From assembly GCA_002699085.1 (NCBI GenBank), contig PAAR01000024.1:1-44932 (forward strand): a stretch of 44,932 nt of DNA, in the 5' to 3' direction. This DNA comes from Micavibrio sp. (GTDB taxonomy: Bacteria > Pseudomonadota > Alphaproteobacteria > Micavibrionales > UBA9664). The notes beneath the pieces were generated by a model. That model saw only the letters and a list, made by a program, of their open reading frames with translations, had not been told where the DNA came from and did not search any database. Below, one piece after another: positions 1-44,932 of the stretch. The translations under genes and the position numbers were made by a program. Positions within the stretch are counted from its first letter, which is position 1; every line of letters begins with the position of its first letter.

Positions 1-2
1 AT

Positions 3-224
3 ATTTTAGGCCCTGAAATGGGCAATGTTTCTGAAGAAATATTAAAAAGTGCAGATTATGTTATTAAGATTCCAATGAAGTTTTGTGTGAATGTCGGGGT
101 GGCTGGTGCTATCGTGATGTATGACCGATTGCTCTCCTTAGGAAAGCATGGGCAGCGAGGCACAAGACCTGTTAAAGACGATCCGCATAAAGAAGGTTTG
201 CGTAAAATCGCTAAGAAAAAATAA
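3..224 (+). CDS. TrmH/SpoU-family RNA 2'-O-methyltransferase, C-terminal part
   Basis: The gene enters from the left edge in frame with position 3, so only about 73 C-terminal codons are visible. The fragment begins ILGPEMGNVSEEIL and continues with IPM..CVNVGVAGAIVMYDR. The first stretch resembles the GPE(x)G loop and the second the NVsvA/YdR segment that form the knotted S-adenosylmethionine site of SPOUT (TrmH/SpoU) 2'-O-ribose methyltransferases. The tail after residue 50 is basic (GKHGQRGTRP... ends in KKK), as often seen in RNA-binding ends. The substrate (a tRNA or rRNA position) cannot be told from this piece. It is followed 44 bases later by the IalB-like gene. Confidence 0.75.
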   Translation: MLGPEMGNVSEEILKSADYVIKIPMKFCVNVGVAGAIVMYDRLLSLGKHGQRGTRPVKDDPHKEGLRKIAKKK

Positions 225-268
225 GGATAACACTTGTCAAAGGGAGTCGGCGCAGCTAGCTTTTAAGA

Positions 269-790
269 ATGACATATCGTATTGGACTATTCTCTTTTGT
301 ATTTATATGGGCGGCTGTAATCGCTTTTTCAGCCATGGCAAGTGAACCACGTGTGCTTTCAGTGCATGGTGACTGGACAGCCTATGTTTTTGAGGAAAAC
401 GGCAATAAAGTTTGCTATATGGCGTCTCAGCCGATTAAGGCGGAAGGTAATTATTCAAAACGTGGCGATATTTTTGCGCTTATCACGCATCGTCCAGCTG
501 AAGATAGTCGAGATGTATTTAGCTATATTACGGGCTATAGCTACAAACCAAATAGCAATGTAACTGTTAATGTTAATGCAAAAAAATTCACGTTATTCAC
601 GCAGAATGATATGGCATGGACGGTAGATGATAAAACAGATCGTGACCTTGTTCAGGCGATCCGTGCAGGCAATAACATTATTGTCACAGGTGAATCATCA
701 CGTGGTACCAAAACTAAAGATACTTTTTCTCTTAAAGGGTCTTCAGCGGCGCATGACGCTATTTCACGTGAATGCGGTTTAACACCTTAA
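269..790 (+). CDS. Invasion-associated locus B (IalB) family periplasmic protein
   Basis: A 173-aa protein with an N-terminal signal peptide: a hydrophobic stretch at about residues 5-22, with a likely cut after AMA before SEPR. The mature part has HGDWTAY near residue 35, a VCY cysteine shortly after, ASQP, and a terminal cysteine in RECGLTP. This W..Y/C..SQP pattern is that of the IalB family, widespread as secreted or outer-membrane-associated proteins in alphaproteobacteria and named from a Bartonella erythrocyte-invasion locus. Family membership says nothing about pathogenicity here. Two cysteines could form a disulfide. The stop lies 12 bases from the end of the convergent LysE gene, with no clear terminator between them. 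Confidence 0.8.
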   Translation: MTYRIGLFSFVFIWAAVIAFSAMASEPRVLSVHGDWTAYVFEENGNKVCYMASQPIKAEGNYSKRGDIFALITHRPAEDSRDVFSYITGYSYKPNSNVTVNVNAKKFTLFTQNDMAWTVDDKTDRDLVQAIRAGNNIIVTGESSRGTKTKDTFSLKGSSAAHDAISRECGLTP

Positions 791-802
791 ATAATTAAAA
801 TC

Positions 803-1477
803 TTACATCGGTGAAATAAGGCCTGATTGCACAAGATCAGAGCGGATTAATATTGTCGCAAAGATGTAAATACCAATAGCTATAAGAGCGATTGATGTGC
901 CAATTTTTACCTTTTTTAAGATATCACGGTTAATAAAATTGCGAATGAACATCAGCGGTAAAATATATGAAAGTTGGACGATAACATCTGCTAATGTGAC
1001 TGTTAAATGGATATACGTAATATCCCAGAATGTGAAAGTTGTAAGGCCTATGAGCGCTGGAATAACAACTAAAATAAAGACAAGATCATAAGGGTTCGAA
1101 AGACAAAGAAGGCTGCCAGCAAAGAATGTTTGTATAAGATTCTTTTCTTTTAATTCTTTTTGTTGGGCTTCTGAGGCTGCTTCATATTGCCGGATGCTCT
1201 CGCCCAAGCCGTTAATACCAAGTGTGATAAAAATAACAGCGGCAGTCGCTTTAATAAAAATGAAGACCATGCCGAAACCGGTAGGTAGCATAGACAGTGT
1301 TAGTAAAAGCGCATAATAAGCCGCTGTTCTAACGATGACATAACCAGACCAGAAAGATAACATAGCTTTCCAACGGCCTTCGAGCGACATGCTGATAAAA
1401 GTCATCATGTAAGGCCCTGGTTTTATCATTAAGATAAGTGATGCGATAAATAGAGTGATAAAGCTTTGATAATCCAT
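803..1477 (-). CDS. LysE/RhtB-type amino-acid exporter, copy 2 of a tandem pair
   Basis: A 224-aa integral membrane protein with about six hydrophobic segments. It has the N-terminal LysE/RhtB family signature region (SLILMIKPGPYMMT, matching the conserved PGP after the first helix) and a central CLSNPYDLVF segment in place of the usual NPK. Members export amino acids or related small solutes through the inner membrane; the substrate here is unknown. It lies 11 bases downstream of a clearly related paralogue, with the same MIKPGPYMM, SFW(S/G)GY, LP(T/D)GFG.VFIF and SDLVQSGLIS motifs, so the two look like a tandem duplication in one transcription unit. Confidence 0.8.
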   Translation of the reverse strand: MDYQSFITLFIASLILMIKPGPYMMTFISMSLEGRWKAMLSFWSGYVIVRTAAYYALLLTLSMLPTGFGMVFIFIKATAAVIFITLGINGLGESIRQYEAASEAQQKELKEKNLIQTFFAGSLLCLSNPYDLVFILVVIPALIGLTTFTFWDITYIHLTVTLADVIVQLSYILPLMFIRNFINRDILKKVKIGTSIALIAIGIYIFATILIRSDLVQSGLISPM

Positions 1478-1488
1478 AAAAGTCCTTG

Positions 1489-2169
1489 TTAAGGTTGCAT
1501 CGCTGAGATGAGTCCTGATTGCACTAGGTCGGAGCGTAGCAATATTGTGCCGAAAATGTAAAGTCCTATAGCGATCAGTAAAAGTGAGCTACCAAATTTT
1601 ATTTTTTTCAAAAAATTTGGTGGGATTTTTTTGCTAAAAAATAATAAGGGTAGACAGTATCCGCCATTCACAATAACCCCAGCAAAGACACAAGTTAAGT
1701 ATATTGCCGTAATATCAATAAAGTTATAAGCGATGCCGCCGACAATGGAGGGGATTACGACAACAACCCAAATAATCTCATATGGATTAGAGACACATAG
1801 AAAAGCACCAGCCAAGGCAGATTTGATGACCGTGTTTTGATCGGCTTTTTGAACCAGTGCTTTGGTGTCTGTTTTATATTGCTCAATCGTTTCTTTTAAG
1901 CCCGTAAAGCCCATTATGATGAATAGTAGTGCAGCCGCACTTTTTAAAAAGATAAAGACAATGCCAAAACCATCGGGCAATAAAGAAAGCGTTGTAAGGA
2001 GTGTATAATAGAGTGCTGCGGCTACAATAAGATAGCCACCCCAAAAAGACAGCGCTGAACGCCATTTTCCTTCTGAGCATAATGAGATAAGGGCCATCAT
2101 ATAAGGACCAGGCTTTATCATCAAAACAAGTGCAGCGAAGAAAAGGGTAAGAAGAGAGTCTATTGTCAT
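1489..2169 (-). CDS. LysE/RhtB-type amino-acid exporter, copy 1 of a tandem pair
   Basis: A 226-aa membrane protein of the LysE/RhtB exporter family with about six hydrophobic helices and the MIKPGPYMMA motif after helix 1. The CVSNPYEIIW segment follows the loop between helices 3 and 4. The C-terminal LRSDLVQSGLIS is almost the same as in the downstream copy, showing shared ancestry. The ATG at 2167-2169 has no evident Shine-Dalgarno. The divergent neighbour is rlmN, with 121 bases between start codons. The transported solute cannot be deduced. Confidence 0.8.
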   Translation of the reverse strand: MTIDSLLTLFFAALVLMIKPGPYMMALISLCSEGKWRSALSFWGGYLIVAAALYYTLLTTLSLLPDGFGIVFIFLKSAAALLFIIMGFTGLKETIEQYKTDTKALVQKADQNTVIKSALAGAFLCVSNPYEIIWVVVVIPSIVGGIAYNFIDITAIYLTCVFAGVIVNGGYCLPLLFFSKKIPPNFLKKIKFGSSLLLIAIGLYIFGTILLRSDLVQSGLISAMQP

Positions 2170-2253
2170 GGTTATTTTTATGTCTTTTTATCAATTGCAG
2201 CAAGATATTTTTCTCTTTCTTAATTTTGCCTTAAAGAAGCCTTTTTATATTTC

Positions 2254-2282
2254 TTGCCCTTTCGTGGCTAGTTCTTTATAAA
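2254..2282 (+). promoter_or_regulatory. Probable sigma-70 promoter of rlmN (leaderless geometry)
   Basis: TTGCCC at 2254-2259 and TATAAA at 2277-2282 are separated by exactly 17 bases. The -10 box ends 8 bases before the rlmN ATG at 2291, so transcription would begin at or within a base or two of the start codon. No Shine-Dalgarno precedes that ATG, which fits a leaderless mRNA. The boxes are seen; the start site is inferred. Confidence 0.55.
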
Positions 2283-2290
2283 CCGCCCTT

Positions 2291-3412
2291 ATGAGTATTA
2301 GTGCCCATAGCGAGAAGTTCGCAGCCCCTACACTGGACACAGGCAAGAAACCTTTGATCGGTCTCGATCGAGAAGAGATTTGCACGGCTGTAGAAGAGGC
2401 TGGATTAGCCAAATTCCGCGGGAAACAGATATATCATTGGATTTACCAAAAAGGCGCTAAAAGCTTTGAGGAGATGGCTAATCTGGGCAAAGCCGATATT
2501 CAAAAACTAGAAGACAGTTTTACAATTGCTCGTCCGAAGATCGTAACAGATCAGAAATCACAAGATGGTACGCATAAATGGTTGCTTTCAATGGCTGATG
2601 GCCAGCAAATTGAAGCAGTGTTTATCCCTGAAGAAGACCGTGGTGCACTATGTGTATCCTCACAAGTCGGTTGTACATTAACCTGCAAATTTTGTCATAC
2701 AGGGACACAGCCTTTGGTGCGTAATTTAGGTTCAAGAGAGATCTTGTCGCAAATTATGCATACAAGAGATTATTTGAATGAATGGCCGTCTTCTGCGCCT
2801 GAGAAACGCCTATTTACGAATATTGTAATGATGGGAATGGGGGAGCCTTTATACAACTATCAAAATGTCGCAAAGGCTCTAAAAATTGCCATGGATGGCG
2901 AAGGTTTGTCTATTGGTCGTCGTAAAATTACACTCTCAACATCGGGCGTTATCCCTGAAATATATAAATGCGGTGAAGAATTGGGCGTTAATTTAGCGAT
3001 CTCGCTACACGCAGTAACCAATGAACTGCGTTCACAAATTATGCCGATTAATAATAAATATCCTTTAGAAGAGCTATTAAAGGCATGCAGAGAATACCCA
3101 GCTGCCTCAGCTTCTCGTAAAATCACCTTCGAATATGTTATGCTTAAAGGGGTCAATGACACAATGGCGGATGCACGCCAATTGGTAAGGATTTTAAGGG
3201 GGATTCATGCCAAAGTTAATCTTATTCCGTTCAATGATTGGCCAGATAGTGGCTTTGAATGCTCGGACTTGTCCACAATTAAGAATTTTGCAAAAGTCTT
3301 GGAGGAAGCGGGTTTTGAGAGCCCGATGCGTAAACCGAGAGGAAGAGATATACTTGCCGCATGTGGGCAGTTGAAATCTGCTTCAAAACGTGCAAAAAAG
3401 AGGGTAGAATAA
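2291..3412 (+). CDS. rlmN: Dual-specificity 23S rRNA/tRNA adenine-C2 methyltransferase RlmN
   Basis: A 373-aa radical-SAM enzyme. The CxxxCxxC cluster ligands are C128, C132 and C135 in GCTLTCKFCHTG. The two further cysteines needed for methyl transfer appear as C121 (LCVSSQVGC) and the cysteine of DILAACGQL near the C-terminus. MMGMGEPLYNY, the family's GMGEP motif, and the STSGVIPEI and ISLHAVTNELR segments also match. RlmN methylates C2 of A2503 in 23S rRNA and A37 in some tRNAs, affecting translational accuracy. Length is normal for the family. The start at 2291 is supported by a well-spaced promoter just upstream; no Shine-Dalgarno is present. It is the first gene of a rightward stretch with two M23 peptidases. 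Confidence 0.95.
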   Translation: MSISAHSEKFAAPTLDTGKKPLIGLDREEICTAVEEAGLAKFRGKQIYHWIYQKGAKSFEEMANLGKADIQKLEDSFTIARPKIVTDQKSQDGTHKWLLSMADGQQIEAVFIPEEDRGALCVSSQVGCTLTCKFCHTGTQPLVRNLGSREILSQIMHTRDYLNEWPSSAPEKRLFTNIVMMGMGEPLYNYQNVAKALKIAMDGEGLSIGRRKITLSTSGVIPEIYKCGEELGVNLAISLHAVTNELRSQIMPINNKYPLEELLKACREYPAASASRKITFEYVMLKGVNDTMADARQLVRILRGIHAKVNLIPFNDWPDSGFECSDLSTIKNFAKVLEEAGFESPMRKPRGRDILAACGQLKSASKRAKKRVE

Positions 3413-3501
3413 AAATGTGTTATACTAATGAACGTAACGGTAACAAAAATTCTCACGGTTCTTTAGGTGAGAGAGGGTAATTCAAAAATACTGCATTCCG
3501 C

Positions 3502-4983
3502 ATGAAAAATATTCCAAATATCATTCATAGCGCCCAGCTTTTCACTTTTGGGAAACTGTGCGGCCTTAGAAATAGGCATTTCTTCACAAAAACTGGCTTT
3601 TTGCGCTTGCGCGTGCTTTCTGTCATAACAGTTTCAAGCCTATTTATGCTGGGGCTCGCTTTTAATTTTGCGCCAGAGTATAGCTTGCTTGCAAAGGCGC
3701 ATCAGGATGAGAGCATGATTGCGCTCAGCAATGAAAATGACAAAATGAAAACGGCTATTGCTGAGATTGATGATGCCGTTAAAAATGATGAATTGGGTGT
3801 TGATAAAGTTAAATTAGCCAGTCTTGTGTCTATTCCTCTGCCTAAACCTGCGGAGCGTGTTTTTACTGTTAAAAGTGGTGACAGCTTAAGTGGCATTCTT
3901 GAACGTGCGTCTGTATCAAAGGCAGAAGCTTATGAGATTGTTCAAGCGATTAAAGCTAAATTTGACCCACGTGGCATGAAGGTAGGCCAAAAAATTATCA
4001 TTGATACGGAAGTCAAAAATGGCCAGACGATCTTTAAAGACATGTCTGTGCAGAAAAGCCAATTAGACTATGTGAAACTTTCTAAGCAGAGCGATGCAAA
4101 TTATAATGTTCAATCTTTGCAGCGTAAGTTTACAGTTGAAACAGGCTATGCGAACGCCACTATTGATGAGAATAAATCGTCGCTTTATTTGGCTTTAAAA
4201 GCACAAAATGTTCCGAATGAAATTATCGCACAAATGATTAAGAGTTATTCTTGGGATGTCGATTTCCAGCGGGGTATTCATAAGGGCGATAAAATTGAAA
4301 TTTTATACGAGAAAAGTGTTTTAGGTAATGGCGATCACGTCACGGGCCGTGGCAAAATGTTATATGCACAACTTGTCTCTGGGGGCGTGGCATTGCCTAT
4401 GTACCGCTATGAAAAAGAATCAGGTTGGCATGATTTCTATAATGGTGAAGGCCGCTCTATTCGTAAGGCATTGTTAAGTACACCTGTTGATGGTGCGCGT
4501 ATCTCGTCAGGCTTTGGTAGTAGAGAGCATCCCGTTCTTGGTTATACAAAGATGCATAAAGGTATAGATTTTGCGGCAGCTAGAGGCACACCTATATATG
4601 CGGCGGGTGACGGTGTTATTCAGCGTGCTAATTGGTTCTCAAGCTATGGTCGCTATGTGAAAATTCGTCATAATGGTGAGCTTTCTACAGCTTATGCGCA
4701 TATGAATGGTTTTGCTAAAGGCATTGTTGCGGGCAAACGTGTAAAACAAGGTCAAGTAATCGGGTATATCGGGACCTCTGGTCGTTCAACAGGACCACAT
4801 CTACACTATGAAGTTCTTCAAAATGGCCGCCAAGTTAATCCTAATTCGCTCAAATTACCAACAGGTGAAAAGCTTACTGGTGATGCATTGCAGGCTTTCA
4901 TGCGTGAGAAAGCTAAGATTGATAGTCTAAGAAAGAAAATTCAACGTGCGGATAAAGAGCGTATAGCCCTTCTTTCTCAATAA
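3502..4983 (+). CDS. LysM plus M23-family peptidoglycan endopeptidase, membrane anchored
   Basis: A 493-aa protein. A basic N-terminus precedes one hydrophobic segment at about residues 37-56, which is a signal anchor rather than a clear cleavable signal. A LysM/OapA-like region follows at about residues 119-170 (FTVKSGDSLSGIL). The C-terminal third is an M23 LytM-type zinc peptidase with H352 and D356 in MHKGIDFA and H433 and H435 in GPHLHYEV, so the metal-binding and catalytic residues are intact. Such enzymes cut peptide cross-links in the periplasm during growth or division. A lysine-rich coil ends the protein. A paralogue follows 67 bases downstream. The ATG has no obvious Shine-Dalgarno; a weak 6-bp hairpin (3451-3472) sits in the leader. 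Confidence 0.88.
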   Translation: MKNIPNIIHSAQLFTFGKLCGLRNRHFFTKTGFLRLRVLSVITVSSLFMLGLAFNFAPEYSLLAKAHQDESMIALSNENDKMKTAIAEIDDAVKNDELGVDKVKLASLVSIPLPKPAERVFTVKSGDSLSGILERASVSKAEAYEIVQAIKAKFDPRGMKVGQKIIIDTEVKNGQTIFKDMSVQKSQLDYVKLSKQSDANYNVQSLQRKFTVETGYANATIDENKSSLYLALKAQNVPNEIIAQMIKSYSWDVDFQRGIHKGDKIEILYEKSVLGNGDHVTGRGKMLYAQLVSGGVALPMYRYEKESGWHDFYNGEGRSIRKALLSTPVDGARISSGFGSREHPVLGYTKMHKGIDFAAARGTPIYAAGDGVIQRANWFSSYGRYVKIRHNGELSTAYAHMNGFAKGIVAGKRVKQGQVIGYIGTSGRSTGPHLHYEVLQNGRQVNPNSLKLPTGEKLTGDALQAFMREKAKIDSLRKKIQRADKERIALLSQ

Positions 4984-5012
4984 CATCTTGTTTCTTTTTC
5001 CATATTGTGTAA

Positions 5013-5035
5013 TGTATTTTTAAAAGAAAAATACA
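5013..5035 (+). repeat. Perfect AT-rich inverted repeat between the two M23 genes
   Basis: TGTATTTTT at 5013-5021 and AAAAATACA at 5027-5035 are perfect 9-base complements around AAAAG. No run of T follows on the plus strand, so it is a poor terminator. It lies 15 bases before the second M23 start and could be an operator or a weak RNA hairpin. Confidence 0.4.
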
Positions 5036-5050
5036 GGGATATGAGTATTC

Positions 5051-6406
5051 ATGCATAAATATCAATTGCATATTGCGGTGACCGCAGCTTTCTGCTTGGC
5101 GGCGTTATCATCAGATCAAATGTATTCAGATGAATTAGAACAGGTACTGCCACTAATTGAGATCTCTACAGATCCGTTGGAAGAGCCTGTTGCTAAACCT
5201 GTAATGTCTCAAGCTGCAGAGGAGGTTGTTGAGCCTGTTATAACGACGGTGGAGAAAAGTTTTTCAAAGACAGATAATGGATTAACTTCTTTTTTCGCTG
5301 AGTACGATATTCCCTATGCCGATATTTTATCAATGGATCGGGCGATCAAATTAGTCGAAAAGGCAGGGTTTAAAGCAGGTGATACACTGACTTTTTCATT
5401 ACAAGATAGTATTGTCACGCAATTAAGCTGGTATAGAGATGCCAAGACTATAATACAAGTAACACGTCAAGAAGATGGCCAATATGAAGCTAAGAATGTT
5501 GGGCCTGAACCTTTAAGAAAGACATTTATTGTTGATTCAGTAATTGAAACAAATTTCTATGCCGCTCTTAAAAATGATAATCAGCCCGATGAAGTTATTT
5601 ATGAGATGGCGGATATTTTAGGAAAGGTCGTAGGCTTTACGTCTGATATTCATAAAGGTAATCGGTTTCAGGGAGAATTAGTGTGTGATTTATATGCGCC
5701 ATCCAACTATTTTCCTGAGGGCTCAGTAGAAAATTGCGATCTATCATATGCCAAAGCTTCAATTGGATATGGTGAACCTTCTGTAAAAGAAATGTTTCGT
5801 TACGTGATTGGTGATGAGATTGCGTATCTCAATGAAAAAGGAGAAGCCGCAGGTAATCTTTTAATGAAAACGCCGATTAATGGTGCACGCTTATCGTCAA
5901 ATTTTGGATCACGCCGTCACCCGATTTCTGGATATACTAGAATGCATAAAGGGACAGATTTTGCAGCACCTACAGGAACGCCTATTTATGCGGCTGGCAA
6001 TGGCACGGTACTAAGAGCAAGTCGTTATGGCACTTTTGGCAATTATGTACGTATTAAACATGCGAATGGGTATGAAACTGCTTATGCGCATATGCAAGGC
6101 TTTGCAACAAAACGTGGTGCTTATGTGCGCCAAGGCGATATTATTGGCTATGTAGGTTCTACAGGCGCTTCAACAGGACCTCATTTGCATTTTGAAGTTT
6201 ATTTAAACGGCAAGGCTGTTAATTCTCAAACCCTTAAAATGCCCCCAGTCGTAAAATTAGAGGGAACAGTGCTGGAAGCATATCAAGGTGAATATGTTGT
6301 GACAGTGCGATCAGATTTCGCCAATGCGTTAGCAAGGAAACGTTGGGATAGTCTTCAATCTTGGGCGGCTAGAGGTTTTAATGCTTTAACGCAAGGACCT
6401 TCATAA
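5051..6406 (+). CDS. M23-family peptidoglycan endopeptidase, second copy
   Basis: A 451-aa exported protein with a short N-terminal hydrophobic segment (residues 5-19), then an acidic Pro/Val-rich stretch (about 30-75) and a central region related to that of the upstream peptidase. The C-terminal M23 domain carries H299 and D303 in MHKGTDFA and H378 and H380 in GPHLHFEV, all expected zinc or catalytic residues. Compared with its neighbour it lacks a recognisable LysM motif, so it probably differs in how it meets peptidoglycan. The start is fixed because the alternative ATG ten bases upstream hits a stop after five codons. Its last 29 bases overlap the convergent SURF1 gene. Confidence 0.85.
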   Translation: MHKYQLHIAVTAAFCLAALSSDQMYSDELEQVLPLIEISTDPLEEPVAKPVMSQAAEEVVEPVITTVEKSFSKTDNGLTSFFAEYDIPYADILSMDRAIKLVEKAGFKAGDTLTFSLQDSIVTQLSWYRDAKTIIQVTRQEDGQYEAKNVGPEPLRKTFIVDSVIETNFYAALKNDNQPDEVIYEMADILGKVVGFTSDIHKGNRFQGELVCDLYAPSNYFPEGSVENCDLSYAKASIGYGEPSVKEMFRYVIGDEIAYLNEKGEAAGNLLMKTPINGARLSSNFGSRRHPISGYTRMHKGTDFAAPTGTPIYAAGNGTVLRASRYGTFGNYVRIKHANGYETAYAHMQGFATKRGAYVRQGDIIGYVGSTGASTGPHLHFEVYLNGKAVNSQTLKMPPVVKLEGTVLEAYQGEYVVTVRSDFANALARKRWDSLQSWAARGFNALTQGPS

Positions 6407-7052
6407 GGCCAATGATAAATAGAATAAACGCAAGCACAAACCAGAAAATCGCATATTGCAGGTGGTCATTATTTAGTTGTGGTTGTTCACCAACGGGGTA
6501 GGGTGCTTCAGAGATATCTGTTGTTTCAGGAATTTGCCAAGCAATAAAGGGCAAAACGGTCTGCATGTTAAAGGCTGTCTCAAAAGCAGCGATTTCCTCC
6601 CAGTAAAAAGCATCATTTTCTAAATCATTATCTGGAATAAATAGATTACTCTTTTTTGACGGCCTTAGAATAGCTTCAAACGCCCCTTTAGGATGTGGGT
6701 ATGACGTCATATCGCCAACCCAGCCACGATTAACAAAGACGATGCCTTGGCTTGTTTTTAAAGGGCTAATAAGGTGATAGCCAATTTTCTCGTGGTAGGT
6801 TTTGCTTTTGATGAAGATATCCTTTTCAATCCAAGTGCCCTGCAAGCGTATTTTATCAAAGGCATTGTATTTCTTTTGGGCATCATAATTATCTGCTGTT
6901 TGGGCATAAGCTGTATTAAGCGTGGTGATAAGATTTTGTTTCCAGCTTAATCTTTGCAATTGCCATACACCTAGAGCTATAAGTACGGCAATGGCTGCTG
7001 CAAGGCATATCATTAGTGTCCAGGGGAGCGCTTCTTTAGTCACCGTTTTCAT
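6378..7052 (-). CDS. SURF1-family cytochrome oxidase assembly protein
   Basis: A 224-aa membrane protein with one hydrophobic helix near the N-terminus (about 12-32) and one near the C-terminus (about 200-220), flanking a periplasmic domain: the standard SURF1 layout. GVWQLQRLSWK after helix 1 and VFVNRGWVG in the middle are family motifs. SURF1 proteins help insert heme a into subunit I of aa3-type cytochrome c oxidase at the inner membrane. It is the last gene of the oxidase assembly run here and overlaps the DUF983 gene by 17 bases, which suggests translational coupling. Its 3' end overlaps the convergent M23 gene. Confidence 0.88.
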   Translation of the reverse strand: MKTVTKEALPWTLMICLAAAIAVLIALGVWQLQRLSWKQNLITTLNTAYAQTADNYDAQKKYNAFDKIRLQGTWIEKDIFIKSKTYHEKIGYHLISPLKTSQGIVFVNRGWVGDMTSYPHPKGAFEAILRPSKKSNLFIPDNDLENDAFYWEEIAAFETAFNMQTVLPFIAWQIPETTDISEAPYPVGEQPQLNNDHLQYAIFWFVLAFILFIIGLMKVLALKH

Positions 7053-7419
7053 TTTTATCCCAATCTTCCCGTCTATGCATATATTGTAGACCGATTGTGA
7101 GGGCTTTAGAAGGCTTTAATAGGCCGATACTTAATCCAAGTATTACAACAGACCAAATAATTGTATGAAGCCATAAAGGCCAATGATAAAGGCTGTCAAT
7201 TAGCAGCACGAATGGGATAACAGAAAATCCTAGAATGAAGCTTAGGAAAACAGCGGGGCCATCACCACTATCATGGCTTGCCCATGCAAAACCGCATGAA
7301 GGACATTGTTCGACAGTTTCTAATGACCATGTACTTTTAAACAAAGGTGCTTTATCACAGCGCACGCATTTTTGTTTGAGTGCAATGTGAAGCAGTTTCT
7401 TGATATAGGGTGATATCAT
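7036..7419 (-). CDS. DUF983 small membrane protein of the oxidase operon
   Basis: A 127-aa protein with an N-terminal four-cysteine zinc-ribbon-like region (CVRCDKAPLF...CPSCGFAW) and two hydrophobic helices behind it (about 55-75 and 82-100). DUF983 genes are typically found between subunit III and SURF1 in alphaproteobacterial cytochrome c oxidase clusters, as here. The biochemical role is not established; the cysteines suggest metal handling or structural zinc. It starts 8 bases after the ctaE stop and overlaps SURF1. Confidence 0.82.
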   Translation of the reverse strand: MISPYIKKLLHIALKQKCVRCDKAPLFKSTWSLETVEQCPSCGFAWASHDSGDGPAVFLSFILGFSVIPFVLLIDSLYHWPLWLHTIIWSVVILGLSIGLLKPSKALTIGLQYMHRREDWDKNENGD

Positions 7420-7427
7420 CTCATTAA

Positions 7428-8282
7428 TTAATGGTTGGCGACAGCTTCAACGCCAGAGCCTGCACCCCACCAATAAACGGCAACAAAAAGGAATAGCCAT
7501 ACCACGTCAACGAAGTGCCAATACCAAGCTGCAGCTTCGAAACCGAAATGGCTTTCTTTTGTGAAATGGCCTTTTTTCGCACGGAAATATGAAACGAGTA
7601 AGAACGTCGCTCCGATGAGAACGTGGAAGCCGTGAAAACCTGTCGCCATGAAGAATGTTGATGGATAAATACCATCAGTGAATCCAAAGCTAGCGTGGTG
7701 GTATTCAAAGGCTTGAAAACCTAAGAAAAAGAACCCTAAGCCAGCAGCAGCGGCAATACCTTGTCTAAATGATTTTTGGTCACCTTCCAAAATGGCGTGG
7801 TGTGCCCATGTAACGGCGCAGCCTGATAGAAGCAGAATCATTGTCATCATAAAGGGTAAGCCAAAGGCGGGAACGGTCTCAATGCCCGCAGGTGGCCAAA
7901 TACCACCTTTAGGGAAGAGGGCAGAGTTAAAAAAGGCCCAGAAGAATGCCACAAAGAACATTACTTCAGAAAGGATGAATAGAAGCATACCATAGCGCAG
8001 CCCAATTTTTACGATAGAGCTATGTGCTTTTTCAGTGACGGCTTCTTTTACAACGTCTTTCCACCAGAAAAACATACAAAGAATAACAGCGGCTAGGCCT
8101 GCATAGACACCTTTCATACCAACTTCAAATTCGCCGAATTTGACTTCATGGGCATACATAATAACACCTGTAGCAAACAGGCCACCTGCGAAGGCCGAAA
8201 CAAGTGGCCATATACTTGGATTGACCAAATGAAACGGATGAGGTTTACCTGTTGTACCAAATTCTTGTGTATGCTCGCTCAT
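7428..8282 (-). CDS. ctaE: Cytochrome c oxidase subunit III
   Basis: A 284-aa protein with seven hydrophobic helices, the expected number and length for subunit III of aa3-type oxidases. Recognisable segments include HPFHLVNPSIWP at the start, LSEVMFFVAFFWAFF in the middle, TGFHGFHVLIG, and WYWHFVDVVWLFLF near the end, with the conserved histidines and glutamates that line the lipid cleft. Subunit III stabilises the catalytic core and proton uptake in the inner membrane. Subunits I and II and heme O synthase are not in the window, so the locus is either split or continues elsewhere. It lies 49 bases downstream of ctaG. Confidence 0.95.
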   Translation of the reverse strand: MSEHTQEFGTTGKPHPFHLVNPSIWPLVSAFAGGLFATGVIMYAHEVKFGEFEVGMKGVYAGLAAVILCMFFWWKDVVKEAVTEKAHSSIVKIGLRYGMLLFILSEVMFFVAFFWAFFNSALFPKGGIWPPAGIETVPAFGLPFMMTMILLLSGCAVTWAHHAILEGDQKSFRQGIAAAAGLGFFFLGFQAFEYHHASFGFTDGIYPSTFFMATGFHGFHVLIGATFLLVSYFRAKKGHFTKESHFGFEAAAWYWHFVDVVWLFLFVAVYWWGAGSGVEAVANH

Positions 8283-8331
8283 ATGATTTTCTTTATATTA
8301 TAGGTTAATTAAAAATAGTGCTGCCATCATG

Positions 8332-8901
8332 TTATAGGTCATCAATCGCTTTTTCAAGATCCTGACTGTCTGATTTGAAAAAAGTATAGGATAGCGTAAT
8401 TGTTGTTAAATCATGCATATCGGGATCGTTATTTATTGCAGGATCTATATAGAAAATGACAGGTAGGTTTGCCCGTTGTTGAGGGTTCAGTATTTGCCGT
8501 CCAAAACAAAAACACTCTGTTTTGTGAAAGTATTTGCCAACTTTATTAGGGGTCACATTATAAATAGCAGTCCCTACCATATCTTTATCGCTAGGATTAT
8601 AGGCTTTAAAATTGACAAGCATGTCTTGCCCTATACGTACTTTTACAGAGCGTTGTTCAGCGTTAAATTGCCACGGCATATCTTTGGCGGTACTTGTAAC
8701 AAAATTGACTTTCATTACACGGTCAAGAATTTGGTCGGGCAGTACTGTGGACGTTTGTGGTGTGCCGCCAAATCCAGTTACTTTGCAAAACATGCTGTAT
8801 AAAGGAACGGCAGCAAAAGACAGTCCGATCATTAGAATAACTGTACCTAAAACGGTAAGTGCTATTCTGGCATTTTTTGCCTTTAGGTCATTTTGTTTCA
8901 T
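8332..8901 (-). CDS. ctaG: Cytochrome c oxidase assembly protein CtaG/Cox11 (Cu(B) delivery)
   Basis: A 189-aa protein with a single N-terminal helix (about 11-33) and a periplasmic Cox11 domain. The copper-binding pair is present in HKTECFCFGRQ, and PVIFYIDP and ITLSYTFF are family hallmarks. It inserts copper into the Cu(B) site of oxidase subunit I. The FC.VTGFGG segment after the helix also matches Cox11. The neighbours (CoxF-like peptide and Pro-rich protein upstream, ctaE downstream) place it in the oxidase cluster. The ATG has no evident Shine-Dalgarno. Confidence 0.93.
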   Translation of the reverse strand: MKQNDLKAKNARIALTVLGTVILMIGLSFAAVPLYSMFCKVTGFGGTPQTSTVLPDQILDRVMKVNFVTSTAKDMPWQFNAEQRSVKVRIGQDMLVNFKAYNPSDKDMVGTAIYNVTPNKVGKYFHKTECFCFGRQILNPQQRANLPVIFYIDPAINNDPDMHDLTTITLSYTFFKSDSQDLEKAIDDL

Positions 8902-8919
8902 AAAATATAGATAGCAATA

Positions 8920-9576
8920 TTATTGACTATATCCAGAGTTTGTTGTGCCTGATTGTCTTAAAAAGCGTGCCGCTTGGCGTACGCCCGTATCTGTATTTGA
9001 AATCACAGATGTCGGTGTTTGCTGCACAGCAATTGATGTTTGATCGACAAACGGCTGCTGTACTGGTGCTGCAGGCGGTTGATATGCTTGTGGTTCAGCG
9101 CCTATAAAAGCAGGAGTTGCATTTTCTGGTAGATAAGCATCAAATTCTGGCACAGAAGCAAAAGGTTGCGGTTGCTGATTTTGTACAATTGGTGCTTGTT
9201 GTCTTTCAATAATCTGTGGTTGCGTAACTGCAATTGGTGCAGGCTCAGTAATTGGGTCAATAGAGGTTATTGTTTCTGTTGCAGGTATAGGCGTACCGAA
9301 AGGGTTAGCGGCTGTGCCTGTTGCTGGATCCATGCCAGCTGGCGGTGTGACAGCGTTTGGTGATGTAGTTGTTGAGGCATAAGGTGTTACTGGGCTAGGA
9401 GCTGCCACAACAGGTTTTGTGGGTGCTTTCGGTGTATAGCTTGATGCAAATGGATCGTTTGATCTTGTTGCTGGTGTTTTGTTACCAAAAACATTGACCT
9501 GGTCTAGAAATGATTCTGCCTGTGCAGGCAATGTGAAGGCGGAAATGAAAACAGTGGCTAATAAAATACGGCGCAT
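8920..9576 (-). CDS. Secreted Pro/Gln/Thr-rich protein of unknown function
   Basis: From the ATG at 9574-9576 this is 218 aa. That start is preceded at 6 bases by GAGG, which makes it better than the TTG four codons upstream. MRRILLATVFISAFTLPAQA is a signal peptide with an AQA cut. The remainder is low complexity: repeated Pro, Gln, Ala and Thr with short VxxP and QQP patches, and no recognised domain. Such stretches are usually extended periplasmic or envelope linkers. It sits between the CoxF-like peptide and ctaG, a place where oxidase operons normally have no such gene, so it may be an insertion into the operon or an envelope protein sharing its transcript. Confidence 0.6.
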   Translation of the reverse strand: MRRILLATVFISAFTLPAQAESFLDQVNVFGNKTPATRSNDPFASSYTPKAPTKPVVAAPSPVTPYASTTTSPNAVTPPAGMDPATGTAANPFGTPIPATETITSIDPITEPAPIAVTQPQIIERQQAPIVQNQQPQPFASVPEFDAYLPENATPAFIGAEPQAYQPPAAPVQQPFVDQTSIAVQQTPTSVISNTDTGVRQAARFLRQSGTTNSGYSQ

Positions 9577-9599
9577 GGGAAACCTCAATATTTAATGGG

Positions 9600-9719
9600 T
9601 TAAACTTGCGCTATTTTTACCATTGTTAAGGCCCAGATTAAAGCAATAAATGCAAAAATCAGAAAAAGCACCGTTAAATTCTTTTTGCTTTTGAGTTTGT
9701 GAAGGTCGGAATGAGGCAT
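9600..9719 (-). CDS. CoxF-like 39-aa single-helix membrane peptide
   Basis: An ATG at 9717-9719 opens 39 codons ending in TAA at 9600-9602. The peptide starts MPHSDLHKLKSKKNL, then a hydrophobic helix (about residues 15-33) ends in LTMVKIAQV. This charged-head, single-helix, V/T-V-K-tail pattern resembles the tiny CoxF-like proteins found just before ctaG in alphaproteobacterial oxidase operons. Here it lies one gene away from ctaG. The start is 4 bases downstream of the stop of the helix-turn-helix gene, so it may be coupled to it. Its function is unproven; assembly or stability of the oxidase is the family assumption. Confidence 0.6.
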   Translation of the reverse strand: MPHSDLHKLKSKKNLTVLFLIFAFIALIWALTMVKIAQV

Positions 9720-9723
9720 GTTC

Positions 9724-10311
9724 TTATCCACGACCTCTTAGTTTTCCCCAAAATGAATTCATTTGGCCACTTGTTGTATCTTCTGATTTGACATTTTCAT
9801 TCTGTGGTTCAATGGTCTGAACACGGCGCTGCATAGCGGCTTTTTTTGCTTCGAACGCTTTGCGTTTTTCTTCGGCTTGCTTGCGCATCATCGCATCACG
9901 GCGACGACGCATGTCTAATTCTTGTTGTAGTGTTTTTGATTGTTCTTGTGTCTGCTGGCTCGTCAGTAGTACTTGAGACGCTTGTTTTTGCCACTGGTCA
10001 CGTTGTGCTTTAAGGTCGAGTATTTGATCTTTCGTGTCATCAAGCTGTGTTTCAAGCATTTTGATCTGCATTTTCAGCTTTTCAATTTCGAGCATATATT
10101 CTGCTTCTTTTAACACAACATCAGTTTTCTTTGCTGAAGCCTTGTCCTCTGTTTGGACGAGGCCGTATACACGTTCTAATTCAGAGACATCCACAAGACG
10201 ACGATTGCCGTCATTATCGCATGAAAGTTTACCTTGTTTCATCGCACGTTGAATTGTTGATTTAGATTTACCAGTTAATTCAGCTGCTCGTTGTGCGCTC
10301 ACTTTTGCCAT
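9724..10311 (-). CDS. Helix-turn-helix protein with a long coiled coil
   Basis: With the ATG at 10309-10311 the protein is 195 aa. GAGG lies about 9 bases upstream, whereas the TTG/GTG further up have no ribosome site. Residues 1-50 form an excisionase/MerR-like DNA-binding unit (VSAQRAAELTGKSKSTIQRA, then DGNRRLVDVSELERVYG). From about residue 65 to 165 there is a strongly charged heptad-like coil with long runs of K, E, Q and R. Similar architectures occur in alphaproteobacterial plasmid and chromosomal genes annotated only as DNA-binding. No enzymatic domain is visible. It may bind the inverted repeat at 10360-10375 just upstream. The role is unknown. Confidence 0.7.
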   Translation of the reverse strand: MAKVSAQRAAELTGKSKSTIQRAMKQGKLSCDNDGNRRLVDVSELERVYGLVQTEDKASAKKTDVVLKEAEYMLEIEKLKMQIKMLETQLDDTKDQILDLKAQRDQWQKQASQVLLTSQQTQEQSKTLQQELDMRRRRDAMMRKQAEEKRKAFEAKKAAMQRRVQTIEPQNENVKSEDTTSGQMNSFWGKLRGRG

Positions 10312-10359
10312 TTGATTGTGCCTCATTTTGTATAAATTATTTACCACCAAATAAGCACA

Positions 10360-10375
10360 GCGTCAGTTTTGACGC
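10360..10375. promoter_or_regulatory. Candidate operator: perfect 6-bp inverted repeat
   Basis: GCGTCA at 10360-10365 and TGACGC at 10370-10375 are perfect complements around GTTT. It sits about 50 bases before the helix-turn-helix start and after the SapC stop. No T-run follows on either strand, so it is not a standard terminator. Autoregulation by the downstream DNA-binding protein is a guess. Confidence 0.35.
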
Positions 10376-10425
10376 AAACAAAAAATGCGACATAATACAT
10401 ATTGTCTGTGAATGAGTTTAGGTGA

Positions 10426-11193
10426 CTAAGCGGCTTTGTCTTCAAGGCGTTCGTTCATGAGGCTTGTCAGACGCTGCCAATTAGCCCCTGAGAATAGATG
10501 CGCATATAGAAACGGTAACCAACCTTTTTTGCGCCATTCAAGGAAATCTTTATCAGACATTTCAGCGAGCTTTTGCTCATCTATGACTTTAAAACCAGAA
10601 AAAGTTATTTTACGGCCACCTTTAACAGTCAGCTCAGCTTGTCGATCAACCAATAAGCCTGATTTAGCTAAAGCTTCAGAGAATGGTTGTGTTTGCTGGG
10701 CAGCACTTTGATATGATTTACAAAATTCTAAGGCATTCTGGGCCAGTTGTGTTGGTTTGCCATCTTTGTCAAAGAAGGTGTCTTTACCTTTTTCAGAGAT
10801 AGAAGCTGCTTTCATATCGACACATAATGTTAGTTGCTTATTATCAGGATTTTCCGCAAAAATAAAAGGATAGCGGCGGATATAGGAAGGGATATAAGTA
10901 TTCATCAACCAATTGCCTTTTTTATCGACAAAAAGGTTTTCGTTATTACGTAAGCCTAAAAGAGCAACAGGTGTAGCGCTGCCATCGCCACTAAAGGCAA
11001 TAGGATAGAAATGGCAAATTTGGGGCATCTCGACGAGATTGATCGGCACGGCGTTTACTTCTTGTGTAAAGCTGTAGTCAGGATCGGTTTTAAGCGCTGT
11101 TTTACCGTGTTTTTTGGCGTCCAATGCGGTAGGTTCTTTATAAAAAAGCGGTAAAGATGTTGTGGCACCTGTTGATGAATTGCTTTTAGCCAT
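10426..11193 (-). CDS. SapC-family protein
   Basis: A 255-aa protein without a signal peptide or membrane helix. Its central part contains VNAVPINLVEMPQ, YPIAFSG, PVALLGLRNNENLFVD and YIPSYIRRYPFIFAE, the conserved run of the SapC family named from a Campylobacter S-layer locus. In alphaproteobacteria these proteins are often cytoplasmic, of unsettled function, and frequently near TonB or tryptophan-halogenase genes; none is seen here. AGAGGA lies 7 bases before the ATG, a good ribosome site. It is divergent from cysD, with 74 bases between starts. Confidence 0.8.
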   Translation of the reverse strand: MAKSNSSTGATTSLPLFYKEPTALDAKKHGKTALKTDPDYSFTQEVNAVPINLVEMPQICHFYPIAFSGDGSATPVALLGLRNNENLFVDKKGNWLMNTYIPSYIRRYPFIFAENPDNKQLTLCVDMKAASISEKGKDTFFDKDGKPTQLAQNALEFCKSYQSAAQQTQPFSEALAKSGLLVDRQAELTVKGGRKITFSGFKVIDEQKLAEMSDKDFLEWRKKGWLPFLYAHLFSGANWQRLTSLMNERLEDKAA

Positions 11194-11267
11194 AGAATAT
11201 CCTCTTGATTTACAGTGTTACATGGCTATCGTACAGGAGATTACACAAACTGCAAGTATAGGATAAT

Positions 11268-12077
11268 ATGAATAAGAGTATCGAAGAGCATTTACGCCGT
11301 TTAGAAGCAGAGAGTATTTATATACTTCGTGAGGCCTATGCGAATATTGATCCGCTTGTGATGTTGTGGTCGATCGGCAAGGATTCAACGACACTACTTT
11401 ATCTTGTAAAAAAAGCCTTTTTAGGCCGTGTACCATTTCCGCTTGTTCATTTAGATACAGATATGGAAATGGATGAAGTGTATGCATTCCGTGACTGGAT
11501 TGCGAAAGAGTGGGATTTTGACTTAACGATTGAACATTGCCCACCAGAGTCGGAAATGGATCCAACTTTACCGCCAGCGAGCCGTGCGGCAGCCCGTAAA
11601 ACACAAGGTTTAAAAAACCTTATTCAGGATGGTAAATATGAAGGTGTATTTTTAGGTATTCGTCGTGATGAGCAGTCCATGCGTGCTAAAGAGCGTGTGT
11701 TTTCGCCACGTGATAATAATGGTGAGTGGAACTTCAAAGATCAGCCAGCAGAATTTTGGGGGCAATATAAGACAGATTTCCCAGAAGGTACGCATATTCG
11801 CATTCACCCATTACTTCATTGGACTGAGCTTGATATTTGGCGTTACACACAATTGGAAAACATTCCGTATGTGCCGCTTTATCTAGCCAGAGACGGTAAG
11901 CGCTATCGTTCATTAGGCGAGAAAAATATTACGTTTCCGGTCGATAGTAACGCTGACACATTAGAGGCTATTATTGCTGAATTAGAAGAGACACGTGATC
12001 CAGAGCGTGCTGGCCGTGCAATGGATAATGAAACAGAAGATGCTTTTGAGCGTCTCAGAGCAAGTGGATATATGTAA
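11268..12077 (+). CDS. cysD: Sulfate adenylyltransferase small subunit
   Basis: A 269-aa PP-loop nucleotidyl transferase. SIGKDS at residues 35-40 is the pyrophosphate-binding loop, and [30 protein letters not shown] and [15 protein letters not shown] are typical of CysD. With CysN it makes adenylyl sulfate (APS) from ATP and sulfate, driven by GTP hydrolysis. AGGA is placed 5 bases before the ATG. The stop TAA shares one base with the cysNC start, a sign of tight translational coupling. It is somewhat shorter than the roughly 300-aa enterobacterial protein. Confidence 0.94.
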
Positions 12078-13975
12078 TGACAGCACAAAATACGCAACAG
12101 TTGCCTATCGTTATTGTTGGTCATGTCGATCACGGAAAATCGTCACTTATTGGGCGGTTGCTTTATGACACTCAAAGTTTGCCAGCTAATAAGCAAAAAG
12201 AGATTGAAGCAATCTCATCCAAACGTGGCATGGATATGGAATGGTCATTTGTGCTGGATAGTTTTCAAGCGGAGCGCGATCAAGCGATCACTATTGATAC
12301 AACACAAATTTGGTTCAAGACACCGAAGCGTTCTTATGTGATTATTGATGCCCCAGGGCATCGTGAGTTTTTAAAGAATATGATCTCTGGTGCGGCACAA
12401 GCTGAGGCGGCTATTCTAGTGCTTGATGCGAAAGAGGGGATTAAAGAACAGACCAAACGCCACGCGTATCTTCTTCATTTATTGGGTCTAAAACAAGTGA
12501 TTGTGGCGATCAATAAGATGGATTTGGTGAAAAATGATGAGGCACGTTTTAATGAGCTGTCAAAAGATGTTTCTGAATATTTAGCCTCATTGAATATTTT
12601 CCCGACAGCGATTATTCCGATCTCTGCCAGACAGGGCGATAATATTGCAAACAGCGCTGAAAAATCTATGCCTTGGTATAAAGGCCATACTATTGTTCAA
12701 AAACTTGACACATTAACGGCTTCGGCAGCATTGATAGAAAAGCCAGCACGTTTTCCTGTGCAGGATGTGTATCGCTTTGATGAACGTCGCATTATTGTTG
12801 GCCATTTAGACAGTGGTAGAATCAAAATCGGTGATAAGCTGACATTCTCGCCAGTGAATGAAACAGCGACCGTAACGACGATTGAATCATGGCCAGCTAA
12901 AGCTGAGCAGACAGAGGTAGAGGCAGGACAATCAATTGCTATTACGCTGGATCAACCAATTTTTGTTGAGCGGGGTCATATTGGATCACATGCGGAAGAC
13001 GCTCCGATGTTATCAAATGTATTCCGTATGCATTTATTCTGGCTGTCTGATAAGCCGCTTAAAGTCGGTAACGTTTATAAAATTCGTTTGGCTACTCAAG
13101 AAGCACTGGCCACAGTTCAGGCTATTGAAAAAACCATTGATACAGATGATTTAAAATCTTCCGAAATGGGTGATGTTGTTAGAAATGGTGTCGCTGAAAT
13201 CGTTTTTAGAACACGTGATATGCTAGCCCTTGACCCATTCAGCGATAACCCGTCAACGGGGCGTTGTGTGATTTATGACGGTTTTGATGTTGCTGGTGGA
13301 GGTATTGTCAGCATGGAAGGTTATGCCGACCAGCGTATGGCTTATGTTCAACGTCCAAAGAATATTTACACGGTTGAGCACTTAATCCCGCACGAGGAAC
13401 GTGCTCAACGTAACGGCCATAAGGGCGCAGTGTTTTGGTTTACTGGTTTGTCTGGTGCAGGTAAATCAACGGTCGCTATGAATGTTGAGCGGTATTTATT
13501 TGATAAAGGCTATAATACCTATGTGCTTGATGGTGATAATGTTCGCCACGGTTTAAACAAAGATTTAGGCTTTTCGCCTGAAGATCGAAAGGAAAATATC
13601 CGTCGTGTCGCTGCTGTCTCTGGCTTGCAGGCAGATGCAGGTCTTATCACAATTACAGCTTTTATCTCGCCCTATCGGGAAGATAGAGAAAGTGCCCGTG
13701 CTTTAACCCCCGATCATTTCCATGAAATTTTCATTAAGGCAGATTTAGCAACATGTGAAAATCGGGACCCCAAAAACCTTTATAAAAAAGCGAGAGCTGG
13801 GGATATTAAAGAATTCACAGGGATTTCCTCGCCATATGAAGAGCCAGATAATCCTGATCTCGTGGTGGACACGCAAAAACATGATTTGCAAACCTGTATT
13901 CAACAAGTTGCTGATTATATCGAAAGTCATGTTAAGATAGCGGATATCAAAACAAAGAAGATATCCAATTCATGA
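12077..13975 (+). CDS. cysN: Bifunctional sulfate adenylyltransferase GTPase subunit / APS kinase
   Basis: A 632-aa fusion often called CysNC or NodQ-like. The N-terminal EF-Tu-type GTPase has GHVDHGKSS (15-23), DAPGHREF and NKMD motifs, followed by beta-barrel domains up to about residue 440. The C-terminal APS kinase has GLSGAGKS (457-464), [10 protein letters not shown] and [10 protein letters not shown] motifs. The enzyme couples GTP hydrolysis to APS formation and then phosphorylates APS to PAPS, for assimilatory sulfate reduction or sulfation. It overlaps cysD by one base and cysQ by four (ATGA), so the three form one operon. Confidence 0.94.
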
Positions 13976-14769
13976 CAAAAGATGAACTTGCTCAATTAAC
14001 ACAAAAAATTATTCCTGCTGCTTTACGGGCTGGGGAAGTGATTGAAGAGCAAGTTAAAAAAGGCATAAAAGTCTTACGCAAAGATGATGGCTCACCTGTC
14101 ACAGCGGCAGATCAATTAGCCGAAAATGAAATTATTGCTATGCTTGAATCGCTTGATTTGGGTTTTCCTATTGTCGGTGAAGAATTAGTAGCGGATGGTA
14201 ATGCGCCAATCTTTAAAGGGGCGGCTACTTATTGGTTGGTCGATGCGTTGGACGGTACGAAAGAATTCATTAAAGGTACGGGTGAGTATACAGTCAATAT
14301 AGCACTTATCATTGACAAGGCACCTGTATTGGGCGTTGTCTATGCGCCGGCACAAGATAAGCTCTATTACGGCTATGCAGATAAAGCATATAAACGTGAT
14401 GGCGCAAAATCTGCGATTGAATCTATTAAGGCCCGTAAAACGCCAGAAAAAGGTCTTACAATTGCCACTAGTCGGAGTCATGGCAGCACGACAAAAGTTG
14501 ATACCTTGCTTGAAGGCCATAAGGTGGAGACCGTGATAAATAGTGGTAGCTCATTAAAATTCTGTTTAATTGCCGAAGGACTTGCGGATTTATATCCCCG
14601 TTATGGTCGTACATGTGAATGGGATACCGCTGCAGCGCATGCAATTTTGAACGCAGCAGGTGGGTCAGTTGTGCGTGCGGATAATGGTGAAGTGCTTGCT
14701 TACGGCAAAATTACTGAGCGTTTTTATAATCCAGAATTTTTAGCGTTGAATAAAAATTTAAAGTTTTAA
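13972..14769 (+). CDS. cysQ: 3'(2'),5'-bisphosphate nucleotidase CysQ
   Basis: A 265-aa inositol-monophosphatase-fold enzyme. Metal-binding motifs are intact: GEE at about residue 65, DALDGTKEF starting at D91, and [10 protein letters not shown] near residue 220. CysQ removes the 3' phosphate from PAP (and PAPS), preventing build-up of the by-product of PAPS use. Its position overlapping the end of the CysN/CysC fusion by an ATGA supports this role over general inositol phosphatase activity. Confidence 0.92.
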
Positions 14770-14788
14770 AAATTTTTAACAAAATAAA

Positions 14789-14817
14789 TTGTCGAACGAT
14801 CCATCTTCGGGTATAAC
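14789..14817 (+). promoter_or_regulatory. Probable promoter of the S24-like XRE repressor (leaderless geometry)
   Basis: TTGTCG at 14789-14794 and TATAAC at 14812-14817 are separated by 17 bases, and the -10 ends 7 bases before the ATG at 14825. The TTG that could be read as a start codon is better explained as the -35 box. Leaderless repressor mRNAs are known in other systems, such as lambda cI. Confidence 0.5.
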
Positions 14818-14824
14818 GGCCTCT

Positions 14825-15493
14825 ATGAAAAATTTAGGATCTAGAATTAAGTATATGCGTGAGAAACTTGGCCTTTCTCAAGGGCAAGTAGCGGATAAAC
14901 TCGGTGTCTCTCAACAGGCTATCCAACAAGTAGAAACAGGCAAGGCAAAGAAACCAAAATATCTTTATGAAATGGCAACCATGCTAGGTGTTTCATATGA
15001 GTGGCTTGTATTGGGCGAAGAAAATCCAAAATTCGCACAGAACGCTGCACGTGTTTCAAATAATAATGTGCAAGAATCAGCACCTCGCCAATCTGCCGAT
15101 GCTTTGATTAAGATCGTGGAGCTTGTGCCTGGTGGGCCTAATGGCTATTGCAAGGTAACGGGTTCATTGGCGGATAACTTACCACGACCACGTCGCCTAG
15201 ACGGTGTTGATCGTGCCTATGGTGTTTACGTTTATGATAATACAATGGCGCCTCGTTATAATACAGGGGATCTCGTGTTTGTTCATCCAACAATGCCATA
15301 TGCAGAGGGTGACTATGTGCTAGCGCATATTAAAGGTGCGCCTGGCGAACCTATTGGTATTGCTTGTTTGTGCTTTGATGAGAAGGATGAGAATACATAT
15401 GTATTCAAGCAGCTTACACCATATAAACTCGTGCGATTAGAGGCTAACAAGGTGCAAGCGGTGCATAAAATTGTTGCCAGCGAACAATATTAA
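14825..15493 (+). CDS. XRE-family regulator with a degenerate LexA/S24-like C-terminal domain
   Basis: From the ATG at 14825 the protein is 222 aa. Residues 4-58 are a Cro/CI-type helix-turn-helix (SRIKYMREKLGLSQGQVADK, then SQQAIQQVETGKA). The C-terminal half resembles the LexA/CI S24 domain (VYDNTMAPRYNTGDLVFVHP, GDYVLAHI). However, the position normally held by the nucleophilic serine in GDSM reads DNTM, so self-cleavage by the standard Ser-Lys dyad looks unlikely. It probably acts as a stable dimeric repressor. A well-spaced promoter lies directly upstream. It follows cysQ by 55 bases and is followed by another small XRE gene; its targets are unknown. Confidence 0.78.
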   Translation: MKNLGSRIKYMREKLGLSQGQVADKLGVSQQAIQQVETGKAKKPKYLYEMATMLGVSYEWLVLGEENPKFAQNAARVSNNNVQESAPRQSADALIKIVELVPGGPNGYCKVTGSLADNLPRPRRLDGVDRAYGVYVYDNTMAPRYNTGDLVFVHPTMPYAEGDYVLAHIKGAPGEPIGIACLCFDEKDENTYVFKQLTPYKLVRLEANKVQAVHKIVASEQY

Positions 15494-15498
15494 ACAAT

Positions 15499-15532
15499 TT
15501 TACTTGTAATTTACTTGTTGTGCTGCCATGAT
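15499..15532 (+). promoter_or_regulatory. Promoter with an 11-bp-spaced direct repeat over the -35 box
   Basis: TTTACTTGT occurs at 15499-15507 and again at 15510-15518, one helical turn apart. TTGTAA (15504-15509) with 17 bases to CATGAT (15527-15532) makes a plausible promoter whose start would fall at the ATG at 15539. The repeats overlap the -35, as expected for a repressor site, perhaps for one of the two XRE proteins here. Confidence 0.4.
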
Positions 15533-15538
15533 ATTTTC

Positions 15539-15781
15539 ATGGCAAAAACTGATCCATATATGAATGATATTTTTTATAAAGAGCTTGGGGCGCGTCTTCT
15601 AGATATGCGTAAAGAGCGACGCATTCGCCTGAAAGATATCGCCACTTATCTTGAAATCAGCTACCAGCAATACCAAAAATACGAAGCCGGTATCACACGC
15701 ATTCCATTAGATCGCTTTTTGCGTTTAATGCGTTTTTATAAATTAAATATGACTCGTTTTCTAAAAGGCATGATTTATTAG
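15539..15781 (+). CDS. Small XRE-type helix-turn-helix regulator
   Basis: From the ATG at 15539 this is an 80-aa protein, nearly all a single Cro/CI-type DNA-binding domain: LGARLLDMRKERRIRLKDIA, then ISYQQYQKYEAGITRIPLDR and LMRFYKLN. There is no effector or cleavage domain. An upstream TTG at 15515 gives eight more residues but has no ribosome site, and it lies inside the direct repeat, so the ATG is preferred. Such compact proteins act as dimeric repressors or activators. The neighbours (an S24-like XRE gene before, the amino-acid dehydrogenase after) make control of the lysine genes possible but unproven. Confidence 0.72.
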   Translation: MAKTDPYMNDIFYKELGARLLDMRKERRIRLKDIATYLEISYQQYQKYEAGITRIPLDRFLRLMRFYKLNMTRFLKGMIY

Positions 15782-15847
15782 ATCTCTTCGCAGTAGCAGC
15801 ATAAAATTTTACCTCTTTTAAGTGCTATCTATTGTATACTTATTGAT

Positions 15848-17047
15848 ATGCAATTTTCCTCGGCTGAAGATTTTCATGCGCATCTCAAAAGCTTAAAGCA
15901 GCGCTTTGACGCTATGCCACCTGTATTAGAAAAAACATTTACTGACCCTGCGATGAATGTCGAGGGCTATGTTGTTGTGTGGAATACAGACATCTGTAAA
16001 AACGGGCCATTATTCGCTAATCAAAAGGGATGCGGTAAAGGTGGCACACGCATCAAGCAAGATCTATCATTACACGATATAAAAAGACTGGCCAAAGCGA
16101 TGGCTGAGAAAAATGCAGCGGTAGGTTTACCTATGGGTGGCGCAAAATCAGGGATAAATATGTCACCTGATGACCCTAATTATGAGGCTAAGTTCAAGCG
16201 TTTTGTCGAGCTTGTTAAAGAGTCTGGAATTTTGTATGAGCATGGCGGCGTTTTTGGTGGTTTTGGTTATGATATAGGTTGTAAACCACCAATGAATGCT
16301 TTGTGGGCTGTTGATGTTTTAGGCTCTGGTCGTTCTTTTACGGGAAAGCCATTGGAAATGGGCGGTACAGATTATGAGAAAATCGGCATTGCTGGTTACG
16401 GCGTTGCTGTTGCAGGTCTTCACTTAATCCGTAGTCGCAAAGAACAAGAAAACCTTACATTTGCTGTCCAAGGTGTTGGTGCCATGGGTGGTGCTGTATT
16501 AAAATATTTTTCTCAATTTGGCTTTCAGATCAAATCTTTGTCCGATCCTCGTTTTGGCGGGACATGGGTTTTTGATAAACAGCCCTCTATTGCGCTGATT
16601 AATAACCCGACACCAGAAATGATTGCCAAAGAAGCCCAAAAAGTTTCTGATGACCCATCAGGTGCTTTATATGCTGATGTCGATATTATTTTTCCTTGCG
16701 CTTTAGAAGACTCTTTGACAGTGGATAATGCCGATAGAGTAAAAGCCCGATATGTCGTTGAAGGCGCAAACAACCCAACAACGGATGAAGCGCATCAAAT
16801 CTTTTTTGATAAAAATATTTTGGTCGCACCTGATATTTTATCTAATGCAGGCGGCATTATCGCAGCCTTTGTTGAAATGACAGAAAGCGACGACACGGCA
16901 GATAAATCAGCCATTGCCCTTAACTTAACAAGGGTGCGTATTAGTGCTAATATTAAGCAAATGATGGACTATATTGATACATTAAATGTCCGCCCTGATT
17001 TAGTCGCTGATGCCATGACTTATATGAATATTTTTAAAGGAGAATAA
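15848..17047 (+). CDS. Glu/Leu/Phe/Val-family amino-acid dehydrogenase
   Basis: A 399-aa NAD(P)-dependent amino-acid dehydrogenase. KGGTRI (64-69) and LPMGGAKSG with K100, the catalytic lysine, match the ELFV family. FGYDIGCKPPMNAL and a Rossmann fold with VQGVGAMGG (about 204-212) follow. NAAGGI-type LSNAGGIIAAFVE near the end is also conserved. The family interconverts amino acids and 2-oxo acids with ammonia. Being first in a run with a saccharopine-dehydrogenase-like enzyme, ALDH7 and, further down, gcdH, it may act on 2-aminoadipate or glutamate rather than leucine; this is inference. A TATACT (15835-15840) ends 7 bases before the ATG, without a good -35. Confidence 0.8.
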   Translation: MQFSSAEDFHAHLKSLKQRFDAMPPVLEKTFTDPAMNVEGYVVVWNTDICKNGPLFANQKGCGKGGTRIKQDLSLHDIKRLAKAMAEKNAAVGLPMGGAKSGINMSPDDPNYEAKFKRFVELVKESGILYEHGGVFGGFGYDIGCKPPMNALWAVDVLGSGRSFTGKPLEMGGTDYEKIGIAGYGVAVAGLHLIRSRKEQENLTFAVQGVGAMGGAVLKYFSQFGFQIKSLSDPRFGGTWVFDKQPSIALINNPTPEMIAKEAQKVSDDPSGALYADVDIIFPCALEDSLTVDNADRVKARYVVEGANNPTTDEAHQIFFDKNILVAPDILSNAGGIIAAFVEMTESDDTADKSAIALNLTRVRISANIKQMMDYIDTLNVRPDLVADAMTYMNIFKGE

Positions 17048-17051
17048 GCCG

Positions 17052-18158
17052 ATGAAACAATCAAAAGTCTTTATTTGTGGTGGTGGTAAAATCGGTCATA
17101 TGATTGCGCATTTACTTTCAACCTCGGGTGATTATCTGGTCACAGTGGGTGATGTAAATGAAGCGCAATTCGCCAAATTTAAAGACATGAAAAATGTTGA
17201 AACAGTTAAAGTGAATCTCTCCGATCAAAAAGCATTAGAAAAAGCGGCAGCAGGTACAAACTTTATTATGTCGGCTTTGCCCTTCTCACTAACGACTGTG
17301 GTGGCAGGTGCTGCACGTAAAATTAAAGCGCATTATGTTGATCTGACAGAAGATATTCGTGCCTCAGAAGAAGTGAAAAAACTGGCTAAGGGTGCGGAAT
17401 CTGCTTTTATCCCGCAATCAGGTTTGGCGCCGGGTTTTATATCTATTGCTGCCAATGATCTGGCTAAGAAATTCGACACGGTGGATGAGTTGAAAATGCG
17501 GGTTGGGGCGTTGGCGAAATATCCAAACAACGCCATCAAATATAATCTGACATGGTCAACGGCTGGGCTTATTAATGAATATTGCGAGCCATGTAATGCG
17601 CTCGTTGACGGGAAACTGATACAGCTTGAGCCCCTAGAAGGTTATGAGCATTTCACCTTGGACGGTATGAATTATGAATGCTTTAATACTTCTGGCGGGA
17701 TCGGCACATTAGGGGAAAGCCTGAAAGGCAAAGTGAAAAACCTTAATTATAAATCGATCCGTTATCCTGGGCATTTGGATGTGATGAAATTTTTGATTAA
17801 CGATCTTAAAATGAAAGATAAGCAGGATATGCTCGTTAAAATTCTTGATGATGCCATTCCGGCAACCAAGCAAGATGTTGTGCTCGTTTATGTCGGTGCT
17901 TCTGGTTATAAAAACGGTCAATTTGTTCAAGAAACCATTGCGACCAAAATTTATGCAGGGATGATTGAAGGCATGGAGTGCAGCGGTATTCAGATTACGA
18001 CAGCGGGGGCGGCTTGCGCAGTGATTGATCTTGTGCGTAATGGCAAGTTGCCACAAAAAGGTTTTATTAAGCAGGAAGATATTAAATTATCAGACTTTCT
18101 CGCCAACCGTTTCGGCAAAGTTTATGCGCCGGGTAAAGTAACAGCTAAAGCAGTTTAA
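17052..18158 (+). CDS. Saccharopine dehydrogenase / lysine 6-dehydrogenase-like enzyme
   Basis: A 368-aa protein with an N-terminal Rossmann motif (VFICGGGKIG, residues 7-15) and the saccharopine dehydrogenase family middle, including LPFSLTTVVAGAA, YVDLTED and PQSGLAPGFISIAAN. Relatives include saccharopine dehydrogenases and the shorter lysine 6-dehydrogenases, both yielding 2-aminoadipate 6-semialdehyde. With no lysine-ketoglutarate reductase gene nearby, direct oxidation of lysine by this protein is an attractive possibility. AAGGAG before the ATG is a good ribosome site; the gene starts 4 bases after the dehydrogenase stop and is followed 12 bases later by the ALDH gene. Exact substrate uncertain. 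Confidence 0.8.
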   Translation: MKQSKVFICGGGKIGHMIAHLLSTSGDYLVTVGDVNEAQFAKFKDMKNVETVKVNLSDQKALEKAAAGTNFIMSALPFSLTTVVAGAARKIKAHYVDLTEDIRASEEVKKLAKGAESAFIPQSGLAPGFISIAANDLAKKFDTVDELKMRVGALAKYPNNAIKYNLTWSTAGLINEYCEPCNALVDGKLIQLEPLEGYEHFTLDGMNYECFNTSGGIGTLGESLKGKVKNLNYKSIRYPGHLDVMKFLINDLKMKDKQDMLVKILDDAIPATKQDVVLVYVGASGYKNGQFVQETIATKIYAGMIEGMECSGIQITTAGAACAVIDLVRNGKLPQKGFIKQEDIKLSDFLANRFGKVYAPGKVTAKAV

Positions 18159-18170
18159 GAGGATTTAAGG

Positions 18171-19676
18171 ATGAATACATTTCAAGAAACGCTGATTAAT
18201 CTTGGCTTATCAGAAGAAGAATTAAATAGTGGTAAGCTTGTTGTTACAGGCCCAATTTGTGGTTCTAAATTAGCCTCAATTGAGATGCATAAACCACGGG
18301 ATGTAGAACAAGCCATCGCCCGTGCCAATGAAGCATTTAAAATTTGGCGGGCAGTGCCAGCCCCACGCCGTGGAGAGCTTGTGCGGTTGCTCGGTGAAGA
18401 ATTACGTGCGGCTAAAGAAGATTTGGGTCGATTGGTGACCATTGAGAATGGTAAAATCTTTTCAGAAGGCCTAGGTGAAGTGCAAGAGATGATCGATATA
18501 TGTGACTTTGCTGTTGGTCTGTCACGCCAGCTTCACGGTTTAACGATTGCCTCTGAGCGGGCAGGGCATCACATGCGTGAGACATGGCACCCTATGGGTG
18601 TATGTGGGGTAATTACCGCCTTCAATTTTCCTGTGGCGGTATGGGCGTGGAATGCAGCCTTAGCTCTTGTTTGTGGTAATCCAGTGATCTGGAAACCATC
18701 AGAGAAAACATCGCTCACCGCTTTAGCCACACAAAAGATTTTTGAAAAAGCCTTGGCTCGTTTCGGCGAAGCACCAGAGGGCCTTAGCCAAATTGTTATT
18801 GGTGGCCCAGATATTGGCGATGCGCTGGTAACATCGCGTGCCGTCGCCATCGTTTCTGCTACAGGCTCGACCCGTATGGGACGCATTGTCGGTGAAAAGG
18901 TAGCCAAACGCTTTGGCCGAAGCATCCTAGAACTTGGTGGCAATAATGCAATGATCGTTGCCCCTTCGGCGGATATTGATATGGCCGTCAGAGCAATTAC
19001 CTTCTCGGCAGTCGGGACAGCGGGACAACGCTGTACATCCCTGCGCCGATTGATCGTGCATGATTCAGTCTATACAGAACTCGTTGATAAATTAAAAACC
19101 GTATACGGCTCAATCAAAATTGGTAATCCGCTAGAGCCCGATACGCTTGTTGGGCCATTGATTGATCGTGATGCTTATGAGCGTTTTGAAATAGCGTTAA
19201 AAGAATCCAAAACACAAGGCGGCACGATTCATGGCGGTGAGCGTGTGCTCAAGGATGAAAACCCTGATGCTTATTATGTGCAGCCTGCTTTGGTTGAGAT
19301 TAAGAAAGTCACGGATATTGTTAAAACAGAAACATTTGCACCGATCTTATATGTGCAAAGCTATCACCGTTTAGAAGCAGCGATTGCGTTGAATAATGAT
19401 GTCGATCAAGGTCTATCTTCGGCGATCTTTACCAATGATGTGCGTGAAGCCGAGATGTTTTTATCGGCGGTGGGTTCTGATTGTGGTATTGCCAACGTTA
19501 ATATAGGCACATCAGGTGCCGAGATTGGCGGGGCTTTTGGTGGTGAAAAAGAAACGGGCGGTGGGCGTGAATCTGGCTCTGATGCTTGGAAGTCCTATAT
19601 GCGCCGCCAAACCAGTACCGTCAACTATTCAAAAGAATTACCACTTGCGCAAGGCGTTAAATTTGACGTAGATTAA
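18171..19676 (+). CDS. ALDH7-type 2-aminoadipate semialdehyde / piperideine-6-carboxylate dehydrogenase
   Basis: A 501-aa aldehyde dehydrogenase. E254 in ELGGNNA and the nucleophile C288 in GTAGQRCTSLRR are intact; the LGGNNA and AGQRCTSLRR forms are typical of the antiquitin (ALDH7) branch, also known as AmaB in Pseudomonas. Enzymes of this group oxidise 2-aminoadipate 6-semialdehyde to 2-aminoadipate with NAD+. AAGGA directly before the ATG is a Shine-Dalgarno. It directly follows the saccharopine-dehydrogenase-like gene, which would make its substrate. Confidence 0.88.
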   Translation: MNTFQETLINLGLSEEELNSGKLVVTGPICGSKLASIEMHKPRDVEQAIARANEAFKIWRAVPAPRRGELVRLLGEELRAAKEDLGRLVTIENGKIFSEGLGEVQEMIDICDFAVGLSRQLHGLTIASERAGHHMRETWHPMGVCGVITAFNFPVAVWAWNAALALVCGNPVIWKPSEKTSLTALATQKIFEKALARFGEAPEGLSQIVIGGPDIGDALVTSRAVAIVSATGSTRMGRIVGEKVAKRFGRSILELGGNNAMIVAPSADIDMAVRAITFSAVGTAGQRCTSLRRLIVHDSVYTELVDKLKTVYGSIKIGNPLEPDTLVGPLIDRDAYERFEIALKESKTQGGTIHGGERVLKDENPDAYYVQPALVEIKKVTDIVKTETFAPILYVQSYHRLEAAIALNNDVDQGLSSAIFTNDVREAEMFLSAVGSDCGIANVNIGTSGAEIGGAFGGEKETGGGRESGSDAWKSYMRRQTSTVNYSKELPLAQGVKFDVD

Positions 19677-19680
19677 AAAT

Positions 19681-20184
19681 ATGTCAAAAGCAATTATATT
19701 AAACGGCACGTCCAGCAGTGGAAAAACAACGCTTGCACAGGCATTGCAGGAAACGCTTTCTCAAGAGCCATGGTTGCATTTTAAAATGGATGATTTTTGG
19801 GCAATGTTACCTAAAGATGTTGAGGCTAACTCAACGAATTTTCCTTACATGAAGATTGCTATGGCGATTGCTGTTTCTGGATTATTAGACACAGGTCATA
19901 ATGTTATCGTTGATCTTGTTTGCGCCTCTTCGGATAAAATGGCTTTGCCAGACTTTAAACAGCGTATAAATCCGCATAATGTCCATGAGGTATTTACGGT
20001 CGCTGTTACTGCTGATTTAGCTGTGATTGAAGCCAGAGAAATAAAGCGCAAAGACCGAGCAAATGGTCTGGCACGCAGTCAATATGATATTGTTCACCAT
20101 GAGGGGCAGTATGATTTGTTGGTTGATACGACCAAACAAAAGCCTAAAGCAGCGGCAGCGGAAATCGCCAAGCATTTTTCCTAG
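19681..20184 (+). CDS. Small P-loop kinase, chloramphenicol-phosphotransferase-like
   Basis: A 167-aa nucleotide-binding protein. LNGTSSSGKTT (8-17) is a Walker A loop, MDDFWAML comes at about residue 37, and AREIKRKDRANGLARSQ is a lid-like segment. DLLVDTT near the end also fits the CPT-like P-loop kinase group. Members phosphorylate small hydroxylated molecules; only a minority act on chloramphenicol, so no resistance function should be assumed. It starts 4 bases after the ALDH stop, so it is probably cotranscribed with the lysine genes; its substrate is unknown. Confidence 0.72.
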   Translation: MSKAIILNGTSSSGKTTLAQALQETLSQEPWLHFKMDDFWAMLPKDVEANSTNFPYMKIAMAIAVSGLLDTGHNVIVDLVCASSDKMALPDFKQRINPHNVHEVFTVAVTADLAVIEAREIKRKDRANGLARSQYDIVHHEGQYDLLVDTTKQKPKAAAAEIAKHFS

Positions 20185-20241
20185 ATATCTTTTGCTCATG
20201 TAATCTTAATATTTTTAAGGTATAATAGACAATAACTGTAT

Positions 20242-20286
20242 CCCCTGCGAAGGCAGGGGTCTAATAGATCCCCGTTTGCACGGGGA
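20242..20286. repeat. Paired REP-like hairpins upstream of gcdH
   Basis: Two separate hairpins, each with a perfect 7-base stem and 4-base loop: CCCCTGC/GCAGGGG (20242-20259) and TCCCCGT/ACGGGGA (20269-20286). They resemble the short GC-rich REP-type repeats scattered between genes in many alphaproteobacteria. A perfect TATAAT stands at 20221-20226 but has no matching -35. The pair separates the kinase gene from gcdH. Confidence 0.6.
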
Positions 20287-20306
20287 ATGCAAAGTGGGCA
20301 AGATGT

Positions 20307-21491
20307 ATGAGTAACTATAATTTTCAATGGGATGATCCCTTTCTACTTGAAGACCAACTATCTGATGAAGAGCGTATGATCCGTGACACGGCACGCTCTT
20401 ATGCCCAAGAGCGTTTACAAGCCCGTGTGATTGATGCGTATAGAGACGAAACATTTGATCCGCAAATCATGCGAGAAATGGGCGCACTTGGTTTATTGGG
20501 TGCAACGATCCCAGAAGAATATGGCGGCGTTGGTGCAAATTACGTGTCTTACGGCCTGATTGCCAGAGAAATTGAACGAGTGGATTCTGGGTATCGTTCG
20601 GCTTGTTCCGTGCAATCCTCCCTCGTTATGTACCCGATTTACGCTTTCGGCACTGAAGACCACAAGAAAAAATACCTGCCAAAACTGGCAACAGGTGAGT
20701 TCATTGGTTGTTTTGGCTTGACCGAACCTGATGCCGGCTCTGACCCGAATGGCATGAAGACCCGTGCGGTAAAAACCAAGACGGGCTATAAAATTTCAGG
20801 GTCTAAAACATGGATTTCCAATTCACCTGTGGCTGATGTGTTTGTCGTGTGGGCAAAATCCGAAGCACATGGCAATCAGATCCGTGGCTTTGTTTTAGAA
20901 AAAGGCATGAAAGGCTTATCTGCTCCAAAAATTGGCGGTAAATTATCTTTACGTGCCTCGATCACGGGCGAGATTGTCATGGACGAGGTCGAAGTAGATG
21001 ATGCGGCGATGTTCCCTGATGTCCAAGGCCTCAAAGGCCCGTTTGAATGTTTAAATCGGGCGAGATACGGTATTTCTTGGGGCGTAATGGGGGCGGCAGA
21101 GTTCTGTTGGCACGCAGCCCGTCAATATACGCTTGATCGCAAACAATTCGGCAAACCGCTCGCCGCCACACAGCTTGTCCAAAAGAAGCTTGCTGATATG
21201 CAGACTGAAATCACGCTTGGCCTGCAAGGCTCATTACGTGTTGGGCGGTTGATGGATGAAGGCAAATTTGCGCCCGAGCAAATCTCGCTAATGAAACGTA
21301 ATAATTGCGGTAAAGCACTTGATATTGCGCGTCAAAGCCGTGATATGCATGGCGGTAATGGCATCTCGGAAGAATACCAAGTGATGCGCCATATGATTAA
21401 CCTTGAAACGGTGAACACCTATGAAGGCGCCCATGATGTCCACGCCCTTATCCTGGGTAGAGCCCAGACGGGTATTCAGGCGTTTTTTTAG
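20307..21491 (+). CDS. gcdH: Glutaryl-CoA dehydrogenase
   Basis: A 394-aa FAD-dependent acyl-CoA dehydrogenase with strong glutaryl-CoA dehydrogenase hallmarks: [13 protein letters not shown] near the start, [48 protein letters not shown] and [12 protein letters not shown]. The catalytic base is E373 in NTYEGAHD. It oxidises and decarboxylates glutaryl-CoA to crotonyl-CoA, the last dedicated step of lysine (and tryptophan) breakdown. Its place after the saccharopine-type and ALDH7 genes supports lysine catabolism, although the hairpins upstream suggest partly separate expression. The convergent membrane-protein gene ends 2 bases away. Confidence 0.93.
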
Positions 21492-21493
21492 AT

Positions 21494-22255
21494 TTAGTTT
21501 TTAGGTTTAATAGTTTGATTTTCTATAGATAATGTATCGGAATCATTTGTGTGCTCGAAAAGTTTTTTATTAGAATTGTATCTAAAACGGCTAAATACTT
21601 TTTTTTCTTCGTTTAATAGTTCGAGTAGATTATTTCTTATTTGCCATGTATTTTCATTGCTGTTTTTACCTTTTGATATGTTTCCACTTTTATCGAAGAT
21701 AATGTCCTTTTTTTGATCTTGTAATGGGCTATATACTAAAGTCCATTCTTTAGATGTTATAATATCAAAAAGTTCTTTATCTTTTTCTAATTGTATACCG
21801 CTTAGAACATCATTTATGAAATAAGGCCTGATTAAGAACAAACCACCCTGTAAGAGAAAATAAATAAAGATAGCAAGATACAAAAGTGATTTTAGCCACA
21901 TCTCATGAGGCTGGCTATGGTAAATAAAAATTAAAATGGAAGCACCTGCTAAAGAAGTGATAATAAATGCATCAATTCTGTTTAGTAAATGTAATCTCAC
22001 GCTTTCATATTGTGCACTCCACGCAACAAGTAGTTGAAAAGCATTGTATAGAACTATAACTAATAAAATTATGGGTAAGTCATCAAGGCTCCCTAATTTA
22101 AAGGGAAAAAGAGAATTTTGTTCATTATCTGTTAAAGGTAAAATTTCAGCGGCAATTAAGAGCCCACTAAATATAGCAAGGTTCCTCTTGTTTTTAAAAT
22201 AGTAATCAGATGGCTCTTTTTGATGGTTTTTATTTATGCTGCTCTCATTATTCAT
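21494..22255 (-). CDS. Four-helix membrane protein with a soluble C-terminal domain, unknown
   Basis: A 253-aa protein. Four hydrophobic segments (about 25-41, 60-78, 93-111 and 121-142) are followed by a hydrophilic C-terminal half. The tail has EWTLVYSP, IIFDKSGNIS, NENTWQI, LLELLNEE and VFSRFRYN, a repeated short-strand pattern suggesting a small beta domain. I do not recognise a named family. The gene is clearly richer in A+T, Lys, Asn and Ile than its neighbours, and no Shine-Dalgarno precedes the ATG. Together with the following REP-like repeat it may be an acquired insertion between gcdH and the cysteine synthase gene. Confidence 0.6.
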   Translation of the reverse strand: MNNESSINKNHQKEPSDYYFKNKRNLAIFSGLLIAAEILPLTDNEQNSLFPFKLGSLDDLPIILLVIVLYNAFQLLVAWSAQYESVRLHLLNRIDAFIITSLAGASILIFIYHSQPHEMWLKSLLYLAIFIYFLLQGGLFLIRPYFINDVLSGIQLEKDKELFDIITSKEWTLVYSPLQDQKKDIIFDKSGNISKGKNSNENTWQIRNNLLELLNEEKKVFSRFRYNSNKKLFEHTNDSDTLSIENQTIKPKN

Positions 22256-22399
22256 ACATAAACAAGTAGTTTACTTTTTTATATCTGTAAATATTAAATC
22301 CAGAGGCTCATTATAAAGGAAATACTTTTACTCACTTCGTCATTCTCTGAATTTGCTGAAAGAAAATTATAAGGGTACCCAGTTCTTTTGTTTTTCTGG

Positions 22400-22420
22400 A
22401 TCCCGCATCAAGTGCGGGAT
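22400..22420. repeat. REP-like palindromic repeat
   Basis: ATCCCGCA (22400-22407) and TGCGGGAT (22413-22420) pair perfectly over TCAAG, flanked by TTCTGG before and GACA after. This exact kind of TGGATCCCGC...GCGGGATGAC unit is a common dispersed intergenic repeat in alphaproteobacteria. The remaining bases of the 22256-22498 gap show nothing else I can support. Confidence 0.6.
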
Positions 22421-22498
22421 GACAGTATGTGCGGCGAGAATGGCATATAGACGTATGTTTTTAACGCCGTGTTAAGAGTTTGGCGGTATGATTGGGGC

Positions 22499-22669
22499 AT
22501 GACAAAAAGACTGCAAGATATCTCTTTTGGCTTATTTTTAGCGTTGTCCGTGGCAGGCTTTGCTGCCCTTACCTATATGGGCAGTGGACCAGTGATTTTA
22601 GGCTCAGAGCTGAACACCAACGGCAAGGTGGAATATCTGTGCCTAGGTAGTAGCTGCGATTCTCTTTAA
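22499..22669 (+). CDS. Possible 56-aa single-helix exported or membrane peptide
   Basis: An ATG at 22499 opens 56 codons. One hydrophobic helix (about residues 9-27) is followed by TYMGSGPVILGSELNTNGKV and a tail with two cysteines (YLCLGSSCDSL). No family is recognised. GGGG sits directly before the ATG, too close for a good ribosome site. Coding use resembles the neighbours more than the AT-rich gene to the left. It could be a small envelope protein or chance; I lean slightly to real because of the ordered helix and cysteines. Confidence 0.4.
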   Translation: MTKRLQDISFGLFLALSVAGFAALTYMGSGPVILGSELNTNGKVEYLCLGSSCDSL

Positions 22670-22730
22670 TTGTTGCGCTGTGCCGTCGAGTTTTCTTGCG
22701 TCGGTTAAGCGGTCATAGCATCCTATATAT

Positions 22731-23636
22731 ATGAGTATTAAAACATCTATTCTTGATATGATTGGTAACACACCTTTGCTTGACATGGGCGGTGGGATAT
22801 TGGCCAAATGCGAATATCTTAATCCGTCTGGCTCGATCAAAGCACGCATGGCTAAATATATGATTGAAAAGGCTGAAGCAGAAGGCTTGCTCAAAAAAGG
22901 CGATACAATTGTTGAGGCCACCTCGGGTAACACAGGCAATGCGATGAGCATGATTGCTGCTGTTAAGGGCTATAAAATGCTGGTGCTGTTGCCGCAGGGT
23001 TATTCATCCGAGCGTACGCAAATATCAAAAGGTTTTGGCGCAGAAATACGCTTTGTCGGGCATTTTCAAGTGAATGAAGCTTTGGAGATGTCTCGTGAGC
23101 TTGGTAAGCAGGAAGGGTTTTATAATCCTGCTCAGTTTGATAATGAGTGGAATGTCGAAGAAAACCGTGAATGGCTGGCCAAAGAGATTATCGAGCAATT
23201 GCCCGCAGGCGTAAAGATTGATGCGATTGTCCAAGGGGTCGGGACGGGTGGTACGCTGATCGGTGTCGCACAAGGTTTACGCCAATATCATAACCCTGAT
23301 CTAAAAGCCTTTGCGATGGAGCCAACAGAGAGCCGTATTATTGAATGCTGTATGGTCGCCGATCATAAAATCGAAGGTATTGCTGATGGGTTTGTACCAA
23401 CGATTTATGAGCGTCACGCTGATGAGGTGGACGCTATTATCAATGTACCGGGCGAAGCAGCGATTGAAATGTCTCAAAGATTAGCGGCAGAGAAGGGCTT
23501 GTTTGTAGGCCCTTCATCGGGGGCGAATTATTGGGCGGCGTTGGCGATTAAGAAGAAGCACCCAGAATTAAAGACGATCCTGACATTCATGTGTGATAAG
23601 GCCGAGAAATATTTATCCTTGATGTATAAGCTCTAA
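22731..23636 (+). CDS. Cysteine synthase-family PLP enzyme
   Basis: A 301-aa fold-type II PLP enzyme. The cofactor lysine is K37 in NPSGSIKAR, the phosphate loop is TSGNTGN near residue 65, and GVGTGGTLIG and GPSSGANYWAA follow. It fits O-acetylserine sulfhydrylase (cysteine synthase) or the close cystathionine beta-synthase-like group; NPSGSIKAR differs from the more usual PGGSVKDR, so the exact substrate is open. It makes cysteine from an activated serine and sulfide in the cytoplasm. A PiT-like permease follows after 33 bases. No ribosome site precedes the ATG. Confidence 0.83.
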   Translation: MSIKTSILDMIGNTPLLDMGGGILAKCEYLNPSGSIKARMAKYMIEKAEAEGLLKKGDTIVEATSGNTGNAMSMIAAVKGYKMLVLLPQGYSSERTQISKGFGAEIRFVGHFQVNEALEMSRELGKQEGFYNPAQFDNEWNVEENREWLAKEIIEQLPAGVKIDAIVQGVGTGGTLIGVAQGLRQYHNPDLKAFAMEPTESRIIECCMVADHKIEGIADGFVPTIYERHADEVDAIINVPGEAAIEMSQRLAAEKGLFVGPSSGANYWAALAIKKKHPELKTILTFMCDKAEKYLSLMYKL

Positions 23637-23669
23637 GCGTTAAAGTGGGCTTTGAGAAAAGGATACTTT

Positions 23670-24632
23670 ATGGACTTACCAACCATTTATGCTGCGATAG
23701 GCTTTATGCTCGCTGCTTATGCTGTTGTCGCTAATGATTCCGTTCAAACCCTCGGTACTTTCATTGCCTCAAATATTCGTGTTTTTAAATGGTATTGGCT
23801 CTGGCTGGCGGCGAGTCTTGTATTGGCTGCAACGATTACCTATGGCTGGTATGTCAATGATGGTGATATTTCTTATGGTAGATTAGATAAAATACCGCCC
23901 ATCACAATTCAGTGGTATCATGCGGCAGCCCCTGCGGTGCTTGTGTTACTGACACGCTTTGGGATTCCTGTTTCAACGACATTTCTTGTTTTGTCGGTTT
24001 TTGCCTCCACGGTTGTTTTAGAAAAAATGCTGATGAAAAGTATTGTTGGTTATGGTGTGGCAGCAATCTCGGCCTATGTCGTCTGGATGGTTCTGGCGCA
24101 TTTTATCAATGAGAAATTTAATATGGTGAAAAGTCAGCATCGTCCGTATTGGCGTATCTTGCAGTGGTTTTCAACAGGATTTTTGTGGTTCTCATGGCTT
24201 AGTCATGACATGGCAAATATTGCGGTTTATATGCCGCGTGTATTACCTGTTGAATTACTTGTAACCTCTATCGTTATTTTGACAGGCTGGTTAGGCTATA
24301 TTTTCTGGGCACAGGGTGGCAAAATTCAAAAAATTGTGACTGAAAAGACAGGTTCACGGTTTATTCGTTCGGCAACGGTGATTGATTTAATCTATGCGTT
24401 TTTATTGTTGTATTTTAAAGAGCTAAATAATATTCCCATGTCAACAACATGGGTGTTCGTTGGGCTTTTGAGTGGTCGAGAACTGGCCATTGCCACTGTT
24501 AATCGTAATACATATACCTTTAAATATGTGTTCCCTATTGTCGGTAAGGATTTTCTAAAAATGATCTTTGGTTTAACGGTTTCTGTGGCGCTTGTGCTGG
24601 CTATTCATTATTTCATTGACCCTGCCTTATAA
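23670..24632 (+). CDS. PiT-family-like permease (phosphate or sulfate)
   Basis: With the ATG at 23670 the protein is 320 aa. AAAGGA lies 6 bases before it, while the TTG six codons up overlaps that site and is rejected. About ten hydrophobic helices are visible, with two inverted-repeat signatures: VVANDSVQTLGTF near the start and WLSHDMANIAVYMPR in the second half, each with a GIPVSTT/NIPMSTT partner loop. These match the (G/A)ND and PxSTT motifs of the PiT family. Most members carry phosphate, but the related CysP carries sulfate. The cysteine synthase gene upstream makes an anion for sulfur assimilation plausible. Substrate unproven. Confidence 0.72.
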   Translation: MDLPTIYAAIGFMLAAYAVVANDSVQTLGTFIASNIRVFKWYWLWLAASLVLAATITYGWYVNDGDISYGRLDKIPPITIQWYHAAAPAVLVLLTRFGIPVSTTFLVLSVFASTVVLEKMLMKSIVGYGVAAISAYVVWMVLAHFINEKFNMVKSQHRPYWRILQWFSTGFLWFSWLSHDMANIAVYMPRVLPVELLVTSIVILTGWLGYIFWAQGGKIQKIVTEKTGSRFIRSATVIDLIYAFLLLYFKELNNIPMSTTWVFVGLLSGRELAIATVNRNTYTFKYVFPIVGKDFLKMIFGLTVSVALVLAIHYFIDPAL

Positions 24633-24645
24633 CGATATATCTAAA
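24616..24645 (+). promoter_or_regulatory. Possible promoter of the gamma-carbonic anhydrase gene
   Basis: TTGACC (24616-24621), 18 bases, TCTAAA (24640-24645), which ends 5 bases before the ATG at 24651. It lies inside the end of the permease gene. The -35 is good and the -10 weak. No Shine-Dalgarno precedes the ATG, again fitting a leaderless start. Confidence 0.35.
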
Positions 24646-24650
24646 TAAAT

Positions 24651-25157
24651 ATGACAGAGTATCCACATAAACAAAAATCGCCGACTATTGATAAAACAGC
24701 CTTTATTGCTGATAGCGCTAAAGTAATGGGAGATGTTACTATTGGTGCTGAAAGTAATATTTGGTTTGGTACTGTTATCCGTGGTGATGTGCACGAGATC
24801 GTGATTGGTGAGCGTACCAATATTCAAGATAATTCCGTCGTGCATGTGTCCCATGAGTTTTCCGGTACTTATATCGGCAGTGATGTGACAATCGGCCATG
24901 GCTGTATTATTCATGCGTGCACAATTATGGATCGCTCTTTCATCGGTATGGGTTCTATCGTTATGGATAAGGCACTCGTTGAAGAACATGCAATGCTTGC
25001 AGCAGGATCACTTCTCACCCCGAATAAGACTGTGCCAAGTGGCGAATTATGGGGCGGACGGCCTGCTAAATTCATGCGAAAACTGACCGATGATGATATT
25101 AAACATTTCACATGGTCGGCTAAACACTACGTTAAACTTGCAAACACCTATAAATAA
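24651..25157 (+). CDS. Gamma-carbonic anhydrase-like hexapeptide-repeat protein
   Basis: A 168-aa left-handed beta-helix protein. Repeating hexapeptides begin at about residue 20 (VMGDVTIGAESNIWFGTVIR) and run to about residue 130. The histidines of VVHVSHE and IGHGCIIHAC are at positions that bind metal between subunits of the trimer. GGRPAKFMRKLTDDDI at the end is typical of the YrdA/PaaY/CaiE group. Members hydrate CO2 or bind metals; activity varies and is not assured here. The metallophosphoesterase gene follows at 15 bases. Confidence 0.85.
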   Translation: MTEYPHKQKSPTIDKTAFIADSAKVMGDVTIGAESNIWFGTVIRGDVHEIVIGERTNIQDNSVVHVSHEFSGTYIGSDVTIGHGCIIHACTIMDRSFIGMGSIVMDKALVEEHAMLAAGSLLTPNKTVPSGELWGGRPAKFMRKLTDDDIKHFTWSAKHYVKLANTYK

Positions 25158-25172
25158 AGTAATCTTTGGGGA

Positions 25173-26009
25173 ATGAGTTTTACCTTTGCCCATATCTCCG
25201 ATTTGCATTTAGGCAATATGCCTAAGGTCTCGTTTTTGCAATTGATGGGTAAACGCTTAACAGGCTATTTGTCTTGGCACTTAAATCGTAAAGGTCATCA
25301 TCGTTTAGAAGTGTTGGACGCTCTCAAAGAAGATTTACAAAAACAGCAGCCCGATCATATTTGTATTACAGGAGATATCGTTAATATCTCGCTACCCAAT
25401 GAGTTTCGTCAAGCGCAAGCATGGCTAGAAGATTTAGGTGCAAGCGATCAATTATCTGTCATCCCAGGTAACCACGATGCCTATGTCGCTAATACTCTTA
25501 ATTTGTGGCAGGACACAGATTTTCCGTTTGTGCATAAAAAAGATGGTGTGGCCTTTATTGGTGTATCGTCGGCAGTGCCAATGCCCCCCTTTATTGCAGC
25601 AGGCAAAATTGGTGATGAACAATTGGCGAAATTAGCGCAAATTTTGAAAGAGACAGAATCTGAAGGTTTAACACGTGTTATCCTCATTCATCATCCTGTA
25701 CAACATCACCGCAAAATATGGCGTAAATCTCTATGGGATACAGATGCCTTAAAAAAAGTGATTAAAGAAAATGGCGCAGAGCTTGTTTTGCATGGTCATA
25801 TTCATAAGCCACTTTTTGAAGAAATTGAGGGAAAGAATGGCAAGAAAGTACCTGTTTATGGGGCAGGTTCGGCGTCACTTTACGATCCCAAAAAAGGCCA
25901 TATGGCGCATTATCAATTATTCAATGTTGGTAAAGGGCAGATCAGTGTAAGTCACCATGTCTATGAACCAAGCTCGCATAGCTTTATTCAAACGGACATA
26001 CACTACTAA
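25173..26009 (+). CDS. Calcineurin-like metallophosphoesterase
   Basis: A 278-aa soluble enzyme with the full set of two-metal phosphoesterase motifs: HISDLHLG (7-14), ITGDIVN (about 67), GNHDAY (about 98), ILIHHPVQHH (about 173) and LHGHIHKP (about 208). It could cut a phosphodiester such as a cyclic nucleotide, UDP-diacylglucosamine or a lipid; nothing here decides the substrate. Its last 26 bases overlap the convergent pseudouridine synthase gene, so there is no room for a terminator between them. Confidence 0.85.
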   Translation: MSFTFAHISDLHLGNMPKVSFLQLMGKRLTGYLSWHLNRKGHHRLEVLDALKEDLQKQQPDHICITGDIVNISLPNEFRQAQAWLEDLGASDQLSVIPGNHDAYVANTLNLWQDTDFPFVHKKDGVAFIGVSSAVPMPPFIAAGKIGDEQLAKLAQILKETESEGLTRVILIHHPVQHHRKIWRKSLWDTDALKKVIKENGAELVLHGHIHKPLFEEIEGKNGKKVPVYGAGSASLYDPKKGHMAHYQLFNVGKGQISVSHHVYEPSSHSFIQTDIHY

Positions 26010-26640
26010 ATTTCATACGCTCATCTGTTTTAGGATGCGTAAGCTCTAATGTTTCCGCATGTAACAGCAATCTATCAGACATAGTTTGTATATCTTCTGG
26101 GGCATAGAAACGATCCCCTAAAATCGGATGTCCAATGGCCTGCATATGTACCCGTAATTGATGCGTTCTACCTGTCTCTGGGAATAAATAAAGCAATGTA
26201 GTATCTGCATTACGTTTGATGACACGCCATTTGGTCAAAGCAGGTTTTCCCTCTCCATGGTCTACTTTTTGTAAGGGGCGATTGGGCCAATCAACCATAA
26301 GTGGCAGATTAATTTCTCCTTCATCATCCGTAATCAAGCCAGATACTTTGGCGATATAGCTTTTATCTGTGTGGCGTTCGGCAAATTGTGTGCTGAGCTG
26401 GCGGTGAGCTTTTCGTGTTAAGGCAAGTACCATCACGCCAGAGGTCGCCATATCGAGGCGATGAACAATACGGGCTTTTGGAAAACTTTGCTGGGCACGG
26501 GATTCAACGCAGTCATAAAGGTTTTCTGTTTTGCCTGGGACAGATAATAGCTCAGCTGGTTTATCAACAATGAGGATCGTCTCATCATGGTATAAAATAT
26601 CAAGATAGGGCTCGAATGGCGGGTTATATTCAAAGTCCAT
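25984..26640 (-). CDS. RluA-family pseudouridine synthase
   Basis: A 218-aa enzyme lacking an S4 domain. The catalytic aspartate is D63 in HRLDMATSG. YIAKVSG, FPETGRTHQLRVHMQAIGHPILGD and LLLHAETLEL complete the RluA pattern. The short length and absence of an S4 domain resemble RluA itself, which modifies U746 of 23S rRNA and U32 of some tRNAs, but the target here is not proven. Its ATG lies inside the last 11 bases of ribF, so it is probably translated by coupling to ribF. Confidence 0.85.
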   Translation of the reverse strand: MDFEYNPPFEPYLDILYHDETILIVDKPAELLSVPGKTENLYDCVESRAQQSFPKARIVHRLDMATSGVMVLALTRKAHRQLSTQFAERHTDKSYIAKVSGLITDDEGEINLPLMVDWPNRPLQKVDHGEGKPALTKWRVIKRNADTTLLYLFPETGRTHQLRVHMQAIGHPILGDRFYAPEDIQTMSDRLLLHAETLELTHPKTDERMKFSSVCPFE

Positions 26641-27562
26641 GAAGCAGTTCTTTGGCGAGATGACAGTCCTTGGCCATTTGACTTTTCAGTGCTTCAAGGC
26701 TGTCAAATTTAGCTTCACCCCGTAAGAATTTAACGGGTCTGACTTTAAGCATTTTGCCGTAGAGATCACCTTCATAGTCAAAGATAAAGGTTTCTACTAA
26801 AGGCTCCTGCGCACGGAACATTGGACGAATACCAATATTGCTGGCAGAGGCCAGCCATTGTTTTTCACCTTCAATTTGCACGAGTGTTGCGTAGATACCT
26901 AAGGCAGGGCATAGATAATCACCGAGTTTCATATTGGCAGTGGGATAACCAAGCTCACGACCTCGTTTATCTCCATGAATGACTTCAGATTCAATAAACC
27001 AGTTCCAACCAAGCAGTGCATTGGCTTCACCGATATCGCCGCGGCGTAATGCATGCCGTATTTCAGAAGAAGAATAAATTGTGCCGTTATCATGGCTCAA
27101 GACATCAATCACAGATGTTTCAAATGCTTTGCATGCTTTGAGCATATCAATTTTGCCTGAACGCATTTTGCCAAAGCAGAAATCATGGCCAACGACGATA
27201 TGGCTGGCTTTTAATCCACTTATTAAAACATCGTTGATAAACTGATCCGCAGATAATGCGGCAAAGTCTTTAGTGAATGGAATATTATAAAGAATATCAA
27301 CGTCACATAAATCATTCAGAAGAAGCTCTTTTTGATGGCTGTTCGTGAGAAGAAAGCTCTCTGCTTCTACGCCAAATAATAGTCTAGGGTGCGGAGAAAA
27401 GGTCATTACAGCTAGTTTTTTGCCTATCTTATCAGCAATGCTTTTTGCTTGAGCGATTAAAAGCTGGTGGCCACGATGTACACCATCAAAATTACCAATG
27501 GCAACGACTGCCCCTTGATCTTTTGCTTGTATTTTATCGTAACCATTGTAAGTCTTTATCAT
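26630..27562 (-). CDS. ribF: Bifunctional riboflavin kinase / FAD synthetase
   Basis: A 310-aa enzyme. The N-terminal FAD synthetase carries GNFDGVHRGH (23-32), the nucleotidyl-transferase HxGH site, and GHDFCFGKMRSG. The C-terminal riboflavin kinase has RELGYPTANM and FIFDYEGDLYGK. It makes FMN and then FAD in the cytoplasm, which among others gcdH needs. The ATG is the only possible start: its first two bases are shared with the ATG of the divergent hydrolase gene in CATG. A promoter TTGCGT-17-TAAAGT lies inside the neighbour's first codons, 8 bases from the start. Confidence 0.95.
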   Translation of the reverse strand: MIKTYNGYDKIQAKDQGAVVAIGNFDGVHRGHQLLIAQAKSIADKIGKKLAVMTFSPHPRLLFGVEAESFLLTNSHQKELLLNDLCDVDILYNIPFTKDFAALSADQFINDVLISGLKASHIVVGHDFCFGKMRSGKIDMLKACKAFETSVIDVLSHDNGTIYSSSEIRHALRRGDIGEANALLGWNWFIESEVIHGDKRGRELGYPTANMKLGDYLCPALGIYATLVQIEGEKQWLASASNIGIRPMFRAQEPLVETFIFDYEGDLYGKMLKVRPVKFLRGEAKFDSLEALKSQMAKDCHLAKELLHGL

Positions 27563-27599
27563 GGTTTACGACTTTATTCATTACCCGCCTTTAACGCAA
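27523..27599. promoter_or_regulatory. Interlocked divergent promoters inside each other's coding starts
   Basis: For ribF (minus), TTGCGT (complement of 27594-27599), 17 bases, TAAAGT (complement of 27571-27576), 8 bases to the ATG. For the hydrolase (plus), TTGCTT (27523-27528), 18 bases, TGTAAG (27547-27552), 8 bases to the ATG. Each promoter lies in the other gene's coding region. The ribF one is the better match. Confidence 0.45.
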
Positions 27600-28292
27600 G
27601 ACATAACAGCGGAGCGGCAACCTAAACTGGTCATCCTTTTACATGGCTATGCAGTGAATGGTTTCGTCATGTCAAAAATGGCGCATATTATTCAAGATAC
27701 AATACCCCAAATCGAAGTAATGAGCTTAAATGCCGATGAACAGGCAGCCCATCCCCGTAAGCGCTTAGTACCTAAAACGCTTTATATGCCAGCGAAGCTA
27801 ATGAATAAAGATAATACATTAACAGAAGCAGCGCAGCGTCAGTGGTTTTCCGTTTATGGTGCTTTTCCTACATGGGGGCCTCGTCTTTATCATGCAGCTT
27901 TAAAAATGAAACGCTTTATTGAAGCAGAAGCCAACCAGCGGGGCATTGCATTATCGGATATTGCTCTATGTGGGTTTTCACAAGGTGGTGCTTTGACGTT
28001 ATATACATCACTTATCATGGCGAAGCCTCTGGGTGCGGTGATTGGGCATTCTGCGCCGTTTTTAGGTTTTTCCAAAAAAATAACGGCGGTTTCACCAACT
28101 CTGTTTATCTATGGCTGTCCTGATACCTCTATTGCCGATCATTATTTTGAACGCTCCGTTGAGGAACTTTCAAAGATTAATAAAGAGGCTGTGTTTATAG
28201 AGCTAGAAGGTTTGGGGCATCGTATGAGCAGAGAATCTTGTCAGATTACAGCTGACTTTATTCAAGAGAATCTATTTAAAACTCCAAACTAA
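27561..28292 (+). CDS. Alpha/beta hydrolase of the phospholipase/carboxylesterase type
   Basis: A 243-aa soluble protein. VILLHGYAVNG near residue 25 is the first strand with oxyanion loop, and S140 in LCGFSQGGAL is the nucleophile in its elbow. YGCPDTSIADH supplies the likely aspartate and GLGHRMS the histidine, so the triad looks complete. The family (YpfH and acyl-protein thioesterase type) hydrolyses short acyl esters or thioesters. The reading frame has a stop 12 bases upstream and no other start before the first strand, so the ATG at 27561 is fixed. Confidence 0.83.
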   Translation: MVYDFIHYPPLTQDITAERQPKLVILLHGYAVNGFVMSKMAHIIQDTIPQIEVMSLNADEQAAHPRKRLVPKTLYMPAKLMNKDNTLTEAAQRQWFSVYGAFPTWGPRLYHAALKMKRFIEAEANQRGIALSDIALCGFSQGGALTLYTSLIMAKPLGAVIGHSAPFLGFSKKITAVSPTLFIYGCPDTSIADHYFERSVEELSKINKEAVFIELEGLGHRMSRESCQITADFIQENLFKTPN

Positions 28293-28400
28293 TTTACCTA
28301 AATTACGATCTATTCTTAAAGTTTTGCTTAGGCTTACCCTCTAAAATAAAGGTTGGACAATAAAAATTGGGTAAGACTATTCATAAAAAAAGTAAGGGTT

Positions 28401-28898
28401 ATGGGTATAAAATCAAAAATCATTACCGCTGTTATAGCGGGGCTATTCTCATTTAGTGTTGAAGCGGCTGAAATTCGTCTTTCAGGGGACGAAACACAGC
28501 TTATACGTCTCGATAGAGATGCCGCCAGCGTGATTGTCGCTAACCCACTATATGCCAATGTATTGGTTGATACGCCTCGTCATTTGGTCGTTATTCCACG
28601 CCAACCTGGGACGACTATGTTTACGGTGCTTGATATGCAAGGTGATGTGATTCAACAAGATCGTATCATCGTTGGTGCCAAGAAAAAGAACTATGTCACT
28701 ATCCGTCGTGCTTGCAGCAATGCTGGTGAAAATGCCGATTGTAAGCCTGTTTCCCAATATTACTGTACCGATGGGTGCTATGAGGTCAATGGTGGCGTCA
28801 ACATAGGCGACGAGCAGAAAATGGCTGGCCTACCAACAACAGATTCTAAGAAAACTGAGACGGATTCAGTGCCACTCATTCCGCTTGAAAGAGAATAA
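28401..28898 (+). CDS. Orphan pilus-assembly N-terminal-domain protein (CpaC-N-like)
   Basis: From the ATG at 28401 (AAGGG just upstream) it is 165 aa; the longer TTG frame adds residues before the signal peptide and is rejected. A signal peptide ending near VEA-AEIR is followed by a domain with IRLDRDAASVIVANPLYANV, LVVIPRQPGTTMFTVLD and a hydrophobic end. This is the domain found at the start of CpaC/RcpA secretins, here without a secretin. A four-cysteine segment follows (RRACSN, ADC, YYCTDGC), perhaps forming disulfides, then a polar tail. It is paired with tadD at 41 bases, so it may assist secretin assembly. Confidence 0.75.
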   Translation: MGIKSKIITAVIAGLFSFSVEAAEIRLSGDETQLIRLDRDAASVIVANPLYANVLVDTPRHLVVIPRQPGTTMFTVLDMQGDVIQQDRIIVGAKKKNYVTIRRACSNAGENADCKPVSQYYCTDGCYEVNGGVNIGDEQKMAGLPTTDSKKTETDSVPLIPLERE

Positions 28899-28939
28899 AC
28901 AGGCTATTTAGGTCAAGGAATTTAAGTAAGGGAAATATC

Positions 28940-29683
28940 ATGTTAAAGAAACTTTTAGTGACGACTATTTTATGTTCAGGACTTGCACTCTCTGGCTGTC
29001 AAACAACAGGATCAGCCAGCCCTAAAATGGCCTATAAAGAAACACGCTCTGGGATCAATGGAGCACTGGAAACAGCTGCTAAAGCGGCACAAGATCAAGG
29101 CGCACAAAAAGAGAGTCTTTTATTTTATGAAGAGCTTTATCGTCGCAATCCAGGTGATGCAAAAGCAGTTGTTCAATATGCGGAAGCACTGCGTCATAAC
29201 AACCAATCAAAAAAAGCCGAGATTATTCTTGAACCATGGGCAGCTAAAGATCAAAATGCTGCACTTGAATATGCGCGTGTTTTACTGAGTTTAGGTCGTT
29301 TATATGAAGCTGAAACAGCCGTTGATGGTGTTTTGGCAAAAGATAGTCAGAATGCCCAAGCGCACCATATAAAAGGTATTGCGCTTGATGCAAAAGGTTT
29401 GTCTGCTGAGGCAGAGGTTCATTTCCGCAAAGCGTTGGATACATGGCAGGGTAGTCCTGTAGCGGTGCTAAATAATTTAGCACTTAATTTGGCAGCACAG
29501 CATAAAAAAGGTGAGGCGATTGCCATGCTTGATCGTGCGATGATTTATGCCCCGAATGAAAGTTACTTGATGAAAAATCGTAATCTTATTTTAGGATTAT
29601 CTGGTGGTTCGGCACCAGTTGCTGCACAAAAAGCAGAAATAGAAACGACTCCTGCACCAGTGCAGAAGCCGCAAAAATCTTAA
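28940..29683 (+). CDS. tadD: TadD-like tetratricopeptide lipoprotein
   Basis: A 247-aa protein with a lipoprotein signal ending LALSGC (lipidated C20). From about residue 50 to 205 there are TPR-like helical pairs: LLFYEELYRRNPGDAKAVVQ, QNAALEYARVLLSLGRLYEA, KDSQNAQAHHIKGIALDAKG, and LNNLALNLAAQHKKGEAIAM. A Pro/Ala tail ends the protein. TadD proteins sit at the outer membrane side and are thought to pilot or stabilise secretin assembly in the Tad system. The gene converges on the end of tadC. Confidence 0.83.
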   Translation: MLKKLLVTTILCSGLALSGCQTTGSASPKMAYKETRSGINGALETAAKAAQDQGAQKESLLFYEELYRRNPGDAKAVVQYAEALRHNNQSKKAEIILEPWAAKDQNAALEYARVLLSLGRLYEAETAVDGVLAKDSQNAQAHHIKGIALDAKGLSAEAEVHFRKALDTWQGSPVAVLNNLALNLAAQHKKGEAIAMLDRAMIYAPNESYLMKNRNLILGLSGGSAPVAAQKAEIETTPAPVQKPQKS

Positions 29684-29698
29684 GTTAAGTAGCCTATA

Positions 29699-29836
29699 TT
29701 ATTTTAGAATATAGTCAGGAATTGTGTCTTGTCCTACAAGGCTTTTTTCGAGCAGAGATTTTTCGAAAAGTTCTATTTTTAAAGGCCATGTTCCATTCCA
29801 AGAGTCTTTAGCGGAAATCATAGTTTCTTTACTCAT
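29699..29836 (-). CDS. Possible 45-aa small protein downstream of tadC
   Basis: An ATG at 29834-29836 with AAAGGA about 8 bases upstream opens 45 codons ending in TAA at 29699-29701. The peptide begins MSKETMISAKDSWNGTWPLK and ends DTIPDYILK; it is hydrophilic, with no signal or membrane helix. It is on the same strand as the tad operon, 86 bases after tadC, in an AT-rich gap. The good ribosome site argues for a real gene. No family is recognised; no homology search was possible. Confidence 0.45.
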   Translation of the reverse strand: MSKETMISAKDSWNGTWPLKIELFEKSLLEKSLVGQDTIPDYILK

Positions 29837-29922
29837 AATAGTGTTCCTTTACTGTTATTCATGCTTAGAATAACAAAATTAGCTCTTGAGTCAATATAGA
29901 CATATAATGTTATCTATGTGTC

Positions 29923-30855
29923 TTAATTCAACGCCATCGCCTGTATCGCTGCGGGGCCTAAGATCACAATGAATAGGGCAGGTAGAAAGAACAAGATCAT
30001 CGGCACGGTCAGTTTTGGTGGTAGGCTTGCTGCTTTACGTTCAGCCTCAGCCATACGTTGGTCACGTTGATCCTCAGCTAAGGTTTGCATCGCTTGGGAG
30101 ATTGACGTCCCGTATTGCTCTGCCTGCATCATTGCTGTGGCAAAGGAACGGGCTGAGCCTGAGCCTACACGACGAGCAAAACCTTGGAAGGCGGCTTTGC
30201 GGTCATTGAGCATTGATAGTTCGGCACTTAATATACCAAGCTCTTCGGCTAAGGTTTCGGAATGTTCGGCCATTTCATGGGCGATACGATCAATGGCTTG
30301 TTCGATACCGATCCCGCCTTGCACGCAGATTAAAATCATATCAAGCGCATCAGGAAAGCTCAGCGCAATTTCTTGTTGGCGTTTGAGCTTTTGGTTCTTG
30401 ACCATGATGTCTGGCAAATAAAAGCCAAAGACAGACAGGCCAAGGATAATTAAAGACCCTAAAGCACCGGGTAAGGGTTCGGGCTTTAGGGTCAACACCA
30501 CCATGGTGAGCACGGAAAAGATAACGGGAAGCGCTATCTTTAATAACAGAAATGTCAAAAGAGCTGAATGCGAGCGGTAGCCCGCCTGCAACATTTTATC
30601 ACGGATTTTTTCGCCCATTTCACCCGCCAATTTTTTGATTTTAAAAAAGCTCGCCATGGAGTCTTTTTTCTTAGAATCTTTGTCATAGGGGGTTTGCTGT
30701 TTTGCTGCATCAAAAAGGTTCTTACGCTTTTGTTGAATAAGACTTTCAAAGCGTTCTTTTTTCTCTACACGGTGCAGCATTGGCCATGCAAATCCGATAA
30801 AAGATAGACCTGCCGCAATCGCACTAAACCAAACAATGAGTAAATTCCAATCCAT
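29923..30855 (-). CDS. tadC: Tad pilus inner-membrane platform protein TadC
   Basis: A 310-aa T2SS-F-domain protein. One hydrophobic helix lies near the N-terminus, two in the middle (about 103-155), and one at the end. The F domain between them has DALDMILICVQGGIGIEQA, ELGILSAELSML and AMMQAEQYGTSI, which are the conserved cytoplasmic helices. With TadB it forms the platform on which the CpaF ATPase works to add or remove Flp subunits. It follows tadB by 13 bases and is the last recognised gene of the operon. Confidence 0.92.
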   Translation of the reverse strand: MDWNLLIVWFSAIAAGLSFIGFAWPMLHRVEKKERFESLIQQKRKNLFDAAKQQTPYDKDSKKKDSMASFFKIKKLAGEMGEKIRDKMLQAGYRSHSALLTFLLLKIALPVIFSVLTMVVLTLKPEPLPGALGSLIILGLSVFGFYLPDIMVKNQKLKRQQEIALSFPDALDMILICVQGGIGIEQAIDRIAHEMAEHSETLAEELGILSAELSMLNDRKAAFQGFARRVGSGSARSFATAMMQAEQYGTSISQAMQTLAEDQRDQRMAEAERKAASLPPKLTVPMILFFLPALFIVILGPAAIQAMALN

Positions 30856-30868
30856 TATAAACCTATTC

Positions 30869-31840
30869 CTATACTTTGAAGTTAATCATTTGGCGCATCA
30901 TTAAAATACCGACACACATCCAGCTTATTGCACCAAATACCAGCATCTTGCCCAAAGGTGTTGTGAACAGCACACCTGTATATTCAGGGTTAATAAGAAA
31001 TAGTGCACCGCCCACCAGAATCGGTAGCGCACCGATGATTGAGGCTGAAGCGGTCGCTTCAGATGACAGTGCCACCACTTTACGCTTTAAGCGGTAGCGG
31101 GCACGAATAAGCCCTGATAAATTCATTAAAGCATTTGAAAGTGATGAGCCTGTTTGTGCTTGAATGGTGATCCCTGTTGCCAGCATATTCATCTCTGGAA
31201 TAGGCATGCGGCGTGCAGCTTGCAACACAGCTTCAGGTAGGCTCATGCCAACTTTTTGTGCCTCATATACTTGCTTCATTTCTTCTCCAACAGGTCCTTC
31301 ATATTCACGAGATACCATGGCAATGGCTTCTGTGACGGGCATCCCAGCCTTAAGCAGGCGCACAATGGCTTCTAAGGCATCGGCAAAATCATCAAGAAAT
31401 TTCTTTTGTCGTTTACCCGCTTTAATTTTTAAAAACAATTTAGGCAAACCAAGGAAACCAATAAAGCCCCCCATGATAAGAACGAAAGGACTGGCCCCGA
31501 TCAACTTCAATATGAATGTGAAAATAGCAGCAAAAATTCCAGCACGTATCCAAAAGGTCTTAACTGAAATTGTCATGCCCGCTTGAGCTATTAATGTTGC
31601 AATAGTGAGTGATTTTTTTTGGCCTTTTTTGCTCGAGGCTTTTTGTTGGTCGGCCACCGCTTCTAATGTTTTACCAATATTATTTTGTGCGTTTTTTTGC
31701 TTCTTAATTTTATCTTGTGGTGCTTCTGCCCCAATCAGTGACATGACACGCTGGCGTTGTTTTTTTGCTTCTTTTAGCTGCACAATTATGACTGCACACA
31801 GAATGGCAAATAATAATATAAAACCAAGGGCGTAGAGCAT
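30869..31840 (-). CDS. tadB: Tad pilus inner-membrane platform protein TadB
   Basis: A 323-aa T2SS-F-domain protein with a single N-terminal helix, a basic cytoplasmic stretch (about 25-85), then helices at about 98-140 and at the C-terminus. DDFADALEAIVRLLKAGMPV, EAIAMVSREYEGPVGEEM and GITIQAQTGSSLSNAL are F-domain motifs. It partners TadC in the assembly platform. Its ATG overlaps the last base of cpaF, a sign of coupled translation. Confidence 0.92.
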   Translation of the reverse strand: MLYALGFILLFAILCAVIIVQLKEAKKQRQRVMSLIGAEAPQDKIKKQKNAQNNIGKTLEAVADQQKASSKKGQKKSLTIATLIAQAGMTISVKTFWIRAGIFAAIFTFILKLIGASPFVLIMGGFIGFLGLPKLFLKIKAGKRQKKFLDDFADALEAIVRLLKAGMPVTEAIAMVSREYEGPVGEEMKQVYEAQKVGMSLPEAVLQAARRMPIPEMNMLATGITIQAQTGSSLSNALMNLSGLIRARYRLKRKVVALSSEATASASIIGALPILVGGALFLINPEYTGVLFTTPLGKMLVFGAISWMCVGILMMRQMINFKV

Positions 31841-33288
31841 TATTCAGCCGCTCCTTCTTGTTCTTCAACATAGGCATCGCCCATCGCTTCCATGACCATC
31901 TCGTAACAACCATATTGTTTGGCGTTTTCAATGAAGTTTGGACGCAAGCCAGATGAGCGTAATTCTGTGACAAGTTTGCCGTTTTTATCTTCACCAAGGA
32001 AATGCAATTTATAAAGGTCTTGCATGGTTACGACATCGCCCTCCATCCCTGTAATCTCGGAAATATGTGTTACCTTACGTGAACCATCTCTGAGGCGTTG
32101 TACTTGAATAATGACGTTAACCGCAGAGGCAATTTGTTCTCTGACGGCCTTTGCAGGTAAATTTAACCCACCCATAGCAATCATATTTTCCATACGAGAA
32201 ATTGCTTCACGTGGATTATTGGCGTGAACTGTACCCATTGAACCGTCATGGCCTGTATTCATTGCTTGCAGCAAATCAAAAGCTTCTGGGCCACGCACCT
32301 CACCGACAATAATACGTTCTGGGCGCATACGTAGACAGTTTTTAACCAAATCACGCATAGAGATTTCGCCAATGCCTTCAAGGTTGGGAGGACGTGTTTC
32401 AAGGCGTACAACATGTGGTTGTTGCAATTGTAACTCTGCCGCATCTTCGCAGGTGACAATACGCTCATTGGTATCAATGTAACGTGTCAGACAGTTGAGC
32501 ATCGTTGTCTTACCTGAGCCTGTACCGCCTGATACTAAAACGTTTACGCGTGAACGACCAATCGCCATGATAAGTTTGGCACAGGCTGGTGTTAACGAGC
32601 CATAGCCAACCAGAGTGTCTAAGGTCAATTTGTCGCGTTTAAATTTACGAATAGTCAGGCATGAGCCGTCAATGGCCAGTGGTGGAATGATAACATTCAC
32701 ACGAGAGCCATCATGTAAACGAGCATCACAGACAGGGGAACTTTCATCAACACGGCGGCCAATAGCGCTTACGATACGTTGGCAAATTGTTGTTAAGTGC
32801 TGGTTGTCACGGAAACGGATATTAGCTCGCTCAATTTTACCGTTCACTTCTATATAAGTGGTATCAGGGCCATTCACCATAATATCGGCGATATCGTCAC
32901 GCTCTAACAGGCTCTCAAGAGGACCAAAGCCAAGCATATCATCAATAGATTCCTTGGCGATATTACCAATTTCATCAGGGCTTAAATCAAGGCCACGGAA
33001 GCGTACAATTTCTTCTACTGCGGCACGGATTTCTTCTTCAGCTGCCTTGCCATCCATACGAGAAAGAGATTTTAGATCAATGCCATCTCGTAAATCTGCC
33101 CAAATTCTTGTGCGAGCACGTTGTAAGCGTACAGATATGTTTTCTGTTTTAAGCTCTGTCTGATCTGCTTCTTCTATATCTAATGTATGAAATGATTTCG
33201 TAGCATTATCTCTTTCTTTTACCTCTGGTGTATCATCAGAAATAATGGGTTCTTCAGTGAGCTGATCTGTATCGCGTTTTCCGAACAT
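31840..33288 (-). CDS. cpaF: Tad pilus assembly ATPase CpaF/TadA
   Basis: A 482-aa secretion ATPase. The N-terminal domain has [20 protein letters not shown], and [20 protein letters not shown] precedes the core. Walker A is [14 protein letters not shown] (about 260), with DAAELQL and the His/Asp box ([20 protein letters not shown]) further down. It powers pilin assembly and retraction on the TadB/TadC platform at the cytoplasmic face of the membrane. It lies 6 bases after cpaE. Confidence 0.95.
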
Positions 33289-33294
33289 AGTTCT

Positions 33295-34503
33295 TTATCC
33301 TGTTTTTTTAAGGCCTAATATATCCATCAAAGAGGTTTTCTTCTCTTGCAGCACTTTCACATTAGGCAATAATTTTTCAATAAGTTGATGGGCAAGTTTT
33401 TTACCTTCATCAATTTCTGTCATTTTCTTGCCTTGCATGTCACGTGTGGCCATAAGCTTCGGGAGATACGGCATATGCCATAAAGCAGTTTTGCCAAGAG
33501 CAGTTTTTATATCTGCTTCATTCACTTCCTGTTCTTTGTTTTGACCTTGTTTGCTCAAGACCACGTTGACTTGGTCATCTGATCCACCACGTAATGTCTT
33601 AATTTCTTTTATTAATAGACGTGTGACACGCAACGCACCGACATTTGGTTCTGTGACCAAAATAAGCTTAGAGGCACGTTTCACCATGAGTGATTTAACA
33701 GCTTCTGGTGCGGTTGATAGATCAACAACAATGTTTGGATATTGTGGCAACATCATATCTATAATGGCCTCATAACCTTTAGCCTCAATAGAACCATTGA
33801 GAAGTTTTTGTGCACCTGTTCCAGCAACGTGAAGTTTGGGCATGACTTCAAAAATCATACGCTTAAGTGCATCTTCATCTTCTTTTTTGGCAGCTTCAAT
33901 AAGTTCATGAAGAGATATTGTTGGTTCATAATTAAGCGCAATATGAAGATCTCCCCATGCACCTGCTGCATCTAATAAAAGCGTTTTTTGATCTAGGAAT
34001 TGACTGAGACCTTCGGCTAATATTTGCGAAATCGTTGTTGTCCCATTACCGCCTGTGCTGCCAAGCAGACAAATAAGCTGGCTGTCTTGATGGCCGTGCT
34101 TATCGAGCAAGATTGAGCCTGTGGCTGTGATCATATCTTCAACAGATATGGGGGCGACGAGATAATCACTCACGCCCATTTGTGTAAGCTTGCGGTAAAG
34201 TTGCACATCATTAGTAGGTCCAATGAGCAGGCAAGATGTGTTTTGTGCACAATAAGTCGCAAGTTCTTCTAATAATGCAGGCAATCCATCATTGATTTCA
34301 TCTGTTTGCAGAATGAGTAGATCAGGTGATGTTTTGCTTTTATACAGCTCAATCGCTGTTTTAATATCACCTGATTCAACTTGTACCTCAGCTCGGGCAT
34401 AGCGCCAATCAGCGGCAATTGATTCAATCGTTTTACGTGTCTGTGCATCTTGCGAGAACACGGTGATCTTTGATTGTGGAAGGAGCGTATTTACTTTTAT
34501 CAT
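33295..34503 (-). CDS. cpaE: Tad pilus localisation protein CpaE/TadZ
   Basis: A 402-aa protein. Residues 1-135 look like an atypical receiver domain (ITVFSQDAQTRKTIE, LLILQTDE). Residues 143-370 are a ParA/MinD-like ATPase with a modified Walker A, GSTGGNGTTT (149-157), in which the usual lysine is threonine, and IVVDLS as Walker B. TadZ/CpaE proteins are known for such atypical A loops; they mark the pole or site of pilus assembly. It overlaps the cpaD end by four bases. Confidence 0.88.
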   Translation of the reverse strand: MIKVNTLLPQSKITVFSQDAQTRKTIESIAADWRYARAEVQVESGDIKTAIELYKSKTSPDLLILQTDEINDGLPALLEELATYCAQNTSCLLIGPTNDVQLYRKLTQMGVSDYLVAPISVEDMITATGSILLDKHGHQDSQLICLLGSTGGNGTTTISQILAEGLSQFLDQKTLLLDAAGAWGDLHIALNYEPTISLHELIEAAKKEDEDALKRMIFEVMPKLHVAGTGAQKLLNGSIEAKGYEAIIDMMLPQYPNIVVDLSTAPEAVKSLMVKRASKLILVTEPNVGALRVTRLLIKEIKTLRGGSDDQVNVVLSKQGQNKEQEVNEADIKTALGKTALWHMPYLPKLMATRDMQGKKMTEIDEGKKLAHQLIEKLLPNVKVLQEKKTSLMDILGLKKTG

Positions 34504-35156
34504 TCTGTAGCGCCTCCTGTCTCAGAGATCACATACCCCGGCACAAAATCACGTGGATCGCCATTGTTTGTTACGCCGTTAACAATATTTGCTGCGCGCG
34601 TACCTTCCATTTGTGATCCACCAACACCAGCTACACCAAGTGCGTGGGCGGGGTTAGCGATCTGTTTCATTTCCATACGTGCCATAGAGCACCCTAAGAG
34701 ATAGTTATAGTTGTCTCCCGGTTGTGTGCCACCAAGACCTGGCATGTTTTGACCAATGCATTCAGGTGATTCAGCTAAAGCCAAGCTCTCGTAATTAAGC
34801 AGGAGTTGGGACTGTGCACCCACGACAGGAAGCTTTTCTATTGTGACATTTGTGATTCCACGTTTTTTAAGTTGGTATTTCAGCGCATTTACTTTTCGCT
34901 CATCACAGAAATAAGGGTCTTTTTCAGGATCATAAATTGCACTCATTTTAAGTGCAGTATTGGGTGCAATATAATAGCGATTAGCAATATGGTCTATGCT
35001 GCCTGTATCTAGTTTTAGTGTTGGATAGCGTTCATAGTCTGATTGCTCAACGACAGATGGTCTATCAACCACCATTAATGAATCTTCATGCAGAAACTGT
35101 GTGTTACAGGCTGATAGTGAAAGACTTAAACATAGAGCGAGTGTGATATTTTTCAT
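34500..35156 (-). CDS. cpaD: Tad pilus lipoprotein CpaD
   Basis: A 218-aa lipoprotein with a signal ending LSLSAC (lipidated C17). The middle has YYIAPNTALKMSAIY, VEKLPVVGAQSQLLLNYESL, and near the end LLGCSMARMEMKQIANPA with DPRDFVPGYVIS. These fit the CpaD domain, which in alphaproteobacteria takes the place of RcpB near the secretin. It probably helps the CpaC channel in the outer membrane. It lies 12 bases after cpaC and four bases overlap cpaE. Confidence 0.85.
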   Translation of the reverse strand: MKNITLALCLSLSLSACNTQFLHEDSLMVVDRPSVVEQSDYERYPTLKLDTGSIDHIANRYYIAPNTALKMSAIYDPEKDPYFCDERKVNALKYQLKKRGITNVTIEKLPVVGAQSQLLLNYESLALAESPECIGQNMPGLGGTQPGDNYNYLLGCSMARMEMKQIANPAHALGVAGVGGSQMEGTRAANIVNGVTNNGDPRDFVPGYVISETGGATE

Positions 35157-35168
35157 TGTTTTTTCTCC

Positions 35169-36614
35169 TTAATCCAGCATGTAGCCAAATTGTGTTTCAT
35201 GGCCTGTCCAAGCAGGGATTTTGTCGTAGCTGTTTCTTAGATTTGATGACAAGACGTTGCGCAAAATTGGATTATCATTGCGGTTGTTGTCATTCTTTTT
35301 TGCTGCGGCTGCATTCTTATAATCATCTGCTGCTGTTGGATTAATCAAATAAGCAGAGATCATAATGATTAACTCAGATTCATCACGTTTGAAGCTGTCT
35401 GATTTTGAAAGCTCGCCTAATATTGGCGTGTCTTTTAAACCAGGTAAGCCAGCAAGATTATTAATAGTTTGTGATTTCACAAGCCCCGCAATCATTAATG
35501 AACCACCAGAGGCCATTTCAACGCTTGTTTCTGCGCGTCGTACATCAAAGCTTGGGAAAGGTACGCCAGCAACAACAGTACTTGCTTCAGTCGAGATCTC
35601 AGACACTTCTGTTGATATTTGTAAGCTCAGTCTATTCTCATCTAGCACGACAGGACGGAATGATAATACGACACCAAATGGTCTGTATTCAAAAGTCACA
35701 CGATCATCATTACGATCTGCCACCACTGGAATTTCACCACCGGCAAGGAAACGGGCATTTTCACCAGATTTAGCTGTCAAATTAGGCTCTGCAAGAGTGT
35801 TTACAAGCTGGTCTTGGTCAAGGGCGCTAATCATGAAAGAAATTGGATTAAAGCCACTTGGATCCCAGATTAATGAGCCTAAGCCGAACGGTGATTGTGA
35901 GGTAAGGCCAAAGGCTGCACGGAGTGGATTAAGGCCAAATTCACTATTCGTTAAGAAGCCGCCATCTACAGTAGAGCTGTTACCAGGCATAATATCTGTA
36001 TCAACACCAATTTCGTTCAAAATGCTGCGTTTGATCTCAATAACTTTTACCTTAATCATCACTTGTTGATCGCCTTTAACAGACATCATGTTAACGATCT
36101 CATTATTCTCGCCGATAAAACGGTTGATGACATTCTCAACATTGGCGGCTATGGATGCGTTTGATACATCGCCAGTTACGATAATGTCATCACCAACTGT
36201 ATCAACGGCGATATTTTCTTTTGGAAATAGTCGTTTTAATGTATTTCTCATGGTGAATTCATCAATACGGACATGCACATTTATTTTGGCAATCGTGTCA
36301 CCTGCCGCATCAAAAACAAGAATATTGGTGTCACCCAAATTAGAGCCAACCACATATAATTTGTTATTTTGTAATGAGCCGACTTCAATAACATTTGGAT
36401 TTGCGACAATGACATCAGCGACCTCACCTTCTAACTGAATAGTCTTCGCCTTACCAAGTGTTAGCACTTCGTTATAATTAATTTTACGTGGCTTTTTGAC
36501 TTCCATTGCTGCAGGTAATATGGGCTCCCCACATTTGTCTTTTGCTGCGCAAGCCATTACCTCAGCAGGCAATAAAAAGCTAATTGCTAGTAATAGTGTC
36601 ATTAAAGTTTTCAT
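35169..36614 (-). CDS. cpaC: Tad pilus secretin CpaC/RcpA
   Basis: A 481-aa outer-membrane secretin. A signal peptide (MKTLMTLLLAISFLLPAEVM) is followed by the pilus-assembly N domain (LTLGKAKTIQLEGEVADVIV, NILVFDAAGD), a BON-like unit (MRNTLKRLFPKENIAVDTVG), and the secretin core from about residue 185 (VMIKVKVIEIKRSILNEIGV, AEPNLTAKSGENARFLAGGE, VEMASGGSLMIAGLV, LPGLKDTPILGEL). The pore lets the Flp fibre cross the outer membrane. It lies 35 bases after cpaB. Confidence 0.94.
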   Translation of the reverse strand: MKTLMTLLLAISFLLPAEVMACAAKDKCGEPILPAAMEVKKPRKINYNEVLTLGKAKTIQLEGEVADVIVANPNVIEVGSLQNNKLYVVGSNLGDTNILVFDAAGDTIAKINVHVRIDEFTMRNTLKRLFPKENIAVDTVGDDIIVTGDVSNASIAANVENVINRFIGENNEIVNMMSVKGDQQVMIKVKVIEIKRSILNEIGVDTDIMPGNSSTVDGGFLTNSEFGLNPLRAAFGLTSQSPFGLGSLIWDPSGFNPISFMISALDQDQLVNTLAEPNLTAKSGENARFLAGGEIPVVADRNDDRVTFEYRPFGVVLSFRPVVLDENRLSLQISTEVSEISTEASTVVAGVPFPSFDVRRAETSVEMASGGSLMIAGLVKSQTINNLAGLPGLKDTPILGELSKSDSFKRDESELIIMISAYLINPTAADDYKNAAAAKKNDNNRNDNPILRNVLSSNLRNSYDKIPAWTGHETQFGYMLD

Positions 36615-36649
36615 GTGTCGTTCCCTTACCCTTTTAGTTTTTTTTGTTG

Positions 36650-37525
36650 TTATTGTTGTGGCACGATTCTGGCTCTAATCATTTGTTGCTGGACATCCGC
36701 ACCGTTGTAAACACGCACAGCATTATTGCCTGAATTGTTTTGTGATTGATTTAATTGTTGCAATACATTTGAGATCAAAACATCGGTTGTTAAATCTGTC
36801 TTTTTTTCTGTGTGACTAGTGTCGCCAAGTTTACGCAAGGCTAAACTTAAATCACCCATTGAGCTTGAAAGTGCTAAAACTTCCGAGCCTTTTTGGTCGA
36901 CTTCTAATGTCACTGTGCGAGCAATTTTTGCGCTTTCTTTGCTTTTAGCGTCTTGGTCGACAGCTAATACACGAATATTTTCTAGGACTGTTTGGCTTGC
37001 ATTACGGCTAACATATTCTGCGGCACGCTCTTGTGCGCCATCATTAGAAGAGGGGACACGCACTTGATAGGTTAGTATCACATCAACGTAATCACCGGGT
37101 GTTACAAATCCACCGACAGAGCTTTCAGCCGACACTTTAATCGCTGTGGCACGCATACCGTCATTCAAACGAGCGGCTAGAAAATTACCATCTGTTTCGG
37201 CAATAAGGGCTGTTGGTAGGATTGGTTCGCCTTTTTGAATAACACGAACAACACGACCTTGAAGCGCATCGCCTGCTGCTTGATTTTCTTGGCGGATAAT
37301 TGCCCCGTCAAAAACAAGGTCAGAAGGCCATGCCTGCCAAGTCATTTTATCATCGGATAAATCATCACCAATATTGATATGCTGGCTAGCGACAAGAACG
37401 TCTTTCTTGGATATTTCAACTTTATTTTGTGAACTACCTGAGCGCATTAATGCTTGCACAAAAATTGCCATAAGCATCGATATCATAAGGCCTGAGGCGA
37501 GTATAATGACCATTCTTTTATTCAT
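36650..37525 (-). CDS. cpaB: Tad pilus periplasmic protein CpaB/RcpC
   Basis: A 291-aa protein with an N-terminal helix (about 5-28) and a SAF-type domain (VLVASQHINIGDDLSDDKMT). VIQKGEPILPTAL and AVGG-type SVGGFVTPGDYVDVILTY are characteristic of RcpC/CpaB. The C-terminal quarter is Gln/Asn rich (QLNQSQNNSGN). It sits in the periplasm between secretin and inner-membrane platform, possibly contacting peptidoglycan. It begins one base after the cpaA stop. Confidence 0.92.
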   Translation of the reverse strand: MNKRMVIILASGLMISMLMAIFVQALMRSGSSQNKVEISKKDVLVASQHINIGDDLSDDKMTWQAWPSDLVFDGAIIRQENQAAGDALQGRVVRVIQKGEPILPTALIAETDGNFLAARLNDGMRATAIKVSAESSVGGFVTPGDYVDVILTYQVRVPSSNDGAQERAAEYVSRNASQTVLENIRVLAVDQDAKSKESAKIARTVTLEVDQKGSEVLALSSSMGDLSLALRKLGDTSHTEKKTDLTTDVLISNVLQQLNQSQNNSGNNAVRVYNGADVQQQMIRARIVPQQ

Positions 37526-37526
37526 T

Positions 37527-38063
37527 TTAGACTCCTAAATACCCAAGATTGTGAAAGCTGTATGCTGCGGCTATGGCTAAAGCAATACCGTAGGGCACGG
37601 TACTTTCACCACGTGATAAAGCCGCTATCCAACCTGTTTCATTATGTGGTTTTAAAAATGATCTTTTGCGTAGGGCCAATGCAACAAGACCCAATACACC
37701 ACCAACCAAAGCCATAACCATCACAAAGGCGGGGATAGCAATAAGCGGTATCCATAGAGCAAGAGCGGTGGCCATTTTGGCATCGCCGCCGCCGAAAGTG
37801 CCTGTACAAAATAGAAAAAAGCAAATGGCAAAGACAATGCCCATGGATACGATATGATCTGCCAGTGAGGCAAAAAGAGAGTGGTCTAATACCCCAATAT
37901 AAACGGCATATGTGTTAAGGCAAAAACATGCAGCAAAAGTCAGCATGATTGTGACCACTGTGCCATTATGAATGGTCAGTGAAGCCACATCATGCCATGC
38001 AGCATAAAAGCAAATGCCGAGCGTCAAAAACGCTATTGCGTATATGTAGACTTCGAGAACCAC
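37527..38063 (-). CDS. cpaA: Prepilin peptidase CpaA/TadV
   Basis: A 178-aa membrane aspartic protease with about five helices. The first catalytic aspartate is in the cytoplasmic loop after helix 1 (YAAWHDVASLTIHN, where RxD is usual) and the second in FCTGTFGGGDAKMATAL, the GxGD motif. It cleaves the leader of Flp pilin and the TadE/TadF pseudopilins. The start is a GTG with AAGGGG 7 bases upstream. The 148 bases between it and flp hold two hairpins, so its expression is likely lower than that of the pilin. Confidence 0.88.
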   Translation of the reverse strand: MVLEVYIYAIAFLTLGICFYAAWHDVASLTIHNGTVVTIMLTFAACFCLNTYAVYIGVLDHSLFASLADHIVSMGIVFAICFFLFCTGTFGGGDAKMATALALWIPLIAIPAFVMVMALVGGVLGLVALALRKRSFLKPHNETGWIAALSRGESTVPYGIALAIAAAYSFHNLGYLGV

Positions 38064-38130
38064 TGAATTACCCCTTACTGTAAAGTCAGTGAATTAGCGC
38101 TTACCCATAAACTCCAATTCAATTTTTTTT

Positions 38131-38170
38131 GTTTCTTTAAAGAGTCCTTTTAGTGACTACTTAAAGAAAC
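38131..38170 (-). terminator. Long imperfect hairpin before cpaA (possible attenuator)
   Basis: Arms 38131-38146 and 38155-38170 (outer GTTTCTTTAA/TTAAAGAAAC perfect) flank an 8-base loop. In minus-strand RNA the inner part adds a G-U pair with one mismatch; in plus-strand RNA two mismatches result. No U-run follows on the minus strand, so it is not a classical terminator. It shares two bases with the upstream hairpin. Confidence 0.45.
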
Positions 38171-38199
38171 ACGCCGCACTGTCTTTAAGCGCAGCGTGT
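38169..38199 (-). terminator. Probable partial terminator after flp
   Basis: Arms 38189-38199 and 38169-38179 form an 11-bp stem with a 9-base loop in minus-strand RNA (ACACGCUGCGC/GUGCGGCGUGU), with two G-U pairs that would be A-C mismatches in plus-strand RNA. A short UUCUUU follows. It sits 12 bases after the flp stop, so it likely ends most flp transcripts and lets some read into cpaA. Confidence 0.6.
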
Positions 38200-38211
38200 T
38201 GTTCTTAAGTT

Positions 38212-38400
38212 TTAGCTTGTTGGTGCGTCGTTCAAGACAGTTGATAGACCTGCGAATAAATTTTCTAAGTCATCACCAAATGTAAAGACGACAACAGAAA
38301 TTGCGACAGCAATCCCTGCGGCAATCAGACCATATTCAATCGCTGTAGCTCCTTTTTGGTCGGCTAGAAACGCTTGTAGTTTTGATGTAAGTTTAAGCAT
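38212..38400 (-). CDS. flp: Flp-type major pilin
   Basis: A 62-aa prepilin. Cleavage by CpaA is expected after G17 in LADQKGATAIEYGLIAAGIA, leaving mature A18 with glutamate at +5 (E22) and the Flp tyrosine next to it. The mature chain is 45 aa, one hydrophobic helix with a short polar tail (ENLFAGLSTVLNDAPTS). It polymerises into the adhesive Tad pilus. AAGGAG 9 bases before the ATG is the strongest ribosome site of the locus, fitting high expression. Confidence 0.95.
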   Translation of the reverse strand: MLKLTSKLQAFLADQKGATAIEYGLIAAGIAVAISVVVFTFGDDLENLFAGLSTVLNDAPTS

Positions 38401-38638
38401 ATGTGAGTACTCCTTAGTTTGTTTACCCTAGTTTTTTTGGAGGTGTGCTTAAGAGAATTCTGGCACCCTTACCGTATGAACTACCCCAGTCCATTATTTA
38501 ATTATATAAGTGATTTATTAAGTGGTTATAAATATATGATTGTATTTATTTAAATAGTTTAAGTAAAAACTGTTTTTATTTAGGTAAAATTTTATACAAA
38601 TATATAATGTATATGGTTTATCTTCTTGTATCCCTTTA
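38401..38638 (-). promoter_or_regulatory. AT-rich gap between tadG and flp; flp promoter region
   Basis: A 238-base AT-rich stretch without a gene. On the minus strand TATAAT (complement of 38501-38506) is a perfect -10 about 100 bases before the flp ATG, but no -35 is found at the right spacing. That fits a promoter needing an activator. The remaining sequence is A/T runs. I see no sigma-54 or full CtrA site. Confidence 0.35.
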
Positions 38639-39988
38639 TTAGCGTGATATATGAAGGTTTGATAGTTCTGTGCTGATCCGCTCGAAAGCCTCGATCAAAT
38701 CGTTTTGAGAGGGCGCATCTATATAGCGTGTTTCATCACTAGCGCAGCGACGGTAATAATCTTTAGTCGTATTGTTAATGTTTGATGTGAAGGTGATTGT
38801 GTATATTAAAATACCTTGTGCCTTCATATTCTCGCATACATCTTCAAAGCGTCGGTTAAGATAACTTACATTCACGCCTTTTGAGTTGTATTGTTGATAG
38901 GTTCCATAGGCCCCGTAATAAGGGGAGATCGTATTGTCACCATCGGTCATCATTAAAACGGCCTTTTGCCATTTATCATCTTCCCAAGATGCGCCTTCTC
39001 TAAAAGGAAACTCGGGAGATAATAAACGGTAGCCCCAAACCATCCCCGTATTACCATGTGTATTTCCCTGTGCTCGGAACTCTTGTATGCTATCAAGTAG
39101 TTTTTGACGATTTGATGTGAGCGGTTGTATATAGCTGTGGCTGCATTCATAGTTTGGCCCATAATTATTGTTATAATATTGCCAGTAATATCTGATATCG
39201 CTACTCTGTGAGCCTTGAAAAGTATGGCGGTACATATTCCACATCCAACCATCTTCGTAATTTTCTTCATCGTCTGGATTGTTGCGTGCCAGTACACAGC
39301 CAGCCCATTTATTAAAACTATCGGCTTCATATTCTAAATTATAAGGATTGTTAACAAAGGCATCATCATAGTTTGTGCCATCTTCATTTTTACCTAAGCC
39401 ATAAGGCCCGACATTAACGCTTGCTGAAAATGGTACGATGCCAATTTTGACACTGTCTTCATCACTTGTACGATCATAAAGAATATTAACAAAATTTGTA
39501 GCTGCCGTGCGCAAGGCACCTATATTATTATGGTTAGACATTGAGCCCGTAACATCAACAACCATCGCAACTTCCAAACCTCTAACTTCACGAGTGACTT
39601 CTGTGAGACAACTGACGTTTAGGTGGTCTTGCCCTAATATACGCATGAAGCTTGTGTCAACTCGCGCATTGGCCGTTACTGAAATAAGATTGTTATTAAT
39701 GATAGGGGGCTCAATCGTTACAGTGCCAAACTCATCTTCTGGATAATTGGCCGTCATATAGGCTTGTAAGCGTTCTTCTAATTCTGTCTGTGTGCCGATT
39801 GAGCTGCCAACAGCAAGTGTTGCGGCATCAAGGGCTTGGCACATGCGGTTTTTTACAAGATAGGCCTTCGTTACATCAACGGCCATACCTGCACCGCCAA
39901 CAATTAAAGGCATCATAAAGCCAAAAGTAACAGCAACCGCACCCGTTGTACTGGCTAGAAATATTTTTAAGATATCTTTGTTTAGCAT
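38639..39988 (-). CDS. tadG: TadG-like protein with a von Willebrand A domain
   Basis: A 449-aa protein. The N-terminal Tad helix (FLASTTGAVAVTFGFMMPLI) resembles a pseudopilin, but T instead of E stands at +5, so cleavage is doubtful. A vWA domain begins at about residue 137 (VAMVVDVTGSMSNHN, a MIDAS-type metal site) and continues with AVLMMTDGDN and CENMKAQGILIYTITF. The middle carries Tyr/Asn/Trp-rich insertions. TadG is thought to anchor the pilus base or act as a tip adhesin-like protein in the periplasm. It overlaps tadF by 7 bases. Confidence 0.88.
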   Translation of the reverse strand: MLNKDILKIFLASTTGAVAVTFGFMMPLIVGGAGMAVDVTKAYLVKNRMCQALDAATLAVGSSIGTQTELEERLQAYMTANYPEDEFGTVTIEPPIINNNLISVTANARVDTSFMRILGQDHLNVSCLTEVTREVRGLEVAMVVDVTGSMSNHNNIGALRTAATNFVNILYDRTSDEDSVKIGIVPFSASVNVGPYGLGKNEDGTNYDDAFVNNPYNLEYEADSFNKWAGCVLARNNPDDEENYEDGWMWNMYRHTFQGSQSSDIRYYWQYYNNNYGPNYECSHSYIQPLTSNRQKLLDSIQEFRAQGNTHGNTGMVWGYRLLSPEFPFREGASWEDDKWQKAVLMMTDGDNTISPYYGAYGTYQQYNSKGVNVSYLNRRFEDVCENMKAQGILIYTITFTSNINNTTKDYYRRCASDETRYIDAPSQNDLIEAFERISTELSNLHISR

Positions 39989-40533
39989 GGAGAGCCCTCC
40001 ATAGGTACAAAGGCATTGCTGCGCCCTCTGACATAAGATACTTCTTTTAGATCAAAATGGCCTATAAGCTGTCCTGTGAAATGCGGCGTGAATCGGTATT
40101 TTGTGGTTACTCTTATAAAGCCTTCATTTATTGCCCCAAGCTTATCAAGATCATTAATCTCGTCATTATTTTCTTCCATTAATGGCGTGGTATGTTCCCA
40201 GCAAACATTGTAATCGTCGTCACTTTCGATACGTATGCCTTGGATATCAATACCTAGATTATCCCCTTCGTAAGGGTCTATAGCGAGGCGTGCCGCCATG
40301 ACAGCTTGTTCAATTTCTGTCTGAGAAATGCTGCGCTCTCTAGCCAGTAGGTCAGAGGTGACTTGTGAGGCTGAAATTATTTTTTGATTAAGGACAAGTG
40401 CGTTGCCTAAATCAAACATGGCTAATGTTACTGTAATGATTAGTGGGAAAATTAATGCCGCTTCAATCGCAGCCAGCCCACGATTGTCTTTGTAGAAATT
40501 CATGATGCGTTTATTAAAATCTATATGGCTCAT
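39982..40533 (-). CDS. tadF: TadF-like minor pseudopilin
   Basis: A 183-aa pseudopilin. The likely CpaA site is after G19 in KDNRGLAAIEAALIFPLI, with glutamate E24 at +5. The hydrophobic helix is followed by a periplasmic domain (ASQVTSDLLARERSISQTEI, RVTTKYRFTPHFTGQ) with a few cysteines. TadE/TadF proteins are minor pilin-like subunits needed for Flp assembly. It overlaps tadE by 20 bases and tadG by 7, so all three are coupled. Confidence 0.85.
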   Translation of the reverse strand: MSHIDFNKRIMNFYKDNRGLAAIEAALIFPLIITVTLAMFDLGNALVLNQKIISASQVTSDLLARERSISQTEIEQAVMAARLAIDPYEGDNLGIDIQGIRIESDDDYNVCWEHTTPLMEENNDEINDLDKLGAINEGFIRVTTKYRFTPHFTGQLIGHFDLKEVSYVRGRSNAFVPMEGSPC

Positions 40534-41041
40534 TTTTTATCACCATTGTAGACATAAGCGGCATTGCATTGTCAGTTGATTGACCACTAAGAAGAGGGCC
40601 TATTTGTAACGTCATAAAAGGATATCTGTAGAAACTACGAATAAGCACAACGTCATTTTCTTCACCTGGATTGAAGCCTGATGATTGTAACTGTCCATCG
40701 CTGTCAAAACTTGCCGTTGCGGCGGAAGCATTTGTAAAATCGTCGTCAGGCAGGTGGACGACTTCATAACGTATATTGTCGCAATTTAAGAAAAGAGAAA
40801 TATTGTCGCATAAGGTATCACGGAATAATCCTTCTGGGTTGCCATCTGATTGCAACTGCCCAGTGCGTATTAAACGAGCAGCTGAGCTTGTACCGCCTTC
40901 AAGTAGGGAAGATGCGGTGAAAATTAGACCAATTTCAAGAAGGCCTAAAATGAGCAATATAAAAGGCATGCCGACGAGTGAGAACTCGACAGCGGTGACA
41001 CCGTCCTCAGCGTTGAGAAATCGTCTTAAGCGATTGAACAT
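40514..41041 (-). CDS. tadE: TadE-like minor pseudopilin
   Basis: A 175-aa pseudopilin. The cleavage site is after G14 in NAEDGVTAVEFSLVGMPFIL, with glutamate E19 at +5. After the helix come LEGGTSSAARLIRTGQ, a TadE motif, and a periplasmic domain with two cysteines (DTLCDNISLFLNCDN). AGGG lies 5 bases before the ATG. It is the first gene of the minus-strand tadEFG group; 223 bases upstream begins the divergent sigma-54-driven gene. Confidence 0.85.
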   Translation of the reverse strand: MFNRLRRFLNAEDGVTAVEFSLVGMPFILLILGLLEIGLIFTASSLLEGGTSSAARLIRTGQLQSDGNPEGLFRDTLCDNISLFLNCDNIRYEVVHLPDDDFTNASAATASFDSDGQLQSSGFNPGEENDVVLIRSFYRYPFMTLQIGPLLSGQSTDNAMPLMSTMVIKNEPYRF

Positions 41042-41205
41042 GTTACCCTAACTTATTATTACCCTGACACTTTTTATAAGTGTCTATCTTCTAGGATACG
41101 TTCTATTCGTTAACGCATATTAATCTTTCAGCGACATTTGAATGAGTTTTGAATTTTATTTACATAAAAATTTATCTAGTTATTTCAGTTATTTATCAAG
41201 AAATA

Positions 41206-41222
41206 TTGGCACGGCGTTTGCA
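41206..41222 (+). promoter_or_regulatory. Consensus sigma-54 (-24/-12) promoter
   Basis: TTGGCACG (41206-41213), four bases, TTGCA (41218-41222) matches the sigma-54 consensus TTGGCACR-N4-TTGCW at every fixed position; the GG and GC pairs are ten bases apart. Transcription would start near 41233, about 30 bases before the ATG at 41265. Upstream activator sites were not identified in the AT-rich sequence to the left. Confidence 0.75.
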
Positions 41223-41264
41223 TAACTATTTTCCGAGGTTCAATTTTAACGTTAGGAAGATAAA

Positions 41265-41588
41265 ATGACACAAGCACCAATCAATCAAGATGTCCAATAC
41301 CATGAAGTTAAATACATCATTGATAAAACCTATGAGCAGCGTAATCTTACGCGCCACAAGGTAAGTGAATATAGAGCTTTAAAAGCCGTTAGAAATGCGC
41401 CAGAGCTTTTGTTGTTAAAGCAGCAAATTAAACGCAGTTTTGGTTTGTATAGACTGTATCAGCGCCAAATGCAGATGATGACTAAAGCTTATTTGGATAA
41501 TTTGCGCCAAGCACGTGCAACGTATAGTGCTTCATATAAAAGACCTGCAATCACTCTGGTTAAGGAAAGCTTTCAAGTGAGTGCTTAA
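41265..41588 (+). CDS. Unknown 107-aa basic helical protein under a sigma-54 promoter
   Basis: A 107-aa soluble protein without signal or membrane helix. It is rich in Arg, Lys, Gln and Tyr, with likely long helices (VKYIIDKTYEQRNLTRHKV, ALKAVRNAPELLLLKQQIKR, LYRLYQRQMQMMTKAYLDNL). The basic, amphipathic make-up suits a nucleic-acid or protein-binding role. I recognise no family. AGGA about 8 bases before the ATG is a good ribosome site. It lies divergent to tadE behind a consensus sigma-54 promoter, the only one I found in the window, so it is probably made under a specific signal such as nitrogen status or motility/attachment control. Confidence 0.65.
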   Translation: MTQAPINQDVQYHEVKYIIDKTYEQRNLTRHKVSEYRALKAVRNAPELLLLKQQIKRSFGLYRLYQRQMQMMTKAYLDNLRQARATYSASYKRPAITLVKESFQVSA

Positions 41589-41615
41589 TTACGGTTGACT
41601 AAAAATAAACTATAC

Positions 41616-41644
41616 TTGACCTTTGGTAAATCGATACCCATATT
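41616..41644 (+). promoter_or_regulatory. Probable promoter of the 49-aa peptide/DMT pair
   Basis: TTGACC (41616-41621), 17 bases, CATATT (41639-41644). The start would be near 41651, leaving a leader of about 28 bases with TTGGAAAAT before the ATG at 41679. Strong -35, fair -10. Confidence 0.42.
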
Positions 41645-41678
41645 CCAATAACTTAATCTAACAATATAATTGGAAAAT

Positions 41679-41828
41679 ATGAAAACCGCCCAAGATAAAT
41701 CCATTGAAGATGCTGTGTTTGATGAAAACACAGAAAAGAAGATTCATTACAGTATTATTGCTATTCTTGTGACTGTTCTCACTGCTTGGGGCTTGGCTAT
41801 TTTATTTTGTGCTAAGAGCACCTTATGA
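41679..41828 (+). CDS. 49-aa single-helix membrane peptide coupled to the DMT gene
   Basis: An ATG at 41679 opens 49 codons. The polar, acidic N-terminus (MKTAQDKSIEDAVFDENTEK) is followed by a hydrophobic helix (about residues 23-44: HYSIIAILVTVLTAWGLAIL) and a short CAKSTL tail. Its TGA stop overlaps the ATG of the transporter gene by four bases (ATGA). The order and overlap suggest a small partner or leader of the transporter. No family is recognised. Confidence 0.6.
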   Translation: MKTAQDKSIEDAVFDENTEKKIHYSIIAILVTVLTAWGLAILFCAKSTL

Positions 41829-42787
41829 GAGGCTATCTGCATGCATTGAACTGGGTGATATTGATTGGGGCATGTAATGCTCTTTTTAAAATATTCGTCG
41901 CCTTGGAAATACATCCAGTGATTGTGATATGTCAGTCAATGCTCTTTGCAGGGCTTATATTACTATTGCTTGCGGGTCCAGGGCGTTTAGCAAAAGATGC
42001 GATTACTTCACCCCACAGTTGGTATTATGGGTTCTGTTATCTGATATCGACCTCAATTTTTGTGACCGCAATGCATTATATTTCAGCAACACAAATGAGT
42101 TTGTTGATTAAAGCTGTTGTGCCGATCAGTCTTATTGTTTCTGTTTTTTGCTTTAAGAGGCATTTAGATAGAACAGGGTGGGCGGGCTTTGTTTTGGTTC
42201 TTATCGGTTTATTCTTTGTTGGATTGGAAATTGAGCCTCGGGTGTTTTGGATGGTCGTTGCACTGGTGCTTATTTTCTCACTCTTTGAGACCTTGCAGAT
42301 GATGATCTCTGATATTCATTCCAGCAATAATAAAGCGCGTAGAAGTGTGAGAGAAAGTATGCGTGTGACGGGTATGGTTTTAGCTATCACCGCTCTTTTA
42401 TTTTTATTGGTGTGTTTAGGTGGTGCTGTCGGTGTTGAATATATGGGGTTAAAACATGGCGTGTTACCGAATATTGCTGATTTCATTAATCCATGGAGCT
42501 TTATCATGGCCTTTGTCTATGGTGTTTTTGGACTATCATTTATTCGCTATTCAGAATTTGTGGCAAATCGTGAAATAAAGTTCGAAAATTTCTTAGCAAT
42601 GACATCATTATCGGTTATCACAACTTTGTTCTTTGAGTGGCTGTTATCTGTATACGGGTTTCTCGAATTTAAAGGTCTAAGCTCTTTAGAGTTGATCGGG
42701 GGCAGTATAATGATTGTCGGTAGCGCAGCCGCTATTTACGCACGAGCCAAAGCTAATGACGGAACTATTATGCGTGTAAGTCGTTAG
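41825..42787 (+). CDS. DMT-superfamily (EamA-like) transporter
   Basis: A 320-aa inner-membrane protein with about ten hydrophobic helices arranged as two halves, as in the drug/metabolite transporter superfamily. In the first half, FVTAMHYISATQMSLLIKAV and VPISLIVSVFCFKRHLDRTG correspond to the EamA end segment. In the second, SFIRYSEFVANREIKFENFL and GGSIMIVGSAAAIYARAKA do. A longer central loop (ISDIHSSNNKARRSVRESMR) is on the cytoplasmic side. The substrate is unknown; members export amino acids, nucleosides or metabolites. No ribosome site of its own is needed given the ATGA overlap. Confidence 0.75.
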   Translation: MRGYLHALNWVILIGACNALFKIFVALEIHPVIVICQSMLFAGLILLLLAGPGRLAKDAITSPHSWYYGFCYLISTSIFVTAMHYISATQMSLLIKAVVPISLIVSVFCFKRHLDRTGWAGFVLVLIGLFFVGLEIEPRVFWMVVALVLIFSLFETLQMMISDIHSSNNKARRSVRESMRVTGMVLAITALLFLLVCLGGAVGVEYMGLKHGVLPNIADFINPWSFIMAFVYGVFGLSFIRYSEFVANREIKFENFLAMTSLSVITTLFFEWLLSVYGFLEFKGLSSLELIGGSIMIVGSAAAIYARAKANDGTIMRVSR

Positions 42788-42822
42788 TCTATTACAAATT
42801 TACCAATTGAAAGGAAATTGTA

Positions 42823-43260
42823 ATGTCTAATAAAACATCAGAATTAAAAATGCTTTTAACGCGTTTAGTGGATAGCTATGATGGCTATAAAGAAGCTGCT
42901 GAAAAGGCATCTCAAGAACGCCACGTTAGAATGTTCACAGATTTGTCTGCAGAGCGTCACCAAGCCGCTTTACTAGTGCAGGATTATCTTACACGTCAAG
43001 GTGAAGATGTTGATCTTGATGGCTCGAAAATAGCCGCAGCACACCGCTTCTTTATGGACATCAAAGACAAGCTAGATGACGATGATGATGAAGCATTATT
43101 AGAATCTATTATCACTGGTGAGAGCGAGTTACTTAGTCGCTATCGTGATGCAACTAAGGATGCGAAATATGATCCAGAATTGCTGGATGCATTGAAAAAG
43201 CAGTATCAAAAGATTGAATCTAATCTTGCCCTTATCCAAGCAAAAGAAAAAGCCGCATAG
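42823..43260 (+). CDS. PA2169/DUF2383-type four-helix-bundle protein
   Basis: A 145-aa soluble helical protein. LTRLVDSYDGYKEAAEKA, MFTDLSAERHQAALLVQDYL, SIITGESELLSRYRDATKD and LLDALKKQYQKIESNLALI form four helices with spaced Glu and His, as in the ferritin-like DUF2383 family, commonly linked to stress. A metal site is possible but not shown. AAAGGA lies 7 bases before the ATG. A terminator follows 30 bases after the stop. Confidence 0.83.
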   Translation: MSNKTSELKMLLTRLVDSYDGYKEAAEKASQERHVRMFTDLSAERHQAALLVQDYLTRQGEDVDLDGSKIAAAHRFFMDIKDKLDDDDDEALLESIITGESELLSRYRDATKDAKYDPELLDALKKQYQKIESNLALIQAKEKAA

Positions 43261-43290
43261 AATAGGTGAAGTAATATAGAATACAAAGAG

Positions 43291-43314
43291 AGCGGGCATA
43301 TGTCCGCTTTTTTT
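43291..43314 (+). terminator. Rho-independent terminator after the DUF2383 gene
   Basis: AGCGG (43291-43295) pairs with CCGCT (43303-43307) around GCATATGT, with further G-U, CA/TG pairs inside, and is followed by seven T (43308-43314). It is the clearest terminator in the window. Confidence 0.75.
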
Positions 43315-43334
43315 GTTTGTCTGGATATAAAAAG

Positions 43335-43363
43335 TTTACACAAAGAAAAGCCACCGTGATAAA
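43335..43363 (+). promoter_or_regulatory. Probable promoter of the HAD gene (leaderless geometry)
   Basis: TTTACA (43335-43340), 17 bases, GATAAA (43358-43363), which ends 5 bases before the ATG at 43369. No Shine-Dalgarno precedes this ATG. It lies just after the terminator of the preceding gene. Confidence 0.45.
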
Positions 43364-43368
43364 ACCAT

Positions 43369-44136
43369 ATGCACGTGAAAATGAAAAGTAGATTCACTAT
43401 GAAAAAAGTTAAATGGGTTATATTCGACTTAGACGATACATTACATGAATTTTCCACAGCCTCTCGTACAGCTATGGAGATGGTGTATCATTATCTTCAT
43501 GAAGAATTTGGCATTTACCCAGATGATGCTAGAGAAGCATATGCTGCGATATTGAAAGAAGGGCAGTCAACCCATTTTGTGGAAGACATTCCTTCTCGTG
43601 TCTATCGGAGACAACGCTTTGAGAAACTATTCGATAGATTTTCTCTTATCTACCATATTCATTTAGACCGTTGTTTAGACGTGTACGACGATTCCTTAAT
43701 GGAGGTAATGACGTTAAAGGAAGGTGCGCTTGAGATACTGCAAGAATGTCAAAAACATAAACTTAATGTTATGGTTGTTTCTGAAGGACCAAGAGATGCC
43801 CAAAAGAAAGCTATAGAGAAGCTCGGTATCGCATCGTATGTAAATCGTGTTTTCACATCTTCACAGTGCCGTATGCATAAAGCGAACGGCCTTTTTACCC
43901 ATGCTTTAAAAGAAGTGGGCTGTTCACCTGATGAAAGTATCGTCATTGGTGACAATCCAGAACGAGACATTAAACCTGCTCAAGCGTTAGGTCTCTTAGC
44001 TATTCTTGTTACAACAAAAGCCGCGCCAGAAAATATGCCCTTTGTCGCTTCTTTAAAAGAGCTCGCAGACAGGCTTCGTACAGAAACACAGGATAATGTC
44101 TTCCCTATGCCTCTTGCTGCGAATGTTCTTGAGTAA
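43369..44136 (+). CDS. HAD-superfamily hydrolase
   Basis: A 255-aa phosphatase-like enzyme. D20 and D22 in IFDLDDT are the nucleophile and general acid; VVSEGPRDAQ at about residue 140 is the motif II serine/threonine position, and IVIGDNPERDIKPA at about residue 196 holds the metal-binding acids. A helical cap sits at about 30-110. The substrate is unknown; phosphoglycolate- or nucleotide-phosphatase-like activity is possible. The start at 43369 agrees with the promoter; ATGs at 43381 and 43399 remain alternatives. The stop lies directly against the broken tRNA-Glu. Confidence 0.8.
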   Translation: MHVKMKSRFTMKKVKWVIFDLDDTLHEFSTASRTAMEMVYHYLHEEFGIYPDDAREAYAAILKEGQSTHFVEDIPSRVYRRQRFEKLFDRFSLIYHIHLDRCLDVYDDSLMEVMTLKEGALEILQECQKHKLNVMVVSEGPRDAQKKAIEKLGIASYVNRVFTSSQCRMHKANGLFTHALKEVGCSPDESIVIGDNPERDIKPAQALGLLAILVTTKAAPENMPFVASLKELADRLRTETQDNVFPMPLAANVLE

Positions 44137-44194
44137 CGGAATAGGACACCGCCCTTTCACGTCGGCAGCTCGGGTTCGACTCCCGTACTAGTCA
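44137..44194 (+). pseudogene. Truncated tRNA-Glu (TTC), 3' part only
   Basis: Starting at CGGAATAGGACACCGCCC the sequence follows the D-arm end, anticodon loop CTTTCAC (anticodon TTC), T-loop GGGTTCGACTCCC and acceptor end ACTAGTCA of a tRNA-Glu. No matching 5' acceptor (GACTAGT expected) or D-stem precedes it. The anticodon stem has a C-T mismatch (CCGCC/GTCGG) and the outer T-stem pair is T-T. It is therefore a decayed fragment, of the kind left at the far end of an element inserted into a tRNA gene. Confidence 0.75.
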
Positions 44195-44265
44195 ATTATT
44201 TCAATGACCTGGTTGTTTTCAATATGGTTTTTAAATAAAGTGCATAATATTGAGGCTTTATATGG

Positions 44266-44622
44266 CTAAATACAGCTTCCCATGAGACAAGCTAAGAAGA
44301 GTAGGCCTACCGCATATACCGGTGCGGATAAAAGTAAGAAAAGTGTGTGAAAGTTCTTAGTTACATCATTCTTAGAGAATTTAAATAAAGCATAAAAAGA
44401 AGGTATGTAATAAATTATTATTGCCGCTGACCACTCGCAAAAGAAACTGTAAGAGCGAAAAATTCGACAAGAATCTGGAACGAGTGAATAAGAACTACCT
44501 ATTAAGTTTCTCCAAACAAAATTAAATAAAAATAGTAAAAAAATAGGTGTTAAGTACAGACTTAAGAAAAAGAGAAATTTCGTAAAAATATTCACATGAA
44601 TTATTTCTTTAATTTTATCCAT
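44266..44622 (-). CDS. AT-rich small membrane protein, unknown
   Basis: A 118-aa protein with three to four hydrophobic segments (about 12-36, 61-80 and 91-113) and several cysteines (SCRIF, FFCEW, LACLMGSCI). Its composition is rich in Phe, Leu, Ile and Ser, and its DNA is markedly more A+T-rich than the surroundings. AAGAG about 8 bases before the ATG is a weak ribosome site. No family is recognised. It stands between the broken tRNA-Glu and tRNA-Met, a typical place for acquired DNA. The 231 bases between it and tRNA-Met show only short palindromes and no gene I can support. Confidence 0.5.
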   Translation of the reverse strand: MDKIKEIIHVNIFTKFLFFLSLYLTPIFLLFLFNFVWRNLIGSSYSLVPDSCRIFRSYSFFCEWSAAIIIYYIPSFYALFKFSKNDVTKNFHTLFLLLSAPVYAVGLLFLACLMGSCI

Positions 44623-44853
44623 TTTTAGCTCTTGTTTGTTTGTGCCTCAATTTAGTATTATTATTCTATGGAGAAAATATCAAGAATAATTAGTATTTGG
44701 TACAGTTTTAAGTGCAAGAATGATATTTGAGTATTTATAGTCTGCCCTTTAAAAGGGAGGCCTAACATAATACCTCAGCGATACCCCGAGGCTTTTAGCC
44801 TAGAGCGTAACTTATCAGATAGGTCGTTAGTGAGTTGTTTTTGAAAGAAAATT

Positions 44854-44930
44854 TGGTAGCGAGGGAGGGAATTGAACCCCCGACACAAGGATTATGATTC
44901 CTCTGCTCTAACCAACTGAGCTACTCCGCC
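44854..44930 (-). tRNA. tRNA-Met (CAT), elongator type
   Basis: On the minus strand GGCGGAGTAGCTCAGTTGGT opens the tRNA; the anticodon loop is in GGAATCATAATCC (CAT), the T-loop in GGGGGTTCAATTCCCTC, and the end is GCTACCA with CCA encoded. The D-stem GCTC/GAGC and the anticodon and T-stems pair well. The acceptor stem GGCGGAG/CCTCGCT contains an A-C mismatch at 6-67 and G-U pairs at 1-72 and 5-68. The GAG...CATAATCC pattern is that of the elongator rather than the initiator. The window ends two bases beyond. Confidence 0.88.
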
Positions 44931-44932
44931 AT

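Follow-up and report, generated by a model that had tools for sequence, protein, structure and literature searches.

A gene for a 107-amino acid (aa) protein, located beside the Tad pilus genes in the window (the whole 44,932-nucleotide stretch of Micavibrio sp. DNA that was analyzed), is preceded by a predicted sigma-54 promoter (table 1). The protein is one of an undescribed family, found mostly in Micavibrionales, whose members are small and basic, with a predicted two-helix fold. The family, with its links to CtrA and to XRE regulator–enzyme pairs, is a more surprising result than the promoter. We give somewhat better than an even chance to a model in which the family is tied to the CtrA/flagellar program, the tad-adjacent copy is driven by sigma-54 and FlbD, and its product is a regulator or adaptor in the swim-to-attach phase.

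Table 1. Features of the region between tadG and the end of the 107-aa gene (positions in the window).
Feature	Position	Strand	Evidence
tadG	38639-39988	-	
tadF	39982-40533	-	
tadE, divergent neighbor	40514-41041	-	PF07811 at 1.4e-9; synteny kept in sister genome
TTAA-N6-TTAA, candidate CtrA site for tadE(FG), ~70 bp upstream	41110-41123	.	conserved in sister-genome alignment
-24/-12 sigma-54 promoter element TTGGCACGGCGTTTGCA	41206-41222	+	exact consensus match, kept in sister genome
Expected transcription start, ~12 bases past GC	41233	+	inferred from sigma-54 promoter geometry
Ribosome-binding site AGGAAG	41254-41259	+	sequence
107-aa basic two-helix protein ORF, ATG start	41265-41588	+	ortholog, paralog, 61 family members, AlphaFold hairpin
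Codons 8-26, conserved N-terminal core QDVQYHEVKYIIDKTYEQR	41286-41342	+	18/19 residues same in ortholog

The preliminary description claimed a consensus -24/-12 element with the required GG-GC gap, and this holds exactly. The element has 0 mismatches to TTGGCACRNNNNTTGCW, with the GG (41208-41209) and GC (41220-41221) 10 bases apart, and contains the TGGCAC-N5-TTGC core that marks sigma-54-dependent promoters. It is the sole exact match in the window, where ∼0.004 are expected, and one of two in the whole ∼1.89-Mb genome (∼0.19 expected; 0 for a reversed-pattern control). Forty-two bases separate it from the ATG of the 107-codon ORF.

The gene and its promoter are conserved in one further genome of the same genus (G001). 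Its ortholog encodes a protein of 98 aa that is 41% identical to the 107-aa protein and is likewise divergent from tadE, so that the order of promoter, gene, and tadE is retained in the sister species. The corresponding promoter, TTGGCATGGCTTTTGCA, lies 37 nt before the ortholog's ATG. With 15 of 17 bases identical, the element is the best-conserved block of the region between tadE and the 107-aa gene and the only intergenic stretch with at least 14/17 identity. When the two intergenic regions were shuffled preserving dinucleotides, the observed scores were reached in 0 of 3,000 shuffles for each. The match to the consensus could be a chance resemblance, with an ordinary promoter serving the gene, as a consensus match alone does not prove function and the site was chosen as the best looking among 45 kb. 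Nevertheless, the low number of exact matches expected per window, the retention of the element at the same position within a diverged intergenic region, and the failure of shuffles of either genome to reach the observed score make this very improbable. On sequence evidence, the element is a real, conserved sigma-54 promoter, and sequence likewise supports putative regulation by sigma-54 of this single small gene beside tad. This tad-adjacent sigma-54 copy was found in two species only. Synteny with G001 is limited to the tad side of the window and differs beyond the small gene, where genes for an EamA transporter, a DUF2383 protein, and a HAD protein (41825-44136) correspond in position to a 1,539-codon ORF (L022 9302-13921). 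An ORF of 49 codons (41680-41829) includes a hydrophobic stretch, and its stop overlaps the start of the EamA transporter ORF at 41825 (ATGA); the two are possibly translationally coupled.

The ORF that encodes the 107-aa protein is genuine. Codons 8-26 differ from those of the ortholog by eight synonymous changes while 18 of 19 residues are retained, which argues for selection at the level of the protein in this part of the ORF. The basic, helical character and good ribosome site previously ascribed to the gene are borne out by a pI of 10.1, an AlphaFold-predicted helical hairpin, and the AGGAAG sequence just before the ATG. In the model, two long helices are antiparallel, and residue blocks within positions 11-80 have mean pLDDT values of 86-97. 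The statement that the protein could be assigned to no family stands for public libraries, as there is no significant match in Pfam, NCBIfam, PHROGs, or PDB sequences, but fails in that profile search uncovers a definable family. A match to NCBIfam SidA (E = 0.23) falls far short of the cutoff and was dismissed; Foldseek matches of the hairpin (ING N-terminal domains, CdsO, and others) all have E > 0.1 and are generic coiled coils. A profile search of PDB sequences with the small-protein family returned nothing below 0.088. From its size, charge, predicted fold, and context, we take the protein to be most probably an adaptor or regulator in the cytoplasm, where it would act via its helical hairpin.

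Members of the family were recovered with profiles of increasing depth. A two-row profile identifies a paralog of 125 aa in the window genome. Of 142 genomes from the order, 21 have members according to a three-row profile and 36 (18 of 54 genera) according to a 20-row profile. Profile searches of the retrieved loci yielded 61 members, the weakest few of which are doubtful. The window protein matches the family profile with an E value of 2.9e-23, though it is itself part of the seed. Members are rare among 385 genomes sampled across the class. Outside the order, genomes G173 and G260 each have one member, accompanied by a divergent XRE regulator of the kind described below; two class-level matches outside the order, found with the two-row profile, have internal stops and were rejected. 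In a literature search that was not exhaustive, no paper describing the family or its CtrA and XRE-enzyme links was found. Twenty of the 61 members end in AA, a possible degron, and the window copy ends in SA.

Family members are strongly associated with CtrA boxes. The full CtrA motif of Caulobacter is TTAA-N7-TTAA (PMC4287350), and exact copies are within 200 bp upstream of 37 of 61 members, mostly 40-80 bp before the ATG, compared to 7 of 475 control genes from these loci and 3.9 of 61 in shuffles. Enrichment is confined to a spacing of 7, as spacings of 4-6 and 8-10 occur in 2-7 members. The 37 members with a box are related and do not represent independent events, but they come from many genera and different neighborhoods. 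In a second clade (L136-L149, L151, L155, and L163), the order of an rsmB-like gene, a pentapeptide-like gene, the family member, and a small MarR-like regulator is conserved, and most of these members have CtrA boxes. Upstream of fliF, flhF, and a flagellin gene of the window genome there are also N7 boxes. The family thus resembles the alphaproteobacterial CtrA regulon, with binding of CtrA predicted from the motif. In contrast, the window copy and its ortholog are exceptions with a sigma-54 promoter in place of the N7 box and the regulator: neither has an exact N7 box (best matches of 6/8 and 7/8, respectively), and the kind of XRE regulator described below is absent within 1.5 kb of either. 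Paralogs in both genomes of the genus (L074 and L055) retain both.

One kind of XRE regulator is located within 1.5 kb of 37 of the 61 members and is divergent in 32 of these cases. Regulators of this kind number 36 in 230 kb near members versus one in 363 kb further away, a difference somewhat favored by a profile that was seeded with 12 of these neighbors. The predicted structure of their C-terminal domain (mean pLDDT of 91.6) resembles the TrmB/TrmBL2 sensor region and phospholipase-D folds (Foldseek E of 3e-7 to 5e-5; TM-scores of ∼0.4). Among the 34 genes beside the regulator, 13 match the family of EgtD-type methyltransferases, 6 that of cyclodipeptide synthases, at least 4 GNAT acetyltransferases, and 1 each a formyltransferase and an LPG synthase C-terminal domain. 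A recurrent cassette (L055, L056-L058, L060-L072, L074, and L135-L170) is composed of an XRE regulator, an interchangeable enzyme that usually follows it, and a divergent small helical protein gene with a CtrA box. Such cassettes look like a family of chemical-signal systems. Like LuxI/LuxR-type pairs, the loci of relatives join a regulator with a sensor-like domain, a small-molecule-type enzyme, and a divergent gene. Unlike those pairs, they have an XRE regulator with a TrmB/phospholipase-D-like fold in place of LuxR, their enzymes are EgtD-like, cyclodipeptide synthase, GNAT, or formyltransferase-like, and their signaling role is putative; the window locus itself lacks such a cassette. If the cassettes do signal, they would amount to a novel form of chemical communication, one coupled to the cell cycle of Alphaproteobacteria.

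The repertoire of activators suggests how the sigma-54 promoter of the window copy could be used. The genome encodes RpoN (E = 1.9e-64) and has six matches to the sigma-54-activator domain, two of which are true bEBPs, NtrX and an FlbD-like protein. The GAFTGA motif is present in the FlbD-like protein and absent from NtrX and the other four matches, so the genome has RpoN and at least one activator with GAFTGA. The FlbD-like gene is between motA and flhA, inside a fliF-to-flhG flagellar cluster that includes fliF-fliG-fliN-motA-flhA-flhF. In Caulobacter, too, the motif is present in FlbD and missing from NtrX (PMC10274813). The -24/-12 consensus is also near identical to that of flagellar genes under sigma-54 and FlbD in Caulobacter crescentus. 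The window gene differs from those genes in that it is not a flagellar structural gene, adjoins tad, and has no ftr-type enhancer that we could find: the region between tadE and the 107-aa gene, the noncoding DNA to which the search was directed, has no second conserved block as a candidate FlbD enhancer, and a limited literature search returned no usable ftr consensus. Good sigma-54 sites are also upstream of genes for a 143-aa protein and, by Pfam, a lytic transglycosylase with an SLT domain and an ECF sigma factor, each of which has a sigma-54 site in G001 as well, and a weaker site is upstream of fliD. A looser sigma-54 pattern has 38 matches in G000 versus 7 for the reversed control and is too mixed on its own to define a regulon. 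The promoter of the ECF sigma factor gene (L001 1501-2156; ortholog L016) is perfect or near perfect in both species, from which a sigma-54 to ECF cascade can be predicted. Divergent to the 143-aa gene is a gene for an OmpR-type winged-helix DNA-binding protein, apparently without a receiver domain (L173 10756-11271).

Because the sole GAFTGA activator found is FlbD-like and encoded in a flagellar cluster, and other sites precede the transglycosylase gene and fliD, flagellar timing through FlbD is favored as the best explanation for expression of the 107-aa gene. Sigma-54 serves nitrogen control in many bacteria, the genome encodes an NtrY-NtrX pair, and, as it is ∼97% complete, another activator could be absent from the assembly. 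The promoter might thus respond to nitrogen or another signal through NtrX or a missing activator. We regard this as quite improbable given the lack of GAFTGA in NtrX, by which nitrogen control is disfavored, and given that the other sigma-54 sites precede fliD and the transglycosylase and ECF sigma factor genes rather than nitrogen genes. Of the links initially proposed for the gene (attachment, nitrogen, or motility), motility is the one that gains from these data and nitrogen the one that loses.

Caulobacter FlbD control lies downstream of CtrA, so the N7 boxes of most members and the sigma-54 promoter of the window copy would both tie the family to one developmental program. We propose that family expression is linked to the alphaproteobacterial CtrA/flagellar program and that RNA polymerase with RpoN, remodeled by the FlbD-like activator, would transcribe the 107-aa gene. 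Expression would coincide with that of late flagellar genes, presumably in the motile, preattachment cell, and the product may then act through its hairpin as a cytoplasmic adaptor or regulator during the swim-to-attach phase. The order includes epibiotic bacterial predators. In M. aeruginosavorus, flagellar genes are expressed in attack phase and shut down once cells have attached (PMC3189940). Through this single gene, sigma-54/FlbD control beyond the flagellum becomes testable, and the family, until now uncatalogued, has a strong CtrA-box signature and recurrent sensor-regulator and metabolite-enzyme partners. A broader reading is tentative and, on balance, doubtful: that multicopy chemical-signal cassettes are present in Micavibrionales and in a few more Alphaproteobacteria. 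In these, an XRE regulator with a TrmB-like sensor would be combined with an interchangeable enzyme, whose product is a metabolite derived from an amino acid, and with a divergent small helical protein timed by CtrA. In this genus, one such small protein would have moved to tad under sigma-54/FlbD and would connect the output to the switch from motile to attached cells in a predator-like bacterium.

The location beside tad allows another interpretation of the protein. As described initially, tadE, tadF, and tadG are all on the strand opposite to the 107-aa gene. A role for the protein in the pilus is possible, and support for it is limited to adjacency. If adjacency to tadEFG reflects a direct functional link, the protein would be a Tad accessory factor involved in assembly, localization, or regulation. 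In both genomes of the genus, the gene adjoins tadEFG and is divergent from them, a member from a different genus (L057, G011) is ∼6 kb from tad genes, and in Bdellovibrio the flagellar sigma factor FliA controls the TAD operon (PMC5430801). But the protein has no homology to Tad protein families (no significant match in Pfam or NCBIfam), and nearly all other members are away from tad, beside XRE regulators or in the rsmB-guaA region. We therefore consider an accessory factor of the pilus unlikely and prefer an adaptor or regulator that is expressed with the flagellar program. Directly upstream of tadE, an inverted repeat (GACACTTTTTATAAGTGTC; 41066-41084) is a possible operator that is not seen in the sister-genome alignment. 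The candidate CtrA site of tadE(FG) has an N6 spacing, for which there is precedent in the N6 full CtrA site of Caulobacter podJ P1 (PMC4287350).
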